A DNA stretch of 64,000 nucleotides from Treponema primitia ZAS-2. Lineage in GTDB: Bacteria; Spirochaetota; Spirochaetia; Treponematales; Breznakiellaceae. The position numbers and the translations under genes are program-made. Shown in pieces: positions 1 through 64,000 of this stretch. The notes under the pieces are model-generated. The model searched no databases, was not told where the DNA came from, and saw only the letters and a list, made by a program, of their open reading frames with translations. Each line of letters opens with the position of its first letter. Position 1 is the first letter of the stretch. The stretch is from contig NC_015578.1 in assembly GCF_000214375.1 (NCBI RefSeq), positions 434,001-498,000 of the forward strand. Reading direction: 5' to 3'.

Positions 1-348
1 TTTACCAGTTATAATAAACAAATGAATATCCCTTGTTTATCTGGTTGCTTCATGTTTTTCAGGGTATCTGCCCTGGAAACGGCAGGAATATTTGACGAGC
101 GGTTTTTTATGTATGCTGAAGATATAGATATTACGCGTAGAATGCATAAGCTGTATAAAACAATATATTATCCTAAAGTGTCCATTATTCATGCTCATGC
201 AGCGGAATCTTATCATAGTAAGAAAATGATGGTGATGCATATTATTAGTATTATTAAATATTTTAATAAGTGGGGTTGGATATTTGATAATGAACGAACC
301 ATAATTAATAAAAATATATTAAAAGAATTGGATTATGAGCGGTTATAA
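1..348 (+). CDS. Glycosyltransferase family 2, C-terminal part (5' end outside window)
   Basis: The reading frame is open from base 1, so only the C-terminal 115 or so residues are visible. The sequence shows a GT-A end pattern: a GCFMFFR segment, then DERFFMYAEDIDITRR, in which the ED-D-D-R acidic/arginine cluster is typical of rhamnosyltransferase-like GT2 enzymes that transfer a sugar from a nucleotide donor. By family knowledge it acts at the cytoplasmic face of the membrane on lipid-linked glycan. It is the first of a run of plus-strand AT-rich sugar genes, so a role in a surface polysaccharide is inferred. The exact sugar cannot be told. Confidence 0.75.
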   Translation, partial: FTSYNKQMNIPCLSGCFMFFRVSALETAGIFDERFFMYAEDIDITRRMHKLYKTIYYPKVSIIHAHAAESYHSKKMMVMHIISIIKYFNKWGWIFDNERTIINKNILKELDYERL

Positions 349-744
349 TATGTCCATTACAATCAAATTGCTAGTGACAGATTTCTAATGGTAGGAAAAA
401 GAAAATATTTTACATCAATGGCATAAGTTGAAAACATCGCATCTTTTATCCAATATAATATTGATAATACATTCGGGGAATATTTTTCATTGGCTTTATT
501 CGCTATGTTACGTAGGTGGGTTATGTTTTAAATTATTGTCAAAATTATTACATAAGAAATTACCTATTAGCTCAATTAGGGTAAAAAATATTGAGCAAAC
601 GCTATGTTTGAATTTTTAAAAATAACAAAAACTATTTTTAAGGTCCTGGTAAAACTCGTTGAAAGGCTTAAAAATACTACAAAAAATGAATTTACTAATA
701 ACATTGATGTGATTGTATTTTATACGGAATAAATAAACATAATA
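349..744. other. AT-rich gap with only doubtful short ORFs
   Basis: About 400 bases separate the glycosyltransferase and the ABC exporter. A 63-residue TTG-started frame (428-619) and a 42-codon ATG frame (604-732, starting MFEFLKITKT) are present, but neither has a clear ribosome site or recognisable motif. They overlap each other and could be the worn remains of a gene lost from the sugar cluster. Confidence 0.4.
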
Positions 745-2454
745 ATGAATCTAAATATTTTTACTGAAATACCTAAAAAAATTCGACGGTTACTTACACG
801 AAAACAAAAAGTTGAGTTTGTTTTCGTGTTTTTCCTCACAATACTATTTTCAATAATTGAAACAATTGCAGTTTCTATTATTATGCCATTTATTTCTGTG
901 ATTTCAAATCCAGTCATTCTTAATGACGGTTTGTATAAGAAATTGTTTGATGCATTTCGTTTTACGAGTAATAATGGCTTTATTATATTTTTTGGAATTT
1001 TTATTATTTTATTGTACATTTTTCGTTCAGCCTATAATATATTTTATATATATTTATTAAATAGGTTTTCATTTGGAATGTTTCGGTATCTTATTTTCAA
1101 TCTCTTTAAAACATATATAACTTTACCATATAAGGTGTACGTGCAGCGGAATTCAACCCAATTTACGGAAGTAATAACAGGAGAAGCCTTTCAAGTAAGT
1201 TTACTATTACAGAATTTAATACAAATGTTTTCAGAGACATTTACTGTATTATTGCTTTACATATTAATATTTTTAATGGAATGGCGCATTACATTGATAT
1301 TAACTATAATATTTGGTTTATCAGTCTTTGGAATAATGACGATAGTAGCAAAGGTGAGTAAACAACAAGGTATAAAACGCACTGAATCGTATCAGGTATT
1401 ATATCAAATGCTAAGTGAAACTTTTGGGAATTTTAAATTTATTAAGCTTAAAGGAAATGATGGTGGGATATTAAATAATGTAGATCAAACAGCGCAAAAG
1501 ATAGCTCGTACTCAAATAATAAGCAATTCATTTGGTATTATGCCACGAATAATTTTAGAGTGTTTTGGAGTTTCATGTATTGTTAGTTTAGTTATTATTA
1601 TTGTTTGGCAATATCATAATTTTGACAAAGTTATTTCATTGATTATGATGTATGCTCTAGCATTTTATAGAATTTTACCTGCAATATCAAGAATGTTAAC
1701 AAATTTTAATAGTATTATTTATCTTGAGCATCCACTTGATGTTGTTTATAATGATATTTATCAAGAGACAGAGAAGGATGGAAATGATTCAATAATTTTC
1801 AAAGAAACAATAAAACTTAGCGGTATTTCATTTTTTTATCTTCCGGATAAGGAAATTTTAAACAATATTTCTCTTGAAATAAAAAGAGGTGAGAAAATCG
1901 CTATTACAGGTGAAAGCGGAAGTGGTAAATCAACTCTTGCTGATATTATAATTGGAATTAATAAACCCTTGACAGGGACACTTTATATAGACGATATTCC
2001 AGTTACTGAAAAGAATATTCGTATGTGGCGTAATAAGATAGGATATATCCCGCAAAGTATTTATCTTATTGATAATACAGTTGCCGAAAATGTAGCATTT
2101 GGTACTGAAATTGATGAAAAAAAAATGATACATGTACTGCAAATGGCAAATATTTGGGATTTTTTACTAACAAAGGAAGGTATAAATACACAAGTAGGGG
2201 AAGCTGGGATACAATTAAGCGGTGGACAGAAGCAGCGTATTGGTATTGCAAGAGCTTTATATAATGATCCAGAGGTTTTGGTGCTTGATGAAGCTACATC
2301 TTCATTGGATAATGAAACAGAAGCAAAAATTATGGATGAAATATATGAAGTAAGCAATAAAAAAACACTAACACTAATTGTAATTGCGCATAGGCTTTCA
2401 ACTGTGAATCTTTGCGACAGAGTGATAAAAATCAATAATGGAAAGATAGTGTAA
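745..2454 (+). CDS. ABC exporter, fused membrane and ATPase domains (MsbA-like)
   Basis: A 569-residue half-transporter. Residues 1 to about 320 hold six hydrophobic spans of an ABC exporter type I membrane domain. The C-terminal ATPase has Walker A (GESGSGKST), the Q-loop region, the signature LSGGQKQR, Walker B VLVLDEATSSLD and the switch histidine in IAHRLSTV. The family works as a homodimer and flips lipid-linked glycans, lipids or peptides across the inner membrane. Its place at the head of a sugar gene cluster suggests export of a glycolipid or glycan intermediate, which is inference. The gene is strongly AT-rich, like the genes after it and unlike the GC-rich backbone beyond 19.8 kb. 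Confidence 0.9.
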   Translation: MNLNIFTEIPKKIRRLLTRKQKVEFVFVFFLTILFSIIETIAVSIIMPFISVISNPVILNDGLYKKLFDAFRFTSNNGFIIFFGIFIILLYIFRSAYNIFYIYLLNRFSFGMFRYLIFNLFKTYITLPYKVYVQRNSTQFTEVITGEAFQVSLLLQNLIQMFSETFTVLLLYILIFLMEWRITLILTIIFGLSVFGIMTIVAKVSKQQGIKRTESYQVLYQMLSETFGNFKFIKLKGNDGGILNNVDQTAQKIARTQIISNSFGIMPRIILECFGVSCIVSLVIIIVWQYHNFDKVISLIMMYALAFYRILPAISRMLTNFNSIIYLEHPLDVVYNDIYQETEKDGNDSIIFKETIKLSGISFFYLPDKEILNNISLEIKRGEKIAITGESGSGKSTLADIIIGINKPLTGTLYIDDIPVTEKNIRMWRNKIGYIPQSIYLIDNTVAENVAFGTEIDEKKMIHVLQMANIWDFLLTKEGINTQVGEAGIQLSGGQKQRIGIARALYNDPEVLVLDEATSSLDNETEAKIMDEIYEVSNKKTLTLIVIAHRLSTVNLCDRVIKINNGKIV

Positions 2455-2463
2455 ATCAAATTT

Positions 2464-3312
2464 ATGATTAAGCTAAATGGTCATTCGGGTTGTATAATTG
2501 AATTGATAAATATAAATGAGAAAAATATTGTTATTAAGAGATCAAAAGATATATCTTATAATAAGCGACTTGAAGAGCAGTGCAAGAAACAGGAAAAATA
2601 TTCTAGAAATATTTTTAGTGCTGTTAGAGTTATTGATAAAGGTGCTGATAAATCAGGGTTGTTTTGGTTTTCCATGGAATATATTAATGGATTAACTTTA
2701 GCTGATTATATGAAAACAATAGAATTACAAAAAATTAAAGACATTGCTCAAGTATTTTTAAGTTTAATTCCCTCGTCTTTTGATAATATTGAATATGATG
2801 CAAATGCAAAGAAAATATGTTTATTAAAAGTAAAAACATTATCAGAAAATATCATTGAAAAAAGCGAAATAATTGATGTGGTATTAAATAAGTTGGAAAA
2901 TTATCAATGGAATTATATACAATATTCAAAATGTCATGGAGATCTAACATTAGAAAACATTATTGTATCACAAAATAATTTATACCTTATAGATTTTCTT
3001 GATAGTTTTTATAATAGTTGGCAAATTGATATTGCTAAAGTATTGCAAGATATTGAATTATTTTGGCATTATAGAAAAGAAAAAATAGATAATAATTTAT
3101 TTATAAGATTATTGGTGCTAAAAGAAATTATGCTGACAGAATTACTTAAAAAGAATGATGGAGAGAAAATAGTAGAGTCAATTTACTATTTATTATTACT
3201 TAATTTATTAAGAATATTACCATATACAAAAGATGAATCAACCTATGATTTTTTACAACAAAGCTTAGTGTCTATAAATAGTAAAATTTATCATCGAAAT
3301 TGGGAGAGATAA
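2464..3312 (+). CDS. Kinase/phosphotransferase of the aminoglycoside-phosphotransferase fold
   Basis: A 282-residue protein with the catalytic loop HGDLTLENI (the HxDxxxxN pattern) near residue 160, followed by YLIDFLDSF, where the aspartate would bind magnesium. This is the protein-kinase-like APH/choline-kinase fold, which phosphorylates small molecules. It starts 9 bases after the ABC gene and its end overlaps the leader of a nucleotidyltransferase-HAD gene. The group kinase + nucleotidyltransferase + HAD phosphatase fits making a nucleotide-activated sugar or polyol for the glycan; the substrate is not evident. Antibiotic resistance is an unlikely reading given the setting. Confidence 0.65.
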   Translation: MIKLNGHSGCIIELININEKNIVIKRSKDISYNKRLEEQCKKQEKYSRNIFSAVRVIDKGADKSGLFWFSMEYINGLTLADYMKTIELQKIKDIAQVFLSLIPSSFDNIEYDANAKKICLLKVKTLSENIIEKSEIIDVVLNKLENYQWNYIQYSKCHGDLTLENIIVSQNNLYLIDFLDSFYNSWQIDIAKVLQDIELFWHYRKEKIDNNLFIRLLVLKEIMLTELLKKNDGEKIVESIYYLLLLNLLRILPYTKDESTYDFLQQSLVSINSKIYHRNWER

Positions 3313-3314
3313 TT

Positions 3315-4382
3315 ATGAAAACTCTTATTATTCCTTGTGGCGGAAAATCATCCAGATTTCCAAATATGAAACCAAAATATTTATTAACCCATCCAGATGG
3401 TAGTTTAATGATTGCAAAATCATTATCAGGTATTAATATGAATATATTTGACAGAGTAATTATTACTATTGTTAAGCAGCATGATGAAGATTATGGATCA
3501 AAGTTAATACTTGAACAAATCTTCTATAATAATGATAAAAATATTGAAATTTGTATTTTAGATGATTTTACTACATGTCAAGCTGAGACAGTAATAAAAA
3601 CCATAGAAAAAAAACATATAACCGGAGAAATTGTTATAAAAGATTCAGATAATTATGTAGAAATTAGCAATATAAATGAGTTTAATAATGCAATAGTCGG
3701 GTTAAATATTGAAACTTTTTACAAAGAAATAAACAGGCTATCCGCAAAAAGTTTTTTAATTGTTAATGATCAAGGGTTTATTGTTGATATAATAGAAAAA
3801 AAAATTAAATCGCAGTTTATTTGTATTGGAATATATTGTTTTAGCGATGTTGATATATTTATTCGAGCTTATAATAAAATAAAAAAAAATAATGAAAATA
3901 ACCGCGAAATATATCTCTCTCATGTTATCTCTTATATAATAGGTTTAAATGAAGCTAATTTTAAATTTATTGAGGCGCAGGATTATGAAGATTGGGGTAC
4001 ACTTGATGATTGGAAAATTGTGCAACAGAAATATAAAACATATTTTATTGACCTTGATGGTGTACTTTTGAAAAACAGAGGAAAGTATGGTTTAAAAAAC
4101 TGGAGTAATAGTATGGATCCTTTAATAGAAAATATAAGCATTGTAAAAGATCTTTATAGTAAAGGAGCTCAGATAATCATTACTACAAGTAGAGAAGAAA
4201 TATATAGGGAAAATATTAATAAATTTTTTGATGATAATAATATAAAATTGCATGGCTTAATAATGGGATGCAATCATAGTTGTCGTGTTATCGTAAATGA
4301 TTTTGCACCGACCAATCCTTACCCAAGTTGTGAAGCTATTAACATAAAACGAAATGGGGATTTGTCTGATTATTTATTTTAG
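3315..4382 (+). CDS. Sugar nucleotidyltransferase fused to HAD-like domain
   Basis: The ATG at 3315 is preferred because a GGGAGAG site lies just before it; an upstream in-frame ATG at 3300 sits inside the previous gene. The N-terminal domain begins KTLIIPCGGKSSRF, a variant of the nucleotidyltransferase GGxxxR loop, and continues through about residue 235. The C-terminal part opens with FIDLDGVLLK, the DxDG motif of the HAD superfamily, and holds a TTSREE segment. By family knowledge the pair would phosphorylate/dephosphorylate and activate a sugar with a nucleotide. The combination next to an APH-fold kinase suggests a short activation pathway for an unusual sugar, which is inference. Confidence 0.7.
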   Translation: MKTLIIPCGGKSSRFPNMKPKYLLTHPDGSLMIAKSLSGINMNIFDRVIITIVKQHDEDYGSKLILEQIFYNNDKNIEICILDDFTTCQAETVIKTIEKKHITGEIVIKDSDNYVEISNINEFNNAIVGLNIETFYKEINRLSAKSFLIVNDQGFIVDIIEKKIKSQFICIGIYCFSDVDIFIRAYNKIKKNNENNREIYLSHVISYIIGLNEANFKFIEAQDYEDWGTLDDWKIVQQKYKTYFIDLDGVLLKNRGKYGLKNWSNSMDPLIENISIVKDLYSKGAQIIITTSREEIYRENINKFFDDNNIKLHGLIMGCNHSCRVIVNDFAPTNPYPSCEAINIKRNGDLSDYLF

Positions 4383-4396
4383 TATAGGAGGATTAT

Positions 4397-5407
4397 ATGA
4401 AAGTATTAATTACTGGAGCTGCAGGATTTGTTGGATCTGAGTTTGCAAAATATTTATTTCAAAAAAATATTGACCTTGTGTTAATTGATAATATGGAATA
4501 CGGATATAAAGAAAATCTTGTTATAGGAGATAATGGTCAGGAACTCCTTTCAAAATTGATTATTGATGATATTAGAAATCCAGAAATAGCCAAGTATTTT
4601 TATGGTGTTGATATTGTTTTCCATTTTGCAGGCATATCTTCACTCCCCGAATGTGAATCAAATCCCGATAAAGCCTTTGAAGTCAATGCATTAGGGGTGA
4701 TTAATATATTAAATAGTATGCGTGACTCTCATATTAAAAAATTTATAATGGCTTCAACATCTGCACTATATGAAAACAACCACGAAGAAAAAATGACGGA
4801 GGATTTAAAAGTATCCCCTAACCTTATTTATGCTACAACGAAGCTCTCGGCAGAACAGATTTGTCGTTCGTATGCTGAAAATTATGAAATGGATATTTTT
4901 ATTTGTCGTTTTTTTAATGTATATGGACCGCATCAGGATTTTAAGCGACTTCAACCTCCGTTTACTAGTTATTTGATCCGAGAAATAAGCGCGGAAAGAA
5001 CGCCAATCATATTTAATACTAGCGATGTAAAACGAGATTATATATATATTGACGATTTAATGATTTACCTTGAGATGATAATATATTCTAAAAAGCATTA
5101 TTGTGCAGATATTTTTAATCTTTGTTCATCTTTTGGATATTCTGCAATGGAAATTGTTAATATGATTTTTGATATATTTGGAAAGCCAGTTAAAGTGAAT
5201 ACCGGTAACCCAATAGACTTTTGGAACAAATATCCTGGCTTGTTTTCAGCAAAATATAATCTTTTGCGCACTAGAATAGAAAAAGAAGTCTATAAAAATT
5301 GTATTGGTTCGAATAATAAAATAGAAAACGAATTTAACTATACTTGTCAGATTGGTATGAAAAGCGGGTTAAAAAGGATAGTTGATTTCCAATTAAAAAA
5401 ATATTAA
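4397..5407 (+). CDS. NAD-dependent epimerase/dehydratase
   Basis: A 336-residue extended short-chain dehydrogenase. The N-terminus has the Rossmann motif TGAAGFVGSEF, and the active-site YATTKLSAEQ gives the YxxxK pair near residue 147, with an upstream ASTSALYE segment supplying the serine. RFFNVYGPHQ is typical of UDP-glucose 4-epimerase-like enzymes. A good ribosome site (AGGAGG) lies upstream. It interconverts or dehydrates nucleotide sugars in the cytoplasm. Whether it is a GalE, a uronate epimerase or a dehydratase cannot be decided from the sequence alone. Confidence 0.85.
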   Translation: MKVLITGAAGFVGSEFAKYLFQKNIDLVLIDNMEYGYKENLVIGDNGQELLSKLIIDDIRNPEIAKYFYGVDIVFHFAGISSLPECESNPDKAFEVNALGVINILNSMRDSHIKKFIMASTSALYENNHEEKMTEDLKVSPNLIYATTKLSAEQICRSYAENYEMDIFICRFFNVYGPHQDFKRLQPPFTSYLIREISAERTPIIFNTSDVKRDYIYIDDLMIYLEMIIYSKKHYCADIFNLCSSFGYSAMEIVNMIFDIFGKPVKVNTGNPIDFWNKYPGLFSAKYNLLRTRIEKEVYKNCIGSNNKIENEFNYTCQIGMKSGLKRIVDFQLKKY

Positions 5408-5498
5408 TTGAAAATGTCTGAAAAATATATCTTACTTTATTAAAGTTATCGTGTGATGGCTGTAACATTATTATCATAAGATTATCAGAGAGAAAGCA

Positions 5499-6356
5499 AT
5501 GAAAAAAATCGCAATACAGTTATTTGGTCATTTGCGCACTTACAGATCTACTTATAAAAATTTTATAAAAAATGTTGTGGAAGCAAATAGAAATAATGGT
5601 TATGACGTAGATGTCTTCATTCATACATGGACAGAATCCGATCATTCAAATATTACTTGGTATAATCAGAATGGACAAAAAAGTAATAAACCAGTAACTG
5701 ATGATATTATTAAAGAAATTTATAAATATTATAGCCCTAAAAAATTTTTGATAGAAAATCAAATTGAAGTTACGGATCATATAATTACTTCAAAATTTGG
5801 ATTTAATCATAGTTACAAACATCTTTTTAACTTTACATATACTGTATATAAATCATCGGAATTGAGGCATGATTACAAAAATGAGTTTGGGGAAATTTAT
5901 GATTATGTAATAGTTACGCGGCCTGATATCATGTTTTATAAACCATTCATACTGGATGACATTCTTGGTTTTTACCAAACAAGAAATATAGATATTCCTG
6001 GAAATGGAATATTTTATATTGGTGGAGAGTATAATAAAATTGTGGATAGACGGTTTATTGGCGGAAATGATTTATTATATTTTGGAACTGAATATTCGAT
6101 TGATAAAGCTACTAATCTTCATACAACGTTAAATCGTAATGAATTAATAAGGAATTTTTATAGCGGTGATTATTTATGGTATAATCATTGGATTAATGGC
6201 GCAATGCTTGAGCCAATTGGAATAAAAAATACATATTGGCGATTAATTGGCAAGAGACAGAGAATAAAATTACATGTATTAATATTTCGAATATTTAAAA
6301 AAATGATAAAATGTTTATTACCTTATGGTATAGTACATTATCTTATTAAGAGATAA
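5499..6356 (+). CDS. Capsule-cluster protein, probable glycosyltransferase
   Basis: A 285-residue protein beginning KKIAIQLFGHLRTY with a later VDVFIHTW segment and a YDYVIVTRPDIMFYKP stretch around residue 140 that looks like the DxD region of a GT-A enzyme. Similar proteins turn up in bacterial surface-polysaccharide loci, usually without a named function. There is no signal peptide and only a weakly hydrophobic C-terminus, so a cytoplasmic or membrane-peripheral place is likely. A good GAGAGAAAG ribosome site precedes the ATG. Assignment as a glycosyltransferase rests on the RPD motif and context. Confidence 0.5.
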   Translation: MKKIAIQLFGHLRTYRSTYKNFIKNVVEANRNNGYDVDVFIHTWTESDHSNITWYNQNGQKSNKPVTDDIIKEIYKYYSPKKFLIENQIEVTDHIITSKFGFNHSYKHLFNFTYTVYKSSELRHDYKNEFGEIYDYVIVTRPDIMFYKPFILDDILGFYQTRNIDIPGNGIFYIGGEYNKIVDRRFIGGNDLLYFGTEYSIDKATNLHTTLNRNELIRNFYSGDYLWYNHWINGAMLEPIGIKNTYWRLIGKRQRIKLHVLIFRIFKKMIKCLLPYGIVHYLIKR

Positions 6357-6541
6357 TATAATAGTGAAGAATAAACAAAAAATAAAAATAATTAGGCAAC
6401 AAATATTTATAATAATAGATTGGAATATTGTAATAAAATTAAAATAATATTATTTTATATGAATCATAAAAGTTTCTTATAAATCATATTTGCAATTAAC
6501 GAATCTAAGCTATATTCCCATGTTCTGATTATTATTTAATA
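6357..6541. other. AT-rich intergenic stretch
   Basis: Almost pure A and T. No gene, hairpin or clear promoter could be picked out by eye; its length and composition suggest a cassette joint in the sugar cluster. Confidence 0.3.
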
Positions 6542-7336
6542 GTGAATAAAATGTTTAAAAAAATATATATATTTTTAACGCTATTTGGTATAGCGCCTCT
6601 AAAAACAATACAGGGAATAAAATCATATTCATGGTTTCTTAATGATTTAAGAAATTTTAAAAGACAGTATGATGACGGAGAGGGGGTATTTCCGCTTAAA
6701 AGCTTATATCCTTGCCTATATGACAAGCATGATACAAATGGTTCTGTGAAAGGTCATTATTTTCATCAAGATTTACTTGTAGCAAGAAAGATATATATTA
6801 ATAATCCACATAATCATATAGATATTGGTTCACGTATTGATGGATTTGTTGCGCACATAGCCAGTTTTCGTTCAATCGATGTTCTTGATATACGTCCACT
6901 GGCTAAAAGTATACCTAATATAAAGTTTGTACAGCAAGATTTTACAGTTCCTTTAAAAACTGAATTGATAGAATCTTATGATTCTGTTTCATGCCTCCAT
7001 GCTTTGGAACACTTTGGGCTAGGGAGATATGGTGACCCAATAAATCCTGATGGTTACCTTTTGGGGTTAAAGAATTTGTATGCGATTATAAAAAAAGGTG
7101 GAAAATTATATTTTTCAGTACCAATTGGTCCGCAACGCCTTGAATTCAATGCGCATAGGGTTTTTTCAATGAAATATCTATTATCGTTATTTGACAAATA
7201 CTATAATATTGATAATTTTTCTTTTGTTGATGATAATGGCGATTTACATGAAGATATAAAAATTTCAAATTCTAGCTTAGAAAATAATTTTGGATGCATT
7301 TGGGGTTGTGGAATATTTGAGATGACAAAGATTTAA
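6542..7336 (+). CDS. DUF268 family protein, methyltransferase-like
   Basis: A protein of about 260 residues. NHIDIGSRIDGFVAHIASF, then VDVLDIRPL and CLHALEHFGLGRYGDP give the DUF268 pattern, which resembles a SAM-dependent methyltransferase fold (glycine loop, acidic strand-2 end, then an LEHFGLG post-motif). LYFSVPIGPQRLEFNAHR follows. DUF268 genes are known from O-antigen and capsule loci but have no firmly assigned reaction. Start is uncertain: GTG 6542 or ATG 6551; neither has a strong ribosome site. Confidence 0.65.
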   Translation: MNKMFKKIYIFLTLFGIAPLKTIQGIKSYSWFLNDLRNFKRQYDDGEGVFPLKSLYPCLYDKHDTNGSVKGHYFHQDLLVARKIYINNPHNHIDIGSRIDGFVAHIASFRSIDVLDIRPLAKSIPNIKFVQQDFTVPLKTELIESYDSVSCLHALEHFGLGRYGDPINPDGYLLGLKNLYAIIKKGGKLYFSVPIGPQRLEFNAHRVFSMKYLLSLFDKYYNIDNFSFVDDNGDLHEDIKISNSSLENNFGCIWGCGIFEMTKI

Positions 7337-7372
7337 TATCTTATTGATTTATTGAATAGGTAGGTAAGTATA

Positions 7373-8269
7373 ATGATATTATTTTGGTCAGACGGTGGAC
7401 TAGGTAATCAATTTTTTCAATATGTTTTTATTAAAACATTGCAGCAAAAAAATGAAAATGTTATAATATTTGGCAATGGGTTTAAAGATATAGACGATAT
7501 TTTTGAAAAAATAGAATTTACAAAAATTAAATACTTTTCTAAAATAATCAGTTTTTGTATGAATAGAATTGCTAAATCATTTATTTGTTATTTGGCATAC
7601 AATAATGTAATTTCATATATATTTGTAAAAGAAGAATATATACTTAGTAAAAAATATCAAAGGGAAGGTGATACTGTTTCTTTTAAAAAAGGATTATTCA
7701 CGAATATAAAATATATAGAATCAAATTTTTTTCAGTCTGAAATATTCTTTAATAAAGAAATTGTAGGAAAAATTAAGCTAAAACAAAAATTTATAATTCA
7801 AGCTGAAAGATTTATTCAGATGATACCAGTAGGCGCTAATAAAATATTTGTTCATATCAGAAGGGGAGACTATGAAAATTTTAAAGTTTGTGAAAAATCA
7901 GTTATATTACCGTTTGCTTATTTTCATAGTTGTATAAAATATTTTCTTGAAGTAATAGAAAATCCATATTTTATATTTTTATCTGATGAAATAAACTTAA
8001 TAAAAACTGAATTTACTTATCTTGAAAATATGATTATTTCAGAAAATCAGCATTACGGTGTTGACTTTGCAATAATGACTTTATGTAATAATGCCATATT
8101 GAGCCCAAGTTCATTTAGCTGGTGGGGTAGCTATCTTATGAAAAACAAAGACATAATATTAGCCCCAAAATACTGGATGGGTTTTGCAAGCAGAATTGAG
8201 TTTCAAAAAAATCCATTGGCATCATATATGAAAATAGTTGATGTTGAAACATTTGTGATTGATAAATAA
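7373..8269 (+). CDS. Alpha-1,2-fucosyltransferase, GT11 family
   Basis: A 298-residue protein with three features of GT11: N-terminal GGLGNQFFQY, the donor-binding HIRRGDY near residue 163, and the C-terminal SPSSFSWWGSYL. GT11 enzymes move fucose from GDP-fucose (or a related GDP-sugar) to galactose in an alpha-1,2 link. The gene overlaps the next by one base, suggesting translational coupling. A fucose-like sugar in this surface glycan is a reasonable inference, although no GDP-fucose synthesis genes lie in the window. Confidence 0.85.
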   Translation: MILFWSDGGLGNQFFQYVFIKTLQQKNENVIIFGNGFKDIDDIFEKIEFTKIKYFSKIISFCMNRIAKSFICYLAYNNVISYIFVKEEYILSKKYQREGDTVSFKKGLFTNIKYIESNFFQSEIFFNKEIVGKIKLKQKFIIQAERFIQMIPVGANKIFVHIRRGDYENFKVCEKSVILPFAYFHSCIKYFLEVIENPYFIFLSDEINLIKTEFTYLENMIISENQHYGVDFAIMTLCNNAILSPSSFSWWGSYLMKNKDIILAPKYWMGFASRIEFQKNPLASYMKIVDVETFVIDK

Positions 8270-9189
8270 TGTATAATATTCCGGTTCTTTTTATAATTTT
8301 CAATCGCCTTGAAACTACAAAACAGGTTTTTGCTAAAATTCGGGATGCTAAACCAATGATATTATATATTGCCGCTGATGGCCCGCGTGTTGAAAAGGAG
8401 GGCGAAAGGACAAAATGTGATATCATTCGTCAATATGTACTTAATGCAATTGATTGGGAATGCGAAGTAAAAACCCTTTTTTCCGAAATAAACCAAGGAT
8501 GTAAATGGGCTATTATCAAAGCAATAAATTGGTTTTTTGAAACTGAAGATTTCGGTATCATTCTGGAAGATGACTGTATACCGCACCTAGATTTTTTTCG
8601 TTTTTGTATGGAGTTAAATTTATTGTACAAGAATGACAATGATATATTTGCAATATCAGGAACAAATATAAATGTTAAAGAAGATATTGAATATGATTAT
8701 TTTTTTTCAATATTTGGGGGTAATTGGGGTTGGGCAACCTGGAAACGGGCATGGGTATATTTTACAGATAATATTAAACCAATGATGATTGCTAAAAATT
8801 GGAAAATAATAAAGCATAATATTAACAATAACAGAGCATATTATACAATTAAAAAAAATTTAAAGTCAAAAGAAGCAAAGATTCAAATGGACACGAGTGC
8901 ATGGGACTATCAATGGTTGTTTATTCGAAGCCTAATGAATAAAAAAACAATAGTACCAAAATATAATTTAGTTTCAAATATTGGATTTGGTTCAGATTCA
9001 AGCCATACGTTCGATGAAAATCATCCTTTGGGGAATTTACCGATACATGAATTAGAAGCAACTTTAAAACATCCGGGAGATACGAATGTTTTAAAGACGT
9101 ATGATAAACAATTTTCATTTTATGTAGTAGCGCCATTTTTTAAAAGAGTGATATTAAGATTAAAAATGATTATAGGAATTAAAATTTGA
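8269..9189 (+). CDS. Glycosyltransferase, GNT-I/GT2-like
   Basis: A 306-residue GT-A fold enzyme. It opens with IPVLFIIFNRLETTKQVF, carries AADGPR, and has an EDDCIPHLDFFRF acidic motif (the metal-binding ExDD region) near residue 100; FGGNWGWATWKRAW follows. This pattern matches small bacterial nucleotide-sugar transferases found in capsule clusters. The ATG overlaps the stop of the fucosyltransferase (TAATG), and the next gene begins directly after its stop, so three genes are tightly coupled. Donor and acceptor are unknown. Confidence 0.7.
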   Translation: MYNIPVLFIIFNRLETTKQVFAKIRDAKPMILYIAADGPRVEKEGERTKCDIIRQYVLNAIDWECEVKTLFSEINQGCKWAIIKAINWFFETEDFGIILEDDCIPHLDFFRFCMELNLLYKNDNDIFAISGTNINVKEDIEYDYFFSIFGGNWGWATWKRAWVYFTDNIKPMMIAKNWKIIKHNINNNRAYYTIKKNLKSKEAKIQMDTSAWDYQWLFIRSLMNKKTIVPKYNLVSNIGFGSDSSHTFDENHPLGNLPIHELEATLKHPGDTNVLKTYDKQFSFYVVAPFFKRVILRLKMIIGIKI

Positions 9190-9801
9190 ATGTTTTTATT
9201 AAGAAGAATATATAAAAAATATAAATTAAATAAAGTTATTCATAAAAATCATAGGTATATAAAAATCGATGAAACTGCAATGATATTACCTGAGTGTACT
9301 ATAGAATTTAGAACACAACGAAAATCCCAAAGCATTATTATAGGTAATGATTCAATGATTAATAATAATTTTATATTTGAATCAATAACGGGATCAATTA
9401 TTATTGGGGAAAGAACATTCATAAATAGTGATACTAATTTAATTTCAATTAATAAAATTGAAATAGGAAACGATGTTGAAATTGCATGGGGGTGTAATAT
9501 ATACGATCATAATTCACATTCGTTTGACTGGAATAATAGGCATAAAGATTTATTTGATATGAGAAATAATTATCAGCAATATGGGGATTTTGTGCGGAAT
9601 AAAGATTGGACTACAGTAAAAAGCGCCCCAATAAAAATAAACAATAAAGTATGGATTGGTTTTGGTTGTACAATACTAAATGGTGTTACAATCGGCGAAG
9701 GAGCTATTATTGGTGCAAAATCAGTTGTACGTGAAGATGTAGAACCATGGGTGGTTGTTGCTGGAAATCCAGCAAAAATTATAAAAAGAATTAGAAAATA
9801 A
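9190..9801 (+). CDS. Hexapeptide-repeat acetyltransferase (maltose/galactoside O-acetyltransferase type)
   Basis: A 203-residue left-handed beta-helix protein. Isoleucine-rich hexapeptide repeats occupy about residues 40-190, for example SIIIGERTFINSDTNLI and the closing VWIGFGCTILNGVTIGEGAI. YDHNSHSFD holds the catalytic histidine region. GNPAKIIKRI is the standard end of this family. It would O- or N-acetylate a glycan sugar with acetyl-CoA as a trimer in the cytoplasm. The start codon abuts the previous stop with no separate ribosome site. Confidence 0.85.
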   Translation: MFLLRRIYKKYKLNKVIHKNHRYIKIDETAMILPECTIEFRTQRKSQSIIIGNDSMINNNFIFESITGSIIIGERTFINSDTNLISINKIEIGNDVEIAWGCNIYDHNSHSFDWNNRHKDLFDMRNNYQQYGDFVRNKDWTTVKSAPIKINNKVWIGFGCTILNGVTIGEGAIIGAKSVVREDVEPWVVVAGNPAKIIKRIRK

Positions 9802-9885
9802 TATTTTTAAATATATTGAGGTGATATTATTTTATAAAAACACATGCTGAATATATTTAGCAATATAAAGTTGGCAGGTAAGTAA

Positions 9886-9960
9886 ATGAAAGTATTGTAT
9901 GATTATCAAATATTTTCGAGCCAGAAATTTGGTAATATTTCACGATATTTTGAGGAATAA
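9886..9960 (+). pseudogene. Leftover 5' end of a second GT4 glycosyltransferase gene
   Basis: A 24-codon frame starting MKVLYDYQIFSSQKFGNISR lies just upstream of, and clearly matches, the start of the following gene (MKILYDHQVFSWQKFGGISR). It ends in TAA after RYFEE. The DNA has diverged at many third positions, so this is an old paralogue rather than a fresh duplication. It appears to be what remained when a tandem glycosyltransferase pair collapsed into one gene. Confidence 0.7.
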
Positions 9961-9970
9961 TAGTAATATT

Positions 9971-11071
9971 ATGAAGATATTATATGATCACCAAGTATTT
10001 TCATGGCAGAAGTTTGGTGGGATTTCCCGTTATTTTTATGAATTAATGATGCACAGTCAAGGTCTATTCGATTATGAATTATCAGGAATATTTTCTGATA
10101 ATGAATATATGGGAACATTAAAAACATATAAAAATTTTTTAATACCATATCAATTTAAAGGGAAGCAAAGAATAGTAAATACACTGAATAGAACACAATC
10201 AATTAATTTAATAAAAAAAGCAAAATATGATATCATACATCCTACATATTATGATCCATATATATTGAAATTGAAAAAAACAAATAGAATTCCACTTATC
10301 ATTGATGTACATGATATGATTTATGAAAAATTTCCGAAAAATTTTAGAAATCCTCAAAAAGTTATAAATAATAAAAGAAAATATTTTATTCGGGCAGATA
10401 AGATAGTCGCAACATCAGAAAAAACGAAAGAGGATTTATTATCAATTTATTCTGATATTCCTGAAAATAAGATTGTTGTGATTTATCGTGGAAATACTTT
10501 TCCTGTTAATAATATCGAACAAGAAAAAGAAAGATATTTGTTGTTTACCGGAAGTAGACATGGATATAAAAATTTTAATAATTTTATTATTGCAATAGCT
10601 CCATTAATGAATAAATATAATTTAAAATTAATTTGTACCGGACAGAAATTTTCCAATAAAGAAATGAGATTATTTGAAAATTATAAAATAGAAAATATGG
10701 TTTTTTGTAAAATGGTAACAGATTGTGAATTAATAGAATTATATCGTAAGGCTTCTGCTTTTATCTTTCCATCACTTTACGAAGGATTTGGATTGCCAAT
10801 TCTTGAAGCCTTTTCTTCTGGGTGCCCGATAATTCTTAGTAATTCTAGCTGTTTTCCCGAAATAGCTGGTGATGCGGCCGAATATTTTGACCCTTGTAGT
10901 TTAGAAGATATGCGTGTGGTTATTGAGAAAGTAATAACATCTTCTAGCCTTCGGGAACAATTAATAAGTAAAGGAAAAGAAAGGGTGAAACAATTTTCAT
11001 GGGAAAGATGTGCTAATGAAACAGCACAGGTATATTCGAGTTTATTAGGGAATGTGCAGCTTGCACGGTAA
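9971..11071 (+). CDS. Glycosyltransferase family 4
   Basis: A 366-residue GT-B enzyme. ATG 9971 is chosen because it aligns with the natural N-terminus MKILYDHQVFSWQKFGGISR; an in-frame start at 9899 runs through the upstream remnant. FGGISRYFYEL is the acceptor-side glycine loop, and FPSLYEGFGLPILEAFSSG near residue 280 is the GT4 EGFGLP(x)LEA motif that binds the nucleotide-sugar diphosphate. It transfers a sugar with retention in a glycan assembly path. Last of the very AT-rich genes before composition rises. Confidence 0.9.
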   Translation: MKILYDHQVFSWQKFGGISRYFYELMMHSQGLFDYELSGIFSDNEYMGTLKTYKNFLIPYQFKGKQRIVNTLNRTQSINLIKKAKYDIIHPTYYDPYILKLKKTNRIPLIIDVHDMIYEKFPKNFRNPQKVINNKRKYFIRADKIVATSEKTKEDLLSIYSDIPENKIVVIYRGNTFPVNNIEQEKERYLLFTGSRHGYKNFNNFIIAIAPLMNKYNLKLICTGQKFSNKEMRLFENYKIENMVFCKMVTDCELIELYRKASAFIFPSLYEGFGLPILEAFSSGCPIILSNSSCFPEIAGDAAEYFDPCSLEDMRVVIEKVITSSSLREQLISKGKERVKQFSWERCANETAQVYSSLLGNVQLAR

Positions 11072-11106
11072 GGAAAAACAAAATGATGATAAGGAATTGA
11101 ATATTC

Positions 11107-12114
11107 ATGAATGAAGAACAGGATAACGAAAAAGGGATTAATTTAATTGATGTTCTTGCGATACTTTGGCATCGAAAGGTTATGATAATTGTTACTACTC
11201 TTATTGCTATAGTTGGAGTGGTTATATATTCGGTTTTATCCCTCGTCTTGCCTCCTGAAAAATCCCCACTTCCCAATCAATATACTCCTACAGCCCTCAT
11301 GCTCATTAATAATAGCTCTTCATCAGGTAGTGGTATATCCACTATGCTTAGTGCAAGCGGCCTCGGAGGTTTATCAGCTCTTGCCGGAGTTAATGCTAGT
11401 GCATCTTTTAGTGATCTTGCCATTTTTCTTGTTAGTACTAATTCCTTTTTAGATGCAGTAGTTGATGAATTTGACCTTATTACTCAGTATAAAATCGAAA
11501 AATTCCCGCGAGCGGAAAGCCGGAAAAAAGTAAAGAAGCAGCTTACTGCATCCTATGATGAGAAAAGCGGTGTTTTTAGCCTTAGTTTTACCGATATTAA
11601 TCCGGTTTTTGTGCAGCAAGTGGTTAATTTCTGTATGCATTATCTTGAAGCCTGGTTTAACGAATTGGGCCTTGATAAAAATAAGCTGGAACGGGAAAAC
11701 CTGGAACGAAACATCGAAAATACCTTCCGGGAAATACAAAATTTGGAGCAGGAAAGCCAGAAATTGGGTGTTTCGGTTACCGGTGGTGGGGCGGCAGCGA
11801 CTATACCCTCAATAGCCTTAGAACAGCGCCGTATTGCCTTGGAATTGGGCGCCCAACAGCAGGTTTATACTCAGCTTAAAGTCCAGTATGAACTTCTGAA
11901 AGTAACCATGGCCAGCGAAAAGCCGGTTTTCCAAATCCTTGAAATGGCCGAAATTCCGGACCAGAAATCCGGTCCGAACCGGGGAATGCTTTGCATTATC
12001 GTAACCTTTGCTGCCGGTTTTTTTTCAGTGTTCCTCGCCTTTATTATGAATGCTATCGCTAATATCAGAAAAGACCCTGAAGCCATGGCAAAACTGCGGG
12101 GGACCCATACTTGA
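11107..12114 (+). CDS. Wzz/GumC-type polysaccharide chain-length determinant
   Basis: A 335-residue inner-membrane protein with two membrane spans, about residues 25-48 and 295-320. The periplasmic region between them has a helical EREN/LEQESQ stretch around residues 195-240. The N-terminal INLIDVLAILWHRKVMII is the usual Wzz start. No C-terminal tyrosine kinase domain is fused. Such proteins set glycan chain length and couple the Wzy polymerase to export. Base composition climbs from AT-rich at the 5' end to GC-rich at the 3' end. The final codons and the sequence after them are partly repeated before the SLBB gene at 15.5 kb. Confidence 0.8.
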   Translation: MNEEQDNEKGINLIDVLAILWHRKVMIIVTTLIAIVGVVIYSVLSLVLPPEKSPLPNQYTPTALMLINNSSSSGSGISTMLSASGLGGLSALAGVNASASFSDLAIFLVSTNSFLDAVVDEFDLITQYKIEKFPRAESRKKVKKQLTASYDEKSGVFSLSFTDINPVFVQQVVNFCMHYLEAWFNELGLDKNKLERENLERNIENTFREIQNLEQESQKLGVSVTGGGAAATIPSIALEQRRIALELGAQQQVYTQLKVQYELLKVTMASEKPVFQILEMAEIPDQKSGPNRGMLCIIVTFAAGFFSVFLAFIMNAIANIRKDPEAMAKLRGTHT

Positions 12115-12115
12115 A
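12097..12115 (+). repeat. Junction repeat, copy 1 (wzz 3' end)
   Basis: CGGGGGACCCATACTTGAA closes the Wzz-like gene. An 18-of-19 match lies at 15526-15544, just before the SLBB export gene. After copy 1 the frame TTG-AAA-CTG-CGA looks like the start of a signal peptide, as does TTG-AAG-CGG after copy 2. This fits an original wzz-slbb junction that was split by an inserted module. Confidence 0.6.
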
Positions 12116-12177
12116 ACTGCGATTAATTATTCTTCGTTTTGCTATCTATTTATGCCTCAATAATTCTGGTGAAAACA

Positions 12178-13797
12178 ATGAAAAATAAAAACTGGTTGTA
12201 CCTATTTATTTCTGTTATGCCGCCATTTATATTTATGTTTTATTTTTATGCAAGAAATTCTTCATATCTGAATTACTGGCATGTTTTTATTGTGGCGATA
12301 ACTTTAGCATTTTGTGGTGCTATTTTTTATTGGATTGTTGCCTTGGTTGGAAAATCGTCACAGGCAGCATCGCTTATGATAGTTGTTTTTTGGATATTAT
12401 TTTTTATCATTGGAAATATTTATAGAAAAATATTACTTCCAATAGTTGTACGTTTATCCAGGTTGTCCAGATATTCAATATTGTTTATATTGATAATTTT
12501 GTTTTTAGTTGTCGTGTTTTGTATTGGACATCGGTTACGAAAAAAAGAACCATTTTTATTTATAGCTGTATTTGAAGCGGCTATATTTTTGTTGAATATT
12601 GTCCCTGCAACTTTTTCATTTGTTTCAAGTAAGAATTCGCCCGTTTCTGATTTAGGTTACGTAAAAACATTTAACATTGACTCTGATACTCTAACCCCCA
12701 ATATATATTGGTTGTTTATGGACGGCATGCTGGGATTCAAAGCTATGGAAGACCTCTTTGACGATTCTCAGTTGAAATTTGAATCTCACTTAATAGAGCG
12801 CGGTTTTCTTGTTAACCGTGAGGCACAGTTCGAAATAGGTCATGCCACTGTCAGAGCTGTTCCAGCATTAATGAGTCCTAATTATTATGACTCAACCATG
12901 ACCCCTATACTGACATCAATTAATCTGGATAATTATGATTCGTCCCAGAAGTCTTTAACGAACTTGGATACGATTTTTGGACGGCGAAACAATGAGTTGC
13001 TTCTGGGATTTAATGCCAGAGGCTATCAAACAAATATTCTCGCAATTAGCCTCACTAGATATTTTTATCCAGTGACGACACATTATTATATTAATGGGAA
13101 AGAATTAAAAATAAACGGTATGGATGTTTCGGAGCTTGCAAGTATTAACCAACTAGAGGAACTTTTTGAGCTTCTAGAAAACACGGCGCTTTCCGGTCTC
13201 ATTTTTACACATATAATAATTCCTTTTATTGGGAAATTTAAGGATAACTCGATGGAAATGATAAATATAAAATCATCTGGTATTGATAAAAAATCAATCT
13301 ACGGAGCTGCTTATCCAGGCGGCGATACTTGGCATATTGACGCTTTAGCTAAAATAATGGAAAGACCGGAACCGCAAATATGCATCATACATGATTCAAA
13401 AGCTCATTTTCCTTTTTATTTAAATGAAGATGGTTCTACTGCTGCCAGAACAGAAAGAACGATTTTGGACCCTTATAATTATCCACCTCAGCATCGTTAT
13501 GTAAGAAATATGCTGGTTAACTTTATTGACCTGATTATTGCTTCAGATCCTGATGCAGTAATCGTGATACAGGCTGATCATGGTTTGCATAGTGAAGAAA
13601 CCCGGAAACAAATGCTTGCGATATCTGGCGGTGACGCAGAAAAAGTACGGTTAATGCAAAATCAGACAATGAGCGCGGTAAGGATACCGGAACGTTGGGG
13701 CGGTTTGGATGTGCCACTTGATCCGCTTAATATTACCCGGGAATTGGTCAATCGGTATGTTGGCCCTAATTATGAATTATTGGATGCCCATCCATAA
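12178..13797 (+). CDS. Membrane protein with alkaline-phosphatase/sulfatase-like domain
   Basis: About 539 residues from ATG 12178 (frames further upstream use TTG). Residues 1-150 carry about five hydrophobic spans. The rest resembles the alkaline phosphatase superfamily: NIYWLFMDGMLG provides the first metal-binding aspartate region and VIVIQADHGLH the second (DHG) motif. LTA synthase-like and phosphoglycerol/phosphoethanolamine transferases share this plan, acting on the outside of the inner membrane. Together with the tiny downstream protein it forms a pair commonly seen in polysaccharide loci. Substrate is unknown. Confidence 0.65.
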   Translation: MKNKNWLYLFISVMPPFIFMFYFYARNSSYLNYWHVFIVAITLAFCGAIFYWIVALVGKSSQAASLMIVVFWILFFIIGNIYRKILLPIVVRLSRLSRYSILFILIILFLVVVFCIGHRLRKKEPFLFIAVFEAAIFLLNIVPATFSFVSSKNSPVSDLGYVKTFNIDSDTLTPNIYWLFMDGMLGFKAMEDLFDDSQLKFESHLIERGFLVNREAQFEIGHATVRAVPALMSPNYYDSTMTPILTSINLDNYDSSQKSLTNLDTIFGRRNNELLLGFNARGYQTNILAISLTRYFYPVTTHYYINGKELKINGMDVSELASINQLEELFELLENTALSGLIFTHIIIPFIGKFKDNSMEMINIKSSGIDKKSIYGAAYPGGDTWHIDALAKIMERPEPQICIIHDSKAHFPFYLNEDGSTAARTERTILDPYNYPPQHRYVRNMLVNFIDLIIASDPDAVIVIQADHGLHSEETRKQMLAISGGDAEKVRLMQNQTMSAVRIPERWGGLDVPLDPLNITRELVNRYVGPNYELLDAHP

Positions 13798-13829
13798 TAA
13801 TATCGTTAGAGAAAGATAAGGAGAAATTT

Positions 13830-14009
13830 ATGTACCTTGATCCAGGTTTTGGGAGCATGGTTATTCAGTTGCTTATCGCGGGAATCGCTGCTGCGGGTTC
13901 TTTTTTTTATATTTTTCGGCAAAAACTAAAGATATTTTTTATCCGGCTAAGAAATAAAAAAAACAAAAGCAAGGCGGAAGAAGATGTAACTCCCGCTAAA
14001 TTCGAATAA
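13830..14009 (+). CDS. Small membrane protein of the YLDPG type
   Basis: A 59-residue protein starting MYLDPGFGSMVIQLLIAG, with one hydrophobic span (about residues 9-30) and a lysine-rich tail (RNKKNKSKAEE). A strong AAGGAG ribosome site lies 6 bases before ATG. Small proteins with this N-terminal YLDPGxGS motif recur beside phosphatase-like and methyltransferase genes in surface-glycan loci; their role is unknown. It sits 32 bases after the phosphatase-like gene and 11 before the methyltransferase, so all three look like one unit. Confidence 0.7.
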   Translation: MYLDPGFGSMVIQLLIAGIAAAGSFFYIFRQKLKIFFIRLRNKKNKSKAEEDVTPAKFE

Positions 14010-14020
14010 GTAGACGGCGT

Positions 14021-15400
14021 ATGATATCGATTGATACGGCAAAGCAAGAGAACGAATTTAGTTCCTTTCGGGACCCCTCGGGCTTGGTATTTGAACATGA
14101 TGGTCTGGTTTACCGGAAAATATACCCCGTATATATGAACCAGTACCGGCACTTGATGTCTTCTGGTTTATATGATGCGTTAATTACAGCACGGCTATTG
14201 GTCCCCCATGAGACAGTCAATCAGGAAAATCTTAATGAACTGCTGATCCTTCCTGAACAGGTGCCTTTTATTTCATATCCCTATGAATGGTGTTTTGAAC
14301 AGTACCAGGATGCTGCTTTAACAACCCTGCGTATACAGCTTCTAGCCATGCAGTTTGGCATGGCCCTGAAAGATGCAAGCGCCTATAATATCCAGTTTAT
14401 AAACGGGCACGCTGTGCTTATAGACACCCTGTCCTTTGAAATGTATAAAGAAGGCCCATGGGTTGCATACGGGCAATTTTGCAGACATTTTTTTGCACCC
14501 CTGATGCTTATGCTCCATGTGGATCAGCGTATGGGTAAACTGATGCAGGAGTATATTGACGGTATCCCCCTGGACCTTGCGGATCGGCTATTGCGAGGGA
14601 AAGGCGGGTTTGCCGCATGGCAGCATATACACATTCATGCCATGGCGGTGACTCGCTACGGGCAGGCAGGAGGGAAAGCAGGGGAGCCGCCTCGGCTAAC
14701 TCTCAGTAAAGCTATGCTTGTTGCGATGATTGAGTCGCTGATACGTTCAGTACAGAGCTTGAAGCCTAAAAAACAGATTACCGAATGGGGGGATTATTAT
14801 TCTGCCACGAATTATACCGATAATTCTGCGCAGCAGAAAGAAGCTCTTGTCGGGCGTTATCTGGACAGGACTGCCCCCGTTTCTCTGGTGTGGGATTTTG
14901 GCGCCAATGACGGGCGGTATTCCCGGTGTGCCATAGGCCAGGGCGCGTATGCCGTTGCATTTGATATTGATCCGGTTGCGGTAAGCCGGAATTACTTTGC
15001 TGCCCGAAAATCGGGGGAGAAAATGCTGCCCTTGTTGCTTGACCTGACCTGCCCGAGTCCCGCCATCGGCTTTGCAAACAGGGAACGCAAAACTATTGCC
15101 CAACGGAAGAGGCCGGATGTAGTCCTGATGCTGGCGGTAGTACACCATTTGGCTATTTCAAATAATTTGCCATTAGAGATGTTGGCAGCATGGCTGTCAT
15201 CATTATGTAAATATCTTATTATTGAGTTTGTGCCAAAAAGCGATTCACAGGTTGGACTATTGCTAAAAACACGCATTGATATATTTCCCGATTACCACGA
15301 GAAGGGGTTCGAATTGGCTTTTAGCAAGTATTTTCAATTATGTAAAAAGACATTGATACCGCAAAGCGAACGTACTTTGTATTTATTTAAGGCCACCTAA
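14021..15400 (+). CDS. Class I SAM-dependent methyltransferase, NoeA-like
   Basis: A 459-residue protein. The C-terminal half has the SAM-binding motif VWDFGANDGRYSR near residue 290, then AVAFDIDP (the acidic strand-2 end) and VVLMLAVVHHLAISNNLP as the motif IV region. The N-terminal half is a separate domain with a kinase-like DASAYNIQFINGHAVLIDT stretch. This two-part build matches large methyltransferases annotated near nodulation and capsule genes. The target is probably a glycan or lipid-linked intermediate, by context only. Confidence 0.65.
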   Translation: MISIDTAKQENEFSSFRDPSGLVFEHDGLVYRKIYPVYMNQYRHLMSSGLYDALITARLLVPHETVNQENLNELLILPEQVPFISYPYEWCFEQYQDAALTTLRIQLLAMQFGMALKDASAYNIQFINGHAVLIDTLSFEMYKEGPWVAYGQFCRHFFAPLMLMLHVDQRMGKLMQEYIDGIPLDLADRLLRGKGGFAAWQHIHIHAMAVTRYGQAGGKAGEPPRLTLSKAMLVAMIESLIRSVQSLKPKKQITEWGDYYSATNYTDNSAQQKEALVGRYLDRTAPVSLVWDFGANDGRYSRCAIGQGAYAVAFDIDPVAVSRNYFAARKSGEKMLPLLLDLTCPSPAIGFANRERKTIAQRKRPDVVLMLAVVHHLAISNNLPLEMLAAWLSSLCKYLIIEFVPKSDSQVGLLLKTRIDIFPDYHEKGFELAFSKYFQLCKKTLIPQSERTLYLFKAT

Positions 15401-15525
15401 AAACTATAATTGTCCCAAGATAAAAAATGGCGATTGATCAAAATAATTTTAAGGGTAATTTTATAGTAAACTGTTCAAAGTTTTCAAGGAAAATGATATT
15501 ACAAAATTTTCGGCTGATGAAATTA

Positions 15526-15544
15526 CGGGGGACCCACACTTGAA
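15526..15544 (+). repeat. Junction repeat, copy 2 (before SLBB gene)
   Basis: CGGGGGACCCACACTTGAA, an 18-of-19 match to the wzz end at 12097-12115. In frame it reads KLRGTHT then stop after an ATG, like the last residues of the Wzz protein, and the overlapping TTG begins the SLBB gene. Confidence 0.6.
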
Positions 15545-17003
15545 GCGGCAAATGATAGGTTTGTTCTTTTTACTTATACCTTTGAGTGCCTTTGCACAAG
15601 AGACCAGTGTTACCGAAGCAGCGCGGCAATCCAATGCTTTACAGCAATCCGCCCAGTTAGCCCTCTCCAGCCCCGATTACCGGGTCACTGCCGGGGACAT
15701 CTATACCCTGGAATATGCCGCCGGTACCGTCCCTGTGGTCTACAAGATCGTCGTGGATACCAGTTACCGCATTAAGGTCTCTAATCTGGGCGTGATTAAC
15801 GCCGCCGGGAAAAGTTACCAGCAGCTTAAGGCCGAAGTCGAAGCCATCGTTACCAACAACTACCCCTTAAGCGGGGGCCAGCTGGTCCTCACCTCCCCGG
15901 CGTCCTTCCGGGTCCAGATCGCCGGGGAGGTGCAAAATTCTCGGGAAGTCGTAACCTGGGCCTTAGCCCGGCTTTCCGGTCTCTTAGGCGACGAAAACCT
16001 AACCCCCTATTCCTCTCTTAGGGATGTGTCGGTAACATCCCTGAATGGCCAAACCCGGGCCTATGACCTCTTTAAGGCCCAGCGCTTCGGGGATATGTCC
16101 CAGGACCCCTATCTCCGCCCCGGGGATGTGATTACGGTGAACCATATTACCCGGGTGGTCTCCGTGACTGGGGAAGTGGAACGTCCTGGGGAATATCAGT
16201 TGCTGCCCGGGGAAAGCCTCCAGGAACTGGTTGCCTACTATGCCAGCGGACTCTCCCCGATAGCCGACCCTTCCCGGATAGAACTGGTGCGGCAGGTGGG
16301 GAGCGCTGTCGATTCAGGGGATAAGATCTACCTGACCCGGGATGCTATTAATTCAGGTTACCCCTTGCAGCATCTGGACACTATTCGGGTTCCTTCGATC
16401 GCTGAACTTATTCCGGTAATGTTTGTGGAGGGGGCGGTCCGGGTGACCGAAGAGGGGGACGAGCTGACCACCGCTACCCGGCTGACGATCCGGTTCAATG
16501 CAGGGGAGAACTACGCTTCCCTGGTACAGCGGAACCAGGCCTGGTTCTCGGCTATTTCGGACACTAAAAACGCCTACCTCATCCGGGGGGCTGAACGTAT
16601 TCCCTTAAACCTGAATCCTATGCTCTATGATTCGTCGTACCGCAGTCAGTATTTGGTGGAGCATAACGATACCCTGATCATTCCCTTCCGGCAGTACTTT
16701 GTAACGGTGTCCGGTGCGGTCTATTCGCCGGGGCGCTTCCCCTACATTCCTGACCGGTCCTGGGACTACTATATCGGCTTGGCCGGGGGCTTTCTTCCGG
16801 AACGAAATACCCGCGAGAAAGTGGATATCGTGGACCTGGCGGGGAAGAAGCTGACGAAGAAGGATATTATTACCCCGGAAACGAACATCACCGCTCGGGC
16901 GAACAGCGGACTGTATTATTTTAACCAGTATGGGCCGGTAATTACCACCGTGTTGTCTGTTGTTTCTACCTTTATTACCGTTACTCTGCTTATTACGCAG
17001 TAA
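15540..17003 (+). CDS. SLBB-domain polysaccharide export protein (Wza-like)
   Basis: A 487-residue exported protein. The N-terminus is a signal peptide, RQMIGLFFLLIPLSAFA, cut before QETS. A poly-export domain lies at about residues 45-140 (VTAGDIYTLEYAAG), followed by SLBB-type soluble-ligand beta-grasp repeats (VSVTGEVERPGEYQLLPGES and VSGAVYSPGRFPYIPDRS). A hydrophobic C-terminal helix (residues 465-485) would anchor or insert into the outer membrane. Such proteins form the outer-membrane exit pore and work with the Wzz-type protein. TTG 15540 or ATG 15552 may be the start. It is GC-rich, unlike the sugar genes before it. Confidence 0.8.
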   Translation: MKRQMIGLFFLLIPLSAFAQETSVTEAARQSNALQQSAQLALSSPDYRVTAGDIYTLEYAAGTVPVVYKIVVDTSYRIKVSNLGVINAAGKSYQQLKAEVEAIVTNNYPLSGGQLVLTSPASFRVQIAGEVQNSREVVTWALARLSGLLGDENLTPYSSLRDVSVTSLNGQTRAYDLFKAQRFGDMSQDPYLRPGDVITVNHITRVVSVTGEVERPGEYQLLPGESLQELVAYYASGLSPIADPSRIELVRQVGSAVDSGDKIYLTRDAINSGYPLQHLDTIRVPSIAELIPVMFVEGAVRVTEEGDELTTATRLTIRFNAGENYASLVQRNQAWFSAISDTKNAYLIRGAERIPLNLNPMLYDSSYRSQYLVEHNDTLIIPFRQYFVTVSGAVYSPGRFPYIPDRSWDYYIGLAGGFLPERNTREKVDIVDLAGKKLTKKDIITPETNITARANSGLYYFNQYGPVITTVLSVVSTFITVTLLITQ

Positions 17004-17064
17004 ATGCCATCTTATCTTCTTGTCTTTTGCCATCTAAAATTGACCATGAATTTGGATATTTTTC

Positions 17065-18120
17065 GTGTATAATGAAACCAATAGTATAGGTAATACGCGT
17101 TTTGATTACGTTGATGTATTAAGGGGTATTGCAGTTTTAGGAGTAATAGCAGTACATACTGGTCAACATGGAAATATTACTGTTCCTGATTTGATAAAGC
17201 CTGTCATTAATAATGGCCAAATGGGTGTACAACTTTTTTATCTAACCAGTGCTTTTACACTTTTCTTGTCATTGAAAACACGCTTTTCACATGAACATTT
17301 CCCTATTAGAAATTTTTTTATTAGAAGATATTTTAGAATTGCACCAATGTTTTATATAGCAATCATTGTTTATTATTTCGGATCGAATCAGCCGGGAATT
17401 ACAGTGTGGAATATTTTAGCGCATTTTACATTTTTACATGGTTTTAGGCCTTCGTGGATTAATACATTAGTTCCTGGAGGTTGGTCTGTTGGTGTTGAGA
17501 TGATATTTTATGCATTAATGCCTATAATATTTTATAAAGTAAATAATATAAATAGTGCTACAAAATTACTGCTAATTTCAATAATATTGATCCCGTTTTA
17601 TGTGTTGTTGTCAACAATAATTTCAGTTGGTGATTTTGGCTATTATTGGTATCAATTTTTTCCTAATCAATTACCTTTGTTTTGTTTGGGAATAATTATG
17701 TATTTTATCATTATTGAAAATAAAAGTTTGTGGGAAGTATCAAAAAGAACTTTGTTATTATTAAGCCTGTGTATATTGGGACTATTGTTTACCGGAGTAG
17801 GATCACATGTTTTATTTGGAATAGGGTTTTTGTTATTTTCAATTTCTCTGAGCCATGATAAATTAAAAATATTTGTAAACCCATTTTTTATTTATTTAGG
17901 TAAAATAAGCTTCAGTATGTATTTAGTACATTTTGGAGTATTAAAAATATTGACAAAAATAAAATTTATAGATTATGTAAATAATGGCATAATAAATTAT
18001 ATTATTAGGTTTGTTATCGTTACATTAATAGCAGCAATAATATCATCCGTGTCATATAATATTATTGAGAAACCATTTCAAAAAATAGGGGCTAAAATTA
18101 TAAAAAAAATGGAGAGGTAA
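17065..18120 (+). CDS. Acyltransferase 3 family membrane protein (OafA-like)
   Basis: A 351-residue protein with about ten hydrophobic spans. FDYVDVLRGIAVLGVIAVHTGQH gives the family's LRGxAxxxVxxxH signature with the catalytic histidine, and NFFIRRYFRIAPMFY gives the conserved R-R-F-R-I-x-P pattern. These enzymes O-acylate glycans or lipids using a cytoplasmic acyl-CoA. The start is GTG 17065 with no clear ribosome site. AT-rich like the first sugar block although separated from it by GC-rich genes, suggesting separate arrival. Confidence 0.85.
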   Translation: MYNETNSIGNTRFDYVDVLRGIAVLGVIAVHTGQHGNITVPDLIKPVINNGQMGVQLFYLTSAFTLFLSLKTRFSHEHFPIRNFFIRRYFRIAPMFYIAIIVYYFGSNQPGITVWNILAHFTFLHGFRPSWINTLVPGGWSVGVEMIFYALMPIIFYKVNNINSATKLLLISIILIPFYVLLSTIISVGDFGYYWYQFFPNQLPLFCLGIIMYFIIIENKSLWEVSKRTLLLLSLCILGLLFTGVGSHVLFGIGFLLFSISLSHDKLKIFVNPFFIYLGKISFSMYLVHFGVLKILTKIKFIDYVNNGIINYIIRFVIVTLIAAIISSVSYNIIEKPFQKIGAKIIKKMER

Positions 18121-18180
18121 CAATGCGCTTTTCGTTGTTTTCCTGGTGTTTTTATTTCCTTTAAAAATGACATTATTCAG

Positions 18181-18316
18181 AAAAATGTCCCGCCTATATT
18201 CTCCCCTGTCCTTACTTGGAGCGAATATACCCCACTGCTTACGTACTTGCTGCGGGGTATGTTGATTAATTCTTGTCCTTCCCGGCTTCCAGCAGCTTGC
18301 GCTTAAGCTCTGCAAT
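18181..18316. repeat. Dispersed repeat R1 upstream of toxin-antitoxin genes
   Basis: Matches 19520-19664 (R3) over about 140 bases with scattered differences, in the same orientation. It includes a hairpin around ATACCCC/GGGGTAT and ends CCAGCAGCTTGCGCTTAAGC. Read on the minus strand this tail encodes ELKRKLLEAGKDKN then stop, the type of coiled C-terminus seen at the end of Rpn/PD-(D/E)XK-family proteins. Confidence 0.6.
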
Positions 18317-18600
18317 CGTCTAGTCCGGACCTGTAGTCCATGGCCGCCTTCTCACGGAATAGAGTCCGCGCCCATAGTTCCCCTATCAGGGCTGCCATCT
18401 TTTCGACATTCCTATACTTGAAAAATATAGCCCACTTTTGGTCAGCAGGCAATACGGACATATCCTTTTTGCCGCTTACACAATCCTCGCCGTATCTGCT
18501 TGTAAGATTCACCCCGCTTTGCTTGGCCAGAGAGCATGCGGGTATAAGTGGGATAGCTTGATGAATACGTGTATGTTGTTCTCTCGAGAATGACATATTT
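18286..18600 (-). pseudogene. Fragment of an Rpn-like (PD-(D/E)XK transposase-family) gene
   Basis: On the minus strand a frame contains LPADQKWAIFFKYRNVEKMA followed by a basic EKAAMDYRS stretch, then in a shifted frame the ELKRKLLEAGK tail. This resembles the C-terminal half of Rpn-type recombination-promoting nucleases that are abundant in treponemes. The nuclease core is missing and the frame is broken, so it is a relic. The family call is from memory of such tails and is tentative. Confidence 0.4.
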
Positions 18601-18655
18601 TAAAAAAATGTCATAATAAAGTGAACTTTCCCGCCTATCTCTCCCTTGTCCATGT
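18581..18655. repeat. Dispersed repeat R2 just before antitoxin gene
   Basis: CTCTCGAGAATGACATATTT and the following 55 bases match 19491-19564 (R3). It contains an interrupted palindrome TGACAT...ATGTCA with an AT core, which could be an element end or a terminator. Together with R3 it brackets the toxin-antitoxin pair in direct orientation. Confidence 0.6.
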
Positions 18656-18700
18656 TTAAAATACTTGACAAATATGGCTATAGTGGCTAATATTTGAATC

Positions 18701-18991
18701 ATGATAACTGTAGGCGTTAAAAATTTAAAGGATCAGCTTTCCCTGTATTTACAATATGTCAAAAATGGGGAAAAGGTCATTATTACAGAGCATAATAAAA
18801 TTATTGCTGAATTATCGGTTCCTGCCCAAAAAGATGCTATATCAACATTTGAACAAAAGTTAGTTCAGTTAAGCGAAGAAGGGAAAGTAATACTTGCCAA
18901 AAGAACTATTTCATTAGTAAAAAAACCTAGGATAAAAGAAAAATTGGATTATATATCGGTTCTAAATGAAATACGGTCGGATAGAATATAA
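18701..18991 (+). CDS. Antitoxin, Phd/YefM type
   Basis: A 96-residue protein beginning MITVGVKNLKDQLSLYLQYV, the Phd/YefM N-terminal pattern (VxxLKxxLSxYLxxVKxGE) that binds operator DNA as a dimer. The C-terminal half (about 50-96) is charged and would wrap the toxin. Its stop overlaps the toxin start by one base (TAATG), so the pair is coupled. Autoregulation is expected from the family; no operator was recognised, and the promoter would fall in repeat R2. Confidence 0.8.
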   Translation: MITVGVKNLKDQLSLYLQYVKNGEKVIITEHNKIIAELSVPAQKDAISTFEQKLVQLSEEGKVILAKRTISLVKKPRIKEKLDYISVLNEIRSDRI

Positions 18992-19428
18992 TGATAGCAT
19001 ATTTTGACTCATCAATTCTTTTAGCAATATTGTTTAATGAAGAACGACAGGATGAAGCATATTCATATTGGTCAGATGCAACCACTAAAGTTAGTTCAAT
19101 ATTATTAAAGATTGAAACTATAATATCATTACGAAGAATGTATGAACTTAATAAAAAAAAATTAAATAGTAGTTGGTTGAGTGAAAAGACCAAAGAATTG
19201 GATGAATATTTGGCTGAAATAAACTATCGAATTATCGATGAAGAAATGGAACAATTTATATACCTAAAAAAAGAATTATCAAAATGCCGTTCTTTGGACG
19301 CAATACATATAGCCACAGCTTTGATGTATAGAGAAAACAATAACAATGAAAATATAAAATTATATAGTTTTGATAATGCCATGCATGAACTTGCAGTACA
19401 CTATAAATTTGGAACAAATAAAATATGA
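18991..19428 (+). CDS. PIN-domain toxin, VapC type
   Basis: A 145-residue PIN-fold ribonuclease. The first acidic residue is in IAYFDSSIL, the second in LLKIETIIS, and the later pair in CRSLDAIHIATALM and YSFDNAMH. VapC toxins cut initiator tRNA or rRNA when freed from the antitoxin. All four acidic positions appear kept, so it is probably active. The pair lies between direct repeats, which suggests it moved in as a unit. Confidence 0.8.
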   Translation: MIAYFDSSILLAILFNEERQDEAYSYWSDATTKVSSILLKIETIISLRRMYELNKKKLNSSWLSEKTKELDEYLAEINYRIIDEEMEQFIYLKKELSKCRSLDAIHIATALMYRENNNNENIKLYSFDNAMHELAVHYKFGTNKI

Positions 19429-19490
19429 GAATGCTGATTGTGGGTTCTTGGCCCCGGTTTTGGATGGGCATTTTCCGATGGCCTTTATTT

Positions 19491-19664
19491 CTCCCGAGAA
19501 TGACATATTTTAAAAAAATGTCATGATAAAGAAAAATATCCCGTCTATATTCTCCCTTGTCTATGCTTGGAACGAAGATGCCCCGCTGTTTGCGTTGCTG
19601 CGGGGTATCTTCGTTAATTATTATCCTTACCGGCTTCCAGCAGCTTGCGCTTAAGCTCTTCAAT
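19491..19664. repeat. Dispersed repeat R3 downstream of toxin-antitoxin genes
   Basis: Its first 75 bases match R2 and its last 140 match R1, so R3 is the fullest copy. It has a strong hairpin (AGATGCCCCGC with GCGGGGTATCT) and the same ELKRKLLEAGK-coding minus-strand tail as R1. It ends about 150 bases before the transporter gene. Confidence 0.6.
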
Positions 19665-19814
19665 GTGATACCCCTGTTTTCAAAAGTCTTGGAAAAAGGC
19701 TGCTGCCCGTATATGTATGCAAAATATCGCATAAAAATACACCCCCCGACCGGCTCTTTATTGACATATAAAGAAAATACGGACATACTCCAAGTATTAC
19801 AGGAGGAGTATGTG

Positions 19815-20624
19815 ATGAAAAAATTGATAAACATTGCCGGCCTGGTTCTGGCTGGTCTGGTTTTGGTCCAGGGGGCCTTTGCCGGAGGCAAACAGCAGAC
19901 CGAGGGGCTGACTATTAAAAGCGGGACTCTTTTGGTGGGTATGGAAATCGGCTATCCCCCCATGGAGTATTTTGATACCAACGGGACTACCCCTATCGGC
20001 TTTGATGTTCAGTTGAGCAAAGCCCTGGCGGAGAAGCTTGGTCTCAAAATTGAGTATGTGGATACCGCCTGGGACGGGATTTTCGCCGGGGTGAATACGG
20101 GCAAATATGACCTGATCATGTCTTCGGTCACCATCACTGAGGAACGACTCAAGGCCTTTAATTTTTCCAAGCCCTATATCCAGAATGCCCAGGCAATAGT
20201 GCTTCTCAGGGGATCTCCGGTACAGCCTAGGTCCCTAGAAGAACTCAAAGGGCTGCGGGTGGCCTATCAGGCAGAGACCACCTCGGACGATATCATGACT
20301 GAAATGGCGGAAGGGGGCTTGCAGTTCACCGCCCTGGAGTACGATAAGGTTATCAATGCTTTTGATGAACTGCGGCTCGGCCGGGCAGACGCTATAGTCT
20401 GCGACAGCGTAGTTGCCTACTTCTATACCGCCCAGCCGGGGAATAATTTCCAGATCGTCTGGGAAGGTTCCGGTGAAGAGCTGGGGATTTGCCTCAAAAA
20501 GGGGAACACTGCCCTTACCACGGCAGTCCAGGGCGCCCTGGATCAGTTATATGCCGACGGTACCATCCAGAAAATTTCCCAGAACGTGTTCGGCAGCGAT
20601 CTGGTTTCTTCAGTGCATAAATAA
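19815..20624 (+). CDS. Polar amino acid ABC transporter, substrate-binding protein
   Basis: The ATG at 19815 has an AGGAGGAG site directly upstream and gives a 269-residue exported protein with signal peptide KKLINIAGLVLAGLVLVQGAFA. The mature part is a type II periplasmic binding protein (SBP_bac_3): GYPPMEYFDTNG, GFDVQLSKALAEKLG and DTAWDGIFAGVNTGKYDLI are standard. First gene of a binding protein-permease-ATPase operon. The operon converges on the cysteine/encapsulin operon, so cystine or cysteine is a plausible substrate, but that is inference. Confidence 0.9.
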   Translation: MKKLINIAGLVLAGLVLVQGAFAGGKQQTEGLTIKSGTLLVGMEIGYPPMEYFDTNGTTPIGFDVQLSKALAEKLGLKIEYVDTAWDGIFAGVNTGKYDLIMSSVTITEERLKAFNFSKPYIQNAQAIVLLRGSPVQPRSLEELKGLRVAYQAETTSDDIMTEMAEGGLQFTALEYDKVINAFDELRLGRADAIVCDSVVAYFYTAQPGNNFQIVWEGSGEELGICLKKGNTALTTAVQGALDQLYADGTIQKISQNVFGSDLVSSVHK

Positions 20625-20642
20625 CGGCTCCGGCGGAGGAAT

Positions 20643-21302
20643 ATGAGTCCCATTCAGAAAATTATATCCTGGATTCCTCCGCTTCTGTCCGGCGCCAGGG
20701 TTACTATCGCCCTCACCATTCTGTCGGTTTCTGCGGGACTGGTGTTGAGCCTGTTCCTTGCCCTGGGCAAGATGTCAAAGAACGCCATCACCAACAAACT
20801 ATGCAGCGCCTATGTGTTTTTTTTCCGGGGGACCCCCCTTTTAATGCAGCTCTACTTTATCTACTACGGGCTCCCGGAAATTACCCCCTACCTGACGATC
20901 AACAACCGCTTCATTGCGGCCTTCATCGCCTTCGCCCTCAACTCTGCTGCTTACTGCGCGGAGATTATCCGGGCGGCGATCCAGAGCATCGACAAGGGGC
21001 AGTTTGAGGCATCCCGGGCTCTGGGGCTTTCCTACGCCCAGACCATGCGGCTGGTGATCATTCCCCAGTCCATACGCCGGCTCATACCCCCGGTGGGGAA
21101 CGAGTTCATTATGATACTAAAGGACGCTTCCCTGGTGTCGATCATCGCCCTGACCGATATCACCAAGGTGACCCGGTCCATATCATCCTCCTCCGCCACT
21201 GCCCTGGTGTATATCCCCGCAATGATACTGTACCTGATAATAACCGCTGTTTTTTCCTTCGTGTTTCACAAAATGGAAAAAAAGTACTCGGTGTATATAT
21301 GA
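20643..21302 (+). CDS. Polar amino acid ABC transporter, permease
   Basis: A 219-residue inner-membrane protein of the HisM/GlnP family with about five spans. The family loop [19 protein letters not shown] comes near residue 60 and the EAA loop ([20 protein letters not shown]) near residue 120, where the ATPase docks. GGAGGAAT precedes the ATG. Only one permease gene is present, so it would act as a homodimer. Confidence 0.92.
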
Positions 21303-21315
21303 TCGGAGTATCTCC

Positions 21316-22092
21316 ATGTCAATGATCAAAACCCAGGATGTCTGTAAAACCTTCCATTCCCGTACCACCGGAAAACCTTTGGATGTATTGAAGAACGTTT
21401 CTCTCACGGTAGAACAGAAGGAAGTGGTCTGTATCATCGGCCCCTCGGGGGCGGGAAAATCAACCTTCCTGCGCTCTCTCAACCACCTGGAAAAGATCGA
21501 CAGTGGTAAGATTTATATCGAGGATAAGCTGCTCTTTGACTGCGCCAACGGAGTGGACACACTAAAACTGCCCCATGCAGAACGGGTTAAAGCCCTGCTT
21601 GAAGTAGGAATGGTGTTTCAGAGTTTCAACCTTTTCCCCCATAAAACCGCGGTAGAAAACCTGATCCTAGCCCCCATGCACGTGCGGAAACTCACTGAGG
21701 CGGAAGCCCGCGAAAGGGCCCGCTCTCTCCTGGATCGGGTTGGCTTGGCGGACAAGACCGACGCCTACCCATCCCAACTGTCAGGCGGCCAGCAGCAGCG
21801 GGTTGCCATAGCCCGGGCCCTGGCCATGGAACCGAAGATCATGCTCTTCGACGAACCCACTTCCGCCCTGGACCCGGAACTGGTGGGAGAGGTCCTTTCG
21901 GTCATGAAGAGCTTGGCCCAGGGGGGGATGACCATGCTGGTGGTTACCCACGAGATGAACTTCGCCCGGGATGTGGCGGACCGAGTAATATTCATGTACG
22001 AAGGTTCAGTCCTGGAAAGCGGCCATCCCAGGGAAATGTTTACCAATCCTACCAATGAAAGAACCCGGCAATTTTTACAGAGTGTGCTTTAG
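21316..22092 (+). CDS. Polar amino acid ABC transporter, ATPase
   Basis: A 258-residue ATPase with Walker [10 protein letters not shown], the Q-loop [12 protein letters not shown], signature LSGGQQQR, Walker [15 protein letters not shown] and H-loop VTHEM. Close in pattern to GlnQ/TcyC. It follows the permease by 13 bases and ends 21 bases from the oppositely directed serine acetyltransferase gene; no strong terminator is visible in this short gap. Confidence 0.93.
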
Positions 22093-22113
22093 GAAGTTCC
22101 TTTAAGGGGATCT

Positions 22114-23073
22114 TTAGATCATATAATCAAAAACCCCGTCCTGTTGAAATTCTTTATGCTCCCACTTATTCTGCTGCTCATCAGACATGAACTGGAGCTC
22201 AGGGTTTTTAACACTGACCTTGGTTTTTTCCGGGACTGACTTGGTGACAAAAGCGTTACTGCCTATGACCACCCCTTCCCCGATGATAGTATTGCCCCCG
22301 AGTATCGAAGCCCCGGAGTAAATAGTAACGTGGTCCTCAATGGTGGGATGGCGTTTCACTTCTTTCAGAACCTGACCTCCCCGGGTGGAAAGGGCCCCCA
22401 GGGTAACCCCCTGGTAGAGCTTCACGAAGTTGCCAATGATAGTGGTTTCCCCAATAACGATGCCCGTACCGTGGTCAATAAAAAAGTGATGCCCGATGGT
22501 CGCCCCGGGATGTATGTCGATGCCGGTGATATTGTGGGCATGCTCGGTCATGATCCGGGGGATCAGCGGGACACCCAGTTTGTAAAGTTCATGGGCCAGC
22601 CGGTTGACGGTGATGGCGTAAATCCCCGGGTAGGAGGAGATGATCTCGTCCTTGTTGTAGGCTGCCGGGTCTCCGTCATAGGCGGCGGATACGTCGGTCG
22701 CCAGTACATCCCGCAGATCCGGCAGGGTCGATAAAAAGGCAAAGCTCAGTTCCGATGCCCGGGCTGAGCGGAGATCCTCGTCTGCCTGGGGGGGATTTTG
22801 AAAACGCAGTGCCCGGGCTATCTGTTTTGTAAGATTATAATTTACATCGTCCAGCAATTCTCCGGTATGGTACTCTATCAGGCCTCCGGAGATATTTTTT
22901 TTGCCAAAATAACCGGGAAAGATGAGGCACCGCAGTTTTTCTGTCAACTCAATAATAAGGGATCTGTTCAGCTGTTCGGCGGTATCAAACTTGATGATCT
23001 CCACATTATCGTAATAGCTCTTTACCAGAGCGTCGACCAGAAACTTCATTTTGGTATCAACAATCTTTCCCAT
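22114..23073 (-). CDS. epsC: Serine O-acetyltransferase (EpsC/CysE family)
   Basis: A 319-residue enzyme that makes O-acetylserine from serine and acetyl-CoA, the carbon acceptor for cysteine synthesis. The N-terminal helical domain ends near residue 170; then come hexapeptide repeats with [19 protein letters not shown] and [20 protein letters not shown], the standard SAT core. The long N-terminal helical domain matches the EpsC subgroup rather than E. coli CysE. Last gene of the sulfur operon, 11 bases after the desulfurase. It supplies the substrate for the cysteine synthase at the operon's head. Confidence 0.9.
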
Positions 23074-23084
23074 TTTTATTACCT

Positions 23085-24962
23085 TTAATGCCGGTGTACC
23101 AGGGTGTACAATGCCTGTACCAGGGCGTCTATTTCCCCGGGGGTATTGTAGAACGCCACGGAAGGCCGCACGGTTCCCTCCAGCCCAAAATTACGCAGTA
23201 CCGGCTGGGCGCAATGATGCCCTGCCCGGACGGCGATGCCCTGGGTGTTGAGGTACTTGCCTACTTCTTCATTGTCATAACCTTCAAGTACGAAGGAGAG
23301 GACACTGGCTTTCTGCGGGGCGGTACCGATGAGGCGCAGCCCTGGAACCTTTGCCAGTTCTGCCATGCCGTATTGGACCAACTCGTGTTCATAGGCGCCG
23401 ATGTTTGCGATACCTATGGCGCTCACATAGTCCAGCGCTGCCCCCAGGCCTACTGCGTCGGCGATATTCCCCGTACCAGCCTCGAACTTGTTTGGAGGTT
23501 TCTGATACAGGGTCCGCTCAAAGGTTACGTCGGCGATCATGTTGCCGCCCCCCTGGTAGGGTTTGGCCGCTTCCAGTACCTCGGTCTTGCCGTAGAGAAC
23601 CCCTATCCCGGTGGGCGCAAAGATCTTGTGCCCTGAAAAGACAAAGAAGTCCGCATCCAGCGCAGTAACATTAACCGGCATGTGGGAAACCGACTGGGCG
23701 CCATCAATGAGAATCCGTACTCCCTGGGCGTGGGCAATATGGATCATCTCCTCCACCGGGGCTATGGTCCCCAGGGCGTTTGATACCTGGGTGGCAGCCA
23801 CAAATTTTGTGCGGTGATTGAAGAGCCTGGAATATTCCGAAAGGATGATCTGCCCTACCTTGTCAATGGGGGCTACCCGTATTACTGCGCCGGTTTCTTC
23901 CGCAATGAGCTGCCAGGGCACGATATTGGCGTGGTGTTCCAGTATGGTCAGGATGATCTCATCCCCGGGCCTGAGCAGCTGCTTTACATAAGCCTGGGCC
24001 GCAAGGTTGATCCCCTCGGTGGTTCCCCGCACAAAAACGATGTTGTCCGCCGAAGCTGCGCCGATAAACCGGGCGACTTTCCCCCGGGCGCCCTCATAGG
24101 CATCGGTGGACCGGGCTGCCAGTTCGTGGGCCCCCCGGTGCACGTTGGAATTTTCGTGTTCGTAAAACTGTGTGAGCCGGTCTATCACCTGCCGGGGTTT
24201 CTGGGTGGTGGCGGCATTGTCCAGCCAAACCAGGTCCCTGCCGTTTATCTTTTCTGCCAGTATAGGGAAATCTTTCCGTATCTCCCCCACATTCCTGGTT
24301 CCCACATAGAGACTCCGTCCCGGTTCAGGAGAAACGGCGGGGCTTGCAGCAGCGGCAGGAGAGGGCGCCGGCAAAGGCCGATCCTCCGGGAGCACCCGGG
24401 GGCTATAAGCTGTAGACGCTGCTGGTTTCTCAACACCGGTGAATGCCGAAGTATCGCTCACCGCTGCGGCGGTCCTGCCGGAATTATCCGCCGGGTCAGC
24501 CAGGATACTGCCTATTTCAAGGCTTTCGTTCAGGACCCGCAGCAAATCTGTTTCAGTCAGGGCGCCGGGTGCGGCTGATGCCGGCGTATATTGCCCGGCG
24601 GCTTGTGTCGGCGCATACTGGCCGGCGTAGGGCACTACTGATGGCGTATACTGCCCGGTAGAAGGCACGCCTGCCTGTGTCGGCACATACTGATCGGCGT
24701 AGGGCACTGCTGGTGTCACATACTGCCCGGCAGAAGGCGCACTGGCTTGTGTCGGCGCATACTGCCCAAGTTGACCCGTGTAGGGATCAGCAGCAGCCGC
24801 CCCTCCCGCCTGATCCGCTGCCCCCGAGGGAGCGGCGAATTCCGGAAAGTAGGCCAAGGCCCAGTTAGCGATCTCCGCAGCACTGGGAAGGCCAGGCACA
24901 CCGGAACTCAGGTATTCACCTGGCACTTCCGGCAAAGCCTCCCGCGGATTAGGCGTAGTCAT
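23085..24962 (-). CDS. sufS: Cysteine desulfurase, encapsulin cargo with long N-terminal extension
   Basis: About 625 residues, of which the last 400 or so are a SufS-type PLP desulfurase: [12 protein letters not shown] gives the PLP lysine and [15 protein letters not shown] the catalytic cysteine. The first 220 or so residues are proline-, alanine-, glutamine- and tyrosine-rich and low in complexity, with repeats of QYAPTQA/GQYTP. In Family 2A encapsulin systems such an extension targets the desulfurase into the shell, which is established for cyanobacterial SrpI. ATG 24962 overlaps the shell gene by 14 bases and has a GAGGTGG site; a GTG at 24971 is the alternative. The enzyme frees sulfane sulfur from cysteine as a bound persulfide. 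Confidence 0.92.
24602..24770 (-). repeat. 72-bp tandem repeats in the desulfurase N-terminal extension
   Basis: The motif cTTGTGTCGG (plus strand) recurs at 24602, 24674 and 24746, giving an exact 72-base period, two full units and a partial third. Each unit encodes 24 residues with QYxPTQAxxPSxGQYxxP. A multiple of three keeps the frame open when copies are gained or lost. Confidence 0.85.
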
Positions 24963-25893
24963 AGTAATCACCCACCTCTACCTCTTCCAATACTGCAATG
25001 GAGTCATCCGCGAGGATGGCGGCGGAGCAATACAGGGAAAGGAGATAGGAGGCAACGCCGTTGTCGTCAATACCCCGGAAACGGACCGAGAGCCCCCGGG
25101 ACTGTTCGCCGGGAAGGCCCGCCTGATACAGGCCGATAACTCCCCGCTTGGATTCGCCGGTGCGGACCAGGAGTATATTGGTTTTCCCTGCCTTGCCCTT
25201 GGGGTCCTTGAGGCCGTCAACAAAAAGTTTGTTTGTAGGGATGATGGGAATCCCCCGCCATGCAATAAAAGTGCCCCCTGCGATGTTAACCGTAACCGGC
25301 GGAACCCCCCGCTTGGTGCATTCCCGCTCAAAGGCGGCGATTGCCCTGGGGTGGGCCAGGAAGAAGGATGGGTCCTTCCACACTTTAGAGATCAGTTCAT
25401 CCAGATCATCCGGCATGGGCCTGCCGTAGCGGGGCTTAACCCGTTGATTGTCAGTAATATTGTTCAGTAGCCCGTAATCATCACTGTTAATAAGCTGGCT
25501 TTCCTGCCGTTCCTTGAGGCTTTCAATGCCCAGGGCTAGCTGTTCTTTAACTTGATCGTAGGGGGCGCTGTATACATCAGAAACCTTGGTGTCCACATTA
25601 ATAATGGTGGCAATAGAATTAAGCTGATACTCCCGGGGCTTGGTCTGGTATTCGACATAGCCCTTAGGAATCACCACCTTCTTGGGATCCTGGCTGCAAA
25701 GTACATCCAGGGGTGCATCCCCTTCAACAACCCTGTTCACCCGGTAGATACCCGCTTCCAGGCCCTTGAATTCCAGAAGCCTGGCAAGCCACTTGGGTGT
25801 CAGTGCCCCGTACTGGGGCGGCGTCTTAGTAACATTAGCGAGCTGATAAGCTGCCTCTTTCCCTAACGCGTTTAACAAATTTTTCTCAGCCAT
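24949..25893 (-). CDS. Family 2A encapsulin shell protein (SrpI/MMPI-like)
   Basis: A 314-residue HK97-fold shell protein. LTPKWLARLLEFKGLEAGIYRVNR, the PREYQLNSIATIINVDTKVSD stretch (an E-loop-like region) and FLAHPRAIAAFERECTKRGV match the Family 2 encapsulins, known as SrpI in cyanobacteria and major membrane protein I in mycobacteria. The shell self-assembles into an icosahedral compartment in the cytoplasm that holds the desulfurase. No cyclic-nucleotide-binding insertion is seen, which fits Family 2A rather than 2B. The next gene overlaps by 14 bases, so shell and cargo are translationally coupled. A strong AAGGAG site sits 6 bases before ATG. Confidence 0.9.
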   Translation of the reverse strand: MAEKNLLNALGKEAAYQLANVTKTPPQYGALTPKWLARLLEFKGLEAGIYRVNRVVEGDAPLDVLCSQDPKKVVIPKGYVEYQTKPREYQLNSIATIINVDTKVSDVYSAPYDQVKEQLALGIESLKERQESQLINSDDYGLLNNITDNQRVKPRYGRPMPDDLDELISKVWKDPSFFLAHPRAIAAFERECTKRGVPPVTVNIAGGTFIAWRGIPIIPTNKLFVDGLKDPKGKAGKTNILLVRTGESKRGVIGLYQAGLPGEQSRGLSVRFRGIDDNGVASYLLSLYCSAAILADDSIAVLEEVEVGDYYDYA

Positions 25894-26054
25894 GATAGTC
25901 TCCTTTTATATTTAGGCCTGTACAGACCCACACATTTGCATACGCAAATGCCTATTAATAAATCGGTAGGGAAGTATCCACCTCTCTGGCCCCGCCTAAT
26001 AATGCACGCGAACCGGTGAGCGTGTTATCGAAAAACGGTAACACGGCGTTGGGC
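25894..26054 (-). promoter_or_regulatory. Intergenic segment with two hairpins before the encapsulin gene
   Basis: This 161-base gap divides the operon into a cysteine-synthesis half and a shell half. It holds CATTTGC-ATAC-GCAAATG (about 25934-25951) and GTGTTATCG-AAAAA-CGGTAACAC (about 26028-26050). Neither is followed by a T-run on the minus strand, so they may process or stabilise the mRNA, or mark an internal promoter, rather than terminate it. Confidence 0.45.
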
Positions 26055-27230
26055 TCAATAAATGGGAACACTTGGATCCACTTCCTTAGCCCAGGCGTTT
26101 ATGCCGTCCTTAAGATTCAGAAGCCGGCCTGTATAACCTGCTTCCCTGAGGGCGCGGATGGCGAAAATGCTCCGCTGCCCGATTTTACAGATGAACACCG
26201 CATCCACTGCGGGATCAAACTCATCAATGCGCCTGGTCATCTGCCCCAGGGGTATGACCTTGGCCTGGGGGAACTTGACGATGGCCCGCTCGTGGGGTTC
26301 CCGGGTGTCGATTATCTGGATAGGATCATTCCTGTCCAGCCTATCCTTCAATTCTGTCGCAGTAATACTTTCTATGGGCACTTCGTCGTTATTTTTCTTG
26401 AGCCCACAGAATTGTTCATAGTCGATAAGCTCATGGATGGTAGGCTCCTTGCCACAAACAGGGCAAAGAGGATCCTTATCCAGCTTGAGTTCCCGAAACT
26501 TCATTTTCCATGCGTCGAAAAGGAGGAGCCTCCCGGTAAGGCTGTCTGCGCCTCCCACAATAAGCTTGATCACCTCGTTGGCTTGTATGGTGCCCACGAT
26601 CCCCGGCAACACCCCTACTACGCCACCCTCGGCGCAGGAAGGGACCAGCCCCGGCGGGGGCGGTTCCGGGTAGAGGCAGCGGTAGCAGGGACCTTCTTTG
26701 GCGTAGAACACCGAAGCCTGGCCCTCAAACTGGAAGATGGAGCCGTACACATTGGGTATTCCCAGGAGCACGCAGGCATCGTTTACCAGGTACCGGGTCT
26801 GGTAATTGTCGGTACCGTCGGCCACCACATCGTAGTCCTTCATTATATCCAGGGCGTTCTCGCTGGTGAGGGCCGTATTATAGGTGACCACATCGCAACC
26901 AGGATTGATCCCCTTGATCCGGTCCTTGGCGGAGGCCACCTTGGGCCGCCCCACATCTTTGGTACTGTGTATCACCTGGCGCTGCAAATTGGACTCCTCC
27001 ACAAAATCAAAGTCCACAATCCCCAGCTTCCCGATTCCCGCAGCGGCCAGGTACATCGCCAGAGGCGCCCCAAGCCCGCCAGTACCCACGATAAGCACCT
27101 TTGCCGCCTTGAGCCGCTTTTGCCCCTCAATCCCTATTTCGGGCAGGAGTAGGTGCCGGCTGTAGCGGCCTATCTCGTCGTTGCTGAGATCCGCTAATTC
27201 TCTGTCTTTAATAATACTGTCTGCCATCAT
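26055..27230 (-). CDS. moeZ: E1-like sulfur-carrier adenylyltransferase with rhodanese domain (MoeZ-like)
   Basis: A 391-residue two-domain enzyme. The N-terminal ThiF/MoeB part has the ATP loop GTGGLGAPLAMYLAAAG, the DFDFVEESNLQRQ motif and a zinc-binding CPVCGKEP. The C-terminal rhodanese domain (about 280-391) has VFICKIGQRS with the catalytic cysteine. It adenylates the C-terminal glycine of a ubiquitin-like carrier and passes sulfur to it as thiocarboxylate. The start (ATGATG) overlaps the carrier gene's stop. In mycobacteria the equivalent MoeZ charges CysO, and the gene set here matches that route. Confidence 0.9.
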   Translation of the reverse strand: MMADSIIKDRELADLSNDEIGRYSRHLLLPEIGIEGQKRLKAAKVLIVGTGGLGAPLAMYLAAAGIGKLGIVDFDFVEESNLQRQVIHSTKDVGRPKVASAKDRIKGINPGCDVVTYNTALTSENALDIMKDYDVVADGTDNYQTRYLVNDACVLLGIPNVYGSIFQFEGQASVFYAKEGPCYRCLYPEPPPPGLVPSCAEGGVVGVLPGIVGTIQANEVIKLIVGGADSLTGRLLLFDAWKMKFRELKLDKDPLCPVCGKEPTIHELIDYEQFCGLKKNNDEVPIESITATELKDRLDRNDPIQIIDTREPHERAIVKFPQAKVIPLGQMTRRIDEFDPAVDAVFICKIGQRSIFAIRALREAGYTGRLLNLKDGINAWAKEVDPSVPIY

Positions 27231-27514
27231 TAACCTCGGGAGGTCCCCCCGGCAATGGCCGGCACCAGCATGATGGTTCCCCCATCCGCAATTTTAGTAT
27301 CCAATCCCTGGAGCTTTTTGATATTGGTTTCCTCCACAAATACATTGATGAAAGAACGCAGCTCCTCGCCCTGGTAAAGATGCTGTTTAATATCCGGGTA
27401 GGTCCCGGTAAAATTCCGGAGCGCTTCCCCCACAGTGGAACCCTCCGTAGTAACTTCGGATTTGCGATCCGTAAAATTTCTCAGTGCCGTGGGTATCAAA
27501 ATCGTAACTGCCAT
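27230..27514 (-). CDS. cysO: Ubiquitin-like sulfur-carrier protein (ThiS/MoaD/CysO family)
   Basis: A 94-residue beta-grasp protein, starting AVTILIPTALRNFT and ending IAGGTSRG. The Gly-Gly that normally ends the active form is followed by four extra residues (TSRG), so it should need trimming before activation. A JAMM protease is encoded 23 bases upstream. In the CysO pathway the thiocarboxylated C-terminus reacts on cysteine synthase to give a protein-bound cysteine that the JAMM protease Mec releases. Both trimming and release are family-based inferences here. Confidence 0.88.
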   Translation of the reverse strand: MAVTILIPTALRNFTDRKSEVTTEGSTVGEALRNFTGTYPDIKQHLYQGEELRSFINVFVEETNIKKLQGLDTKIADGGTIMLVPAIAGGTSRG

Positions 27515-27537
27515 GCTCTCTCCTCCTCATAAAACCT

Positions 27538-27966
27538 TCATGCTTCAATCTTTATCTCTTCCGGCAGAAATTGCTCCCGGTTTGTAGTCAGTTCCCAGCT
27601 GGTAAAATCCCCGGCCTTGCCCTTATCCACCGCAGTAATGATGTAGGAATAAAAGGGCAGGGCATATTCCTTGTCATAGTCAGAAGGCCTTGCCGGATGG
27701 TCTGGGTGGGAATGGTAAAAGCCCAGCACTTCCAGTTTCCGTTTCCGGGCCTCCAGTTCCGCCTTCATTAAATCCTCAGCCTCGATCCTGAAACGGTGGT
27801 ACTGTTCCTCAGTCTCCCGGGCGTTCCTGATAGGGATAATGTCTTCAGTATTCCTGCTTCCCCCATCATCGATTGTGCCCAACAGTATCCCGCAGCACTC
27901 GTTTGGGTAGGCACTTTCCCCCTCCCGGCGTATTGCCCCTTCCAGTTTTTCTGACAGGAGAATCAT
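27538..27966 (-). CDS. mec: JAMM/MPN metalloprotease (Mec-like)
   Basis: A 142-residue zinc protease with the full JAMM signature: NECCGILLG supplies the glutamate, and HSHPDHPARPSDYD the HxHx(n)D ligands. In M. tuberculosis Mec cuts cysteine from the CysO-cysteine adduct; related enzymes trim carrier tails to a free Gly-Gly. Its start overlaps the cysteine synthase stop by four bases (ATGA). The next gene encodes a carrier with a four-residue tail, its likely substrate. Confidence 0.9.
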   Translation of the reverse strand: MILLSEKLEGAIRREGESAYPNECCGILLGTIDDGGSRNTEDIIPIRNARETEEQYHRFRIEAEDLMKAELEARKRKLEVLGFYHSHPDHPARPSDYDKEYALPFYSYIITAVDKGKAGDFTSWELTTNREQFLPEEIKIEA

Positions 27967-28865
27967 TCTCCCGCCTCCCAGAAGGAATCCGAAATATACC
28001 GGGAACCGCTGTCCCCCAGAATGGTGACCACCACTGAACCCTTTGGCAAAGTCCGCCCAAGCTGGACGGCGCCTACCACATTGGCTCCAGAGCTTATCCC
28101 CACAAAGATACCTTCTTCCCGGGCAAGCCGCCGGGTCATGGCGTAGGCTGCTTCGGTATTCACCTCCACAATCCCTTGGGGCATTTTTTCATCGTAGATC
28201 CCCGGCTTGATGGTGCTTCCCATATGCTTGGTCCCTTCGATTCCGTGGAAGGGCGAATCAGGCTGCACCGCGTACACCCGGATATCCTTGTTATAATCCT
28301 TAAGCCGCCGGGAGGTTCCCATAAAGGTGCCCGAGGTTCCCAGGCCGGTAATGAAATGGGTAACCCTTCCCCCGGTCTGTTCCCAGATTTCAGACCCCGT
28401 GGAGTTGTAGTGGGCCCGCCAGTTGGCATCGTTGTTGTACTGGTTGGGGAAAAAGTACCGCTCCGGGTCCTTAGCCGCCGCTTCCTTAGCCGCCAGAAAG
28501 GCCCCATCCGAGCTTTCCAGGGGGCTAGTCTCCACAATTTCCGCCCCGTAGTTCCTGAGTATACGCTTCCGTTCACTGCTGGCATTGGCGGGCAGGTAAA
28601 TGGTCACCGGATACCCCAGGGCCGCCCCGATCATGGCGTAGGCTATCCCTGTATTGCCGCTGGTGGCGTCGATGATGGTCTTCCCAGGCACAAGTTTCCC
28701 GGTTTCCAGCCCCTCAAGGATCATCCCCTTAGCCGCCCTGTCCTTCACAGACCCGCTGGGATTGCAGAATTCTGCCTTGACAAACAGGGTTACCCCGGAC
28801 ATATCTTGAGAAATTTTTTTCAATTCCAAAAGGGGGGTATTCCCCACCAAATCAAGGATATTCAT
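27963..28865 (-). CDS. cysM: Cysteine synthase (CysK/CysM family)
   Basis: A 300-residue fold-II PLP enzyme: GSVKDRAAKGMI holds the PLP lysine, TSGNTGIAYAMIGA the substrate loop and GLGTSGTFMG the phosphate loop. It condenses O-acetylserine (or O-phosphoserine) with sulfide or a protein thiocarboxylate. The neighbouring carrier, E1 enzyme and JAMM genes point to the CysM type that takes sulfur from a CysO-like donor. First gene of the operon, with its own promoter. A serine acetyltransferase closes the operon, so O-acetylserine is the more likely acceptor. Confidence 0.9.
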   Translation of the reverse strand: MNILDLVGNTPLLELKKISQDMSGVTLFVKAEFCNPSGSVKDRAAKGMILEGLETGKLVPGKTIIDATSGNTGIAYAMIGAALGYPVTIYLPANASSERKRILRNYGAEIVETSPLESSDGAFLAAKEAAAKDPERYFFPNQYNNDANWRAHYNSTGSEIWEQTGGRVTHFITGLGTSGTFMGTSRRLKDYNKDIRVYAVQPDSPFHGIEGTKHMGSTIKPGIYDEKMPQGIVEVNTEAAYAMTRRLAREEGIFVGISSGANVVGAVQLGRTLPKGSVVVTILGDSGSRYISDSFWEAGE

Positions 28866-28875
28866 TGTTAGTCCT

Positions 28876-28905
28876 ATTATAAGGGATATTATCCTATAAT
28901 GTCTA
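28876..28905 (-). promoter_or_regulatory. Promoter with palindromic operator before the cysteine/encapsulin operon
   Basis: On the minus strand TAGACA (28905-28900), an 18-base spacer and a perfect TATAAT (28881-28876) form a good sigma-70-type promoter, with the start codon about ten bases further on. The spacer contains GGATAATATCC, a perfect 11-base palindrome at 28884-28894, placed where a repressor would block RNA polymerase. The regulator is unknown; an Rrf2-type sulfur or iron-sulfur sensor would be a candidate. Confidence 0.65.
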
Positions 28906-28993
28906 TATCTTTAATAGGAAATAAGAACTATGCAATTTATAAGAATTATTATGAATTGCTTCTATATGTAAGTCAATAGGGCATCTTGCATGC

Positions 28994-30214
28994 CTACGCA
29001 CAAGGTACTTGTACTATCTCCCTCCCGCCCCCGCTGATACATTCCCCGCCCCTGGGTGTGACAATAAAGGTTTCCTCCGCCCCTGCCATCCCAATGCCGG
29101 GAACCCCCTTTTTCGGTTCCAGGGCGATGACCATGTTCTCTTCCAGGGGCTCGTCAAACCCCTTTGCTATGACCGGAAGTTCGTCGATTGTCAGGCCCAG
29201 CCCGTGGCCCAGGAATTTTACCCGGTGCGAATTGTCCACCCCCATGAAAGAATCCAGTTCTGCCGGCGAAAGGGAAGCCATGATGTCGGCGTAGATCTTC
29301 GAAGGGATTTCCCCGGGCCGTAAGCGTTCCGCGGTCCGGTGGAGTATATCCAGGCAGAGCCGGTGAGCCGCAGCCAGTTCCGCCGGGGGCTCGGCGCCGA
29401 ACATATAGACCTGGGTCTTGTCCGAGTGGTAGCCGTTGATACTGAACCCTGTGTCCAGAAACACCGGGTTTCCAAGTTTCAGCCGCCGCTTGCTGTCCGC
29501 TGTCAGGGGCGCGGCGGCGCTGTTCCCCCTGCCACCCCCGGGCCCGTCAAAATTTGAGGGGTACAGGGCATTGGTCCCGAAGCCCACCTGGGCGGTGTCA
29601 AATTCAACCTGGTCCTGGTGGAAGCGCACCAGTCCCTGAAAGCCCAATTGGTACATGGCATTGGCCAGCTCTCCGATAAATTCCGCCTCAGAGATTCCCT
29701 CATGTAGCATGGCCGGGGCTTTTTCCTCCAGCAGTATCCGGTGCTGTTCCGCAGTCCGCCTGATCCAGTAAAGCTCGTAGGGGCTTTTGACGCTCCTCTG
29801 CTTTCGTATCAAGGAATCAAGGAAGCCGGTGGAGCTAAAGTGAAAGTACTTTTTCAGTCGTTCCAGGGTGACTACCGGCATGAGGTCCCCTTCTATATAA
29901 AGAGCCCCCAGTTCCGGCCCCAGTATCGCCGCAAGGTCCTGGTAACTGGTGAAGGGGACAATATCCCGAATCGGCGATTCCTCCCTTGCCCTGGCATAGC
30001 TCCGCCTGACCCCGTATAAACAGCTTCCATCCTTGCGGATGAACAGGATGCCATTCTGCATGGTCCCGGTAAAGTAATACTGGTTTACATGGCTGGTGAA
30101 AATCGCCGTGTCCCAGCCGGGCCTGGCCTGTTCCATCAGCGCGACAAAACGGGCACGCCGTCCCTCAAGTTCCTGTACTTCCAGCGAAGCTTCCGGTGAT
30201 AGTGTCAATTCCAT
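28994..30214 (-). CDS. M24 family metallopeptidase (Xaa-Pro aminopeptidase-like)
   Basis: A 406-residue protein. The N-terminal creatinase-like domain runs to about residue 170. The pita-bread domain has LDTGFSINGYHSDKTQV (first aspartate ligands), GHGLGLTIDELPVIA (histidine) and VIALEPKKGVPG with AEETFIVT (glutamates), so the metal site looks complete. It removes N-terminal residues next to proline or acts on related amides in the cytoplasm. Not obviously part of the sulfur operon: 128 bases and a promoter separate them. Confidence 0.85.
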   Translation of the reverse strand: MELTLSPEASLEVQELEGRRARFVALMEQARPGWDTAIFTSHVNQYYFTGTMQNGILFIRKDGSCLYGVRRSYARAREESPIRDIVPFTSYQDLAAILGPELGALYIEGDLMPVVTLERLKKYFHFSSTGFLDSLIRKQRSVKSPYELYWIRRTAEQHRILLEEKAPAMLHEGISEAEFIGELANAMYQLGFQGLVRFHQDQVEFDTAQVGFGTNALYPSNFDGPGGGRGNSAAAPLTADSKRRLKLGNPVFLDTGFSINGYHSDKTQVYMFGAEPPAELAAAHRLCLDILHRTAERLRPGEIPSKIYADIMASLSPAELDSFMGVDNSHRVKFLGHGLGLTIDELPVIAKGFDEPLEENMVIALEPKKGVPGIGMAGAEETFIVTPRGGECISGGGREIVQVPCA

Positions 30215-30350
30215 TTGTCATATCCTTTTCGCCATCTTACAGAACAAGGGTAAATTTTGCAATAAGTTAGGGCAATCACTAATAATTGATTCTTGTCATG
30301 ACAATATCATATAAATAGTTGATTTATAATACAGCAACTTTTGCCATATA

Positions 30351-31718
30351 CTAGAAGTCAAACAAGGGCAACTGTAAACCAGCCCCATCCTGGTCTGAAA
30401 GCATACGCCGTACCCGTTTGGGATCCTCCACTGAATCGATAAAGGCCCCTGAAAGGGTGATGAAGTACCGCGCCCGTTTGAGGACAACCCCCAGGCGCCG
30501 GAGCCCGTCAAAACTAAGGGACCGGTTCCGCCGCAGTTCCAGGATGCGCCGGGCCGAGGTAGCCCCGACTCCGGGGACCCGGAGCAGTTCCTCGTAGTCT
30601 GCCCTTTGCAGGTCCACCGGGAAGCGGGTCAGGTGCCGGAGAGCCCAGGCGGTTTTGGGGTCCACACTGCGATCCAGGTAAGGGGCATCCTCCAGAATTT
30701 CCCCAGCTTCAAAGTGGTAGAACCGGATAAGCCAGTCCGCCTGGTAGAGCCGGTGCTCCCGGGCCATCAAGGTTCTTGGGGCCCCCGCTTGATCCGTGAT
30801 CAGGGGCGGTCCGGGGATTTCCGGCAGCCGGGGGTCCGGGATACCCCCATTGCCGTTTACCCCCACGGGGATGAAGGCGGAGTAGTAGACCCGGCGCATG
30901 GAAAATTTGCGGTACAGGGCGCTGGAAAGATTGATGATGGTCTGGTCGTCCTCTTCGCTGGCCCCCACGATGAGCTGGGTACTTTGCCCTGCCGGGGCAA
31001 ACACCGGGACGGGGCTCGCCTTCCGGGCAAAACTTTTCTGAACATTCCGCCGGTCTTCCTCGTTCTCCGCACTGCTCCGGGACACATCCTCCATGGCGCC
31101 GAGTATCACCTTCCCGGATTTTTGGGGCGCCAGGTGCTGGAGGCTTTTATCCGTGGGCAGCTCAATGTTCGCGCTGAGCCGGTCCGCCCAAAGCCCCGCT
31201 TCCCGGATCATCTTTTCCCCGCTTCCGGGGATTACTTTTAAGTGTATGTAGCCCCCGAACCCCGCTTCGGTACGAAGCTTTTTCGCCGTACCAATGAGTT
31301 TTTCCATAACCATGTCCGGGTCGGTGAAGATACCCGAGGAAAGAAAGAGCCCTTCGATGTAATTACGGCGATAGAACTGGCAGGTAAGGTCCACCAGCTC
31401 ATCAGTGGTAAAGGCGGTTCGGGGAGTATCCGCCGAGACCCGGTTTACGCAATAGGCGCAGTCAAAGCGGCAGACATTGGAGAAGAGCACCTTGAGTAGG
31501 CTCACACAACGGCCGTCTCCGGTCCAACTGTGGCAAACCCCGGCGGGCAGATTTGACCCAAAGCTTGACGCGCCGGATGCATCACCGCCCCTTCCCCGGA
31601 CTGAGCTGCCCCGCCCCTCGGCAGTCCCGCTTCCACTGGAGGCGCATGAGGCATCGTACTTTGCTGAGGAAGCCAAGACTGACAGCTTTTCTCCCAAATC
31701 CATAATCATACTATACAT
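30351..31718 (-). CDS. Radical SAM protein with helix-hairpin-helix domain (DNA repair-linked type)
   Basis: A 455-residue protein. CRFDCAYC (CxxxCxxC) near residue 87 binds the radical-SAM 4Fe-4S cluster. The C-terminus has LLRVPGVGATSARRILEL, a helix-hairpin-helix DNA-contact motif. This matches the family named as a putative DNA modification/repair radical SAM protein that often occurs beside a uracil-DNA-glycosylase-like gene; no such partner lies next to it here. A low-complexity serine/glycine stretch (residues 22-55) precedes the core. Reaction unproven. Confidence 0.8.
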   Translation of the reverse strand: MYSMIMDLGEKLSVLASSAKYDASCASSGSGTAEGRGSSVRGRGGDASGASSFGSNLPAGVCHSWTGDGRCVSLLKVLFSNVCRFDCAYCVNRVSADTPRTAFTTDELVDLTCQFYRRNYIEGLFLSSGIFTDPDMVMEKLIGTAKKLRTEAGFGGYIHLKVIPGSGEKMIREAGLWADRLSANIELPTDKSLQHLAPQKSGKVILGAMEDVSRSSAENEEDRRNVQKSFARKASPVPVFAPAGQSTQLIVGASEEDDQTIINLSSALYRKFSMRRVYYSAFIPVGVNGNGGIPDPRLPEIPGPPLITDQAGAPRTLMAREHRLYQADWLIRFYHFEAGEILEDAPYLDRSVDPKTAWALRHLTRFPVDLQRADYEELLRVPGVGATSARRILELRRNRSLSFDGLRRLGVVLKRARYFITLSGAFIDSVEDPKRVRRMLSDQDGAGLQLPLFDF

Positions 31719-31813
31719 ATGTATAGCCTTGGTATCAAGAGGATAAAGAGAAACATGGTGTTCTTTTTTAAAAAAAGCAGTATATTTAGTATAGTCTCAA
31801 TCAGGAGTTTACT

Positions 31814-32071
31814 ATGTTTGAATATAAGACCCAGGGAACCTGTTCCAGCAAAATCCACTTCGATATCAAGGACGACAAGGTCTGCGACCTTTCCTTTGAC
31901 GGTGGCTGTGACGGCAATTTAAAGGGCATATCGGTCCTTGCGGATGGTATGGATGCGAATGAACTTATCAAGCGCCTCAAAGGGCTGCGCTGCGGGTCCA
32001 AGAATACTTCCTGCCCCGACCAGCTTGCCCATGCCCTTGAACTTGCCCTGAAAGCGGCGCCTGCGTCCTAA
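31814..32071 (+). CDS. TSCPD-domain protein (TIGR03905-like)
   Basis: An 85-residue protein with four conserved cysteines: GTCSSKIHFDI, FDGGCDGNLKGI, LKGLRCGSKNTSCPDQLA. The SCPD end is the mark of the TSCPD domain, also found at the end of some ribonucleotide reductases. Stand-alone versions are of unknown function, perhaps metal-binding. Its stop overlaps that of the facing gene by four bases. A good ribosome site (AGGAG) lies upstream. Confidence 0.85.
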   Translation: MFEYKTQGTCSSKIHFDIKDDKVCDLSFDGGCDGNLKGISVLADGMDANELIKRLKGLRCGSKNTSCPDQLAHALELALKAAPAS

Positions 32072-32625
32072 AGGGTAGTTCCGGCTTTGCGCCCCTCGGT
32101 CATGGCCCTGGCGGCGCTGTACACCGCTTTCTTTTTATAGTCGTTGTTCCAGCGGTTTATCCCGATATAGTCAAAGATCACCGCCCCGGTATGGCGGCAG
32201 AAACGGTCCATCTGTTCCAGGCAGCTAAGTGCCCCGTTGCCGCTTCCCCCAGGGGAGGCTACCAACAGTATCTGCTTTCCCGAAAGGACTCCGTTCTGAC
32301 CGAATTCGCATCTGCGCAGCCGGTCAAAGAAACTCTTGAGGGATTCTGCCATCTCCCCCCAGTAGACCGGGGTGATGAAACAGAGCTGATCCGCCTTTCG
32401 CACCGTGTCCTGGGCGGCGCCGAACCCATCCTTTTCAAAGGCGCATTTGTGCTGTTCACGACAGCTCCCCCAACCCTCCCCGCATACATGACAGCGTTCC
32501 AGCTTTTCCACGAGCAGGGTTCCTGCGGATGCGCCGCCGTCCTTAGCGCCCCGAAGCGCCTCTTCAGTAACATCCTGGCAGAGCCCGCCGCCCTTGGGGT
32601 TACCGGAAATAATCAGGTAATTCAT
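32068..32625 (-). CDS. NAD(P)H-dependent FMN reductase/flavodoxin-fold oxidoreductase
   Basis: A 185-residue flavodoxin-like protein. The N-terminal LIISGNPKGGGLCQ replaces the phosphate-binding loop, and ITPVYWGEMAESLKSFFDR is the family's FMN edge. A CHVCGEGWGSC...C cluster in the middle (residues 46-62) matches the iron-sulfur-type flavoproteins of this group and suggests a bound metal cluster or redox cysteines. Substrate is unknown. Confidence 0.8.
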   Translation of the reverse strand: MNYLIISGNPKGGGLCQDVTEEALRGAKDGGASAGTLLVEKLERCHVCGEGWGSCREQHKCAFEKDGFGAAQDTVRKADQLCFITPVYWGEMAESLKSFFDRLRRCEFGQNGVLSGKQILLVASPGGSGNGALSCLEQMDRFCRHTGAVIFDYIGINRWNNDYKKKAVYSAARAMTEGRKAGTTL

Positions 32626-32702
32626 ATTGTTCCTCTCTTTTAAAAGGGGCTATGCCCTTTTGGTGAGTATACTATCCTAAAAAGGTCAATGGCAATACAG
32701 CA

Positions 32703-33272
32703 CTACTTGCAACGAAATTTTCCACGGACAAACCCAATCACCACAAACACCAGTGAAACTGCCTGTTGTACTATTAGTATTACTTTGCCCTGGATGAACA
32801 TCAGTGTTCCCATGCTGAGAACCATCAAGGCGTAGAGAAGCCAACCCGCAGGGTTTCTTCGGGCCAGGAAGAAACTACCCAGGAGGAAGCCGATAGTTAC
32901 GCCTATTTCCAGAACCTGGGAAATTGTGGTGAGACCGCCGAAAGAGTAGAAACTGTACACCAGGCCTGCGAGTATCATTAAATAGGTGAAGATCCGTACT
33001 GCCAAATCAACTGCGGGTCGGGCTCTGGGCTGCCCTTTCCAGGCCAAGACTAGGCCGAGTATCAGTGAAGGGGCGCCCCCTGCTTCGTTGGCTGCGGCGA
33101 TCCAGTTTTGTCTGCCCCCCAGCAGGATGACCCAGGCAGGGAGGCCGAGGATGTATATGAACCAGCCGGCTACGCGCCATTTGCGGTCATTGCGGATGCC
33201 TTCGGCATGGGAGAGGAAAATCTTTGCCAGGAGGTAGCCCGCGCCTCCCCAGATTTGCAGAAAGCTGTCCAT
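32703..33272 (-). CDS. Multispan membrane protein, possibly PnuC-like
   Basis: A 189-residue protein with about six hydrophobic spans. The C-terminal stretch NPAGWLLYALMVLSMGTLMFIQG recalls PnuC vitamin-precursor transporters (WxxYxxxN...), but the similarity is faint. It is divergently placed to the TetR gene with the TetR operator between them, so it might be under the same repressor. Function not known. Confidence 0.45.
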   Translation of the reverse strand: MDSFLQIWGGAGYLLAKIFLSHAEGIRNDRKWRVAGWFIYILGLPAWVILLGGRQNWIAAANEAGGAPSLILGLVLAWKGQPRARPAVDLAVRIFTYLMILAGLVYSFYSFGGLTTISQVLEIGVTIGFLLGSFFLARRNPAGWLLYALMVLSMGTLMFIQGKVILIVQQAVSLVFVVIGFVRGKFRCK

Positions 33273-33343
33273 ATCGCCTATTGTAAAGGCCGCTGAAAGA
33301 AAAGCATAGACCAGGAAAAAAAATCAACGATTGAAAAAAACCC

Positions 33344-33372
33344 TTGACCTTATACCTACCGTTCGGTATACT
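33344..33372 (+). promoter_or_regulatory. TetR promoter with overlapping operator
   Basis: TTGACC (33344-33349), 17 bases and TATACT (33367-33372) make a near-perfect promoter. The palindrome TATACC-N8-GGTATA (33351-33370) fills the spacer and enters the -10 box. The same TATACC-N8-GGTATA recurs at 34005-34024. The -10 ends six bases before the ATG at 33379, so the transcript probably begins at the start codon (leaderless). Confidence 0.8.
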
Positions 33373-33378
33373 AGAAAT

Positions 33379-33957
33379 ATGGACGAAACCGGTGGTACCA
33401 GGGAACATATTCTAGGCATTGCCCTGGGGCTTTTTGCCGGCCGGGGCTACGAAGCGGCGGGGGTGCAGGAGATTGTTTCCCAAGCAGGGATTACCAAGCC
33501 CACCCTATACTACCACTTCAAAAGTAAGCAGGGCCTTCTGGAAGCCATTGTAGCTGAGTACGGCGCAGTTCTGGCCGAAACGACCCGGAAGGCGGCGGCC
33601 TATAACCACGATCTGGTAACAAACCTGACAAGCCTTTTCAGGGAAACCATGAAGTTTGCCCGGGGCAATCCGGATTTTTACCGCCTGATGATGAGCCTTT
33701 TTTCCGCCCCCCCGGGAACCGAAGCTTTCCTGGCCGGGACCGGACTGCGCCGTCAGCTTGTGGGGATCCTGGAGGAACTTTTTACCGCCGCATCCAGGGA
33801 TCACGGCAACATGAAACGGCGGCAGAAAATCTACGCAGAAACCTTCATGGGCCTTTTGGAGACCTTTGGGGTGCTCACGGTTAACAACGAAATCAGCCTG
33901 GATGATCATCTGAGCTTCAGAATCGTTCACCAATATATGCACGGAATATTTTCCTGA
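33379..33957 (+). CDS. TetR family repressor
   Basis: A 192-residue regulator from ATG 33379. The N-terminal helix-turn-helix is typical: REHILGIALGLFAGRGY, then VSQAGITKPTLYYHFKSKQGL. The C-terminal ligand domain is not recognisable as to ligand. A longer frame back to 33331 runs through its own promoter and is rejected. It sits 12 bases before the glycoside hydrolase gene, so it likely controls that gene as well as itself through the two identical-pattern operators. Confidence 0.9.
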   Translation: MDETGGTREHILGIALGLFAGRGYEAAGVQEIVSQAGITKPTLYYHFKSKQGLLEAIVAEYGAVLAETTRKAAAYNHDLVTNLTSLFRETMKFARGNPDFYRLMMSLFSAPPGTEAFLAGTGLRRQLVGILEELFTAASRDHGNMKRRQKIYAETFMGLLETFGVLTVNNEISLDDHLSFRIVHQYMHGIFS

Positions 33958-33969
33958 GGAGAAATTGTT

Positions 33970-35439
33970 ATGGAAAAGAAAACAGATTTTTTTTGCGAAA
34001 AAGTTATACCGACCGGTAGGTATACAGAGGATTCGAAAATCACCGACCGGATTTTTTATCACATCTACCCCCTGGGTTTCTGTGGAGCCCCGGGGCAGAA
34101 CGATTTTTCCTCCCCAGCCGGGAACGGGCTGCGCTCTATTGCGGATTACATACCCCGCTTATTGGAACTGGGAATAAACGCGATCTACCTGGGTCCTCTC
34201 TTTGAGTCCGGCACCCACGGCTACGATACCCTGGATTACTACTGGGTGGACCGCAGGCTGGGCGACAACGATGCGCTCCGTTTTCTGGTTCAGCGCTTTC
34301 ACCAGGCGGGTATCATGGTGGTCCTGGACGCGGTGCTGAACCACACCGGCCGGCACTTCTTTGCCTTCAGGGACATCCAGGCCATGGGCAGCGCCTCGGC
34401 CTACCGGGACTGGTTTGCCAATATTGACTTCAGCCGGCGGAGCCCTGTGGGGGATTATTTCAGTTATGAAGGCTGGAACGGTTGTTATGATTTAGTAAAA
34501 CTGAACGGTCACAATAGGGAAGTCCGGGACCACCTTTTCGGCGCAGTTGAATTCTGGATCAAAGAATTTGATATCGACGGCCTCAGGCTGGATGCAGCGG
34601 ACCTACTACTCCCGGATTTTATGGACGAACTTTCTTCACGCTGCAAAAAGCTAAAAAGCGATTTTTGGCTCATGGGGGAGATGGTGGCCGGTGATTATTG
34701 CCGCCTGACTGGAGGCGGCAGCAGCGGCATTGCCCCCGGAAAGCGGCTTGATTCGGTTACCAACTACGAACTGTACAAAAGCCTCTGGTCAAGCTTTAAC
34801 GACAGAAACTTTTTTGAGATTTCCTGGACCCTGAACCGCCAATACGGCCCCGATGGCCTGTACCGGGATATACCCCTCTACACCTTTGCTGACAACCACG
34901 ATGTAAACCGCATTGCCAGTATCATTAAAAACAAGGCCCATCTTTTCCCCCTCTACGGCCTCCTCTTTACCCTTCCGGGGATTCCTTCGATTTACTACGG
35001 CAGCGAGTACGGCATTACGGGTGAACATGCTGCAGACAGCGATGCTGCGCTCAGACCCGCCTGGGATTCTCAGGGAATGCAAAAAGCCAGGGAAGACGGG
35101 GGCCTGGGGGCGGATATGGAACAGGCCATCGCCGGGTTTATCGGGCTGCGGAAAAACAGCGTCGCCCTGCGGGAAGGTTCCTTCAGGGAACTGTTCAAGG
35201 ACCACGAGCAATACGCCTTTATGCGGGAGGCCGGGGAGGAGCGTGCCCTGGTGGGGGTGAACGCAGGGGCGGAAACGAAGGCAATCCGCATCAGCGGGGC
35301 GGCATTGGGAGGCGGGTCTCTGAAGTGGCGGGATCTTCTGAGCGGAGAGGAATTCAGTGTCAGGGACGGATGGCTGGAATTCCCGGTTCATGCTTCGTGG
35401 ATGAGGGTTCTCAGGTCTACTCACCCATATTTATCTTAG
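33970..35439 (+). CDS. GH13 alpha-amylase-family glycoside hydrolase
   Basis: A 489-residue enzyme with the GH13 landmarks: VVLDAVLNHTG (region I), GLRLDAADLL (region II with the nucleophile aspartate), FWLMGEMVAG (region III, acid/base glutamate) and TFADNHDVNRI (region IV). There is no signal peptide, so it acts in the cytoplasm on imported alpha-glucans or oligosaccharides. The ATG at 33970 has a GAGGAG site, but the TetR-type operator at 34005-34024 then falls inside codons 12-19, an odd arrangement that may act as a roadblock. Confidence 0.88.
   Translation: MEKKTDFFCEKVIPTGRYTEDSKITDRIFYHIYPLGFCGAPGQNDFSSPAGNGLRSIADYIPRLLELGINAIYLGPLFESGTHGYDTLDYYWVDRRLGDNDALRFLVQRFHQAGIMVVLDAVLNHTGRHFFAFRDIQAMGSASAYRDWFANIDFSRRSPVGDYFSYEGWNGCYDLVKLNGHNREVRDHLFGAVEFWIKEFDIDGLRLDAADLLLPDFMDELSSRCKKLKSDFWLMGEMVAGDYCRLTGGGSSGIAPGKRLDSVTNYELYKSLWSSFNDRNFFEISWTLNRQYGPDGLYRDIPLYTFADNHDVNRIASIIKNKAHLFPLYGLLFTLPGIPSIYYGSEYGITGEHAADSDAALRPAWDSQGMQKAREDGGLGADMEQAIAGFIGLRKNSVALREGSFRELFKDHEQYAFMREAGEERALVGVNAGAETKAIRISGAALGGGSLKWRDLLSGEEFSVRDGWLEFPVHASWMRVLRSTHPYLS
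34005..34024 (+). promoter_or_regulatory. Second TetR-type operator, inside the GH13 start region
   Basis: TATACC-GACCGGTA-GGTATA has the same half-sites and spacing as the operator at 33351-33370. It lies 35 bases into the coding sequence. It may be a leftover from a promoter that once stood there, or a working second site. Confidence 0.7.
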
Positions 35440-35746
35440 ATTAATGCAGCCAAGAATTATTCCGCCCTGGGCAATAACATAAGTTGACATAACCAGGGCA
35501 AGGGGATATTTTGTCATTGTTTTTACCGTATTATAATATGCCAATACGGTATCTGAAACCAGAAAACTGATTGATCCCGTAACAAGAAAAAATAGGGAAT
35601 ACATTTGATTGAAAAACAATAAAGAAGAACAATAACGGTATTATACATAATTTTGATACGATTCTGAAAAAATGCTTTTCAAACATAATTGACACAATAT
35701 TAATTAATGCGGACAAACAAAATAAAACAAAAAATAGTGTGCCCAT
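35431..35746 (-). pseudogene. Decayed YhhN/lysoplasmalogenase-type membrane protein gene
   Basis: Two overlapping minus-strand frames (35746-35531 and 35619-35431) give the two ends of a small membrane protein. The second carries GSISFLVSDTVLAYYN and ALVMSTYVIAQ, which resemble the end of the YhhN family. A normal member has about 200 residues, so a frameshift and an internal loss are indicated. It follows the hydrolase gene by four bases and was probably part of that transcript. Confidence 0.5.
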
Positions 35747-35749
35747 TAT

Positions 35750-36676
35750 TTATTCAAGAAAATCAGTTATTGAACCGGTTATATACTGCCACGTAGAAGC
35801 AGAAACACATCTATTGTCTATAAGCAAGTGATGGTATTTCGGTTTAATAACAGCGCCGCTATTTGATATTTCCAATATATTCCAATTTGTAAGTTTATAT
35901 TGATTAATTCTGTTTCTCAAAGTTCTTATGCTCACCAATTCATCATTTTTATCAATGAATAGTATTGTATCAATATTATTTTTAGAAAAAGAAGCGCTGC
36001 ATAATGCTTCTTCCATATTAAATATATTTTTATATGCCCTCATGGAAGTACCGCGCTGGGCTCTATATTCTTCCGGACTAACGCTGTTTATTATCGAAGA
36101 ATCATTGGTAAATGGCTGTAATAGTAATACTGTTTTAGCCTTGGTTTTTACAGCTATTGCAGGGGAAAAAAGAATGGCCTTTTCAAATTGTACCGGCGTT
36201 ACTGTATTTTCATTCATTAAATGCTCAAAAACCAATGCCCCAAGGGAAAAGCCCAATAAATACAGCGGTACGCCGGCACGTTCTGCAAAAAGTTTGGCTT
36301 CACAATATTGAATATATGCATCAGAAAGCCAATCTGACTCAGTTACATTCTGCATCGTTTCAATTAAACCGGAATGCCCCGTAAGGGTTACACGGTAAAC
36401 ATTGTACCCTGAATCAAGCAAAAACTTAACAAGGGTTCCCTCTGTTTCAGGGGCGCCCATTTTTGATGGTTTTACATTCAGTCCATGGGCAACAATTATA
36501 ACACCTTTTGAGGTTTTACCGCTTGTTTCCCAATAATGCGGCAATTCGTCATTTGTGCCAGCTATCGCCGAGGCCGGGCTTAGGGCCAAACAAGTGTTAA
36601 ATATGAGAATAAACCATTTCAGGCTATTGTTTTTATTCAATTCGTCCAAAAATGTTAAAATTAATTTTGTATCCAT
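35750..36676 (-). CDS. Alpha/beta hydrolase, exported
   Basis: A 308-residue protein whose N-terminal hydrophobic stretch LKWFILIFNTCLALSPASA looks like a signal sequence; the true start may be an internal codon just before it. VIIVAHGLNVKPSKMG gives the oxyanion HG, LLGFSLGALVFEH the nucleophile elbow GxSxG, and IDKNDELVS and PKYHHLLIDN the likely acid and histidine. Together with the neighbouring membrane proteins it forms a small AT-rich operon of lipid-handling appearance. Substrate unknown. Confidence 0.75.
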   Translation of the reverse strand: MDTKLILTFLDELNKNNSLKWFILIFNTCLALSPASAIAGTNDELPHYWETSGKTSKGVIIVAHGLNVKPSKMGAPETEGTLVKFLLDSGYNVYRVTLTGHSGLIETMQNVTESDWLSDAYIQYCEAKLFAERAGVPLYLLGFSLGALVFEHLMNENTVTPVQFEKAILFSPAIAVKTKAKTVLLLQPFTNDSSIINSVSPEEYRAQRGTSMRAYKNIFNMEEALCSASFSKNNIDTILFIDKNDELVSIRTLRNRINQYKLTNWNILEISNSGAVIKPKYHHLLIDNRCVSASTWQYITGSITDFLE

Positions 36677-36679
36677 GTT

Positions 36680-36997
36680 TTACCGTATAAACAGGTTTGA
36701 GAAAAAACCAATAGCACATCCCAATAGTATTGTTGTAACAATAACAATTAGAAGGCCATTTGGATCAAGTTTATATATTAAAAATGCGGTCGGCAAAACA
36801 AATAAAATTGATACAATAATACCATTTAAGAAAGAAACTGATACTAAATTTATTTTTGGAATAAATAATCCCAAAACAACCCATACAAAAAATGCCGAAA
36901 CTATGAACAACTTATCCATTTTTCTTATTATCATTGGTGTTATATCAACAATAGCAGCAATTAAACCGATTAACAAAGAAATTAAGTAACTTTTCAC
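36680..36997 (-). CDS. Small membrane protein of unknown function
   Basis: A 105-residue protein with three or four hydrophobic spans (about 5-23, 30-50, 56-75 and 80-100) and no recognisable motif. It lies three bases before the hydrolase gene and would be its first operon partner. Confidence 0.55.
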   Translation of the reverse strand: MKSYLISLLIGLIAAIVDITPMIIRKMDKLFIVSAFFVWVVLGLFIPKINLVSVSFLNGIIVSILFVLPTAFLIYKLDPNGLLIVIVTTILLGCAIGFFSNLFIR

Positions 36998-37234
36998 ACA
37001 ATCCTCCAGAGGGTTTACCTTACTATAGTTTCAAAATTCGTGTCAAGTTTATTTTTAATAATTTTCAAACAAATTTTAGGACCAATGACAATACTATTCT
37101 GGTTGTATTTGAATTTTTCCTATTCTTGAGATTAAAAAGCACCATTTATTTCTATATAATATTCGCACACTTTCTCTGTTTCAGAATGGTTTATATTATT
37201 GAATTTACACAATTTATATCAATAGGTTCTTTTG
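36998..37234. other. AT-rich intergenic region
   Basis: No gene. It should hold the promoter of the hydrolase operon and the end of tatD. No clear terminator hairpin was found. Confidence 0.3.
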
Positions 37235-38050
37235 TTATAAATTAAAAACCCATACCGTGTTATCAAATGTTTCTTTTGCCAGAATCTCTGTGTCTTTCCC
37301 CAGGACCTGTGCTGCAAATTTAACTACGTGCACAAGGTATTCCGGCTTATTGCGCTTCCTTCCCGGTTTTTCATCAGGTTTCACGGTGGGGGGCAAATTT
37401 CCGGGAGTCAGATAGGGCGCGTCGGTCTCAAACATTAGTTTATCTGGGGGGATTTTTTTCAGCAGTGGGACAAGGTGGGCGCCGCGCCGCTCGTCGCAGA
37501 GCCAGCAAGTCATGCCTATATAAGCACCGAGTTCAAGGTATGCTTCCAGCTCACGCTCCCCGCCGGTAAAACAGTGAACCACCAAACGAGGTATATCCTT
37601 GCGGTATTTTCTTATAAGGGCTGAAAAATCTTCAAAGGCATCACGTTCATGGAGGAAGAGGGGCATACCCAATTCCACTGCAAGCTGTATCTGATCCTCA
37701 AAACAGCGGCGCTGTTTATCCCTGGGGGAAAAATCCCTGTTGTAGTCCAGGCCGCATTCGCCTACCGCAACAATTACCTTATCTACGGCGCCTTTCCCGG
37801 CAGTAAGGCTGCGGATTTTCCCGGCAGACTCTTCCCAGAAACGGGCATTGTGGGGATGGACCCCCGCAGTGGCGTAGCATTTTCCCCGGTGCTTTTCCGC
37901 ATAAACAGCGGCGGCAGCGCTGCTTTCCGTGTTGCTCCCGGTGATCACCAGGGGGCCAACACCCGCCGCCTCAGCAGCCGCTGTAACGGCGTCCCGGTCC
38001 CGGTCAAAAGCGGCGTTCATTAAATTGACGCCTATATCAATTATACGCAT
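37235..38050 (-). CDS. tatD: TatD family metal-dependent DNase
   Basis: A 271-residue TIM-barrel hydrolase. The start is ATG 38050, which has AGGAG seven bases upstream, not the longer frame to 38083. MRIIDIGVNLMNAAFD is a common variant start in this family; GVHPHNARFW and VGECGLDYNRDF, HCFTGG and FETDAPYLTPG are the metal-binding and catalytic signatures. It degrades DNA 3' ends and takes part in DNA repair or turnover. Its promoter and first 19 coding bases reappear at 48.8 kb. Confidence 0.92.
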   Translation of the reverse strand: MRIIDIGVNLMNAAFDRDRDAVTAAAEAAGVGPLVITGSNTESSAAAAVYAEKHRGKCYATAGVHPHNARFWEESAGKIRSLTAGKGAVDKVIVAVGECGLDYNRDFSPRDKQRRCFEDQIQLAVELGMPLFLHERDAFEDFSALIRKYRKDIPRLVVHCFTGGERELEAYLELGAYIGMTCWLCDERRGAHLVPLLKKIPPDKLMFETDAPYLTPGNLPPTVKPDEKPGRKRNKPEYLVHVVKFAAQVLGKDTEILAKETFDNTVWVFNL

Positions 38051-38111
38051 TACGCTACTCCTGGTTCGATTGCATTGTGCCATAATGGGACTGGATTGTA
38101 AAGCGCATTAT
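38032..38111 (-). repeat. tatD promoter repeat, copy A (native)
   Basis: Contains TTTACA (38102-38097), 17 bases, CACAAT (38079-38074), AGGAG and the first 19 coding bases of tatD. An 81-base copy of about 90% identity in the same orientation lies at 48752-48832. The repeats bracket a 10.7-kb accessory island. Confidence 0.8.
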
Positions 38112-38122
38112 GATAATATGTA

Positions 38123-38174
38123 CAATTTATATGGCTGCAAATCTTTTTTTGCAAAACTTTCTTGACACTACCTA
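38123..38174 (-). mobile_element. Relic of an IS256-family element end
   Basis: Read on the minus strand from 38174: GGTAGTGTCAAGAAAGTTTT, then GCAAAA and GATTTGCAGCCATATAAA. This closely matches the left end of the IS at 46066-46112, in inverted orientation. No transposase lies beside it. It may be a solo end left after deletion, or one side of a former composite transposon. Confidence 0.65.
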
Positions 38175-38198
38175 TAGTATACTCCTGTTCTAACCTTA

Positions 38199-40688
38199 TT
38201 AAACTGGTATAGATACTGGTTGCTGTATTTGAGTTATTATTGGCGTGTATAGATCAACATCTGTTTCTGGCGTTGATATTGAGACAATTAAAGAATACCG
38301 TACCTTTTTATCATAGAGTTTTAGATTTGTTCTTTCCCGCCACCAGCCTATGACAGAGTATACGGCTACAAAATTCGCATCACATAAGTCTACTGCATTT
38401 ACTTTTTTAAAATCAGAATGAATAGAGCCTACATCACGGTTTTGGGGGCCAAGAAACCATTCTGTACTACCGCTATAACCACTGCCACGATCATTATCTT
38501 CCCTCATTTTGACATCAATACGTTTCAGGAAGTCCTTTTTGGTTTCATTTATATTTTTTACATCAAAACGAAGCTGGCAAGATGGATAACGGTATTTGTC
38601 ACGCCATCCTATTTCACCAGGCCCGGGTTCAACAAAATATGATAAAGTAATTTTTAGCAATGCAGGTGTTTCCCCAATACTACGGAGAATATCAGAAGCC
38701 CAAGGTAATGTATGTAAATGCATTTCTTTCATTTTTTTGTTTTTGGCGAAAGGCTGTATTTCGCCTTCGATGACAAGATTTACACGATTTGAAATACATT
38801 GTATTGCACGTTCAAGATTTGGTATACCATAACCACAAGTACGCAATAAATCCCGCCTTCCATAGCCTTTCTTATCCTTGCCAGCTATAAACAGACGTTT
38901 CATTTCACTCGTCCAATCAGCAGAGTGTACTATTAAGGCTCGCACTGTTTCAGGCCAAATACCCGGATATTCTGACATGATTTGAGCGGCAATCCATGAT
39001 GCTTGAGCCGTTGCAGAACTTGTTGCGCAAATGGTACTAAAAGGATGTTTAAGATGTTGATGACTGGTAGTTAATAATGATAAATCGGAACAATCCATAT
39101 ATGCGCTGCCATCTGTAGCAACATTACCGCCATCGCAAAGGATTTCAGGCTTTATCGGCCACTTAGAAGCCCAAATTTTAGAAGTAGAACTGTAAGGGCT
39201 TAATTCACCTGAATTAGCAACCGCATGATAAGATTTCAAATTTTCATCTAAAATAGTAATATCGTTGCTAAATGCTCCTACGGTGATGGCATTCCAGGCT
39301 TGACCAGGACTTTGCACGGGGCTAATCAAATTGGCATCAGGATACCCGGCTTTCATGTCTGAAAAGTCAACATTACCTGCGCTTATGAAAAATAACCGTT
39401 TTGTGTCATCATCTGCACCAGAGATGATAGTATCAATAGATCCTGACCAAGATGAGGGGGTTCCATCGGTTATGCTGTATTTATCATCTTCGGTTATCGC
39501 CATGCATAATGTTCGTACATTATTTGGCCGGGCAATTTCGGCAAGAGATATTGCTTGTTTGGTTATATCCCCATAAAGCTGCGGGTCATTTGCTCCAGGC
39601 GGCGGCGGTAATATTTTAACTGATTCAAGGCGGTGATGAATTACTATCTTTTCTTTACTTAACAGTTTTTCTTTTAGGTTATGGAACAAGGCTACACCAG
39701 CCATTTCCGTTCCATGACCATCATGATCTGATGTTTGCCAGGCTGCATTGACGGATTGCAAACAATCATCTTCGCATGATCCTGAAAGAAGGGGATGACC
39801 ATTATTCAATCCTGTATCAAGCAGGCATATTGACACATTTGTAAAATCATACTGGAGTCTCGAAAATAACTCATTGGCAAATTCTTTTTGTTCACCGGGC
39901 GATAATTTCTCAAAAAAATTATTTGGTTCTTCAAATCTGCGAATTTCCGCTATGGTATCAAGGCTTTTTATCAACCTTGCAAGCTGATCCGAGTTTGCTC
40001 TGATGAGTTTTACGATTCGTTCTTTAAAGTGAATGAAATTATCATTGCAAGGTATATTTAAAAGTGAACAAACGGCTTTGAAGTCATTATTATTTTCTTT
40101 CGCATTATCCGTACTTTCATTATTATTCTCATCGCATAATAACCAAATTTCACATCATACTGGGGTTGTGTCAGGTATACCTTCGTCTTTTCCTATCCAG
40201 AATGATTTTAAAATGGCGGGGGTAATACTTTCGATACTGTCCAATAAAGGCCTGCTTGGTATTTTTTCTGCATTATTTTTGACAGCGTCCGCATACTTTA
40301 AAATTCTTTGTGCAAAAAAATTCTTTTTATCCTCTGGAACGAAAACTGTTGCCTGAATTATCCCATCGATCTCTTTAACATTTAATAGCCTAATACCTTG
40401 CCTTAAATCTTCCAGGCTTTTTGTTACCAATTCATAGCCTTGTTTTCCGGTAAAGACTATATTTACTCCCTTTTTATATTGTATTGCGGCAATTTGATCT
40501 TTAGAAAGGCTTTTTATAAAAGTTTCATTTTGCTTATATACATTTGACAACCCTTTATTCAACATAGCGGCATGGGCTTCACGCTGCCTTTCAGGGAATC
40601 TTGTCGGATCCATACGCTTCCCCTGTGCGGAATAAGGCAATTTGGTCAAAGTATTGTTTAGGAATATATTTTTCTTTTCAACCGGCAT
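38199..40688 (-). pseudogene. ietS: Subtilisin-like protease (IetS-like), interrupted by an in-frame TGA
   Basis: An 829-codon gene broken by TGA at 40155-40157. The first 177 codons and the rest share one frame, and 60 codons between the stop and the next possible start remain open, so this is a single nonsense change. The reading around it, TTPV-stop-CEIWLL, suggests a lost tryptophan (TGG to TGA). The S8 triad is intact: SICLLDTG (Asp), HDGHGTEMAG (His) and CATSSATAQASW (Ser). It follows the AAA ATPase gene by one base. This protease-ATPase pair matches the IetAS plasmid-stability/anti-phage system, with IetS as the toxic protease. A TTG start at 39974 could still give a 591-residue product with the whole protease core. 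Confidence 0.8.
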
Positions 40689-40689
40689 A

Positions 40690-41652
40690 TTAGGCCCTCT
40701 TATCCGTGTATATCAAGAGCCTTTCATTGATAAGATTAAGCAAGAGTTTTTCTTCGATAGGTTTATCGGTCAAAATTGCCGATTTAATAGCATCTGTGCA
40801 AATGCGGGTAATTTCAGCATGATTGAGGGTTGACGCTTTTTCTATTATTTCATTTGTCGGGTAAAATGCGGGTTGATAGACAGTTAATTTTGTAATAAAT
40901 AATTTTTGAATGTCTTTAGCAGAGGGTAAAGAATAATGCAATACATCATCAAAACGGCGGAACAGTGCTTTATCAAGTATATTTTGCCTGTTTGTTGCGG
41001 CGATAATAAGGCTTCCTGATGAATCCTGTTCAAGCATCTGCAAGAATTAGTTTAATACACGGCGCATTTCCCCTACTTCGTTATCAATTCCACGGTCGGC
41101 ACCAATGGCATCAAATTCATCAAAAAAATAAACGCCCAAAGAGTTTTCAATTGAATCGAATATTTGACGAAGTTTGACACTCGTTTCTCCCATGAATTTA
41201 GTTACCAGTTTATCCATTTGAACGGTAAATAACGGTAGGCCAAGTTCAGAGGCAATAATAGAAGCGGTAAGTGTTTTGCCAGTACCCGGCGGCCCTTCAA
41301 TAAGGATTTTACGGCGATTATAAATTCCATGTTTTTGAAGTTTTTTCCGGTTAAAATACTCATTGGTAATGCGTTCTATCCGCTCAAGGATTTCATCAGA
41401 GGTTATTAAATCTTGCAGCTTATTGTCAGGGAAGGTCATTAAAAGACTTTCATTTTGCGGATTTTCTGATTGGATAGTGCGGAAATGGGAAACGGGCATT
41501 TTTTCAATAGCCTGTTTTATATCACGGGCAAGTATTTCGTGCCCCTGTTTTGCTTCATAGGCGGCAATTTGCAGGGCTGTGGTTTTAAACCGTTCTCCAT
41601 CACGGTCAAAATGAGAACGAATAAGGGTTTTTATTTGTTCGCCTGTTGCCAT
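40690..41652 (-). pseudogene. ietA: AAA ATPase (IetA-like), interrupted by an in-frame TAA
   Basis: A 320-codon gene with TAA at 41047-41049. The frame reads EMRRVLN-stop-FLQMLEQD; serine is usual at this place, so TCA to TAA is likely. Walker A (GPPGTGKT), Walker B (YFFDEFDAIG), sensor 1 (IIAATN) and the arginine finger region (LFRRFDD) surround the stop, which splits the ATPase core. ATG 41652 is chosen over an in-frame codon at 41691 because a 44-codon gene ends two bases before it. In IetAS the ATPase holds the protease in check; a broken regulator would be tolerated only if the protease is also weakened. Confidence 0.82.
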
Positions 41653-41653
41653 G

Positions 41654-41788
41654 TTATTTACCTTCCCCCAATTCAACTTTAGGCAATCCATTTACAAAAC
41701 TGCCAGTCAGGACACTACCATTTATAACAGAAATGAGCAAGTCTAGTTTATACCAGATCGGGTTATACTCATTAACCCTATCAGCCAT
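41654..41788 (-). CDS. 44-residue ORF between specificity subunit and AAA ATPase
   Basis: Starts at ATG 41788 inside the last codons of the specificity gene (8-base overlap ATGGCTGA) and stops one base before the ATPase ATG. The product (MADRVNEYNPIWYKLDLLIS..., ending VELGEGK) is slightly hydrophobic in its middle. Tight packing on both sides argues that it is real. It resembles nothing recognisable; it may be an adaptor or antitoxin-type part, or only a coupling ORF. Confidence 0.5.
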   Translation of the reverse strand: MADRVNEYNPIWYKLDLLISVINGSVLTGSFVNGLPKVELGEGK

Positions 41789-43193
41789 TCTTAACCTCAC
41801 TGCTGTCCAAGCCTTCTATTTCCCTCTCAACCATTGCCTTTGCTTCCTCCAAAAGATTTTCACTTTCTTTGCGGAGGACAAAACTTTTGTTGATTAAATC
41901 AGCAATTTGGCGTTGGATACTAGCGTCAATTAAAGGAATGGGAATATTTGAAAATTCCGTATTGCTTATGGCGGTTAAAATTGTCCCGGAGCAACCCTGT
42001 TTTAATAAATTTTGCAGAGGTTCTGATTTTATTAAAACAAGGAGTGTTTCAGAATTTATTTTTAATGAATTAATGACATAAAAACCCGTTGAACATAAAG
42101 CATCATCATAATTATGCGGCACTAGGGCACAACTGCTTAAAGAGCCTTCTATAGTTGATACAATAACATCATTGGCATTAACTTTGCGTCGTGCGCGGGA
42201 GGGCAAGTCTTTGCCCTGCGCGGTTGTACAGCCTGTTATATTGCCTGATTTACCAATATCAGCAAGCTCAATATACTGGTATTCGATCTCATTTTCCGGT
42301 GAAAAATTATTATCCTTTATTTCACAAGCAACGCCTAGTGGTTCATAACCATTTATATATTTTTTTACAAGTTTTTCGTAATCTTCATATTTTTCCTGGT
42401 AATATTCCGCATCAAGGCGGCCTGTAGAACCAAAGGACTTTTTGAATGTCTTGACATTCACGTTTGCATTATTGGGGGTAAAGTCTTTTAAACCAATTGC
42501 TTCAAGCAGTAGATTTTCAGCATGGTGATAGAAGGAAACAGCTTTTCCTAAATGCTTGTGTGCAGTAAAATATAGTCCCTCTATTTTACTATTAAACGAT
42601 TTGTTAAAAATAGGAATATCAATTTCTTTAAATTTTGCCGGGCTAAAATTGGTCTGATTGCTCGTCATTGAATATTTATCAATTTCATTCCTTCCATATT
42701 TGCAAGATAGAAAGGCAACTAATGTAGAAGAATTTATTATTTCAGTTTTAGGCCGTATTTTAAATAAATATGAAGCATAGGCATATTCTGTATTTTCGAG
42801 AACTAATGCGCTTCTGCCTACTAAGTTAGGGTTACCATTTGTTCGACAGATCAATACATCACCTTGTTTCAATTTTAAACTTTCATATTCGTCTTTCGAA
42901 ATAAGCTTACAATATTTATTTGGAATATCAATAAACCGTGAATTAAATTCATTCAGACGCAGAATTGGGTAGCCCTCTTTTTCTTCATTCAATTCTTTAG
43001 AAGTTCCATATTGTACAAAATCAATTATATCCATTCCTTTCATTGTTTTTAATTGTACTATGTTCTGTTGTATCCAAAATGAAGATTCCAATCTAAAATC
43101 ATTTTGCTGTAAACATTTAGAAATCAAAACCTCGCTTGCTTCCAGCCCTTCCAACAAACGCTTGTATTTGCGCTTATCGAAAGGGCTATTCAA
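41781..43193 (-). CDS. hsdS: Restriction-modification specificity subunit (HsdS-like)
   Basis: A 470-residue protein with two target-recognition domains: the first around FVQYGTSKELNEEKEGYPILRLNE to about residue 195, the second around CEIKDNNFSPENEIEYQYIELADIG to about residue 420. Each is followed by a coiled spacer (KHLGKAVSFYHHAENLL and DLINKSFVLRKESENLLEEA). Recognition is thus expected to be a split DNA site. It overlaps the methyltransferase gene by four bases (ATGA). Confidence 0.88.
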   Translation of the reverse strand: MNSPFDKRKYKRLLEGLEASEVLISKCLQQNDFRLESSFWIQQNIVQLKTMKGMDIIDFVQYGTSKELNEEKEGYPILRLNEFNSRFIDIPNKYCKLISKDEYESLKLKQGDVLICRTNGNPNLVGRSALVLENTEYAYASYLFKIRPKTEIINSSTLVAFLSCKYGRNEIDKYSMTSNQTNFSPAKFKEIDIPIFNKSFNSKIEGLYFTAHKHLGKAVSFYHHAENLLLEAIGLKDFTPNNANVNVKTFKKSFGSTGRLDAEYYQEKYEDYEKLVKKYINGYEPLGVACEIKDNNFSPENEIEYQYIELADIGKSGNITGCTTAQGKDLPSRARRKVNANDVIVSTIEGSLSSCALVPHNYDDALCSTGFYVINSLKINSETLLVLIKSEPLQNLLKQGCSGTILTAISNTEFSNIPIPLIDASIQRQIADLINKSFVLRKESENLLEEAKAMVEREIEGLDSSEVKNG

Positions 43194-45208
43194 AAAAAAC
43201 TTAGATTCTCTTTTTTGGCAAACTCAATAAACGCTTCGGCTATGCCGTCTTTTGTCAGGCCGTCATGGTTGAATAAATCGTGTTTGACTATCGGATGTCC
43301 GTGTTTGTCGTTGAATGGTTCGTAGATTTTATCACCTGACGTATCCTTGCTTGGCTCCTGCATGGTGGCAAAAAAAATGGGGTAATCATCTTTTTTGGGG
43401 CAAAGTTTGGCATCCCATTTTTGTACAAAAAGCACCGATGTTTTGGTTCCGGTATGAGGCTTGAACACATTACCGTGAAGGCCGACAACCGCCAAAATTC
43501 GGCAGTGTTCAGCGATAAAATTCCGTATGTTTTTATCGCTTGAATTGTTAAATCTGCCCTGAGGCAGGACTATTGCCATGCGTCCGCCGGGTTTTAGAAA
43601 TTCAAGGTTGCGTTCTATAAACAGAATATCTCTGCCAATTTTACTTACTTTTTTTCCATCAGGTTTCTTCGCTATGTCGTGAGTAGAAATTATTACATCA
43701 TCGGTAATATCTCCGGCAAAAGGAGGATTAGCCATTAAGAGGTCAAACCTGAAAGTTTTGTTGCTACCTTCTTTTTGGCGCAGCTCTTCCAGGCGGGTAT
43801 AACCTTCATTATATATTCCAAGCCATGCACGGTCTCTTGTTGATTCTTCCCATCGTGTATAGTCAAGGGTATTAAGTTTTAGCACGTTGCTATGGCCGTC
43901 CCCGGCAATAATATTCAAGGTGCGTCCAATACGGACGGATCGCTCGTCAAAATCAATGGCAAATATCTTATTCTTTACATAATCAGTCTCTTTTTTGGAG
44001 CGGCTGGAATTGGTAAAAAGATTGGGTTTATTAGGATTGATTTTCCCCCAAACATACATAGTGGTATGCATGGGGAAACCGCAGCTTCCGGCGGCGGTAT
44101 CAATCATGGTTTCGTTTTCTTTGGGGTTTAACATCCTAACGCACATATCAATAACATAGCGGGGGGTAAAATATTGGCCCTTTTCACCCTTCTGTTCTTT
44201 GTTTACCAGATATTCAAAAGCATCGTCCACGACCTCAAGATTTGAGTTAAAGAGCTTTATATCTTGAAGATAAGACACGCAGGTTTTTAGGTGATTGTGG
44301 GACAGTTTAAATTTGGTGCCGGGCTCAAATATGCCGTTCCATTCATTCTGCGCTGATGCAAAGAGGTCGCTTATTCGCTTAAATGCTTCAGTCTCGGTTC
44401 CGGTATTCCTGAATTCAAGCTGGCGGAATTTTTTATCTTTTATATCATCAAGATTAATATCATTCTGAATGAGGGCTTCTATATTATCAGCATCGGCGCC
44501 GCTTGAAAATTCATCATACAATTTGGTAAATAGCAATTTGAAAATTTCTTCAAAACTGTCTACGCCGGAATTGGCAAGAACGATATCTTCAAATTCAAGG
44601 ATTATATCTTTTAGTGTGCGGTCTTTGAGTTTGTCATTCTGCATTAACTGTTTTATGGTGTAGCGGACATTCAGGACTTCGGAAAGGGTCTGGTCTGCCC
44701 TGGGGAGGTAGGACAATTTTTCAAGATAGGTTGTCTTTGTTTTAGGGTTTTCCTGTTTGAAATAGTATTCCGCTTCGTGGCCGTCTGTCCATACGCCAAT
44801 AGAAGCGCCTGAAAATTTGCAATACGATTCTAGCTGCTTCTTGCCTTCCTTTGCGGTAGGGTTGGCGGGACTTTTAAGCTCAACGATTATGTATGCCTGG
44901 GAAGGGCGTTCCTTTTCGTATATTACAATATCAGCCCGCTTGCCGCTGGAACCCATGGTAACTTCACTTTGTACATCAAACTGTTCCTGATCATAGCCAT
45001 ATTCGGTAATGAGTTTATCAAGGTAAAGCTGGCGGACTATTTCTTCGGGCGTTAGACGGATTTCTTTCTTGCGGATTAAGCAGGTAACAAAATATTTGGT
45101 ATTTTTTTCAATGATGCGTTTTTCCAGGGCTTTGATTTTATCTGAATCAAATTGGGTAAGTTTATAGTTTGAATTCTTCAATATCGTAGAGATTATATCC
45201 AATGCCAT
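43190..45208 (-). CDS. hsdM: Nuclease-methyltransferase fusion subunit of a Type IIB/Type I-like RM system
   Basis: A 672-residue protein. Residues 30-150 form a PD-(D/E)XK/HsdR-N-type domain, with RADIVIYEK and YIIVELKSP giving the D and E-x-K. From about 330 on there is an N6-adenine methyltransferase: DTAAGSCGF (motif I) and LLMANPPFAGD (motif IV, NPPF). A separate specificity gene follows. This arrangement equals the BcgI-type A/B pair, in which one polypeptide cuts and methylates and no helicase HsdR is needed. No hsdR gene lies nearby. A 60-base gap with a perfect inverted repeat separates it from the upstream repressor gene. Confidence 0.88.
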   Translation of the reverse strand: MALDIISTILKNSNYKLTQFDSDKIKALEKRIIEKNTKYFVTCLIRKKEIRLTPEEIVRQLYLDKLITEYGYDQEQFDVQSEVTMGSSGKRADIVIYEKERPSQAYIIVELKSPANPTAKEGKKQLESYCKFSGASIGVWTDGHEAEYYFKQENPKTKTTYLEKLSYLPRADQTLSEVLNVRYTIKQLMQNDKLKDRTLKDIILEFEDIVLANSGVDSFEEIFKLLFTKLYDEFSSGADADNIEALIQNDINLDDIKDKKFRQLEFRNTGTETEAFKRISDLFASAQNEWNGIFEPGTKFKLSHNHLKTCVSYLQDIKLFNSNLEVVDDAFEYLVNKEQKGEKGQYFTPRYVIDMCVRMLNPKENETMIDTAAGSCGFPMHTTMYVWGKINPNKPNLFTNSSRSKKETDYVKNKIFAIDFDERSVRIGRTLNIIAGDGHSNVLKLNTLDYTRWEESTRDRAWLGIYNEGYTRLEELRQKEGSNKTFRFDLLMANPPFAGDITDDVIISTHDIAKKPDGKKVSKIGRDILFIERNLEFLKPGGRMAIVLPQGRFNNSSDKNIRNFIAEHCRILAVVGLHGNVFKPHTGTKTSVLFVQKWDAKLCPKKDDYPIFFATMQEPSKDTSGDKIYEPFNDKHGHPIVKHDLFNHDGLTKDGIAEAFIEFAKKENLSFF

Positions 45209-45251
45209 AATACTTCTTCCCCTCTCTGTTGCTGGCTGGCCGGGTCAATAT

Positions 45252-45266
45252 TACCCTAACAGGGTA
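45252..45266 (-). promoter_or_regulatory. Inverted repeat between repressor and RM genes
   Basis: TACCCT-AAC-AGGGTA, a perfect 6-base inverted repeat with 3-base spacer, 44 bases before the RM start codon. It has no T-run, so an operator for the neighbouring repressor is more likely than a terminator. Confidence 0.45.
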
Positions 45267-45268
45267 GC

Positions 45269-45895
45269 CTACACCTTATGATAGCACGCCACTACCCGCC
45301 CGGCTATACTGATGCCGGCTAACTCCTCGCCAGTGAAGCGGCGGGGTTCGTAGGTGGGGTTTGCGCTGTATAATACTATGGTTTGGCTTGCAATATCCCG
45401 GTCTACCCGCTTTACCACCAGAGAATTCCCTATGGAGACTACAAAAATACCGTTCCCCTCGGTGATGCCGGGGTAGAAAATGGCTATGTCCCCATCGCAG
45501 ATGTGGGCTTCTATCATACTGTCCCCGGCCACATAGACTGCCATAAGGAGATCCGGGGGGTGGGAGCCTATGAGGTTGCGGGGTATCTGGAAAACCCGCT
45601 TTTGGGGGTATTCCTCTACCGCCCTTCCGTGCCCGGCGGCGGCTTCTTGATCCAGTAGTTCTATCTCTACAGTGTCCGGGTCGAGGCCGGAGGGGCCGTT
45701 TCCGGTAAGAAACCAGTGCAGATTGACGTTGTAAACTTCGGCGAGGCGGTCAAGGAGGCTGCGGGAAGGTTTGAGAAGGCCGGAGGAAATTTGAGAACCC
45801 ATCGACATTGAAAGCCCCAGGCTTTTGGCAAAGTCTTTTTTGGAAAGTCCTACTTTTCCCCGGATAAAATCGTACCGTTTCCCTTCGTTATCCAT
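45269..45895 (-). CDS. LexA/CI-like repressor (XRE helix-turn-helix + S24 autocleavage domain)
   Basis: A 208-residue protein. Residues 5-65 form an XRE helix-turn-helix (LSKKDFAKSLGLSMSMGSQIS). The C-terminal half is an S24 peptidase: the Ala-Gly cleavage site in EAAAGHGR, the serine in AGDSMIEAH and the lysine in LVVKRVD. Proteins of this plan cut themselves when RecA is activated by DNA damage, lifting repression. Upstream of the RM and IetAS-like genes on the same strand, it is the likely control switch for the island. Confidence 0.88.
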   Translation of the reverse strand: MDNEGKRYDFIRGKVGLSKKDFAKSLGLSMSMGSQISSGLLKPSRSLLDRLAEVYNVNLHWFLTGNGPSGLDPDTVEIELLDQEAAAGHGRAVEEYPQKRVFQIPRNLIGSHPPDLLMAVYVAGDSMIEAHICDGDIAIFYPGITEGNGIFVVSIGNSLVVKRVDRDIASQTIVLYSANPTYEPRRFTGEELAGISIAGRVVACYHKV

Positions 45896-45934
45896 TAACA
45901 GCCGCCGTCTCTTGCTTTAGAATTTATAAAGTAG

Positions 45935-45963
45935 AGTTTAGTATACTTGAAAATGTTTGTAAA
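45935..45963 (-). promoter_or_regulatory. Promoter of the S24 repressor
   Basis: TTTACA (45963-45958), 17-base spacer, TAAACT (45940-45935) on the minus strand. An AGTATACT palindrome sits in the spacer and might bind the repressor itself. Confidence 0.5.
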
Positions 45964-46012
45964 GGGGCTGGGAAGGGATTTTACAAGCCTTGAGGATTTC
46001 CCATAGCCCCTA
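45961..46012. terminator. Strong hairpin between repressor promoter and IS element
   Basis: Stem AGGGGCT-(AT)-GGGAA with TTCCC-AGCCCCT, enclosing a loop of about 25 bases. No T-run follows on the minus strand, so it may protect the repressor promoter from IS read-through or be a small structured RNA. Confidence 0.4.
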
Positions 46013-46065
46013 TCCTGCTTTTTAAATCTACTGGTTTTGACTTTGTAAATCATAGCGGCTTTGGG

Positions 46066-47390
46066 TAGTGTCAAGAAAGTTTCGCAAAATTGATTTGCAG
46101 TCATATAAATAAAATTAAGCCGTTACTGAAACAGCCGTTTCCAGATGTTTCATGCTCATGTATTTCTTGTCCCCCCACTGGCCACCAGCCACATGCCGCA
46201 GCCGCGCGCATACCAGCATTAATGCTGAATTACCGTCAGGAAAACAGCCGACCACCCTCGTCCGCCGCCTGATTTCACGGTTTACCCGTTCAATCATATT
46301 ATTCGTGCGGATTCGCGTCCAATGCTCATACGGAAAATCCGTGTACGCGAGCGTCTCTTCAATACTGTCCTCTACCGTCTTTGCCGCCTCCTTTAATTTC
46401 ATCTCCCGCAGAGCAGTTGCCACTTGGCGGGCCTTCTCCCGGGCAGCCTCACGGCTCTCTTGGGCATGGATTGCTTTCAGCATCTTGGCAACCACCGCTA
46501 TCTTTGTGCGGGGTACTGTCGAAAATACATTCCGGTAAAAATGAATCGTACAACGCTGGTATTTTGCTTCGGGAAACGTCTCTCCGACCGCTTCCAGCAT
46601 TCCAAGGCATTTGTCCCCAATGATGAGCTTAACTCCCTTAAGTCCACGGGATCTCAGCCATTGGAAAAATGAAACCTAGCTTGCTTTGTCTTCCTTCATC
46701 CCTTCCGCTGCCCCTAAAACCTCCCGGTACCCTTCTTCATTTACCGCTGTTGCCACAAGTACGCTGACATTTTCATAACTGCCGCCCCAATTCCGCTTTA
46801 AATAAATACCATCCACATACACATACGGGTATTGGCTTTCATTCAATGGCCGATTCCGCCAGGTCTCAATATTCCCATAGGCTTTTTTGTTCAACTCGCT
46901 GATGGTAGCCGGTGATACCTTGCTTCCCCATAACGCCTCAGTTATATCTTCCACCCGCCTAACCGACACCCCGGCCAGATACATTTCCATCAGCGCTTCC
47001 TCCACGCTGCTTTCCCGTCTCCGGTACCGTTCTATGATTGCCGTCTCAAAAGGTACCCCTTTCAGTTTGGGTACCGTAAGCTCAACTTCACCGGAGGTCG
47101 TTCCCAGTTTCCTTTTATAGCTTCCGCTCCGGTACCCTTTCCGGCCTTCCGTCCGCTCATATTTGGCAGCACCGGTTAACTGGGCGGCTTCCTGGTCCAA
47201 AAGTCCATTCAACGTTTCCTCAACGCTGCTTCTCACCAATTCCTTTAGCTCGTCCTTGATAACTCCCTCATTGAACTGTATAATCTTCTTAGACATGGTT
47301 TGTATGCTCCTTTGACAAATAAGTTGTGGTAACTCATTTTATCATTTGGCTGCAAACCTGTCTTTATTTTGCGAAACTTATTGTACCTTA
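46066..47390 (-). mobile_element. IS256-family insertion sequence
   Basis: About 1.3 kb. The ends are imperfect inverted repeats: left GTAGTGTCAAGAAAGTTTCG and right (minus strand) GGTACAATAAGTTTCGCAAA, both then reaching a TTTGCAG block. It holds one transposase gene. No clear 8-9-base target duplication was found at the flanks, so it may have recombined after insertion. Confidence 0.8.
46115..47296 (-). pseudogene. IS256-family transposase, interrupted by an in-frame TAG
   Basis: A 393-codon mutator-type transposase with TAG at 46676-46678; both sides are in the same frame. The reading KEDKAS-stop-VSFFQW matches the usual ...S-W-VSFFQWL, so TGG to TAG is likely. Catalytic parts are otherwise present: YVDGIYLKRNWGG (D), LIIGDKCLG (D) and NREIRRRTRVVGCFPDGNSA (E). 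Transposition from this copy alone would need suppression or help from another copy. Confidence 0.88.
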
Positions 47391-47410
47391 TCAACATATC
47401 GTATTTTTTA

Positions 47411-47521
47411 CTATTTTTTCGTTGAGTATTTTTCGTAAAATTTTACCAATTCTTCTTTCGTAATTTCACTTTTTGCTACATTCATAGCTTTATTATACAG
47501 TATCTCATCTTTACAATTCAA
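47411..47521 (-). pseudogene. Short gene tail next to the IS
   Basis: A minus-strand frame encoding ...NVAKSEITKEELVKFYEKYS then stop runs from the preceding gene to the IS edge. With only 36 codons and a TTG start it looks like the 3' end of a gene whose body was lost, rather than a complete gene. Confidence 0.25.
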
Positions 47522-47546
47522 TGTATATTCATTTTGTATACAAATT

Positions 47547-48122
47547 TTATTTATTATCTATTATTATTTCCGAATAAAATATCTTTAATAATATTGCTTT
47601 TTCTTTCATTAATTTTACTCTTTCAAAAAATATTAATTCTACAGCTTTCCACATAAACACCCAACTCATTACTATTACAAATTCATTAAGAGAGTATCTT
47701 CTTTCCATAATTTGAAATATTTGTGTAATGCCTATTAAAACCATTCCTATGAGTATTAAAATAAAAGAATTCCTGTTTATATTTCTAATCCGTTTATTAA
47801 TGATATACAATTTTTCTTTAATGTTTTCTTTTATTAATTTTTCAATAAATTCTATTGTTTCATTTATTTTTTTAAACGTCTCCATTGCTATTATTAAACT
47901 ATTTTTTAGTGGAACATTTCCGGTTTCAATTATTAAATAATCAATTATCTCATTATTAATTTTCCCATTACCATTATTAGAAATGCTTTTATCTTCATTG
48001 ATAGATATTGTAAAGTGGTTATATAATTCCATGTCATTATTAATGCATAATTTTATCTTCGTTTTATTTACATTATGCCTTAATTTCTTTGTCATTAATT
48101 CTTCAAAAATACCATTTTCCAT
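47547..48122 (-). CDS. Membrane protein of unknown function
   Basis: A 191-residue, lysine/isoleucine-rich protein with two hydrophobic spans near the C-terminus (about 118-137 and 144-165) after a long helical soluble part (ETFKKINETIEFIEKLIKEN). No family recognised. Very AT-rich. It has its own strong promoter and GGGAGGG ribosome site. Confidence 0.6.
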   Translation of the reverse strand: MENGIFEELMTKKLRHNVNKTKIKLCINNDMELYNHFTISINEDKSISNNGNGKINNEIIDYLIIETGNVPLKNSLIIAMETFKKINETIEFIEKLIKENIKEKLYIINKRIRNINRNSFILILIGMVLIGITQIFQIMERRYSLNEFVIVMSWVFMWKAVELIFFERVKLMKEKAILLKIFYSEIIIDNK

Positions 48123-48142
48123 TTCAACCCTCCCTAAATAAT

Positions 48143-48171
48143 ATTTTAAATTATTTTTACACTTTTGTCAA
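48143..48171 (-). promoter_or_regulatory. Consensus-like promoter
   Basis: TTGACA (48171-48166), 17 bases, TAAAAT (48148-48143) on the minus strand, about 20 bases before the start of the membrane-protein gene. Confidence 0.75.
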
Positions 48172-48214
48172 TCCGAGGGGTGCATATATCATTCTGCTAG
48201 GCACTGTACGCGTT

Positions 48215-48745
48215 TTATATTTCAACCAATCCTTTTTCATCACTCCCCGTTAATCCTCTTGTGATATGTTCATTCATGGAATATGCATGATGCAACTGTA
48301 CTATTGACGCTCTTCCCCAATTTCCATTTTTATCCAGTTTTATTACTTCCTTGAAATACTTATATGATTTATATAAATGTCCTATTATTTCATAGCTCGT
48401 TCCCTCCTTATTTCCCGGATTTTCTAACATTATTGTTATTGCTTTACGAAATTCAATAAAACCCAATTTGTAAATATATAATGCTTTATCTGAAATGTAT
48501 TCTTTAATTCCATATTCATTTGTTAAACAATATTTCCCGTTAACTTTATTCTTTATCAACTGTTCATATACATAATTTAGTACGATCATATTTTCATTTG
48601 ATATTTCTTTATCTATTTCATTATTCAGATCAGGATGAAATATTTTAACCAATTCAAAATATTTTTTCTTAATTTTTTCATTATCATTTGTGGCTTTAGA
48701 GAATAAAATGAAATTCTTGATTCTATCGGAAAATGAATTGCTCAT
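48215..48745 (-). CDS. Protein with N-terminal J-like domain
   Basis: A 176-residue protein. Residues 20-62, KKKYFELVKIFHPDLNNEID with a following NYVYEQLI helix, have the HPD turn between two helices that defines J domains recruiting Hsp70. The remainder has a tetratricopeptide-like AIxxxxxNPGNKEGTSYEII pattern but nothing certain. The gene stands directly behind the second copy of the tatD promoter, which probably drives it. Confidence 0.55.
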   Translation of the reverse strand: MSNSFSDRIKNFILFSKATNDNEKIKKKYFELVKIFHPDLNNEIDKEISNENMIVLNYVYEQLIKNKVNGKYCLTNEYGIKEYISDKALYIYKLGFIEFRKAITIMLENPGNKEGTSYEIIGHLYKSYKYFKEVIKLDKNGNWGRASIVQLHHAYSMNEHITRGLTGSDEKGLVEI

Positions 48746-48751
48746 AATTCA

Positions 48752-48832
48752 CTATATCAATTATACGCATTACGTTACTCCCTGGTTCGATAGTATTGTG
48801 TTACAATGGGGCTGGATTGTAAAGCGCATTAT
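48752..48832 (-). repeat. tatD promoter repeat, copy B
   Basis: Copy of 38032-38111 with about eight differences and one extra base. TTTACA-17-CACAAT, the AGGGAG ribosome site and the ATGCGTATAATTGATATAG coding start are all kept, but the frame then runs into the J-domain gene. The drift shows it is not recent. Confidence 0.8.
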
Positions 48833-48869
48833 ATTGTATAATTATATTCTTACAATAAAATTATTTGTA

Positions 48870-49079
48870 CTATTTCCATGCAATATTCATTTTTTTGGCA
48901 TGAACGGCACAATCGCTTAAATATAGGTTTATCAAATTTTGGTATGTGATTCCTGTTTCTTCGGCCTGTTTTTTGAAATATGCTATTGTATCAACATCAA
49001 GCCGTATGGAAATTTGTTTTCTTAATTTTTTTATATAAGGATTTGGTTTAGCCTTTGAAAAATCATATTCTTTTCTCAT
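48870..49079 (-). CDS. brnA: BrnA-type antitoxin
   Basis: A 69-residue ribbon-helix-helix protein starting at ATG 49079 (GGAGG site upstream). KPNPYIKKLRKQISIRLDVDTIAYFKKQA is the BrnA pattern with the DNA-binding strand ISIRLD. It follows the toxin gene by four bases, the usual BrnT-BrnA order, and would repress the pair and neutralise BrnT. Here BrnT is frameshifted, leaving an orphan antitoxin. Confidence 0.82.
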   Translation of the reverse strand: MRKEYDFSKAKPNPYIKKLRKQISIRLDVDTIAYFKKQAEETGITYQNLINLYLSDCAVHAKKMNIAWK

Positions 49080-49083
49080 AAAT

Positions 49084-49358
49084 TTATCCTCCATATTGTT
49101 TTATTTCTGGCGGTGTTGCCTTTCTTGCGGATATAATCCGTATTATGCTGTCATTTTCTTTATGGCAATGACACACAACCAGTAAATTTAATTTTTGACT
49201 TAGGTCTAAATGATAAACCTGTCTTCCTTAATGGAATGGTCTGGATCATATATTATCCTGGCATTGGGATCGTAAAATACGGTTTTTGCCGCTTCAAATG
49301 TGATTTTATGCTTTGAAATGTTTAGTTTTTCTTTTTTTGGATCCCAAGTTATATCCAT
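49084..49358 (-). pseudogene. brnT: BrnT-type toxin, one-base frameshift
   Basis: From ATG 49358 the frame reads MDITWDPKKEKLNISKHKIT and FEAAKTVFYDPNARIIYDP, then stops after DRFII. In the next frame LDLSQKLNLLVVCHCHKEND and IIRIISARKATPPEIKQYGG continue to the usual end. The break falls in a short T-run at about 49208-49211, consistent with one lost T. BrnT is a RelE-fold ribonuclease; the catalytic C-terminal half is out of frame. Confidence 0.85.
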
Positions 49359-49405
49359 AAATACAATATAATTATAGTATCATTATATTGTCAAGGGGGT
49401 ATATA

Positions 49406-49580
49406 AATTTCTGATTGTTGTATACTTTTGTATACAGGTGTGTTTGTTCTTTCTTCGTCCTGCACGGATGCAGGGCGACTCCTAAATTTCAGGTTTTTTA
49501 TTTTGTTTAACGTGGAAAGTTTACGAGGAGCGAAGCCCGGTCTTCCGTAAGGAAGAAAAGCGTATATAGCTTTGTTATGC
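49406..49580 (-). repeat. attC-like site 4 (degenerate)
   Basis: In cassette direction (minus strand) it opens GCATAAC-AAAG-CTATATACGC, matching the R''/L'' boxes of the other sites, and near the far end has GTATACAA, an L'-like box. The closing R' box is not recognisable. The stop codon of the VapC gene (GCA TAA C) is part of the R'' box, so gene and site are fused tightly. Confidence 0.5.
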
Positions 49581-49973
49581 GCTGTTGTCCGCACTTTTAC
49601 CAGCATATATTAATTCTTTCGGTATTACTTTAAAAAAATTACCATCAAGTGTCCATATTTTTGATTGATTTTTTATTCCATGCAGTAATATTATTGCGTC
49701 TATTAAACCAACGCCTTTGTCTATTAATTTGTTTTTATTGGAATATATTCCTGCCTCTATTACTATTTCGTGATATTCAATTTTTGGTAAATGTCTCCAA
49801 TATCCTAAAATGGTATTTTGCTCTCCTTCTTTTCTTACTCCCTGCAATAATTCTCCGAAGACACATTCGACCGCTAATACTTCCTTTTTCTCTAATAACG
49901 GTGCTATTATTGTAAAATATGGTTCATGTTTTTTGAGAAATTCAATCCAAACAGATGTATCCAATATTATCAA
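49575..49973 (-). CDS. vapC: PIN-domain toxin, VapC type
   Basis: A 132-residue PIN protein: IILDTSVWIEFL (first Asp), ECVFGELLQG (Glu), GLIDAIILLHG (Asp) and WTLDGNFFKVI (Asp). All acidic positions are kept. The only start in frame is TTG 49973, which sits at the edge of a tandem repeat, so translation efficiency may be altered. It lies in the same cassette as its antitoxin. Confidence 0.85.
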   Translation of the reverse strand: MIILDTSVWIEFLKKHEPYFTIIAPLLEKKEVLAVECVFGELLQGVRKEGEQNTILGYWRHLPKIEYHEIVIEAGIYSNKNKLIDKGVGLIDAIILLHGIKNQSKIWTLDGNFFKVIPKELIYAGKSADNSA

Positions 49974-50030
49974 GAGGGGAACCTCCGCCTACGGTTGAGT
50001 GTCCAAGAGGGGAACCTTCGGTTGAGTGTC
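49971..50030. repeat. Tandem duplication between antitoxin and toxin genes
   Basis: CAAGAGGGGAACCT...GGTTGAGTGTC occurs twice: 49971-50003 (33 bases) and 50004-50030 (27 bases). It separates the VapB stop from the VapC start, which would otherwise be nearly adjacent. Confidence 0.8.
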
Positions 50031-50235
50031 ATGTTCTTCTGTTTGCCTCTCGAATTTTGTTCCCATGTTCGATGATTATAGGTTTTTTGGATATTTCTTT
50101 ATTGAGTTCTTTGATATTATAAATATCTATCCAATCCCGCAAAGCAATGGTTATTGCTTCAGTAACGGTTGAACTGTGGGTAAATTCCTTTACGTCATTT
50201 ACCAATGCGTCTTCAATAATTGCTGTTACTTTCAT
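50029..50235 (-). CDS. vapB: VapB-like antitoxin
   Basis: A 68-residue protein from ATG 50235: MKVTAIIEDALVNDVKEFTH, with the pattern SSTVTEAITIALRDWI common in ribbon-helix-helix VapB proteins of Treponema. The tail (EHGNKIREANRRT) would contact the toxin. A 23-base perfect palindrome starts 9 bases upstream, the expected autoregulatory operator. Confidence 0.75.
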   Translation of the reverse strand: MKVTAIIEDALVNDVKEFTHSSTVTEAITIALRDWIDIYNIKELNKEISKKPIIIEHGNKIREANRRT

Positions 50236-50243
50236 ATGATATA

Positions 50244-50266
50244 GTATACGATAGTATATCGTATAC
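50244..50266 (-). promoter_or_regulatory. Operator of the VapBC pair
   Basis: GTATACGATA-GTA-TATCGTATAC, a perfect 10-base inverted repeat with 3-base spacer, directly before vapB. Typical for a VapB-VapC autorepression site. Confidence 0.7.
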
Positions 50267-50331
50267 GTCAAGAGATTTTATGCGATTTTTTAAATTTTTC
50301 TTGATTTCCCAACAAATTTTAGGGCAATGGC

Positions 50332-50469
50332 ACATAACGTTCTGGCTGTATGCGAAAATTTTTATGATGCCATAAAAACTTTAGATGCAGTGAGCCGTGG
50401 GAACGAAGTGACCTGGGCAACGGAACTCCGAGGGGCTTTAGCCCCGAAGCGTATACAGACCTGCTATAC
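50332..50469 (-). repeat. attC-like site 3
   Basis: In cassette direction: GTATAGC-AGGT-CTGTATACGC at the start and GCATACAG-CCAGAAC-GTTATGT at the end; the L boxes are inverted complements. A GGGGCTTTAGCCCC hairpin lies beside L''. It closes the PD-(D/E)XK-like cassette. Confidence 0.6.
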
Positions 50470-50485
50470 GACGTAGCAATTTGTT

Positions 50486-51352
50486 TTATTTTCCGTATGC
50501 TGATTTTAATAATTCTAATATTAATTCCGTGTTATTTTCTATATCCTTTTTATTCAGCCTAATTCTATACCGATTTCTTCTGTTGTTATAATCAATTAAA
50601 TCAAGGCCAGAGTTTTCTATTTTTTTATCTAAATCTTCTGTCTTTATTATCTTTGGTTCAAATTTCATACCATTCCTTTGCGGAATAAGCCTGACAAAAT
50701 TATTAACGTGATTATTTTCAGCAATGCCAATATAATTTTTTGTATATTTTAATTCAAAATCAGCAGAAATTGTCTTCAACAATTCCAATATTTTATCTAC
50801 CATTGAAACAGTTTCTTTTGTGCCTCGTTTTTGTTCCCAGAAATTTCTATCGGTTACTTCTGACGTATCTTCTTCCTCATCATCAAAACCCAACGGCATC
50901 TGATTTAGAACCGTTGTAAATAAAAGTGATACATTATCACCATATTCTATTGCTTTCATTTGTATTGCGATCAATGGTATAGCCCCATTAAAAAGGCTTA
51001 TTACATTTAGAAAGCGACTCGTAATATCTTCCGCAATAATAACTGCACAATGTTCATACTGTGGATATCTTTTATGCTCAATATCGTAATATTCTATTGT
51101 TCGTATAATATGACTTTCATCTGTTCTTCCTAATTGTATTTCAACCTCATACCTTGTTTCTTCTTCTTCATCTAGTAATAAAAGGTCCAATCTACCTGCG
51201 TGTGGCTGCATTCTTTCCCTGTCTTTTAAGGTTAAATTTCCTAAACCCAAAATGCTTGGATCGTCTGCGATTATGTCTTGAACCCATTTTTCATTATAAT
51301 TTTGATGATTTTTAAGATTTATTGTCGTCGGTTTAACATATTTTATTGCCAT
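50486..51352 (-). CDS. PD-(D/E)XK-like protein of unknown function
   Basis: A 288-residue protein. GRLDLLLLDEEEETRYEVEIQLG (about residues 53-76) has the D...ExQ layout of a restriction-endonuclease fold, with HIIRTIEYYDIEHKRYPQYE following as the next helix. The C-terminal third is basic. Proteins of this shape are frequent in mobile cassettes and are sometimes defence-related. It is the only gene between attC-like sites 2 and 3, the standard one-gene cassette layout. Confidence 0.6.
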   Translation of the reverse strand: MAIKYVKPTTINLKNHQNYNEKWVQDIIADDPSILGLGNLTLKDRERMQPHAGRLDLLLLDEEEETRYEVEIQLGRTDESHIIRTIEYYDIEHKRYPQYEHCAVIIAEDITSRFLNVISLFNGAIPLIAIQMKAIEYGDNVSLLFTTVLNQMPLGFDDEEEDTSEVTDRNFWEQKRGTKETVSMVDKILELLKTISADFELKYTKNYIGIAENNHVNNFVRLIPQRNGMKFEPKIIKTEDLDKKIENSGLDLIDYNNRRNRYRIRLNKKDIENNTELILELLKSAYGK

Positions 51353-51417
51353 TTTATGCCTCCTATATTCATAAAATATCGTACTTTATTATGTAAAAAA
51401 TGTCAAATGGCAATGGC

Positions 51418-51588
51418 ACTTAACGTTCCGGGCTGTATACGAAAGTTTTTTGTTGCCCGATAAAGAAAACCGTAGGTTTTCAGGGCAAAAAAATGTGACG
51501 GAAAAAAACACAAAGGCCGTAGGCCGACTGCATTTTTTCGGAGATCGAGCCGCCTACTGGCGGCGAAGCATATACAGTCCTGTTAAAC
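51418..51588 (-). repeat. attC-like site 2
   Basis: The clearest site. Cassette direction: R'' GTTTAAC, spacer, L'' CTGTATATGC; then a central part with several hairpins; L' CGTATACAG, spacer CCCGGAAC, R' GTTAAGT. R'' fits RYYYAAC and R' fits GTTRRRY exactly, as in integron attC sites. A GCCGCC-TACT-GGCGGC hairpin sits beside L''. Confidence 0.7.
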
Positions 51589-51687
51589 GATGTTTTTTAA
51601 GGCCCCCACCAGCAAACTGCCTCCCGCCATCCATGGCGGGAGGCGTGGGACAAATGCTTATATTATTTATACAAAATAATTTTACTA

Positions 51688-52041
51688 TTATAATATTATT
51701 CTATACTCATATACGGCTCCGGTTCCCCAACTACCTACATATAAGGTGTTCCCATGTATTAATAACGCAACACAACCACTTATGCCGTCAACTACAATAT
51801 TTGTTGAACCATCTTGTGAAATTATACGCACACATCCATCCCCATTATCAACGGCAAAAATTTCATTCTGCAAACTAATGTCAATACCAACCCCCGGCCT
51901 TCCAAAATCATTGGAAAAAGGTCTAGTCGTTCCGTCAGGAAATACTTTGATAATGCTACCGCCGTAATTCGTGACATACAGATTGCCGTCTAAATCCTCA
52001 GCCACTCCAACAGGGGTCTTCATGCCATTCGCCACTCGCAA
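51688..52041 (-). CDS. NHL/SMP-30-like beta-propeller fragment
   Basis: A 117-residue frame with repeats GVAEDLDGNLYVTNYGG and GIDISLQNEIFAVDNGDG, one repeat per propeller blade. Full members have five to seven blades, so only about three are present. The TTG start and lack of signal peptide suggest a gene with its 5' part lost, ending just downstream of the CMD gene. Possibly nonfunctional. Confidence 0.5.
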   Translation of the reverse strand: MRVANGMKTPVGVAEDLDGNLYVTNYGGSIIKVFPDGTTRPFSNDFGRPGVGIDISLQNEIFAVDNGDGCVRIISQDGSTNIVVDGISGCVALLIHGNTLYVGSWGTGAVYEYRIIL

Positions 52042-52085
52042 TACGGTAAATAATATTTTGTGAATTGGGTACTAATTTTAACATG

Positions 52086-52475
52086 CTATTTACCCTCCTT
52101 GGTTTCTCTCTCAGTAAATACTTTCTTTGCAATATTTACGGCATTAAGCACTTTTGGGAAACCGGTATAGGGTATGCATTGGATAAAAGCTTCAATCACT
52201 TTTTTAGGAGAAATACCAACATTTAATGCTCCGTTAATGTGAACCGCTAATTGCGGTTCGCAACCTCCCGCCGTCAATAAACTGGTAATGGTTATAAGCT
52301 CTCTTTCCTGCAAAGAAAGCCCTTCCCGGCAATAAATGTCTCCAAAGGCAAATTCAATGATGTATGTACCCAAATCCGGTGCTATTGTTTCCAATGAGTC
52401 AATAACATTTTGCCCCGTATTGCCGTCCACCTCGTTCAACCTGTCTGTCCCTCTCTGATAGCGTGTATTTTCCAT
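52086..52475 (-). CDS. Carboxymuconolactone decarboxylase (CMD/AhpD-like) family protein
   Basis: A 129-residue helical protein: FGDIYCREGLSLQERELITI and SLLTAGGCEPQLAVHINGALNVG match the CMD fold, with cysteine and histidine at the usual active-site helix. These are often thiol-dependent reductases or of unknown function. Divergent from a MerR gene whose operator it shares, a common partnership. Confidence 0.8.
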   Translation of the reverse strand: MENTRYQRGTDRLNEVDGNTGQNVIDSLETIAPDLGTYIIEFAFGDIYCREGLSLQERELITITSLLTAGGCEPQLAVHINGALNVGISPKKVIEAFIQCIPYTGFPKVLNAVNIAKKVFTERETKEGK

Positions 52476-52506
52476 TGGAAAACCTCCTCAAATAGATTAT
52501 ATTTAG

Positions 52507-52537
52507 AAGGTACTAGTTAGAGTGGACTCTAGGTCAA
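52507..52537 (-). promoter_or_regulatory. MerR-type promoter with 19-bp spacer
   Basis: On the minus strand TTGACC (52537-52532), a 19-base spacer and TACCTT (52512-52507) drive the CMD gene. The spacer carries TAGAGTCCACTCTA (52531-52518), the dyad bound by MerR-family regulators such as those next to CMD genes. Long-spacer promoters are switched on when MerR twists the DNA. Confidence 0.75.
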
Positions 52538-52574
52538 GCGTTTTTGAAAGAAATCTAATTTTTAAGGAGTTTTT

Positions 52575-52936
52575 ATGGAATATTCGATTGGGGAATTTTC
52601 ACGGCTTACTAGTGTAGGCATACATACATTACGCTATTACGAACAGGAAAATTTGATTCTGCCTAACCTAAGTCCAATGGGCAACGGTGTTATTCCGAAA
52701 ATGACCTTACCTGGATACAATTTATAAAACGTTTAAAAGATACAAAAATGCCTATTAAAGAAATTCAAAAATACGCTGAATTAAGGGCTTCAGGCGATCC
52801 AACAATGCCTGAACGTATGGAAATTTTAATAAAACATAGGGCCGTTCTTAAAAATGAAATTGAACAATTACAAGAATATCTTAACAACTTAGATACTAAA
52901 ATTGAATTTTATAAAACAAAGATTAATAGAATATAA
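52575..52936 (+). pseudogene. MerR family regulator, one-base frameshift
   Basis: From ATG 52575 (AAGGAG upstream) it reads MEYSIGEFSRLTSVGIHTLR and YYEQENLILPNLSPM, then goes out of frame at about 52676. In the next frame RCYSENDLTWIQFIKRLKDT and MPIKEIQKYAELRASGDPTM continue to the coiled-coil end at 52936. A lost A (CCAAAT to CCAAT) explains it. Only plus-strand gene in the cassette array. Confidence 0.85.
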
Positions 52937-52944
52937 TATTTATT

Positions 52945-53496
52945 TTATTCCAATATTTTTTTTAATTCATTTGTTTTTATTATTTTTGCAAATGTTCCTT
53001 GCAATCCAGCCATATATACATTATGAACAGTTTCTGCCGGAATGTTTTTATTATCCCATATTAAATCTTTTGTTGTACATGCGTCACTTAAAACTATCGT
53101 TTCATAAGAATAGTCTTTTGCAGCCCGAACAGTTGTATCTATACACATATGAGTCATCATTCCGCATATTATTAATTTCTTAATACCAGTTTTTGAAATA
53201 CATTCATGCAAACCGGTTTCAAAAAAACTATTTGGTTTATGTTTAACCAATACTGTTTCATCTTCATTGGGTTTAACAGTTTTATTTATTTCATTTCCAA
53301 TCGTATTTGGTAAAAAGAATGTTGCTCCTGTCTGTAAACTAATATGCTGAATATGAAATATAGGAAGTTTCTTTTGTCGAAAAATTTCAAGTGCCATACT
53401 TGCATTTTTTGCGGCTTCTTCCGTTTTATATAATGTATTACTCCCACCTGGGAAATAGTCATTTTGAATATCAACTAAAATCAATGCAAAGCTCAT
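52945..53496 (-). CDS. Isochorismatase-family cysteine hydrolase
   Basis: A 183-residue protein from ATG 53496. LILVDIQNDYF gives the catalytic aspartate, VKHKPNSFFETGLHECI the lysine and CGMMTHMCIDTTVRAAKD the nucleophile cysteine. Family members hydrolyse nicotinamide, isochorismate or similar amides/ethers; this one's substrate is not evident. Its 3' end meets the MerR gene tail to tail. Confidence 0.85.
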   Translation of the reverse strand: MSFALILVDIQNDYFPGGSNTLYKTEEAAKNASMALEIFRQKKLPIFHIQHISLQTGATFFLPNTIGNEINKTVKPNEDETVLVKHKPNSFFETGLHECISKTGIKKLIICGMMTHMCIDTTVRAAKDYSYETIVLSDACTTKDLIWDNKNIPAETVHNVYMAGLQGTFAKIIKTNELKKILE

Positions 53497-53610
53497 ATAA
53501 TTTCTCCTATATTTCATTATATCAAAAAAGTATTTTTTAGTCAATACATTGCTTTACGGCGATATGGATGCTGCCGTCCGATAATATCCGAGATATTTAG
53601 AAATTAATTG

Positions 53611-53680
53611 CGCATAACGTTCCGGTTGTATACGGCCAAGCCCGCTACTGCGGGCGCAGCATATATAGTCCTGTTATGCG
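53611..53680 (-). repeat. attC-like site 1
   Basis: Seventy bases: CGCATAAC (53611-53618) pairs perfectly with GTTATGCG (53673-53680), with a GCCCGC-TACT-GCGGGC hairpin in the middle and TGTATAC/ATATATAG L-type boxes. The compact size fits an integron attC. Located directly after the lipoprotein gene in cassette direction. Confidence 0.7.
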
Positions 53681-53698
53681 AAGTACGGGCGTACTACA

Positions 53699-54451
53699 TT
53701 ATTTTATATATTTTCCAATATTTTTATCCCATATATAATTATTCCATGCCAAATCCATATACTCTTCATCAATTATCTCAAGAATTTTGAAGCCATTCTC
53801 AATATATTCTACTGACGAAAACGGATTCTCGAAATTGATGAATACAGGTACTAAACACAATTCTTCCAATTTATTTTCTTCAATATTAAAACCATAAACA
53901 CAAAATACATAGCCTATATGCTGATATTGTGAATACAATAGAATTTCATTAACTCCATCTTTATTAAAATCACCTACTGAAACATCTCCATATTCCAATA
54001 TTTCTCCATCCAGTTTTTCCATTAATATTTTATGGTTTTCAAATGGAACAAATTGTCCGCAATAATAATGTTTTGTGATTTCTTGTTGTTTATCAAAGGA
54101 ATACAAATAATATATGTATCCTTTAGGATTAAACCAGCTCACCAAGAATGTTAATAAACCTGGAATTACATTGTCTATTTGTATAATTGAAGATATATTC
54201 ATAAGGTCGGTTATTTTCATTGAAATATCATCAAATCCATAATAATTATCTTCGTATTTAATTATTTCATTTTTATAATATTCTAACGGATGCATCATTT
54301 CAACTTTATGTATATTTTGTTGAGAAAATGTATGAAAATAATTATTTTCTACTATATTTTCTGGATTAATATTAGCGCCATTATTTCTATTACTGCATGA
54401 AAGCAAAATAATAATGAGTGATAATAATCTTATAATCTTAATTAAGCTCAT
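53699..54451 (-). CDS. Lipoprotein of unknown function
   Basis: A 250-residue protein with a signal and lipobox LLSLIIILLSC-SN, so it is lipid-anchored. DVSVGDFNKDGVNEILLYS holds a calcium-binding-like DxNxDG loop as in FG-GAP/VCBS proteins. No full family recognised. It is a one-gene cassette between attC-like sites 5 and 1. Confidence 0.65.
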   Translation of the reverse strand: MSLIKIIRLLSLIIILLSCSNRNNGANINPENIVENNYFHTFSQQNIHKVEMMHPLEYYKNEIIKYEDNYYGFDDISMKITDLMNISSIIQIDNVIPGLLTFLVSWFNPKGYIYYLYSFDKQQEITKHYYCGQFVPFENHKILMEKLDGEILEYGDVSVGDFNKDGVNEILLYSQYQHIGYVFCVYGFNIEENKLEELCLVPVFINFENPFSSVEYIENGFKILEIIDEEYMDLAWNNYIWDKNIGKYIK

Positions 54452-54768
54452 TATTACCCTTATACATTATTTTTGAAAATTTTTCAATATCAAAGGTGTA
54501 TTTTTTTAATTTTACAATCAATTTAGCCCGTATTTCGCATAACTTCTTTTATACGAATTTCACCTACCACCCCAATATCTGCTGTTTAAACGCATTCATA
54601 TAATTCTAAAAAGCTGCGATATAAACGCAGTTATTTGAATTTATACCACAGTTCATGAAAAATAAACGCAAATCACTGAACACCATTTAATCCGCCTTTA
54701 AACCACCTCGTGAGCGATCGCCTGTTAACACCCTTTCGCTTTCCTGTGAAATGGTTTACACTACTCCC
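54452..54768. other. Intergenic region with attC-like site 5
   Basis: About 320 bases between the cassette array and hydF. It holds attC-like site 5 and, near its end, the hydF start region. TTTACACT six bases before ATG 54769 resembles a -10 box, but no good -35 was found. Confidence 0.4.
54537..54636 (-). repeat. attC-like site 5 (outer edge of array)
   Basis: CGCATAAC (54536-54543) and ATACGA form a clear R'/L' half in the same arrangement as site 1. The partner half near GATATAAACGCAGTTATTTG is weak. In cassette direction this would be the first recombination site of the array. Confidence 0.4.
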
Positions 54769-55998
54769 ATGGGACTAAACGACACTCCTTCGGCAAACCG
54801 CATTCACATCGGCTTTTTTGGTCGGCGGAACGCGGGAAAATCCAGCCTGGTCAATGCGGTGACAAACCAGGACCTGGTCATCGTCTCGGATGTTAAGGGC
54901 ACCACCACGGACCCTGTTTCCAAGGCTATGGAACTTCTCCCTTTGGGGCCGGTGCTGATCATCGACACCCCGGGGATCGATGACGAGGGCGCCCTGGGGG
55001 AACTCAGGGTCCGCCGGGCTAAGCAGGTCTTAAACAAGACTGACGCGGCGATCCTGGTGGTGGACGCCGTCACCGGCAAGGCCGAGGCGGACGAGGAACT
55101 TATCGCCCTGTTCCGGGCCAAGCAGGTCCCCTTCATCATAGCTTACAATAAAAGTGATTTGCTGGAGAGCCTTCCGGCGGATGGGGTGGAAAATGCGGAT
55201 GGCGAAAACATTATTTATGTGAGCGCCATAAGCAAACACAACATAGAAGCGTTGAAGGAACGGATCGGCGCCATTGCCAAAACCGATGAGCCAAAACTGC
55301 AAATCGTGGGGGACCTGATCCGGCCCGGGGATTTTGTGGTCCTGGTGGTTCCCATTGACAAGGCTGCACCTAAGGGGCGCTTGATACTTCCCCAACAGCA
55401 GACTATCCGGGATATTCTGGAGGCGGATGCGGCGGCGGTGGTGGTAAAGGAATTTGAGCTTAAGGAAACCCTGGAAAATATAGGAAAGAAGCCAAGCCTG
55501 GTGATCACCGACAGCCAGGTCTTTGCCAAGGTTTCTGCGGACACCCCTGCTGATATTCCCCTCACTTCCTTTTCTATCCTCTTTGCCCGTTACAAAGGCT
55601 ACCTCGCCACTGCGGTTCGGGGGGTAAAAACACTGGACTGTATCGATGATAAGAGCCGCATCCTCATCGCTGAAGGCTGTACCCACCATCGTCAGTGCGA
55701 TGATATAGGCACAGTCAAAATTCCCCGATGGATCAAACAGTACGCCGGCAAGGAGCCTGAGTTTGTGTTTACTTCCGGAGGGGAGTTCCCTGAGGACCTT
55801 TCGCCCTACGACCTGATCATCCACTGCGGGGCCTGTATGCTCAATGATCGGGAAGTGCGCTACCGGGAAGCCAATGCGGCGGATCAGGGGATACCCTTTA
55901 CCAACTACGGTACGGTGATCGCCCATATCCAGGGCATACTGAAACGGAGCGTGGCGGTGTTCCCCCACATCCTGGCGGAACTGGAAGACGAATTATGA
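54769..55998 (+). CDS. hydF: FeFe-hydrogenase H-cluster maturation GTPase HydF
   Basis: A 409-residue protein from ATG 54769 (MGLNDTPSANRIHIGFFG, the usual HydF start; ATG 54751 is the alternative). The GTPase domain has the P-loop GRRNAGKSS, DTPG and NKSD. The C-terminal part binds a 4Fe-4S cluster through CTHHRQC and the later HCGAC motif. HydF is the scaffold that receives the diiron subcluster from HydE/HydG products and hands it to the hydrogenase. The next gene overlaps by four bases. Confidence 0.95.
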   Translation: MGLNDTPSANRIHIGFFGRRNAGKSSLVNAVTNQDLVIVSDVKGTTTDPVSKAMELLPLGPVLIIDTPGIDDEGALGELRVRRAKQVLNKTDAAILVVDAVTGKAEADEELIALFRAKQVPFIIAYNKSDLLESLPADGVENADGENIIYVSAISKHNIEALKERIGAIAKTDEPKLQIVGDLIRPGDFVVLVVPIDKAAPKGRLILPQQQTIRDILEADAAAVVVKEFELKETLENIGKKPSLVITDSQVFAKVSADTPADIPLTSFSILFARYKGYLATAVRGVKTLDCIDDKSRILIAEGCTHHRQCDDIGTVKIPRWIKQYAGKEPEFVFTSGGEFPEDLSPYDLIIHCGACMLNDREVRYREANAADQGIPFTNYGTVIAHIQGILKRSVAVFPHILAELEDEL

Positions 55999-57398
55999 GA
56001 AAGGAACGGGACGAGCTGGGGGAACGGGAACTGCCTGACGAGGCTCTCTACGGCCTCCAGAGTCTGCGGGCGGAAGAAAACTTTTCTTTGGGCTACAGAA
56101 AAACTAACCTCAGGCTTATCCGCGCAATGGTAACGATTAAGAAAGCTGCGGCCCTGGCTTACGGGAAGATTGCCGAAAGTGACAGGCAGGATTTGGAAGG
56201 TGATAAAAACGGCAAGGCGGAAAAAAGCCGGGCCATTGTTGAGGCCTGCGACAGGGTTCTTGCGGGGGAGGCGGAGGGGGAGTTTATTGTGGACGCCCTT
56301 CAGGGCGGGGCGGGGACTTCTACCAACATGAACGTTAACGAGGTCATTGCCAACATGGCCCTGAAAATCCTGGGAAAGGCGCCGGGGGCCTACGGCATTG
56401 TTCACCCCCTGGACGATGTGAACCGGGGGCAGTCTACCAACGATGTGTACCCCACGGCCCTGCGCGTTGCTGCGATAGAACTGCTGCGGGAGCTGAGCGA
56501 TGGATGCGCTAAATTGCAGGAGGCGCTTCAGAAACGGGAAAACGAATTTGAGGATATTAAAAAGCTGGGGCGTACGGAGCTTCAGGACGCGGTGCCCATT
56601 ACCCTGGGGGCCGAATTCGGGGCTTATGCCCAGGCCATAGGCCGGGATCGGTGGCGGCTTTACAAGGTTGAAGAGAGGCTGCGGCAGGTAAACCTTGGAG
56701 GCGCCGCAGTGGGGCTTTCGGATAAGCTGACCAGGCGTTACCGCTTCGAGGTGATAGAAAAACTGCGGGAGCTTACCGGCATGGGGCTGGCAGCGGCGGA
56801 ATACCCCATGGATTTGACGCAGAACAACGATGTGTTTGTGGAAGTTTCGGGGCTCCTCAAGAGCCTGGGGGTCAACCTTACCAAGATCGCCAACGATCTC
56901 AGGCTTTTAAGCTCCGGGCCCCATGGCGGCCTGGGGGAAATTCACCTTGCGCCCATGCAGAAGGGGAGTACCATCATGCCCGGCAAGGTGAACCCGGTGA
57001 TTTCTGAGATGGTCATCCAGGTCGGGATAAAGGTCGCAGCCAACGATTTTGCCATCACCGCTGCAGCCGCCCGGGGGGAGTTGGAACTCAACGCCTTTTC
57101 CCCGATCATTGCGGATGCGATCCTGGAAAGCCTCTCCATCCTGAATCGGGCGGTGTTCCTCTTTCGTACCCGGTGCGTAGAAACACTGAGCCCCGACCGG
57201 GAACGCTGCGCTGAACTACTGGCCGCTTCTTATGCCTTTGCGGCTTCCTATGGGGGGCGGCTCGGGTATGACCGGGTGAGCGCCATTATTGCGGAAAACA
57301 GGGGAGACCCGGAGAAGATACAAAAAGCCCTGGATGCGCGGGAAACTTCGTTGCAAGTAGCGGAAGCGAATCCCCCGGACAGAGCAGCAGAACTTTAA
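55995..57398 (+). CDS. aspA: Aspartate ammonia-lyase/fumarase-family enzyme
   Basis: A 467-residue lyase. GSTIMPGKVNPV near residue 325 is the fumarase/aspartase signature, GRTELQDAVPITLG and NDVYPTALRVAA are flanking family blocks. The N-terminal ERELPDEALYGLQSLRA is the aspartase form. It would split aspartate into fumarate and ammonia. Aspartase-like genes often accompany hydF-hydE-hydG, and ammonia or a linked amine may feed the bridging ligand; that connection is not proven. Confidence 0.88.
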   Translation: MRKERDELGERELPDEALYGLQSLRAEENFSLGYRKTNLRLIRAMVTIKKAAALAYGKIAESDRQDLEGDKNGKAEKSRAIVEACDRVLAGEAEGEFIVDALQGGAGTSTNMNVNEVIANMALKILGKAPGAYGIVHPLDDVNRGQSTNDVYPTALRVAAIELLRELSDGCAKLQEALQKRENEFEDIKKLGRTELQDAVPITLGAEFGAYAQAIGRDRWRLYKVEERLRQVNLGGAAVGLSDKLTRRYRFEVIEKLRELTGMGLAAAEYPMDLTQNNDVFVEVSGLLKSLGVNLTKIANDLRLLSSGPHGGLGEIHLAPMQKGSTIMPGKVNPVISEMVIQVGIKVAANDFAITAAAARGELELNAFSPIIADAILESLSILNRAVFLFRTRCVETLSPDRERCAELLAASYAFAASYGGRLGYDRVSAIIAENRGDPEKIQKALDARETSLQVAEANPPDRAAEL

Positions 57399-57426
57399 AA
57401 CTTTACAAAATATCAACCCAAACCCC

Positions 57427-57455
57427 TTGCACAATCTGCCCTGATATGCTATAGC
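57427..57455 (+). promoter_or_regulatory. Promoter before mgtE leader
   Basis: TTGCAC (57427-57432), 17 bases, TATAGC (57450-57455). The transcript would have a leader of about 215 bases before mgtE. Confidence 0.5.
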
Positions 57456-57505
57456 TAAAGAGGATACTTTTTATCCCATCAAATTCCCTTTCAAGGAGGT
57501 ACACC

Positions 57506-57616
57506 ATGTCCGATTCGGACGGTGGCGGTAGTATACCCCGTCATAGACAAAACGCAACAAATTTAGCGTTTGTGGTATTTTCCCTGAAAGGCCGGCCTTT
57601 TATTCTTCGCGCATAA
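57506..57616 (+). CDS. 36-residue ORF in the mgtE leader
   Basis: ATG 57506 follows a near-perfect AAGGAGGT ribosome site by seven bases. The product begins MSDSDGGGSIPRHRQNATNL and ends FSLKGRPFILRA. It overlaps an ACAAAACGC/GCGTTTGT hairpin. A leader peptide controlling mgtE, or an unrelated small protein, would fit; no family known. Confidence 0.4.
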   Translation: MSDSDGGGSIPRHRQNATNLAFVVFSLKGRPFILRA

Positions 57617-57678
57617 GCGCCTATCGTTTTTTCCGGTTTCTTCTATGTAAATATCCGCGAACCATAGGAGAAACAGGT

Positions 57679-59022
57679 ATGACCAAAGAAGAACTTCTGG
57701 AACTCCTTCATGGGAATTCAAACCGGATCGCAAAACTTCATTCCATGTTCACCCAGATGAATGCGGTGGATATTGCCGAAATTTTTGTGGACACAGACCG
57801 GGACACGGTAATACAGATTTTCAGGCTCCTGCCGAAAAGTATGGCCGCCGATGTGTTTTCATACATCGATCCCGACGAACAGCAGATCATTATTGAAGCC
57901 CTCACGGATCGTGAGGTCAGCGATATTATGAATAAGCTGTTTGTCGATGATGCGGTGGATATGATCGAAGAAATGCCCGCCGCTGTGGTGAACCGTTTGC
58001 TGCAGATAGTCCCGGATGAAAAACGGAAACAGATAAACCAGATACTCCAATATCCCGATGATTCCGCCGGCAGTATTATGACTACCGAATATGTAGAACT
58101 CCGGGAGAGCGCTTCGATTATAGAAGCTTTTGAGCATATCAGAACCATCGGTATAAACAAGGAAACTATCTATACCAGTTATGTGATAAAGCCGAACCGC
58201 CTGCTGGTGGGCATTGTTTCTGCAAAGGGTCTCATGCTTGCGGAACCCCGGGATACTATCGGCCATATTATGAAAACTAATTTTGTCTTTGTCCACACCA
58301 CGGATGACCGGGAAATAGTAGCGGGGCTGTTCAAGAAATACAATCTGCTTTCCATGCCTGTGGTGGACAGGGAACAGCATCTGGTGGGTATTATTACTGT
58401 TGACGATGTGATGCAGGTTATCGAAGAAGAAAATACCGAGGACTTTGAAAAGATGGCCGCCCTTAACCCCTCGGAGGAACCGTACCTTAAAACTAGTGTC
58501 CTTGCCCTTACCAGGAACCGTATTCTTTGGCTCCTGTTCCTCATGCTTTCCGCCACCATCACCGGGGGTGTTATTGCGAATTTTGAGGAAGCCCTGGCTG
58601 TATTGCCCATGCTGGTGGCTTTTATCCCCATGCTCATGGACACCGGGGGTAACGCGGGATCCCAAACTTCCACTCTGATAATCCGCGGTATGGCTCTGGG
58701 GGAAATCAGTTTCCGGGATTTAGCGCTGGTGTGGTGGAAGGAACTGCGGGTGGGCCTTCTTTGTGGGCTGGGGCTGGGGCTGATAAATTATCTGCGTATT
58801 TACTTGATGAACGGGAAAAACGGGATCCTTTCAATCACCGTGAGTTTGAGCTTGCTGATTACCGTGGTGATGGCGAAAACCATAGGCTGCATACTTCCCA
58901 TGGCGGCGAAAAAATTGAAGGTTGACCCGGCTATCATGGCCGCCCCGATTATTACCACTATTGTTGACGGGGCTTCCCTGGTGGTGTATTTGTCCATTGC
59001 CAAGGCGCTTTTCAGGATTTGA
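57679..59022 (+). CDS. mgtE: Magnesium transporter MgtE
   Basis: A 447-residue protein with the MgtE plan: N domain (residues 1-125, EIFVDTDRDTVIQIFRLLP), two CBS repeats (about 130-255, with SMPVVDREQHLVGIITVDD), then five membrane spans with FIPMLMDTGGNAGSQTSTLI, the pore-lining signature. It conducts Mg2+ into the cell and closes when the CBS/N domains bind it. It sits between two hydrogenase-maturation genes; a direct link to hydrogenase is doubtful. Confidence 0.94.
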   Translation: MTKEELLELLHGNSNRIAKLHSMFTQMNAVDIAEIFVDTDRDTVIQIFRLLPKSMAADVFSYIDPDEQQIIIEALTDREVSDIMNKLFVDDAVDMIEEMPAAVVNRLLQIVPDEKRKQINQILQYPDDSAGSIMTTEYVELRESASIIEAFEHIRTIGINKETIYTSYVIKPNRLLVGIVSAKGLMLAEPRDTIGHIMKTNFVFVHTTDDREIVAGLFKKYNLLSMPVVDREQHLVGIITVDDVMQVIEEENTEDFEKMAALNPSEEPYLKTSVLALTRNRILWLLFLMLSATITGGVIANFEEALAVLPMLVAFIPMLMDTGGNAGSQTSTLIIRGMALGEISFRDLALVWWKELRVGLLCGLGLGLINYLRIYLMNGKNGILSITVSLSLLITVVMAKTIGCILPMAAKKLKVDPAIMAAPIITTIVDGASLVVYLSIAKALFRI

Positions 59023-59104
59023 GGAGCTCAAGAATTTAACCACGAAGAACCCGCTTTCGCGGGGGAGCACACGGGCAAAGACGTATTGAGGCTGAAAATT
59101 TAGC

Positions 59105-59133
59105 TTGCATTTATTTTAATTCTGTGGTATCCT
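59105..59133 (+). promoter_or_regulatory. Promoter of the RNA/TM1266 unit
   Basis: TTGCAT (59105-59110), 17-base spacer, TATCCT (59128-59133). The transcript should begin near 59140. Confidence 0.65.
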
Positions 59134-59139
59134 CTAATT

Positions 59140-59302
59140 AACCCATATTGGGCGAGAGTTTTCTTGCCCGGACGTGGGAAATATTCATTAGACCTTGTTG
59201 GCTAAGTCCCATTGAAAACGATGGTTCTGGCTGTCCGAGGGTAAATGTAAGGCATATTGCCATGTCATTACCACCCCCGGATAATCCCGGGGGTTTTTTT
59301 GT
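59140..59302 (+). ncRNA. Candidate structured RNA or attenuator leader
   Basis: About 160 bases between a good promoter and a strong terminator, without a convincing ORF. Hairpins by eye: GGGCGAG/CTTGCCC (59150-59169), with an alternative CCCATATTGGG that uses the same G-run; CGGAC...GTCCG enclosing TGGGA/TCCCA (59169-59238); GGTAAATG...CATTACC (59240-59272). The last stem is followed by a terminator hairpin, CCCCCGG-ATAAT-CCGGGGG plus seven Ts (59274-59299). The regulator gene starts 46 bases later. It could be a riboswitch/attenuator for the hyd genes or a stand-alone sRNA; it does not match a class I know. Confidence 0.5.
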
Positions 59303-59345
59303 CCCCGGAGCATCCAGCGAAGTTTCACAAGGTAAAGGAGCAGGT

Positions 59346-59609
59346 ATGAGGCGGATAGCGGTTATCGGGGCGATTCTGGAAAAACCCGGAGTCAGCCAAA
59401 AGGCCTTTAACGACACAATCTCGTCGTTCAAGGGAATCGTTAAGGGGCGTATGGGCATTCCCGTTGCGGAGGAGGATTTGGCGGTTATTTCTATCACCCT
59501 TCAGGGGGATCTGGATGAGATAAACGCCCTCACAGGAAAACTGGGGAACCTTCCCGGGGTAACCGTAAGAACTGCGGTATCCAGCGATCTTAAAGCCGGT
59601 GGGGCATAA
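59346..59609 (+). CDS. TM1266-family iron-only hydrogenase system regulator
   Basis: An 87-residue ACT-like/NikR-C-like protein: MRRIAVIGAILEKPGVSQKA, then GRMGIPVAEEDLAVISITLQG. Members are found almost only with hydEFG and are thought to regulate or sense for the hydrogenase system, although they lack a DNA-binding domain. AAAGGAGCAGGT precedes ATG 59346; frames further upstream run through the candidate RNA and are rejected. Confidence 0.9.
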   Translation: MRRIAVIGAILEKPGVSQKAFNDTISSFKGIVKGRMGIPVAEEDLAVISITLQGDLDEINALTGKLGNLPGVTVRTAVSSDLKAGGA

Positions 59610-59690
59610 GCGGAAAGGACAATGTGTCGGCATAATTGAAAAAGGATTGCAACCGGCGGGGTTGCGGTCCGGGAAAACTTTTGAATAAAC

Positions 59691-61142
59691 ATGGAGGAAC
59701 TTATGGTTACTGAGCTTATGGATACTGTGGAAGCAGTAAAAGTGCAGGATTCAGAGTCTGGGGTCTTTATAGACCAGTCTTATATTGAAGGGCTTTTAGA
59801 GAAGGCAAAATATACCGATGACAGGGTCATCCAGGGTATTTTGGACAAGGCAGAGCGGTTTGAAGGGCTTAATCACATTGAAATAGCTTCCCTGCTTACC
59901 ACAAAAAATCCCGCCCATATTGCGCAGATATTTTCCATCGCCGGGATGATCAAGCGGCATATCTACGGCAACCGCATTGTGTTGTTTGCCCCTCTCTACG
60001 TGAGCGATTACTGTGTGAACCGCTGTGGCTATTGCAGTTATAACTGCGGCCATGAATTTAACAGGAAGAAACTTACCATGGACGAAGTCCGGGAGGAAGT
60101 AAAGCTCCTGGAGCAGATGGGCCACAAGCGGATCGCCCTGGAAGCCGGGGAACACGATCAGGAATGTCCCATCGACTATATCCTGGAATGTATGCACACT
60201 ATTTATGATATGAAATTTGAAAATGGTGAAATTAGGCGGATCAACGTTAATATCGCTGCTACAACCGTGGAAAACTACAAAAAACTCAATGATGTCGGCA
60301 TAGGCACCTACATCCTCTTTCAGGAAACCTACCATCAGCCTACCTACGATAAGGTCCACCATTCGGGGCCAAAGAAGGACTACGCCTACCATCTTACTGC
60401 CTTTGACCGGGCCCACCTGGGAGGCATTGACGATGTGGGGGGCGGGGTTCTCTTTGGCCTGGCTGACCCGTACTTTGAAGTGTTGGGTCTGATGATCCAC
60501 AACGAGCATCTGGAAGAAAAATTCAATGTGGGGTTCCACACTATTTCTGTGCCCCGGATCTGCCCCGCAGCGGGGGCAGAAACTGCGGACTTCCCCCACC
60601 TGGTGGATGACGCCACTTTTGAGCGGATCGTGGCTATCATACGCCTGGCGGTTCCCTTTACAGGGATGATCCTCTCTACCCGGGAAAATCACGCCATGCG
60701 GGGCAAGCTCCTGCAGCTGGGGATTTCCCAGATCAGCGCCGGGTCCAGCACCGAAGTGGGGGGCTATGCCAAGCGGGAACGGCAAGAGCAGTCCAATCCG
60801 CAGTTTTTTGTGAACGACGAGCGGACTGCTCTGGAGATTATCACCGAGCTTATGGATGACGGCTATATCCCCAGTTTTTGTACCGCCTGTTACCGCAGCG
60901 GCCGAACCGGGGATCGCTTTATGAGCCTTGCCAAATCCGGGCAGATCAAGAATGTCTGCCTCCCCAATGCCCTGATGACCCTCTCTGAGTTTTCTTCGGA
61001 TTACGGAGACGAGCCTTTTAAAAAGAAGGCTGCTGCTGCCATTGCCCGGGAACTGCCGGGGATCGCCAACGAAAAGATCCGCCTTAAAGCGACGGCGAAT
61101 CTGGAAAGAATCAGTCAGGGCAAACGGGATTTTTATTTTTAA
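59691..61142 (+). CDS. hydG: Radical SAM H-cluster maturase HydG
   Basis: A 483-residue enzyme that cleaves tyrosine to give the CO and CN ligands on iron. CVNRCGYCSYNC is the radical-SAM CxxxCxxC cluster site, and the C-terminal CTACYRSGRTGDRF with a later NVC (Cx2Cx22C pattern) binds the second cluster, which separates HydG from the thiamine enzyme ThiH. ATG 59703 is also possible as start. It precedes hydE with a strong hairpin between them. Confidence 0.95.
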   Translation: MEELMVTELMDTVEAVKVQDSESGVFIDQSYIEGLLEKAKYTDDRVIQGILDKAERFEGLNHIEIASLLTTKNPAHIAQIFSIAGMIKRHIYGNRIVLFAPLYVSDYCVNRCGYCSYNCGHEFNRKKLTMDEVREEVKLLEQMGHKRIALEAGEHDQECPIDYILECMHTIYDMKFENGEIRRINVNIAATTVENYKKLNDVGIGTYILFQETYHQPTYDKVHHSGPKKDYAYHLTAFDRAHLGGIDDVGGGVLFGLADPYFEVLGLMIHNEHLEEKFNVGFHTISVPRICPAAGAETADFPHLVDDATFERIVAIIRLAVPFTGMILSTRENHAMRGKLLQLGISQISAGSSTEVGGYAKRERQEQSNPQFFVNDERTALEIITELMDDGYIPSFCTACYRSGRTGDRFMSLAKSGQIKNVCLPNALMTLSEFSSDYGDEPFKKKAAAAIARELPGIANEKIRLKATANLERISQGKRDFYF

Positions 61143-61149
61143 GTCTGTT

Positions 61150-61187
61150 TTAATAGCCGGTTGAATCTGACATTCGACCGGCTATTT
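61150..61187 (+). terminator. Hairpin between hydG and hydE
   Basis: ATAGCCGGT-T-GAAT...ATTC-G-ACCGGCTAT, a 13-base-pair stem with short loop, followed by only four Ts. A partial terminator or mRNA-processing element that may set the HydG:HydE ratio. Confidence 0.6.
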
Positions 61188-61256
61188 TGGGGCTCATTTT
61201 TATGGGCCTCTGGGGAAATCGTTTGGCACTTTTCCCCAAAAGGAGTGTGTTTAGAA

Positions 61257-62297
61257 ATGAACATGGTTGATTTATCCGGTGACGCAGAAATATTGCACTA
61301 TATCACCACCGATGATCCCGCCGAAGCGGAGTCCCTCTATGCTGCTGCCCGTGAAGTCCGGGAAGAACACTACGGACAGGATGTGTATTTCCGGGGTCTC
61401 ATCGAATTTACCAACTATTGCAAAAACGACTGTTACTACTGCGGCATACGCCGGAGTAACAGCAATGCTGAGCGGTACCACCTTTCCATGGAACAGATAC
61501 TCTACTGCTGTCAAATGGGGGATATGCTGGGCTACCGGAGTTTCGTGCTCCAGGGCGGAGAGGACCCCTGGTTTACCGACGACCGGATCACAGAAATGGT
61601 GGAAGCCATACGTCGGGAATACCCGGAGCACGCAATAACCCTGTCCATAGGTGAACGGAAGCGTGAAAGTTATGAACGGTTTTTTCAGGCCGGGGCGAAC
61701 CGCTACCTGCTCCGCCACGAGACCGCCAATGACGAACATTACGGGAAACTCCACCCTGCAGTCATGAGCCTGGCGGAACGGAAGGACTGCCTCTTTGCCC
61801 TGCGGGATATCGGCTACCAGGTGGGCGCAGGGTTTATGGTGGGAACCCCTTACCAGACCCCCGAATGCCTCCTGGAGGACCTCCGCTTCCTTGAAAAACT
61901 GGACCCCCACATGGTAGGCATAGGCCCCTTCATCCCCCAGGCCGCTACCCCCTTCGGCGCCTGCCCCGGCGGAACACTGGAACAAACCCTGAGGATGCTG
62001 GCCCTGACCCGGCTCCTGCTCCCCAAAACCCTGCTTCCCGCCACCACTGCCCTGGGGACCATAGACCCCCGGGGCCGGGAACTGGGCCTTATGGCCGGGG
62101 CCAACGTGGTGATGCCTAACCTTTCACCCAAGGCTGTCCGCAAACTCTACGCCCTCTACGACAACAAGATCTGTACCGGCGACGAAGCCGCCGAATGCCG
62201 GTTCTGTATGGAAGGCAGGATCCGGGATTACGGCTTTGTCCCCGACATGGGCCGGGGGGATTCACGGGTGGAGATTGGGGTGCCCGCTTCTGTGTAA
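61257..62297 (+). CDS. hydE: Radical SAM H-cluster maturase HydE
   Basis: A 346-residue radical SAM/BioB-like TIM barrel. ATG 61257 has an AAAAGGAG site; the longer TTG frame crosses the terminator-like hairpin. FTNYCKNDCYYCGIRRSN is the cluster motif; QGGEDPWFTDDRI and GAGFMVGTPYQT are HydE blocks. It works with HydG to build the diiron centre, acting on an organometallic cysteine-iron intermediate. CRFCMEGRI near the end is a further cysteine pair. Last gene of the cluster. Confidence 0.94.
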   Translation: MNMVDLSGDAEILHYITTDDPAEAESLYAAAREVREEHYGQDVYFRGLIEFTNYCKNDCYYCGIRRSNSNAERYHLSMEQILYCCQMGDMLGYRSFVLQGGEDPWFTDDRITEMVEAIRREYPEHAITLSIGERKRESYERFFQAGANRYLLRHETANDEHYGKLHPAVMSLAERKDCLFALRDIGYQVGAGFMVGTPYQTPECLLEDLRFLEKLDPHMVGIGPFIPQAATPFGACPGGTLEQTLRMLALTRLLLPKTLLPATTALGTIDPRGRELGLMAGANVVMPNLSPKAVRKLYALYDNKICTGDEAAECRFCMEGRIRDYGFVPDMGRGDSRVEIGVPASV

Positions 62298-62303
62298 TCG
62301 AAC

Positions 62304-62332
62304 AAAAAAATTCCCCCTTGCGGGGGAATCGG
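62304..62332. terminator. Bidirectional terminator between hydE and the oligopeptide-binding gene
   Basis: ATTCCCCC-TTGC-GGGGGAAT with A-rich sequence before it, so it can end transcription from both converging genes; the A-run gives Ts for the minus-strand gene. Confidence 0.8.
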
Positions 62333-62354
62333 TAAACAAATCAGAACAGTTTTT

Positions 62355-64000
62355 CTACAGACCCGTCACGTTTTTATAGAAGAAGAACCCTAATGGGGTA
62401 TAATACAAACCCTTAATACTGGGTTTCAGCATATAGGGCTGGGTGTAGAAATAGATCGGCGCAACCGCCGCATCTTCGCCCATGAAAATGTCCTCTGCCT
62501 GGTGCATATAGCGGAACCGTTCTTCGGGTACCGAGGTAGCTTTGGCGGCGGCCAGAAGGGCGTCATACCGGGGACTGGAATACTGGGGATCGTTGTTGCC
62601 GCCACCGGTGACAAACATATCCAGGAAGGAGATAGGATCGTTGTAGTCCGCGATCCAGCCGTGCCGGGCAATGAGATAGTTGCCGGTTTTGCGGTTGTCA
62701 ATGAAGACTGCCCAGTCCTGGTTGCCCAGGGTTACGTTGACCCCAAGGACGGTGCGCCACATATTCTGCAGGGCTTCGCCGATGGCACGGTGCCGGTCAT
62801 TGGTGTTGAAAAGGTATTCCACCACCGGGAAACCCCGGCCTTCAGGATACCCCGCTTCTGCCAGGAGCCGTTTTGCCTCCGCAACATTACTGTTGTAATC
62901 TGTAGGGGCCACGCTGTAATAACCCTTGCCTATATCGCGGAAATCGCTTCCGGCCCCTGCGGCATCGGAAATGCCCGAGGGGACATAAGCGGTGGCGGGT
63001 TTTTCACCGGTGCGGGTGATCTGATCGATCAGGTAGTTCCGGTCAATGGCCAGGGAGAAGGCCCTCCTGACCCGGGCATCGTTGAAGGGCGCCTTCTGGT
63101 TATTAAAGGTAACAAAGTAGGTGCCCAGGTAATCTGCTATGGTCAGGGTTCCCGAGGAAAGCAGGGTGGGAATTTCGTCCACCGGCGGATTCTCTGCAAA
63201 GTCAATGTCCCCACTGCGGAACCCTGCCAGTATGGCGTTGTCATCGTCCATCAGGGAAAAGCGGAGGGTGTCCGGGCCGGTGACCGGCTCATAATAGTTG
63301 GGGTTCTTTTCGTAGAGCAGATAACTGTTGTGGACCCATTCCTTCAGGCGGTAGGGTCCGTTGCTGATGTAGGTGGAGGGGCTGAAGGTCCACTGATCCG
63401 CCGCCTTTGCAATAACATCGGCGCGGACCGGAAAGGCCGCAGGGAAGGCGGCGATTTCAAAGAAATAGGGACAGTCATAGGTCAGGATAATTTCCAGGGT
63501 CCGGTCATCAATTGCCCGGATGCCCAGCTGGCTTTTGTCCAGCGCCCCGTCCATTATCTCGTTAGCGTTTTTAACCATATCGATCATATAGTTATAATCT
63601 GCGGCAGTCTCAGGGTCCACCAGGCGCTGCCAGCCGTAGACAAAGTCTTTGGCGGTAAAGGCTTGGCCGTCGGACCACTTTAGGTTGTTCCGCAGTTTAA
63701 ACAGGTAGGTCACGGACCCGTCGGGGTTTACCGTTTTCTGGGGAGCGCTTTCGGCCTGGCCAGGGACCAGGACTGCGTTGCCCTTCCCGTTATCTTCATA
63801 CTTGTAGAGCCCTTCAAAGCTCTGCACCAGATAGACAGCTCCGTCCACTGCGGTATTCAGCGCAGGATCGATGGAGTTCGGTTCGGAACCGACCACGATG
63901 GTCATTTGGGTCCCGCTGGCTGCGGTGGCTTTTTTGCCGCCGCAGCCGGTAAGAGCCAAGGCTGCTGCAAGAACCAGCAGGACCGATAGTACAAAATTTT
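62355..64000 (-). CDS. Oligopeptide-binding lipoprotein (SBP_bac_5/OppA), 5' end outside window
   Basis: The frame stays open to base 64000 with a hydrophobic signal segment FVLSVLLVLAAALALTGC, ending in a lipobox (LTGC), so the true start lies just beyond the edge. The mature protein has GSEPNSIDPAL, FKLRNNLKWSDGQAFTAKDF and RRAFSLAIDRNYLI, all typical of peptide/nickel-type binding proteins. It would catch oligopeptides for an ABC importer whose other genes are not in the window. Confidence 0.92.
   Translation of the reverse strand, partial: NFVLSVLLVLAAALALTGCGGKKATAASGTQMTIVVGSEPNSIDPALNTAVDGAVYLVQSFEGLYKYEDNGKGNAVLVPGQAESAPQKTVNPDGSVTYLFKLRNNLKWSDGQAFTAKDFVYGWQRLVDPETAADYNYMIDMVKNANEIMDGALDKSQLGIRAIDDRTLEIILTYDCPYFFEIAAFPAAFPVRADVIAKAADQWTFSPSTYISNGPYRLKEWVHNSYLLYEKNPNYYEPVTGPDTLRFSLMDDDNAILAGFRSGDIDFAENPPVDEIPTLLSSGTLTIADYLGTYFVTFNNQKAPFNDARVRRAFSLAIDRNYLIDQITRTGEKPATAYVPSGISDAAGAGSDFRDIGKGYYSVAPTDYNSNVAEAKRLLAEAGYPEGRGFPVVEYLFNTNDRHRAIGEALQNMWRTVLGVNVTLGNQDWAVFIDNRKTGNYLIARHGWIADYNDPISFLDMFVTGGGNNDPQYSSPRYDALLAAAKATSVPEERFRYMHQAEDIFMGEDAAVAPIYFYTQPYMLKPSIKGLYYTPLGFFFYKNVTGL

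What the first reader, a model, noticed from the sequence alone, without database searches (positions are those of the whole stretch)
38199..45895. SOS-type repressor, fused-nuclease RM system and IetAS-like pair in one minus-strand array
The order repressor - RM - specificity - small ORF - ATPase - protease has overlaps or 1-8 base spacing from the RM gene on. An S24 repressor with intact autocleavage residues above a restriction system suggests release of defence genes by DNA damage. IetAS is an established anti-phage/plasmid-stability pair; its joining to a BcgI-like system under such a switch is unusual.
Basis: partly seen in the sequence, partly recalled or inferred. Interest (0 to 1): 0.75.

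Follow-up and report, generated by a model that had tools for sequence, protein, structure and literature searches.

The report
SOS-type repressor heading swappable defence genes
In a 4.06-Mb spirochaete genome (by size probably the termite-gut species Treponema primitia), a self-cleaving DNA-damage-type repressor stands at the head of an apparently intact restriction system and a broken second anti-phage pair, and three sister copies of the repressor head other defence genes, which suggests a damage-triggered switch with interchangeable defence cargo.

Summary
The array is real: S24 repressor, fused nuclease-methylase, specificity subunit, small ORF, AAA ATPase and subtilase, all on the minus strand, packed from the RM gene onward. 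Three corrections. (1) IetA and IetS are each cut by one in-frame stop, so only repressor plus RM looks functional today. (2) The small ORF resembles the last ~37 residues of a Type ISP restriction enzyme and is probably a relic. (3) RM+IetAS is not a conserved set: this Type IIB-like RM travels with S alone in relatives, and IetAS adjoins other RM types. The repressor idea gains support. Three paralogues in the genome (51-54% identical, cleavage residues conserved) each head defence cargo (two Type ISP RMs, one OLD-like ATPase). Two stand divergent from the genome's only intact imuB-dnaE2 mutagenesis cassettes. In those two loci a 5.7-kb dnaE2-imuB-DUF72-repressor block is 95% identical up to 7 bp past the repressor stop, after which the cargo differs. 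Best reading: a LexA/CI-type, presumably RecA-triggered controller of adjacent defence operons, in the role of CapW, CapHP and CapKS but of another protein family. Damage induction and operator binding are inferred, not shown. New variant of a known kind.

The parts
45269..45895 (-). REP: HTH + S24 LexA/CI-type repressor, 208 aa; predicted cleavage Ala87-Gly88, catalytic Ser126/Lys162
   Evidence: Pfam PF00717 64.1 bits, PF01381 27.1 bits; phmmer to LexA and UmuD chains; residues conserved in three paralogues and a G258 homologue
45935..45963 (-). Candidate promoter of the array (TTTACA-17-TAAACT) about 40 bp upstream of REP; the TTTACA element aligns in all four REP loci
   Evidence: consensus match only
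45252..45266 (-). TACCCTGTTAGGGTA inverted repeat in the 60-bp REP-RM gap; not significant on its own (105 of 1000 shuffles reach it)
43190..45208 (-). RM: fused restriction-methylation protein, 672 aa; HSDR_N_2 nuclease domain (res. 54-157, D...ExK present) and N6_Mtase (res. 325-641, DTAAGSCGF and NPPF motifs)
   Evidence: nearest solved relative RM.BsaXI, Type IIB
41781..43193 (-). S: specificity subunit, 470 aa, two target-recognition regions; 4-bp overlap with RM
   Evidence: PF01420; PADLOC Specificity_I in two stretches
41654..41788 (-). Small ORF, 44 aa, colinear with the C-terminal tail of Type ISP enzymes (54% over 37 aa; 67/111 identical DNA positions with the L039 gene); probable relic
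40690..41652 (-). ietA-like AAA ATPase gene, interrupted
   Evidence: PADLOC IetA 161 bits and 69 bits for the two halves; PDLC04232 216 bits over the whole with 1 TAA
41047..41049 (-). In-frame TAA inside the ATPase domain of ietA
38199..40688 (-). ietS-like subtilase gene, interrupted; catalytic D/H/S motifs all lie after the stop
   Evidence: PF00082 203 bits; PADLOC IetS 102 bits
40155..40157 (-). In-frame TGA upstream of the protease domain of ietS
46064..47390 (-). Degenerate Mutator/IS256-type element; transposase split in two ORFs (46115-46600, 46676-47296); right end faces the array (left limit approximate)
   Evidence: PF00872
38125..38172 (+). 48-bp inverted relic of the same IS end, closing the other side of the array
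   Evidence: 90% identity

Best explanation
This is a repressor-headed defence locus with exchangeable cargo. REP, a LexA/CI-type S24 repressor, probably binds its own promoter and holds down one transcript carrying REP and the genes behind it. When DNA damage or phage replication builds RecA filaments on single-stranded DNA, REP cuts itself at Ala87-Gly88 and the operon rises. The present working cargo is a Type IIB-like restriction-modification pair (fused nuclease-methylase plus S), which methylates its own bipartite sites and cuts unmodified foreign DNA. The last two genes are a recently inactivated IetAS-like pair, and between S and IetA lies the tail of a lost Type ISP enzyme. So the cargo was assembled by replacement: a Type ISP enzyme, as still found behind two REP paralogues and directly upstream of IetAS in genome G020, was largely displaced by RM-S. 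Shown by sequence: gene content, order, interruptions, paralogous loci, cargo exchange at the repressor boundary, linkage to mutagenic polymerases. Inferred: promoter use, operator binding, RecA-dependent cleavage, damage induction, RM activity, and the replacement history.
For: Anatomy and spacing. Autocleavage residues intact; the canonical LexA is a separate gene. Four REP copies in the genome, each followed by defence genes: window RM-S; L039 and L040 Type ISP RM; L041 OLD/AriA-like ATPase. The genome's only two intact imuB-dnaE2 cassettes are both divergent from a REP. L040 and L041 are 94.8% identical over 5,706 bp up to 7 bp past the REP stop, then unrelated. L039 and L040 REPs are 94% identical after the first 60 alignment columns but 55% in the HTH part, fitting operator diversification. 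A 17-bp palindrome in the shared divergent promoter occurs exactly twice in 4.06 Mb, both times there. G258 homologue divergent from umuD-IMS-recQ. ISP relic; ISP-IetA-IetS in L093. No terminator inside the array.
Against: No operator could be identified at the window's own REP promoter. REP here is only 51-54% identical to its paralogues and lacks a divergent polymerase cassette (an IS sits there). A fused nuclease-methylase under tight repression would leave host DNA unmethylated, so full on/off control is hard to reconcile with a working RM unless basal expression suffices. S24 repressors also belong to prophages: the best phage hits are CI repressors at 29% identity. Cargo behind REP-like genes outside this genome is sparse: an FRG-domain protein in G089, nothing co-directional in G258.
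Confidence: 0.6

Rival explanations
1. REP controls only itself (and, at the sister loci, the divergent polymerase cassette). RM-S is expressed constitutively from its own promoter, as a fused restriction-methylation enzyme would need, and lies behind REP only because this site collects defence genes.
For: The 60-bp REP-RM gap is the only sizeable gap; promoter-like matches are abundant in the region (37 against 23 expected); a fused R-M protein cannot be induced without risk to unmethylated host DNA.
Against: Four of four REP copies have co-directional defence cargo directly behind; no terminator in the gap; the cargo boundary between two sister loci coincides with the REP stop codon.
Confidence: 0.27
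2. REP is a stray prophage-type CI repressor left near unrelated defence genes, with no functional link.
For: S24 CI repressors of phages are detectable relatives; a more distant homologue in G094 lies a few kb from a terminase gene.
Against: Two of the four close copies stand at imuB-dnaE2, and the G258 copy at umuD-IMS-recQ; none of the genes typed beside the close copies is a phage structural gene.
Confidence: 0.1
3. IetAS is still active despite the stops, through readthrough, reinitiation or an error in the deposited sequence.
For: Both frames are otherwise fully open; a start codon follows the ietA stop closely.
Against: Two different stop codons (TAA, TGA) in adjacent genes, both consistent with substitutions; ietA is cut inside its ATPase domain and ietS before the protease domain. 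Homopolymer errors would give indels, not substitutions.
Confidence: 0.07
4. The array is a reduced MADS-type composite system (MAD2 methylase, MAD5 specificity, ATPase and protease parts).
For: RM and S score to NCBIfam MADS2 and MADS5 models (286 and 115 bits).
Against: Both are far below the curated cut-offs (720, 400); IetA matches mad8 only weakly (18 bits); no match to other MAD models was listed among the array proteins.
Confidence: 0.03

Closest known systems
DNA-damage-responsive controllers of adjacent immune operons: CapW/BrxR, CapH+CapP, CapK+CapS (PMC13373217)
   Same: A repressor gene directly upstream of diverse, exchangeable immune operons, with DNA damage as the likely trigger
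   Different: REP is a single-chain S24 autopeptidase of the LexA/CI type; the 2026 CapKS paper names no S24 or LexA member among these controllers; two REP paralogues also face mutagenic polymerase cassettes
LexA in lexA-imuA-imuB-dnaE2 cassettes (PMC3765255)
   Same: S24 repressor linked to imuB-dnaE2 (at paralogous loci)
   Different: REP has an HTH_3-type N-terminus, is far below the LexA equivalog cut-off (44 against 111 bits), coexists with a true LexA, and has defence genes on its other side
RptR, repressor of a Type I RM defence island (PMC12255303)
   Same: Dedicated repressor of an RM-centred defence island
   Different: RptR is described as a small transcriptional regulator; the paper's text holds no mention of S24, LexA, SOS or a peptidase
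Type IIB restriction enzymes BsaXI and BcgI (PMC11997821)
   Same: Fused nuclease-methylase chain plus separate S subunit
   Different: Only moderately similar in sequence to RM.BsaXI (78 bits); site and double-cut behaviour unknown
IetAS anti-phage pair
   Same: AAA ATPase followed by S8 protease, 1-bp spacing, PADLOC models match
   Different: Both genes carry a stop; scores are below the NCBIfam equivalog cut-offs, as for intact spirochaete relatives too

Membership tests
LexA/CI-type S24 autocleaving repressors | N-terminal DNA-binding domain plus C-terminal Peptidase_S24 | tested here: met
   PF01381 and PF00717 over cut-off
LexA/CI-type S24 autocleaving repressors | Ala/Cys-Gly cleavage site and Ser-Lys dyad | tested here: met
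   Ala87-Gly88, Ser126, Lys162; alignment with LexA and paralogues
LexA/CI-type S24 autocleaving repressors | RecA-stimulated self-cleavage | not testable with these tools
   needs biochemistry
LexA sensu stricto | TIGR00498 above curated cut-off | tested here: not met
   44 bits against 110.95; the genome's LexA scores 189
Type IIB restriction enzymes | Nuclease and N6-methylase in one chain, separate S subunit | tested here: met
Type IIB restriction enzymes | Cleavage on both sides of a bipartite site | not testable with these tools
   needs enzyme assay
IetAS | Adjacent IetA-type ATPase and IetS-type subtilase | tested here: met
   PADLOC IetA and IetS matches
IetAS | Intact coding frames | tested here: not met
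   one in-frame stop in each gene
IetAS | NCBIfam equivalog cut-offs (510 and 900 bits) | tested here: not met
   fragments score 118 and 59 (IetA) and 44 (IetS) bits; an intact relative also scores only 194 and 52
MADS | MAD2 and MAD5 above cut-off with other MAD genes | tested here: not met
   286 of 720 and 115 of 400 bits; no other MAD match except a weak hit of the ATPase to mad8
Controllers of adjacent immune pathways (Cap-type role) | Repressor gene at the head of diverse immune operons | tested here: met
   four REP loci in one genome with three kinds of cargo
Controllers of adjacent immune pathways (Cap-type role) | Operon expression rises on DNA damage | not testable with these tools
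   needs transcript data
CapW/BrxR or CapH+CapP | WYL domain, or HTH plus separate metallopeptidase | tested here: not met
   REP is HTH + S24 only

The most novel reading that the evidence does not exclude
An S24 autocleaving repressor family acts as a portable, RecA-triggered controller of interchangeable immune cargo. Individual copies carry exchanged DNA-binding domains so that each obeys its own operator, and some copies induce restriction and error-prone polymerases together from one divergent promoter: a fourth class of damage-responsive defence controller that couples immunity to mutagenesis.
Probability: 0.42. Interest if true: 0.75.

Novelty: new variant of a known kind. Interest (0 to 1): 0.55.

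Why it matters
The known damage-responsive controllers of immune operons (CapW, CapHP, CapKS) do not include a LexA/CI-type autopeptidase in the paper read here. A genome with four copies of one such repressor, each heading defence cargo and two facing the imuB-dnaE2 mutagenesis genes, makes a direct link between the SOS response, restriction and mutagenesis testable. It also raises a sharp question: how a fused restriction-methylation enzyme can be put under an inducible switch without self-damage. The finding as first written (IetAS joined to a BcgI-like system) matters less, because IetAS is broken here and the joining is not conserved.

Tried and rejected
The first genome-wide contig scan with the RM protein returned no relative; whole-genome searches did. 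RM orthologues in Spirochaetota (L028-L036) and on plasmids have no IetAS beside them, so a conserved RM-IetAS unit was rejected. IetA neighbourhoods in 13 spirochaete loci and 74 usable GTDB-wide loci showed no REP and no Type IIB-like RM beside IetAS. Upstream co-directional close neighbours were found in 30 of 74; among these Methylase_S and N6_N4_Mtase appear 3 times each and ResIII twice. Membership in MADS was rejected on cut-offs. The inverted repeat in the REP-RM gap is no better than shuffles (105/1000) and no perfect repeat with 6-bp arms was found upstream of the window's REP. An empty-site comparison with G321 failed: the TatD gene is conserved (56%) but the neighbouring genes are not. 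Sixty same-family genomes have no match to the IetS fragment besides the window's own. Readthrough of the stops was considered and judged unlikely.
Full report
Observation. The window lies in a 4,059,867-bp single-contig genome, whose size matches Treponema primitia ZAS-2 as I remember it (not checked against a named record). REP (208 aa) combines an HTH with Peptidase_S24. RM (672 aa) combines HSDR_N_2 with N6_Mtase. S (470 aa) is a Methylase_S protein. The last two genes match PADLOC IetA and IetS models. From RM onward the genes overlap or abut: 4-bp overlap, 8-bp overlap, 1 bp, 1 bp. REP and RM are 60 bp apart.

Decay of the IetAS pair. Each of the two genes is one frame with a single internal stop: TAA at 41049-41047 in ietA and TGA at 40157-40155 in ietS. 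No indel is present and the rest of both frames is open, so the loss looks recent. The ietA stop falls inside the ATPase domain and the ietS stop before the protease domain. Intact homologues exist in many genomes. The IetA start is best placed at 41652, where the homologues begin.

The restriction system. The nearest solved relative of RM is BsaXI, a Type IIB enzyme built as (RM)2S (PMC11997821). S has two target-recognition stretches. RM keeps the D...ExK nuclease motif and the methylase motifs DTAAGSCGF and NPPF. RM-S is a self-contained portable pair: orthologues occur in Spirochaetota (47-70% identity), usually with an S gene beside them and without IetAS, on a Klebsiella plasmid as RM plus S, and on a cyanobacterial plasmid as a single longer protein.

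IetAS in its other settings. Among 296 spirochaete genomes 14 carry a true IetA, the window's own included. In several an RM or methylase gene adjoins it: N6_N4_Mtase in L085, Eco57I-type in L088, methylase plus TaqI_C specificity in L089, Type ISP in L093, S plus methylase downstream in L095. In 74 usable GTDB-wide loci, restriction genes are next to IetAS in a minority. None has REP or a Type IIB-like RM. So IetAS beside some RM is ordinary, and this exact join is a local mosaic.

The small ORF. Its 44 residues align without gaps to the C-terminal tail of the Type ISP enzymes behind two REP paralogues (54% over 37 aa; 67 of 111 identical DNA positions with the L039 gene). L093 shows the order ISP-IetA-IetS, and L039 and L040 show REP-ISP. 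The simplest history is REP-ISP-IetA-IetS with most of ISP later displaced by RM-S. This is an inference from a short match.

The repressor. REP keeps Ala87-Gly88, Ser126 and Lys162. A canonical LexA is encoded elsewhere (189 bits). Three paralogues lie at 1.06, 2.21 and 3.43 Mb. Behind them come a Type ISP RM (preceded by a 342-aa protein), a second Type ISP RM (preceded by a short unidentified ORF), and an OLD/AriA-like ATPase. The 2.21 and 3.43 Mb copies are divergent from DUF72-imuB-dnaE2, and these are the only intact imuB-dnaE2 cassettes in the genome. Those two loci share 5,706 bp at 94.8% identity, ending 7 bp after the REP stop, where the cargo changes completely. The 1.06 and 2.21 Mb loci share REP and ISP at 86-91% DNA identity, and the former keeps a 62-bp relic of the DUF72 side. 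REPs from these two are 94% identical in the C-terminal part but 55% in the HTH part, as expected if operator specificity was exchanged. In the shared divergent promoter lies GTGATTAAAATAATCAC, found exactly twice in the genome, both times there; as these two loci are copies, this counts as one observation. In genome G258 a 42% homologue is divergent from umuD, an IMS gene and recQ. Together these place the REP family in the DNA-damage response and at the head of defence genes.

Mechanism. I infer that REP represses its own promoter (candidate TTTACA-17-TAAACT) and by readthrough the cargo, and that RecA-stimulated self-cleavage releases it. Against tight control: a fused nuclease-methylase needs methylation before cleavage, so basal expression or modest induction is more likely than off/on. 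No operator was found at the window's promoter.

Mobility. The array is bracketed by inward-facing ends of one IS256/Mutator-type element, a degenerate copy upstream of REP and a 48-bp relic downstream of ietS. Arrival as a transposon-like unit is possible. No empty site could be shown.

Comparison and verdict. In role REP resembles CapW/BrxR, CapH+CapP and CapK+CapS, the damage-responsive controllers of adjacent immune operons, but it is of another protein family; S24 and LexA are not mentioned in that paper (PMC13373217). The literature searches made here showed no paper describing an S24 controller of RM cargo, which is not proof of absence. The gene array is confirmed, the IetAS part is a decayed pair, and the repressor part is stronger than first stated.

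Noticed in passing
L040:3499-9199 and L041:3744-9443 (2.20 and 3.43 Mb of the same genome): Near-identical (94.8%) duplicated modules dnaE2-imuB-DUF72-REP with wholly different cargo after the REP stop codon.
   Followed up: yes
L039:8048-8770 against L040:8570-9199: REP proteins with near-identical C-terminal parts (94%) but divergent HTH parts (55%), suggesting exchange of DNA-binding domains.
   Followed up: partly
L093:4074-12421: Type ISP restriction enzyme directly upstream of an intact IetA-IetS pair in genome G020.
   Followed up: partly
L090:3609-3929 and 5840-6202: Two stand-alone fragments (106 and 120 aa) matching the C-terminal end of Type ISP enzymes upstream of IetA in genome G029.
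   Followed up: no
L098:9422-12854: A 42% REP homologue divergent from umuD (S24), an IMS-domain gene and a RecQ-like helicase.
   Followed up: partly
G000:C1:2171628-2171849 (L191): Short relic of imuB (81% over 77 residues) about 34 kb from the intact cassette at 2.205 Mb.
   Followed up: no
L193:7995-11534: Cyanobacterial plasmid pAQ6 encodes an RM orthologue as one longer protein, probably with the specificity part fused.
   Followed up: no
L099:7767-9534: A more distant REP homologue 110 bp upstream of a co-directional FRG-domain gene in genome G089.
   Followed up: no
window 38125-38172 and 46064-47390: Inward-facing ends of one Mutator/IS256-type element bracket the array; no other copy of this element was found in the genome.
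   Followed up: partly
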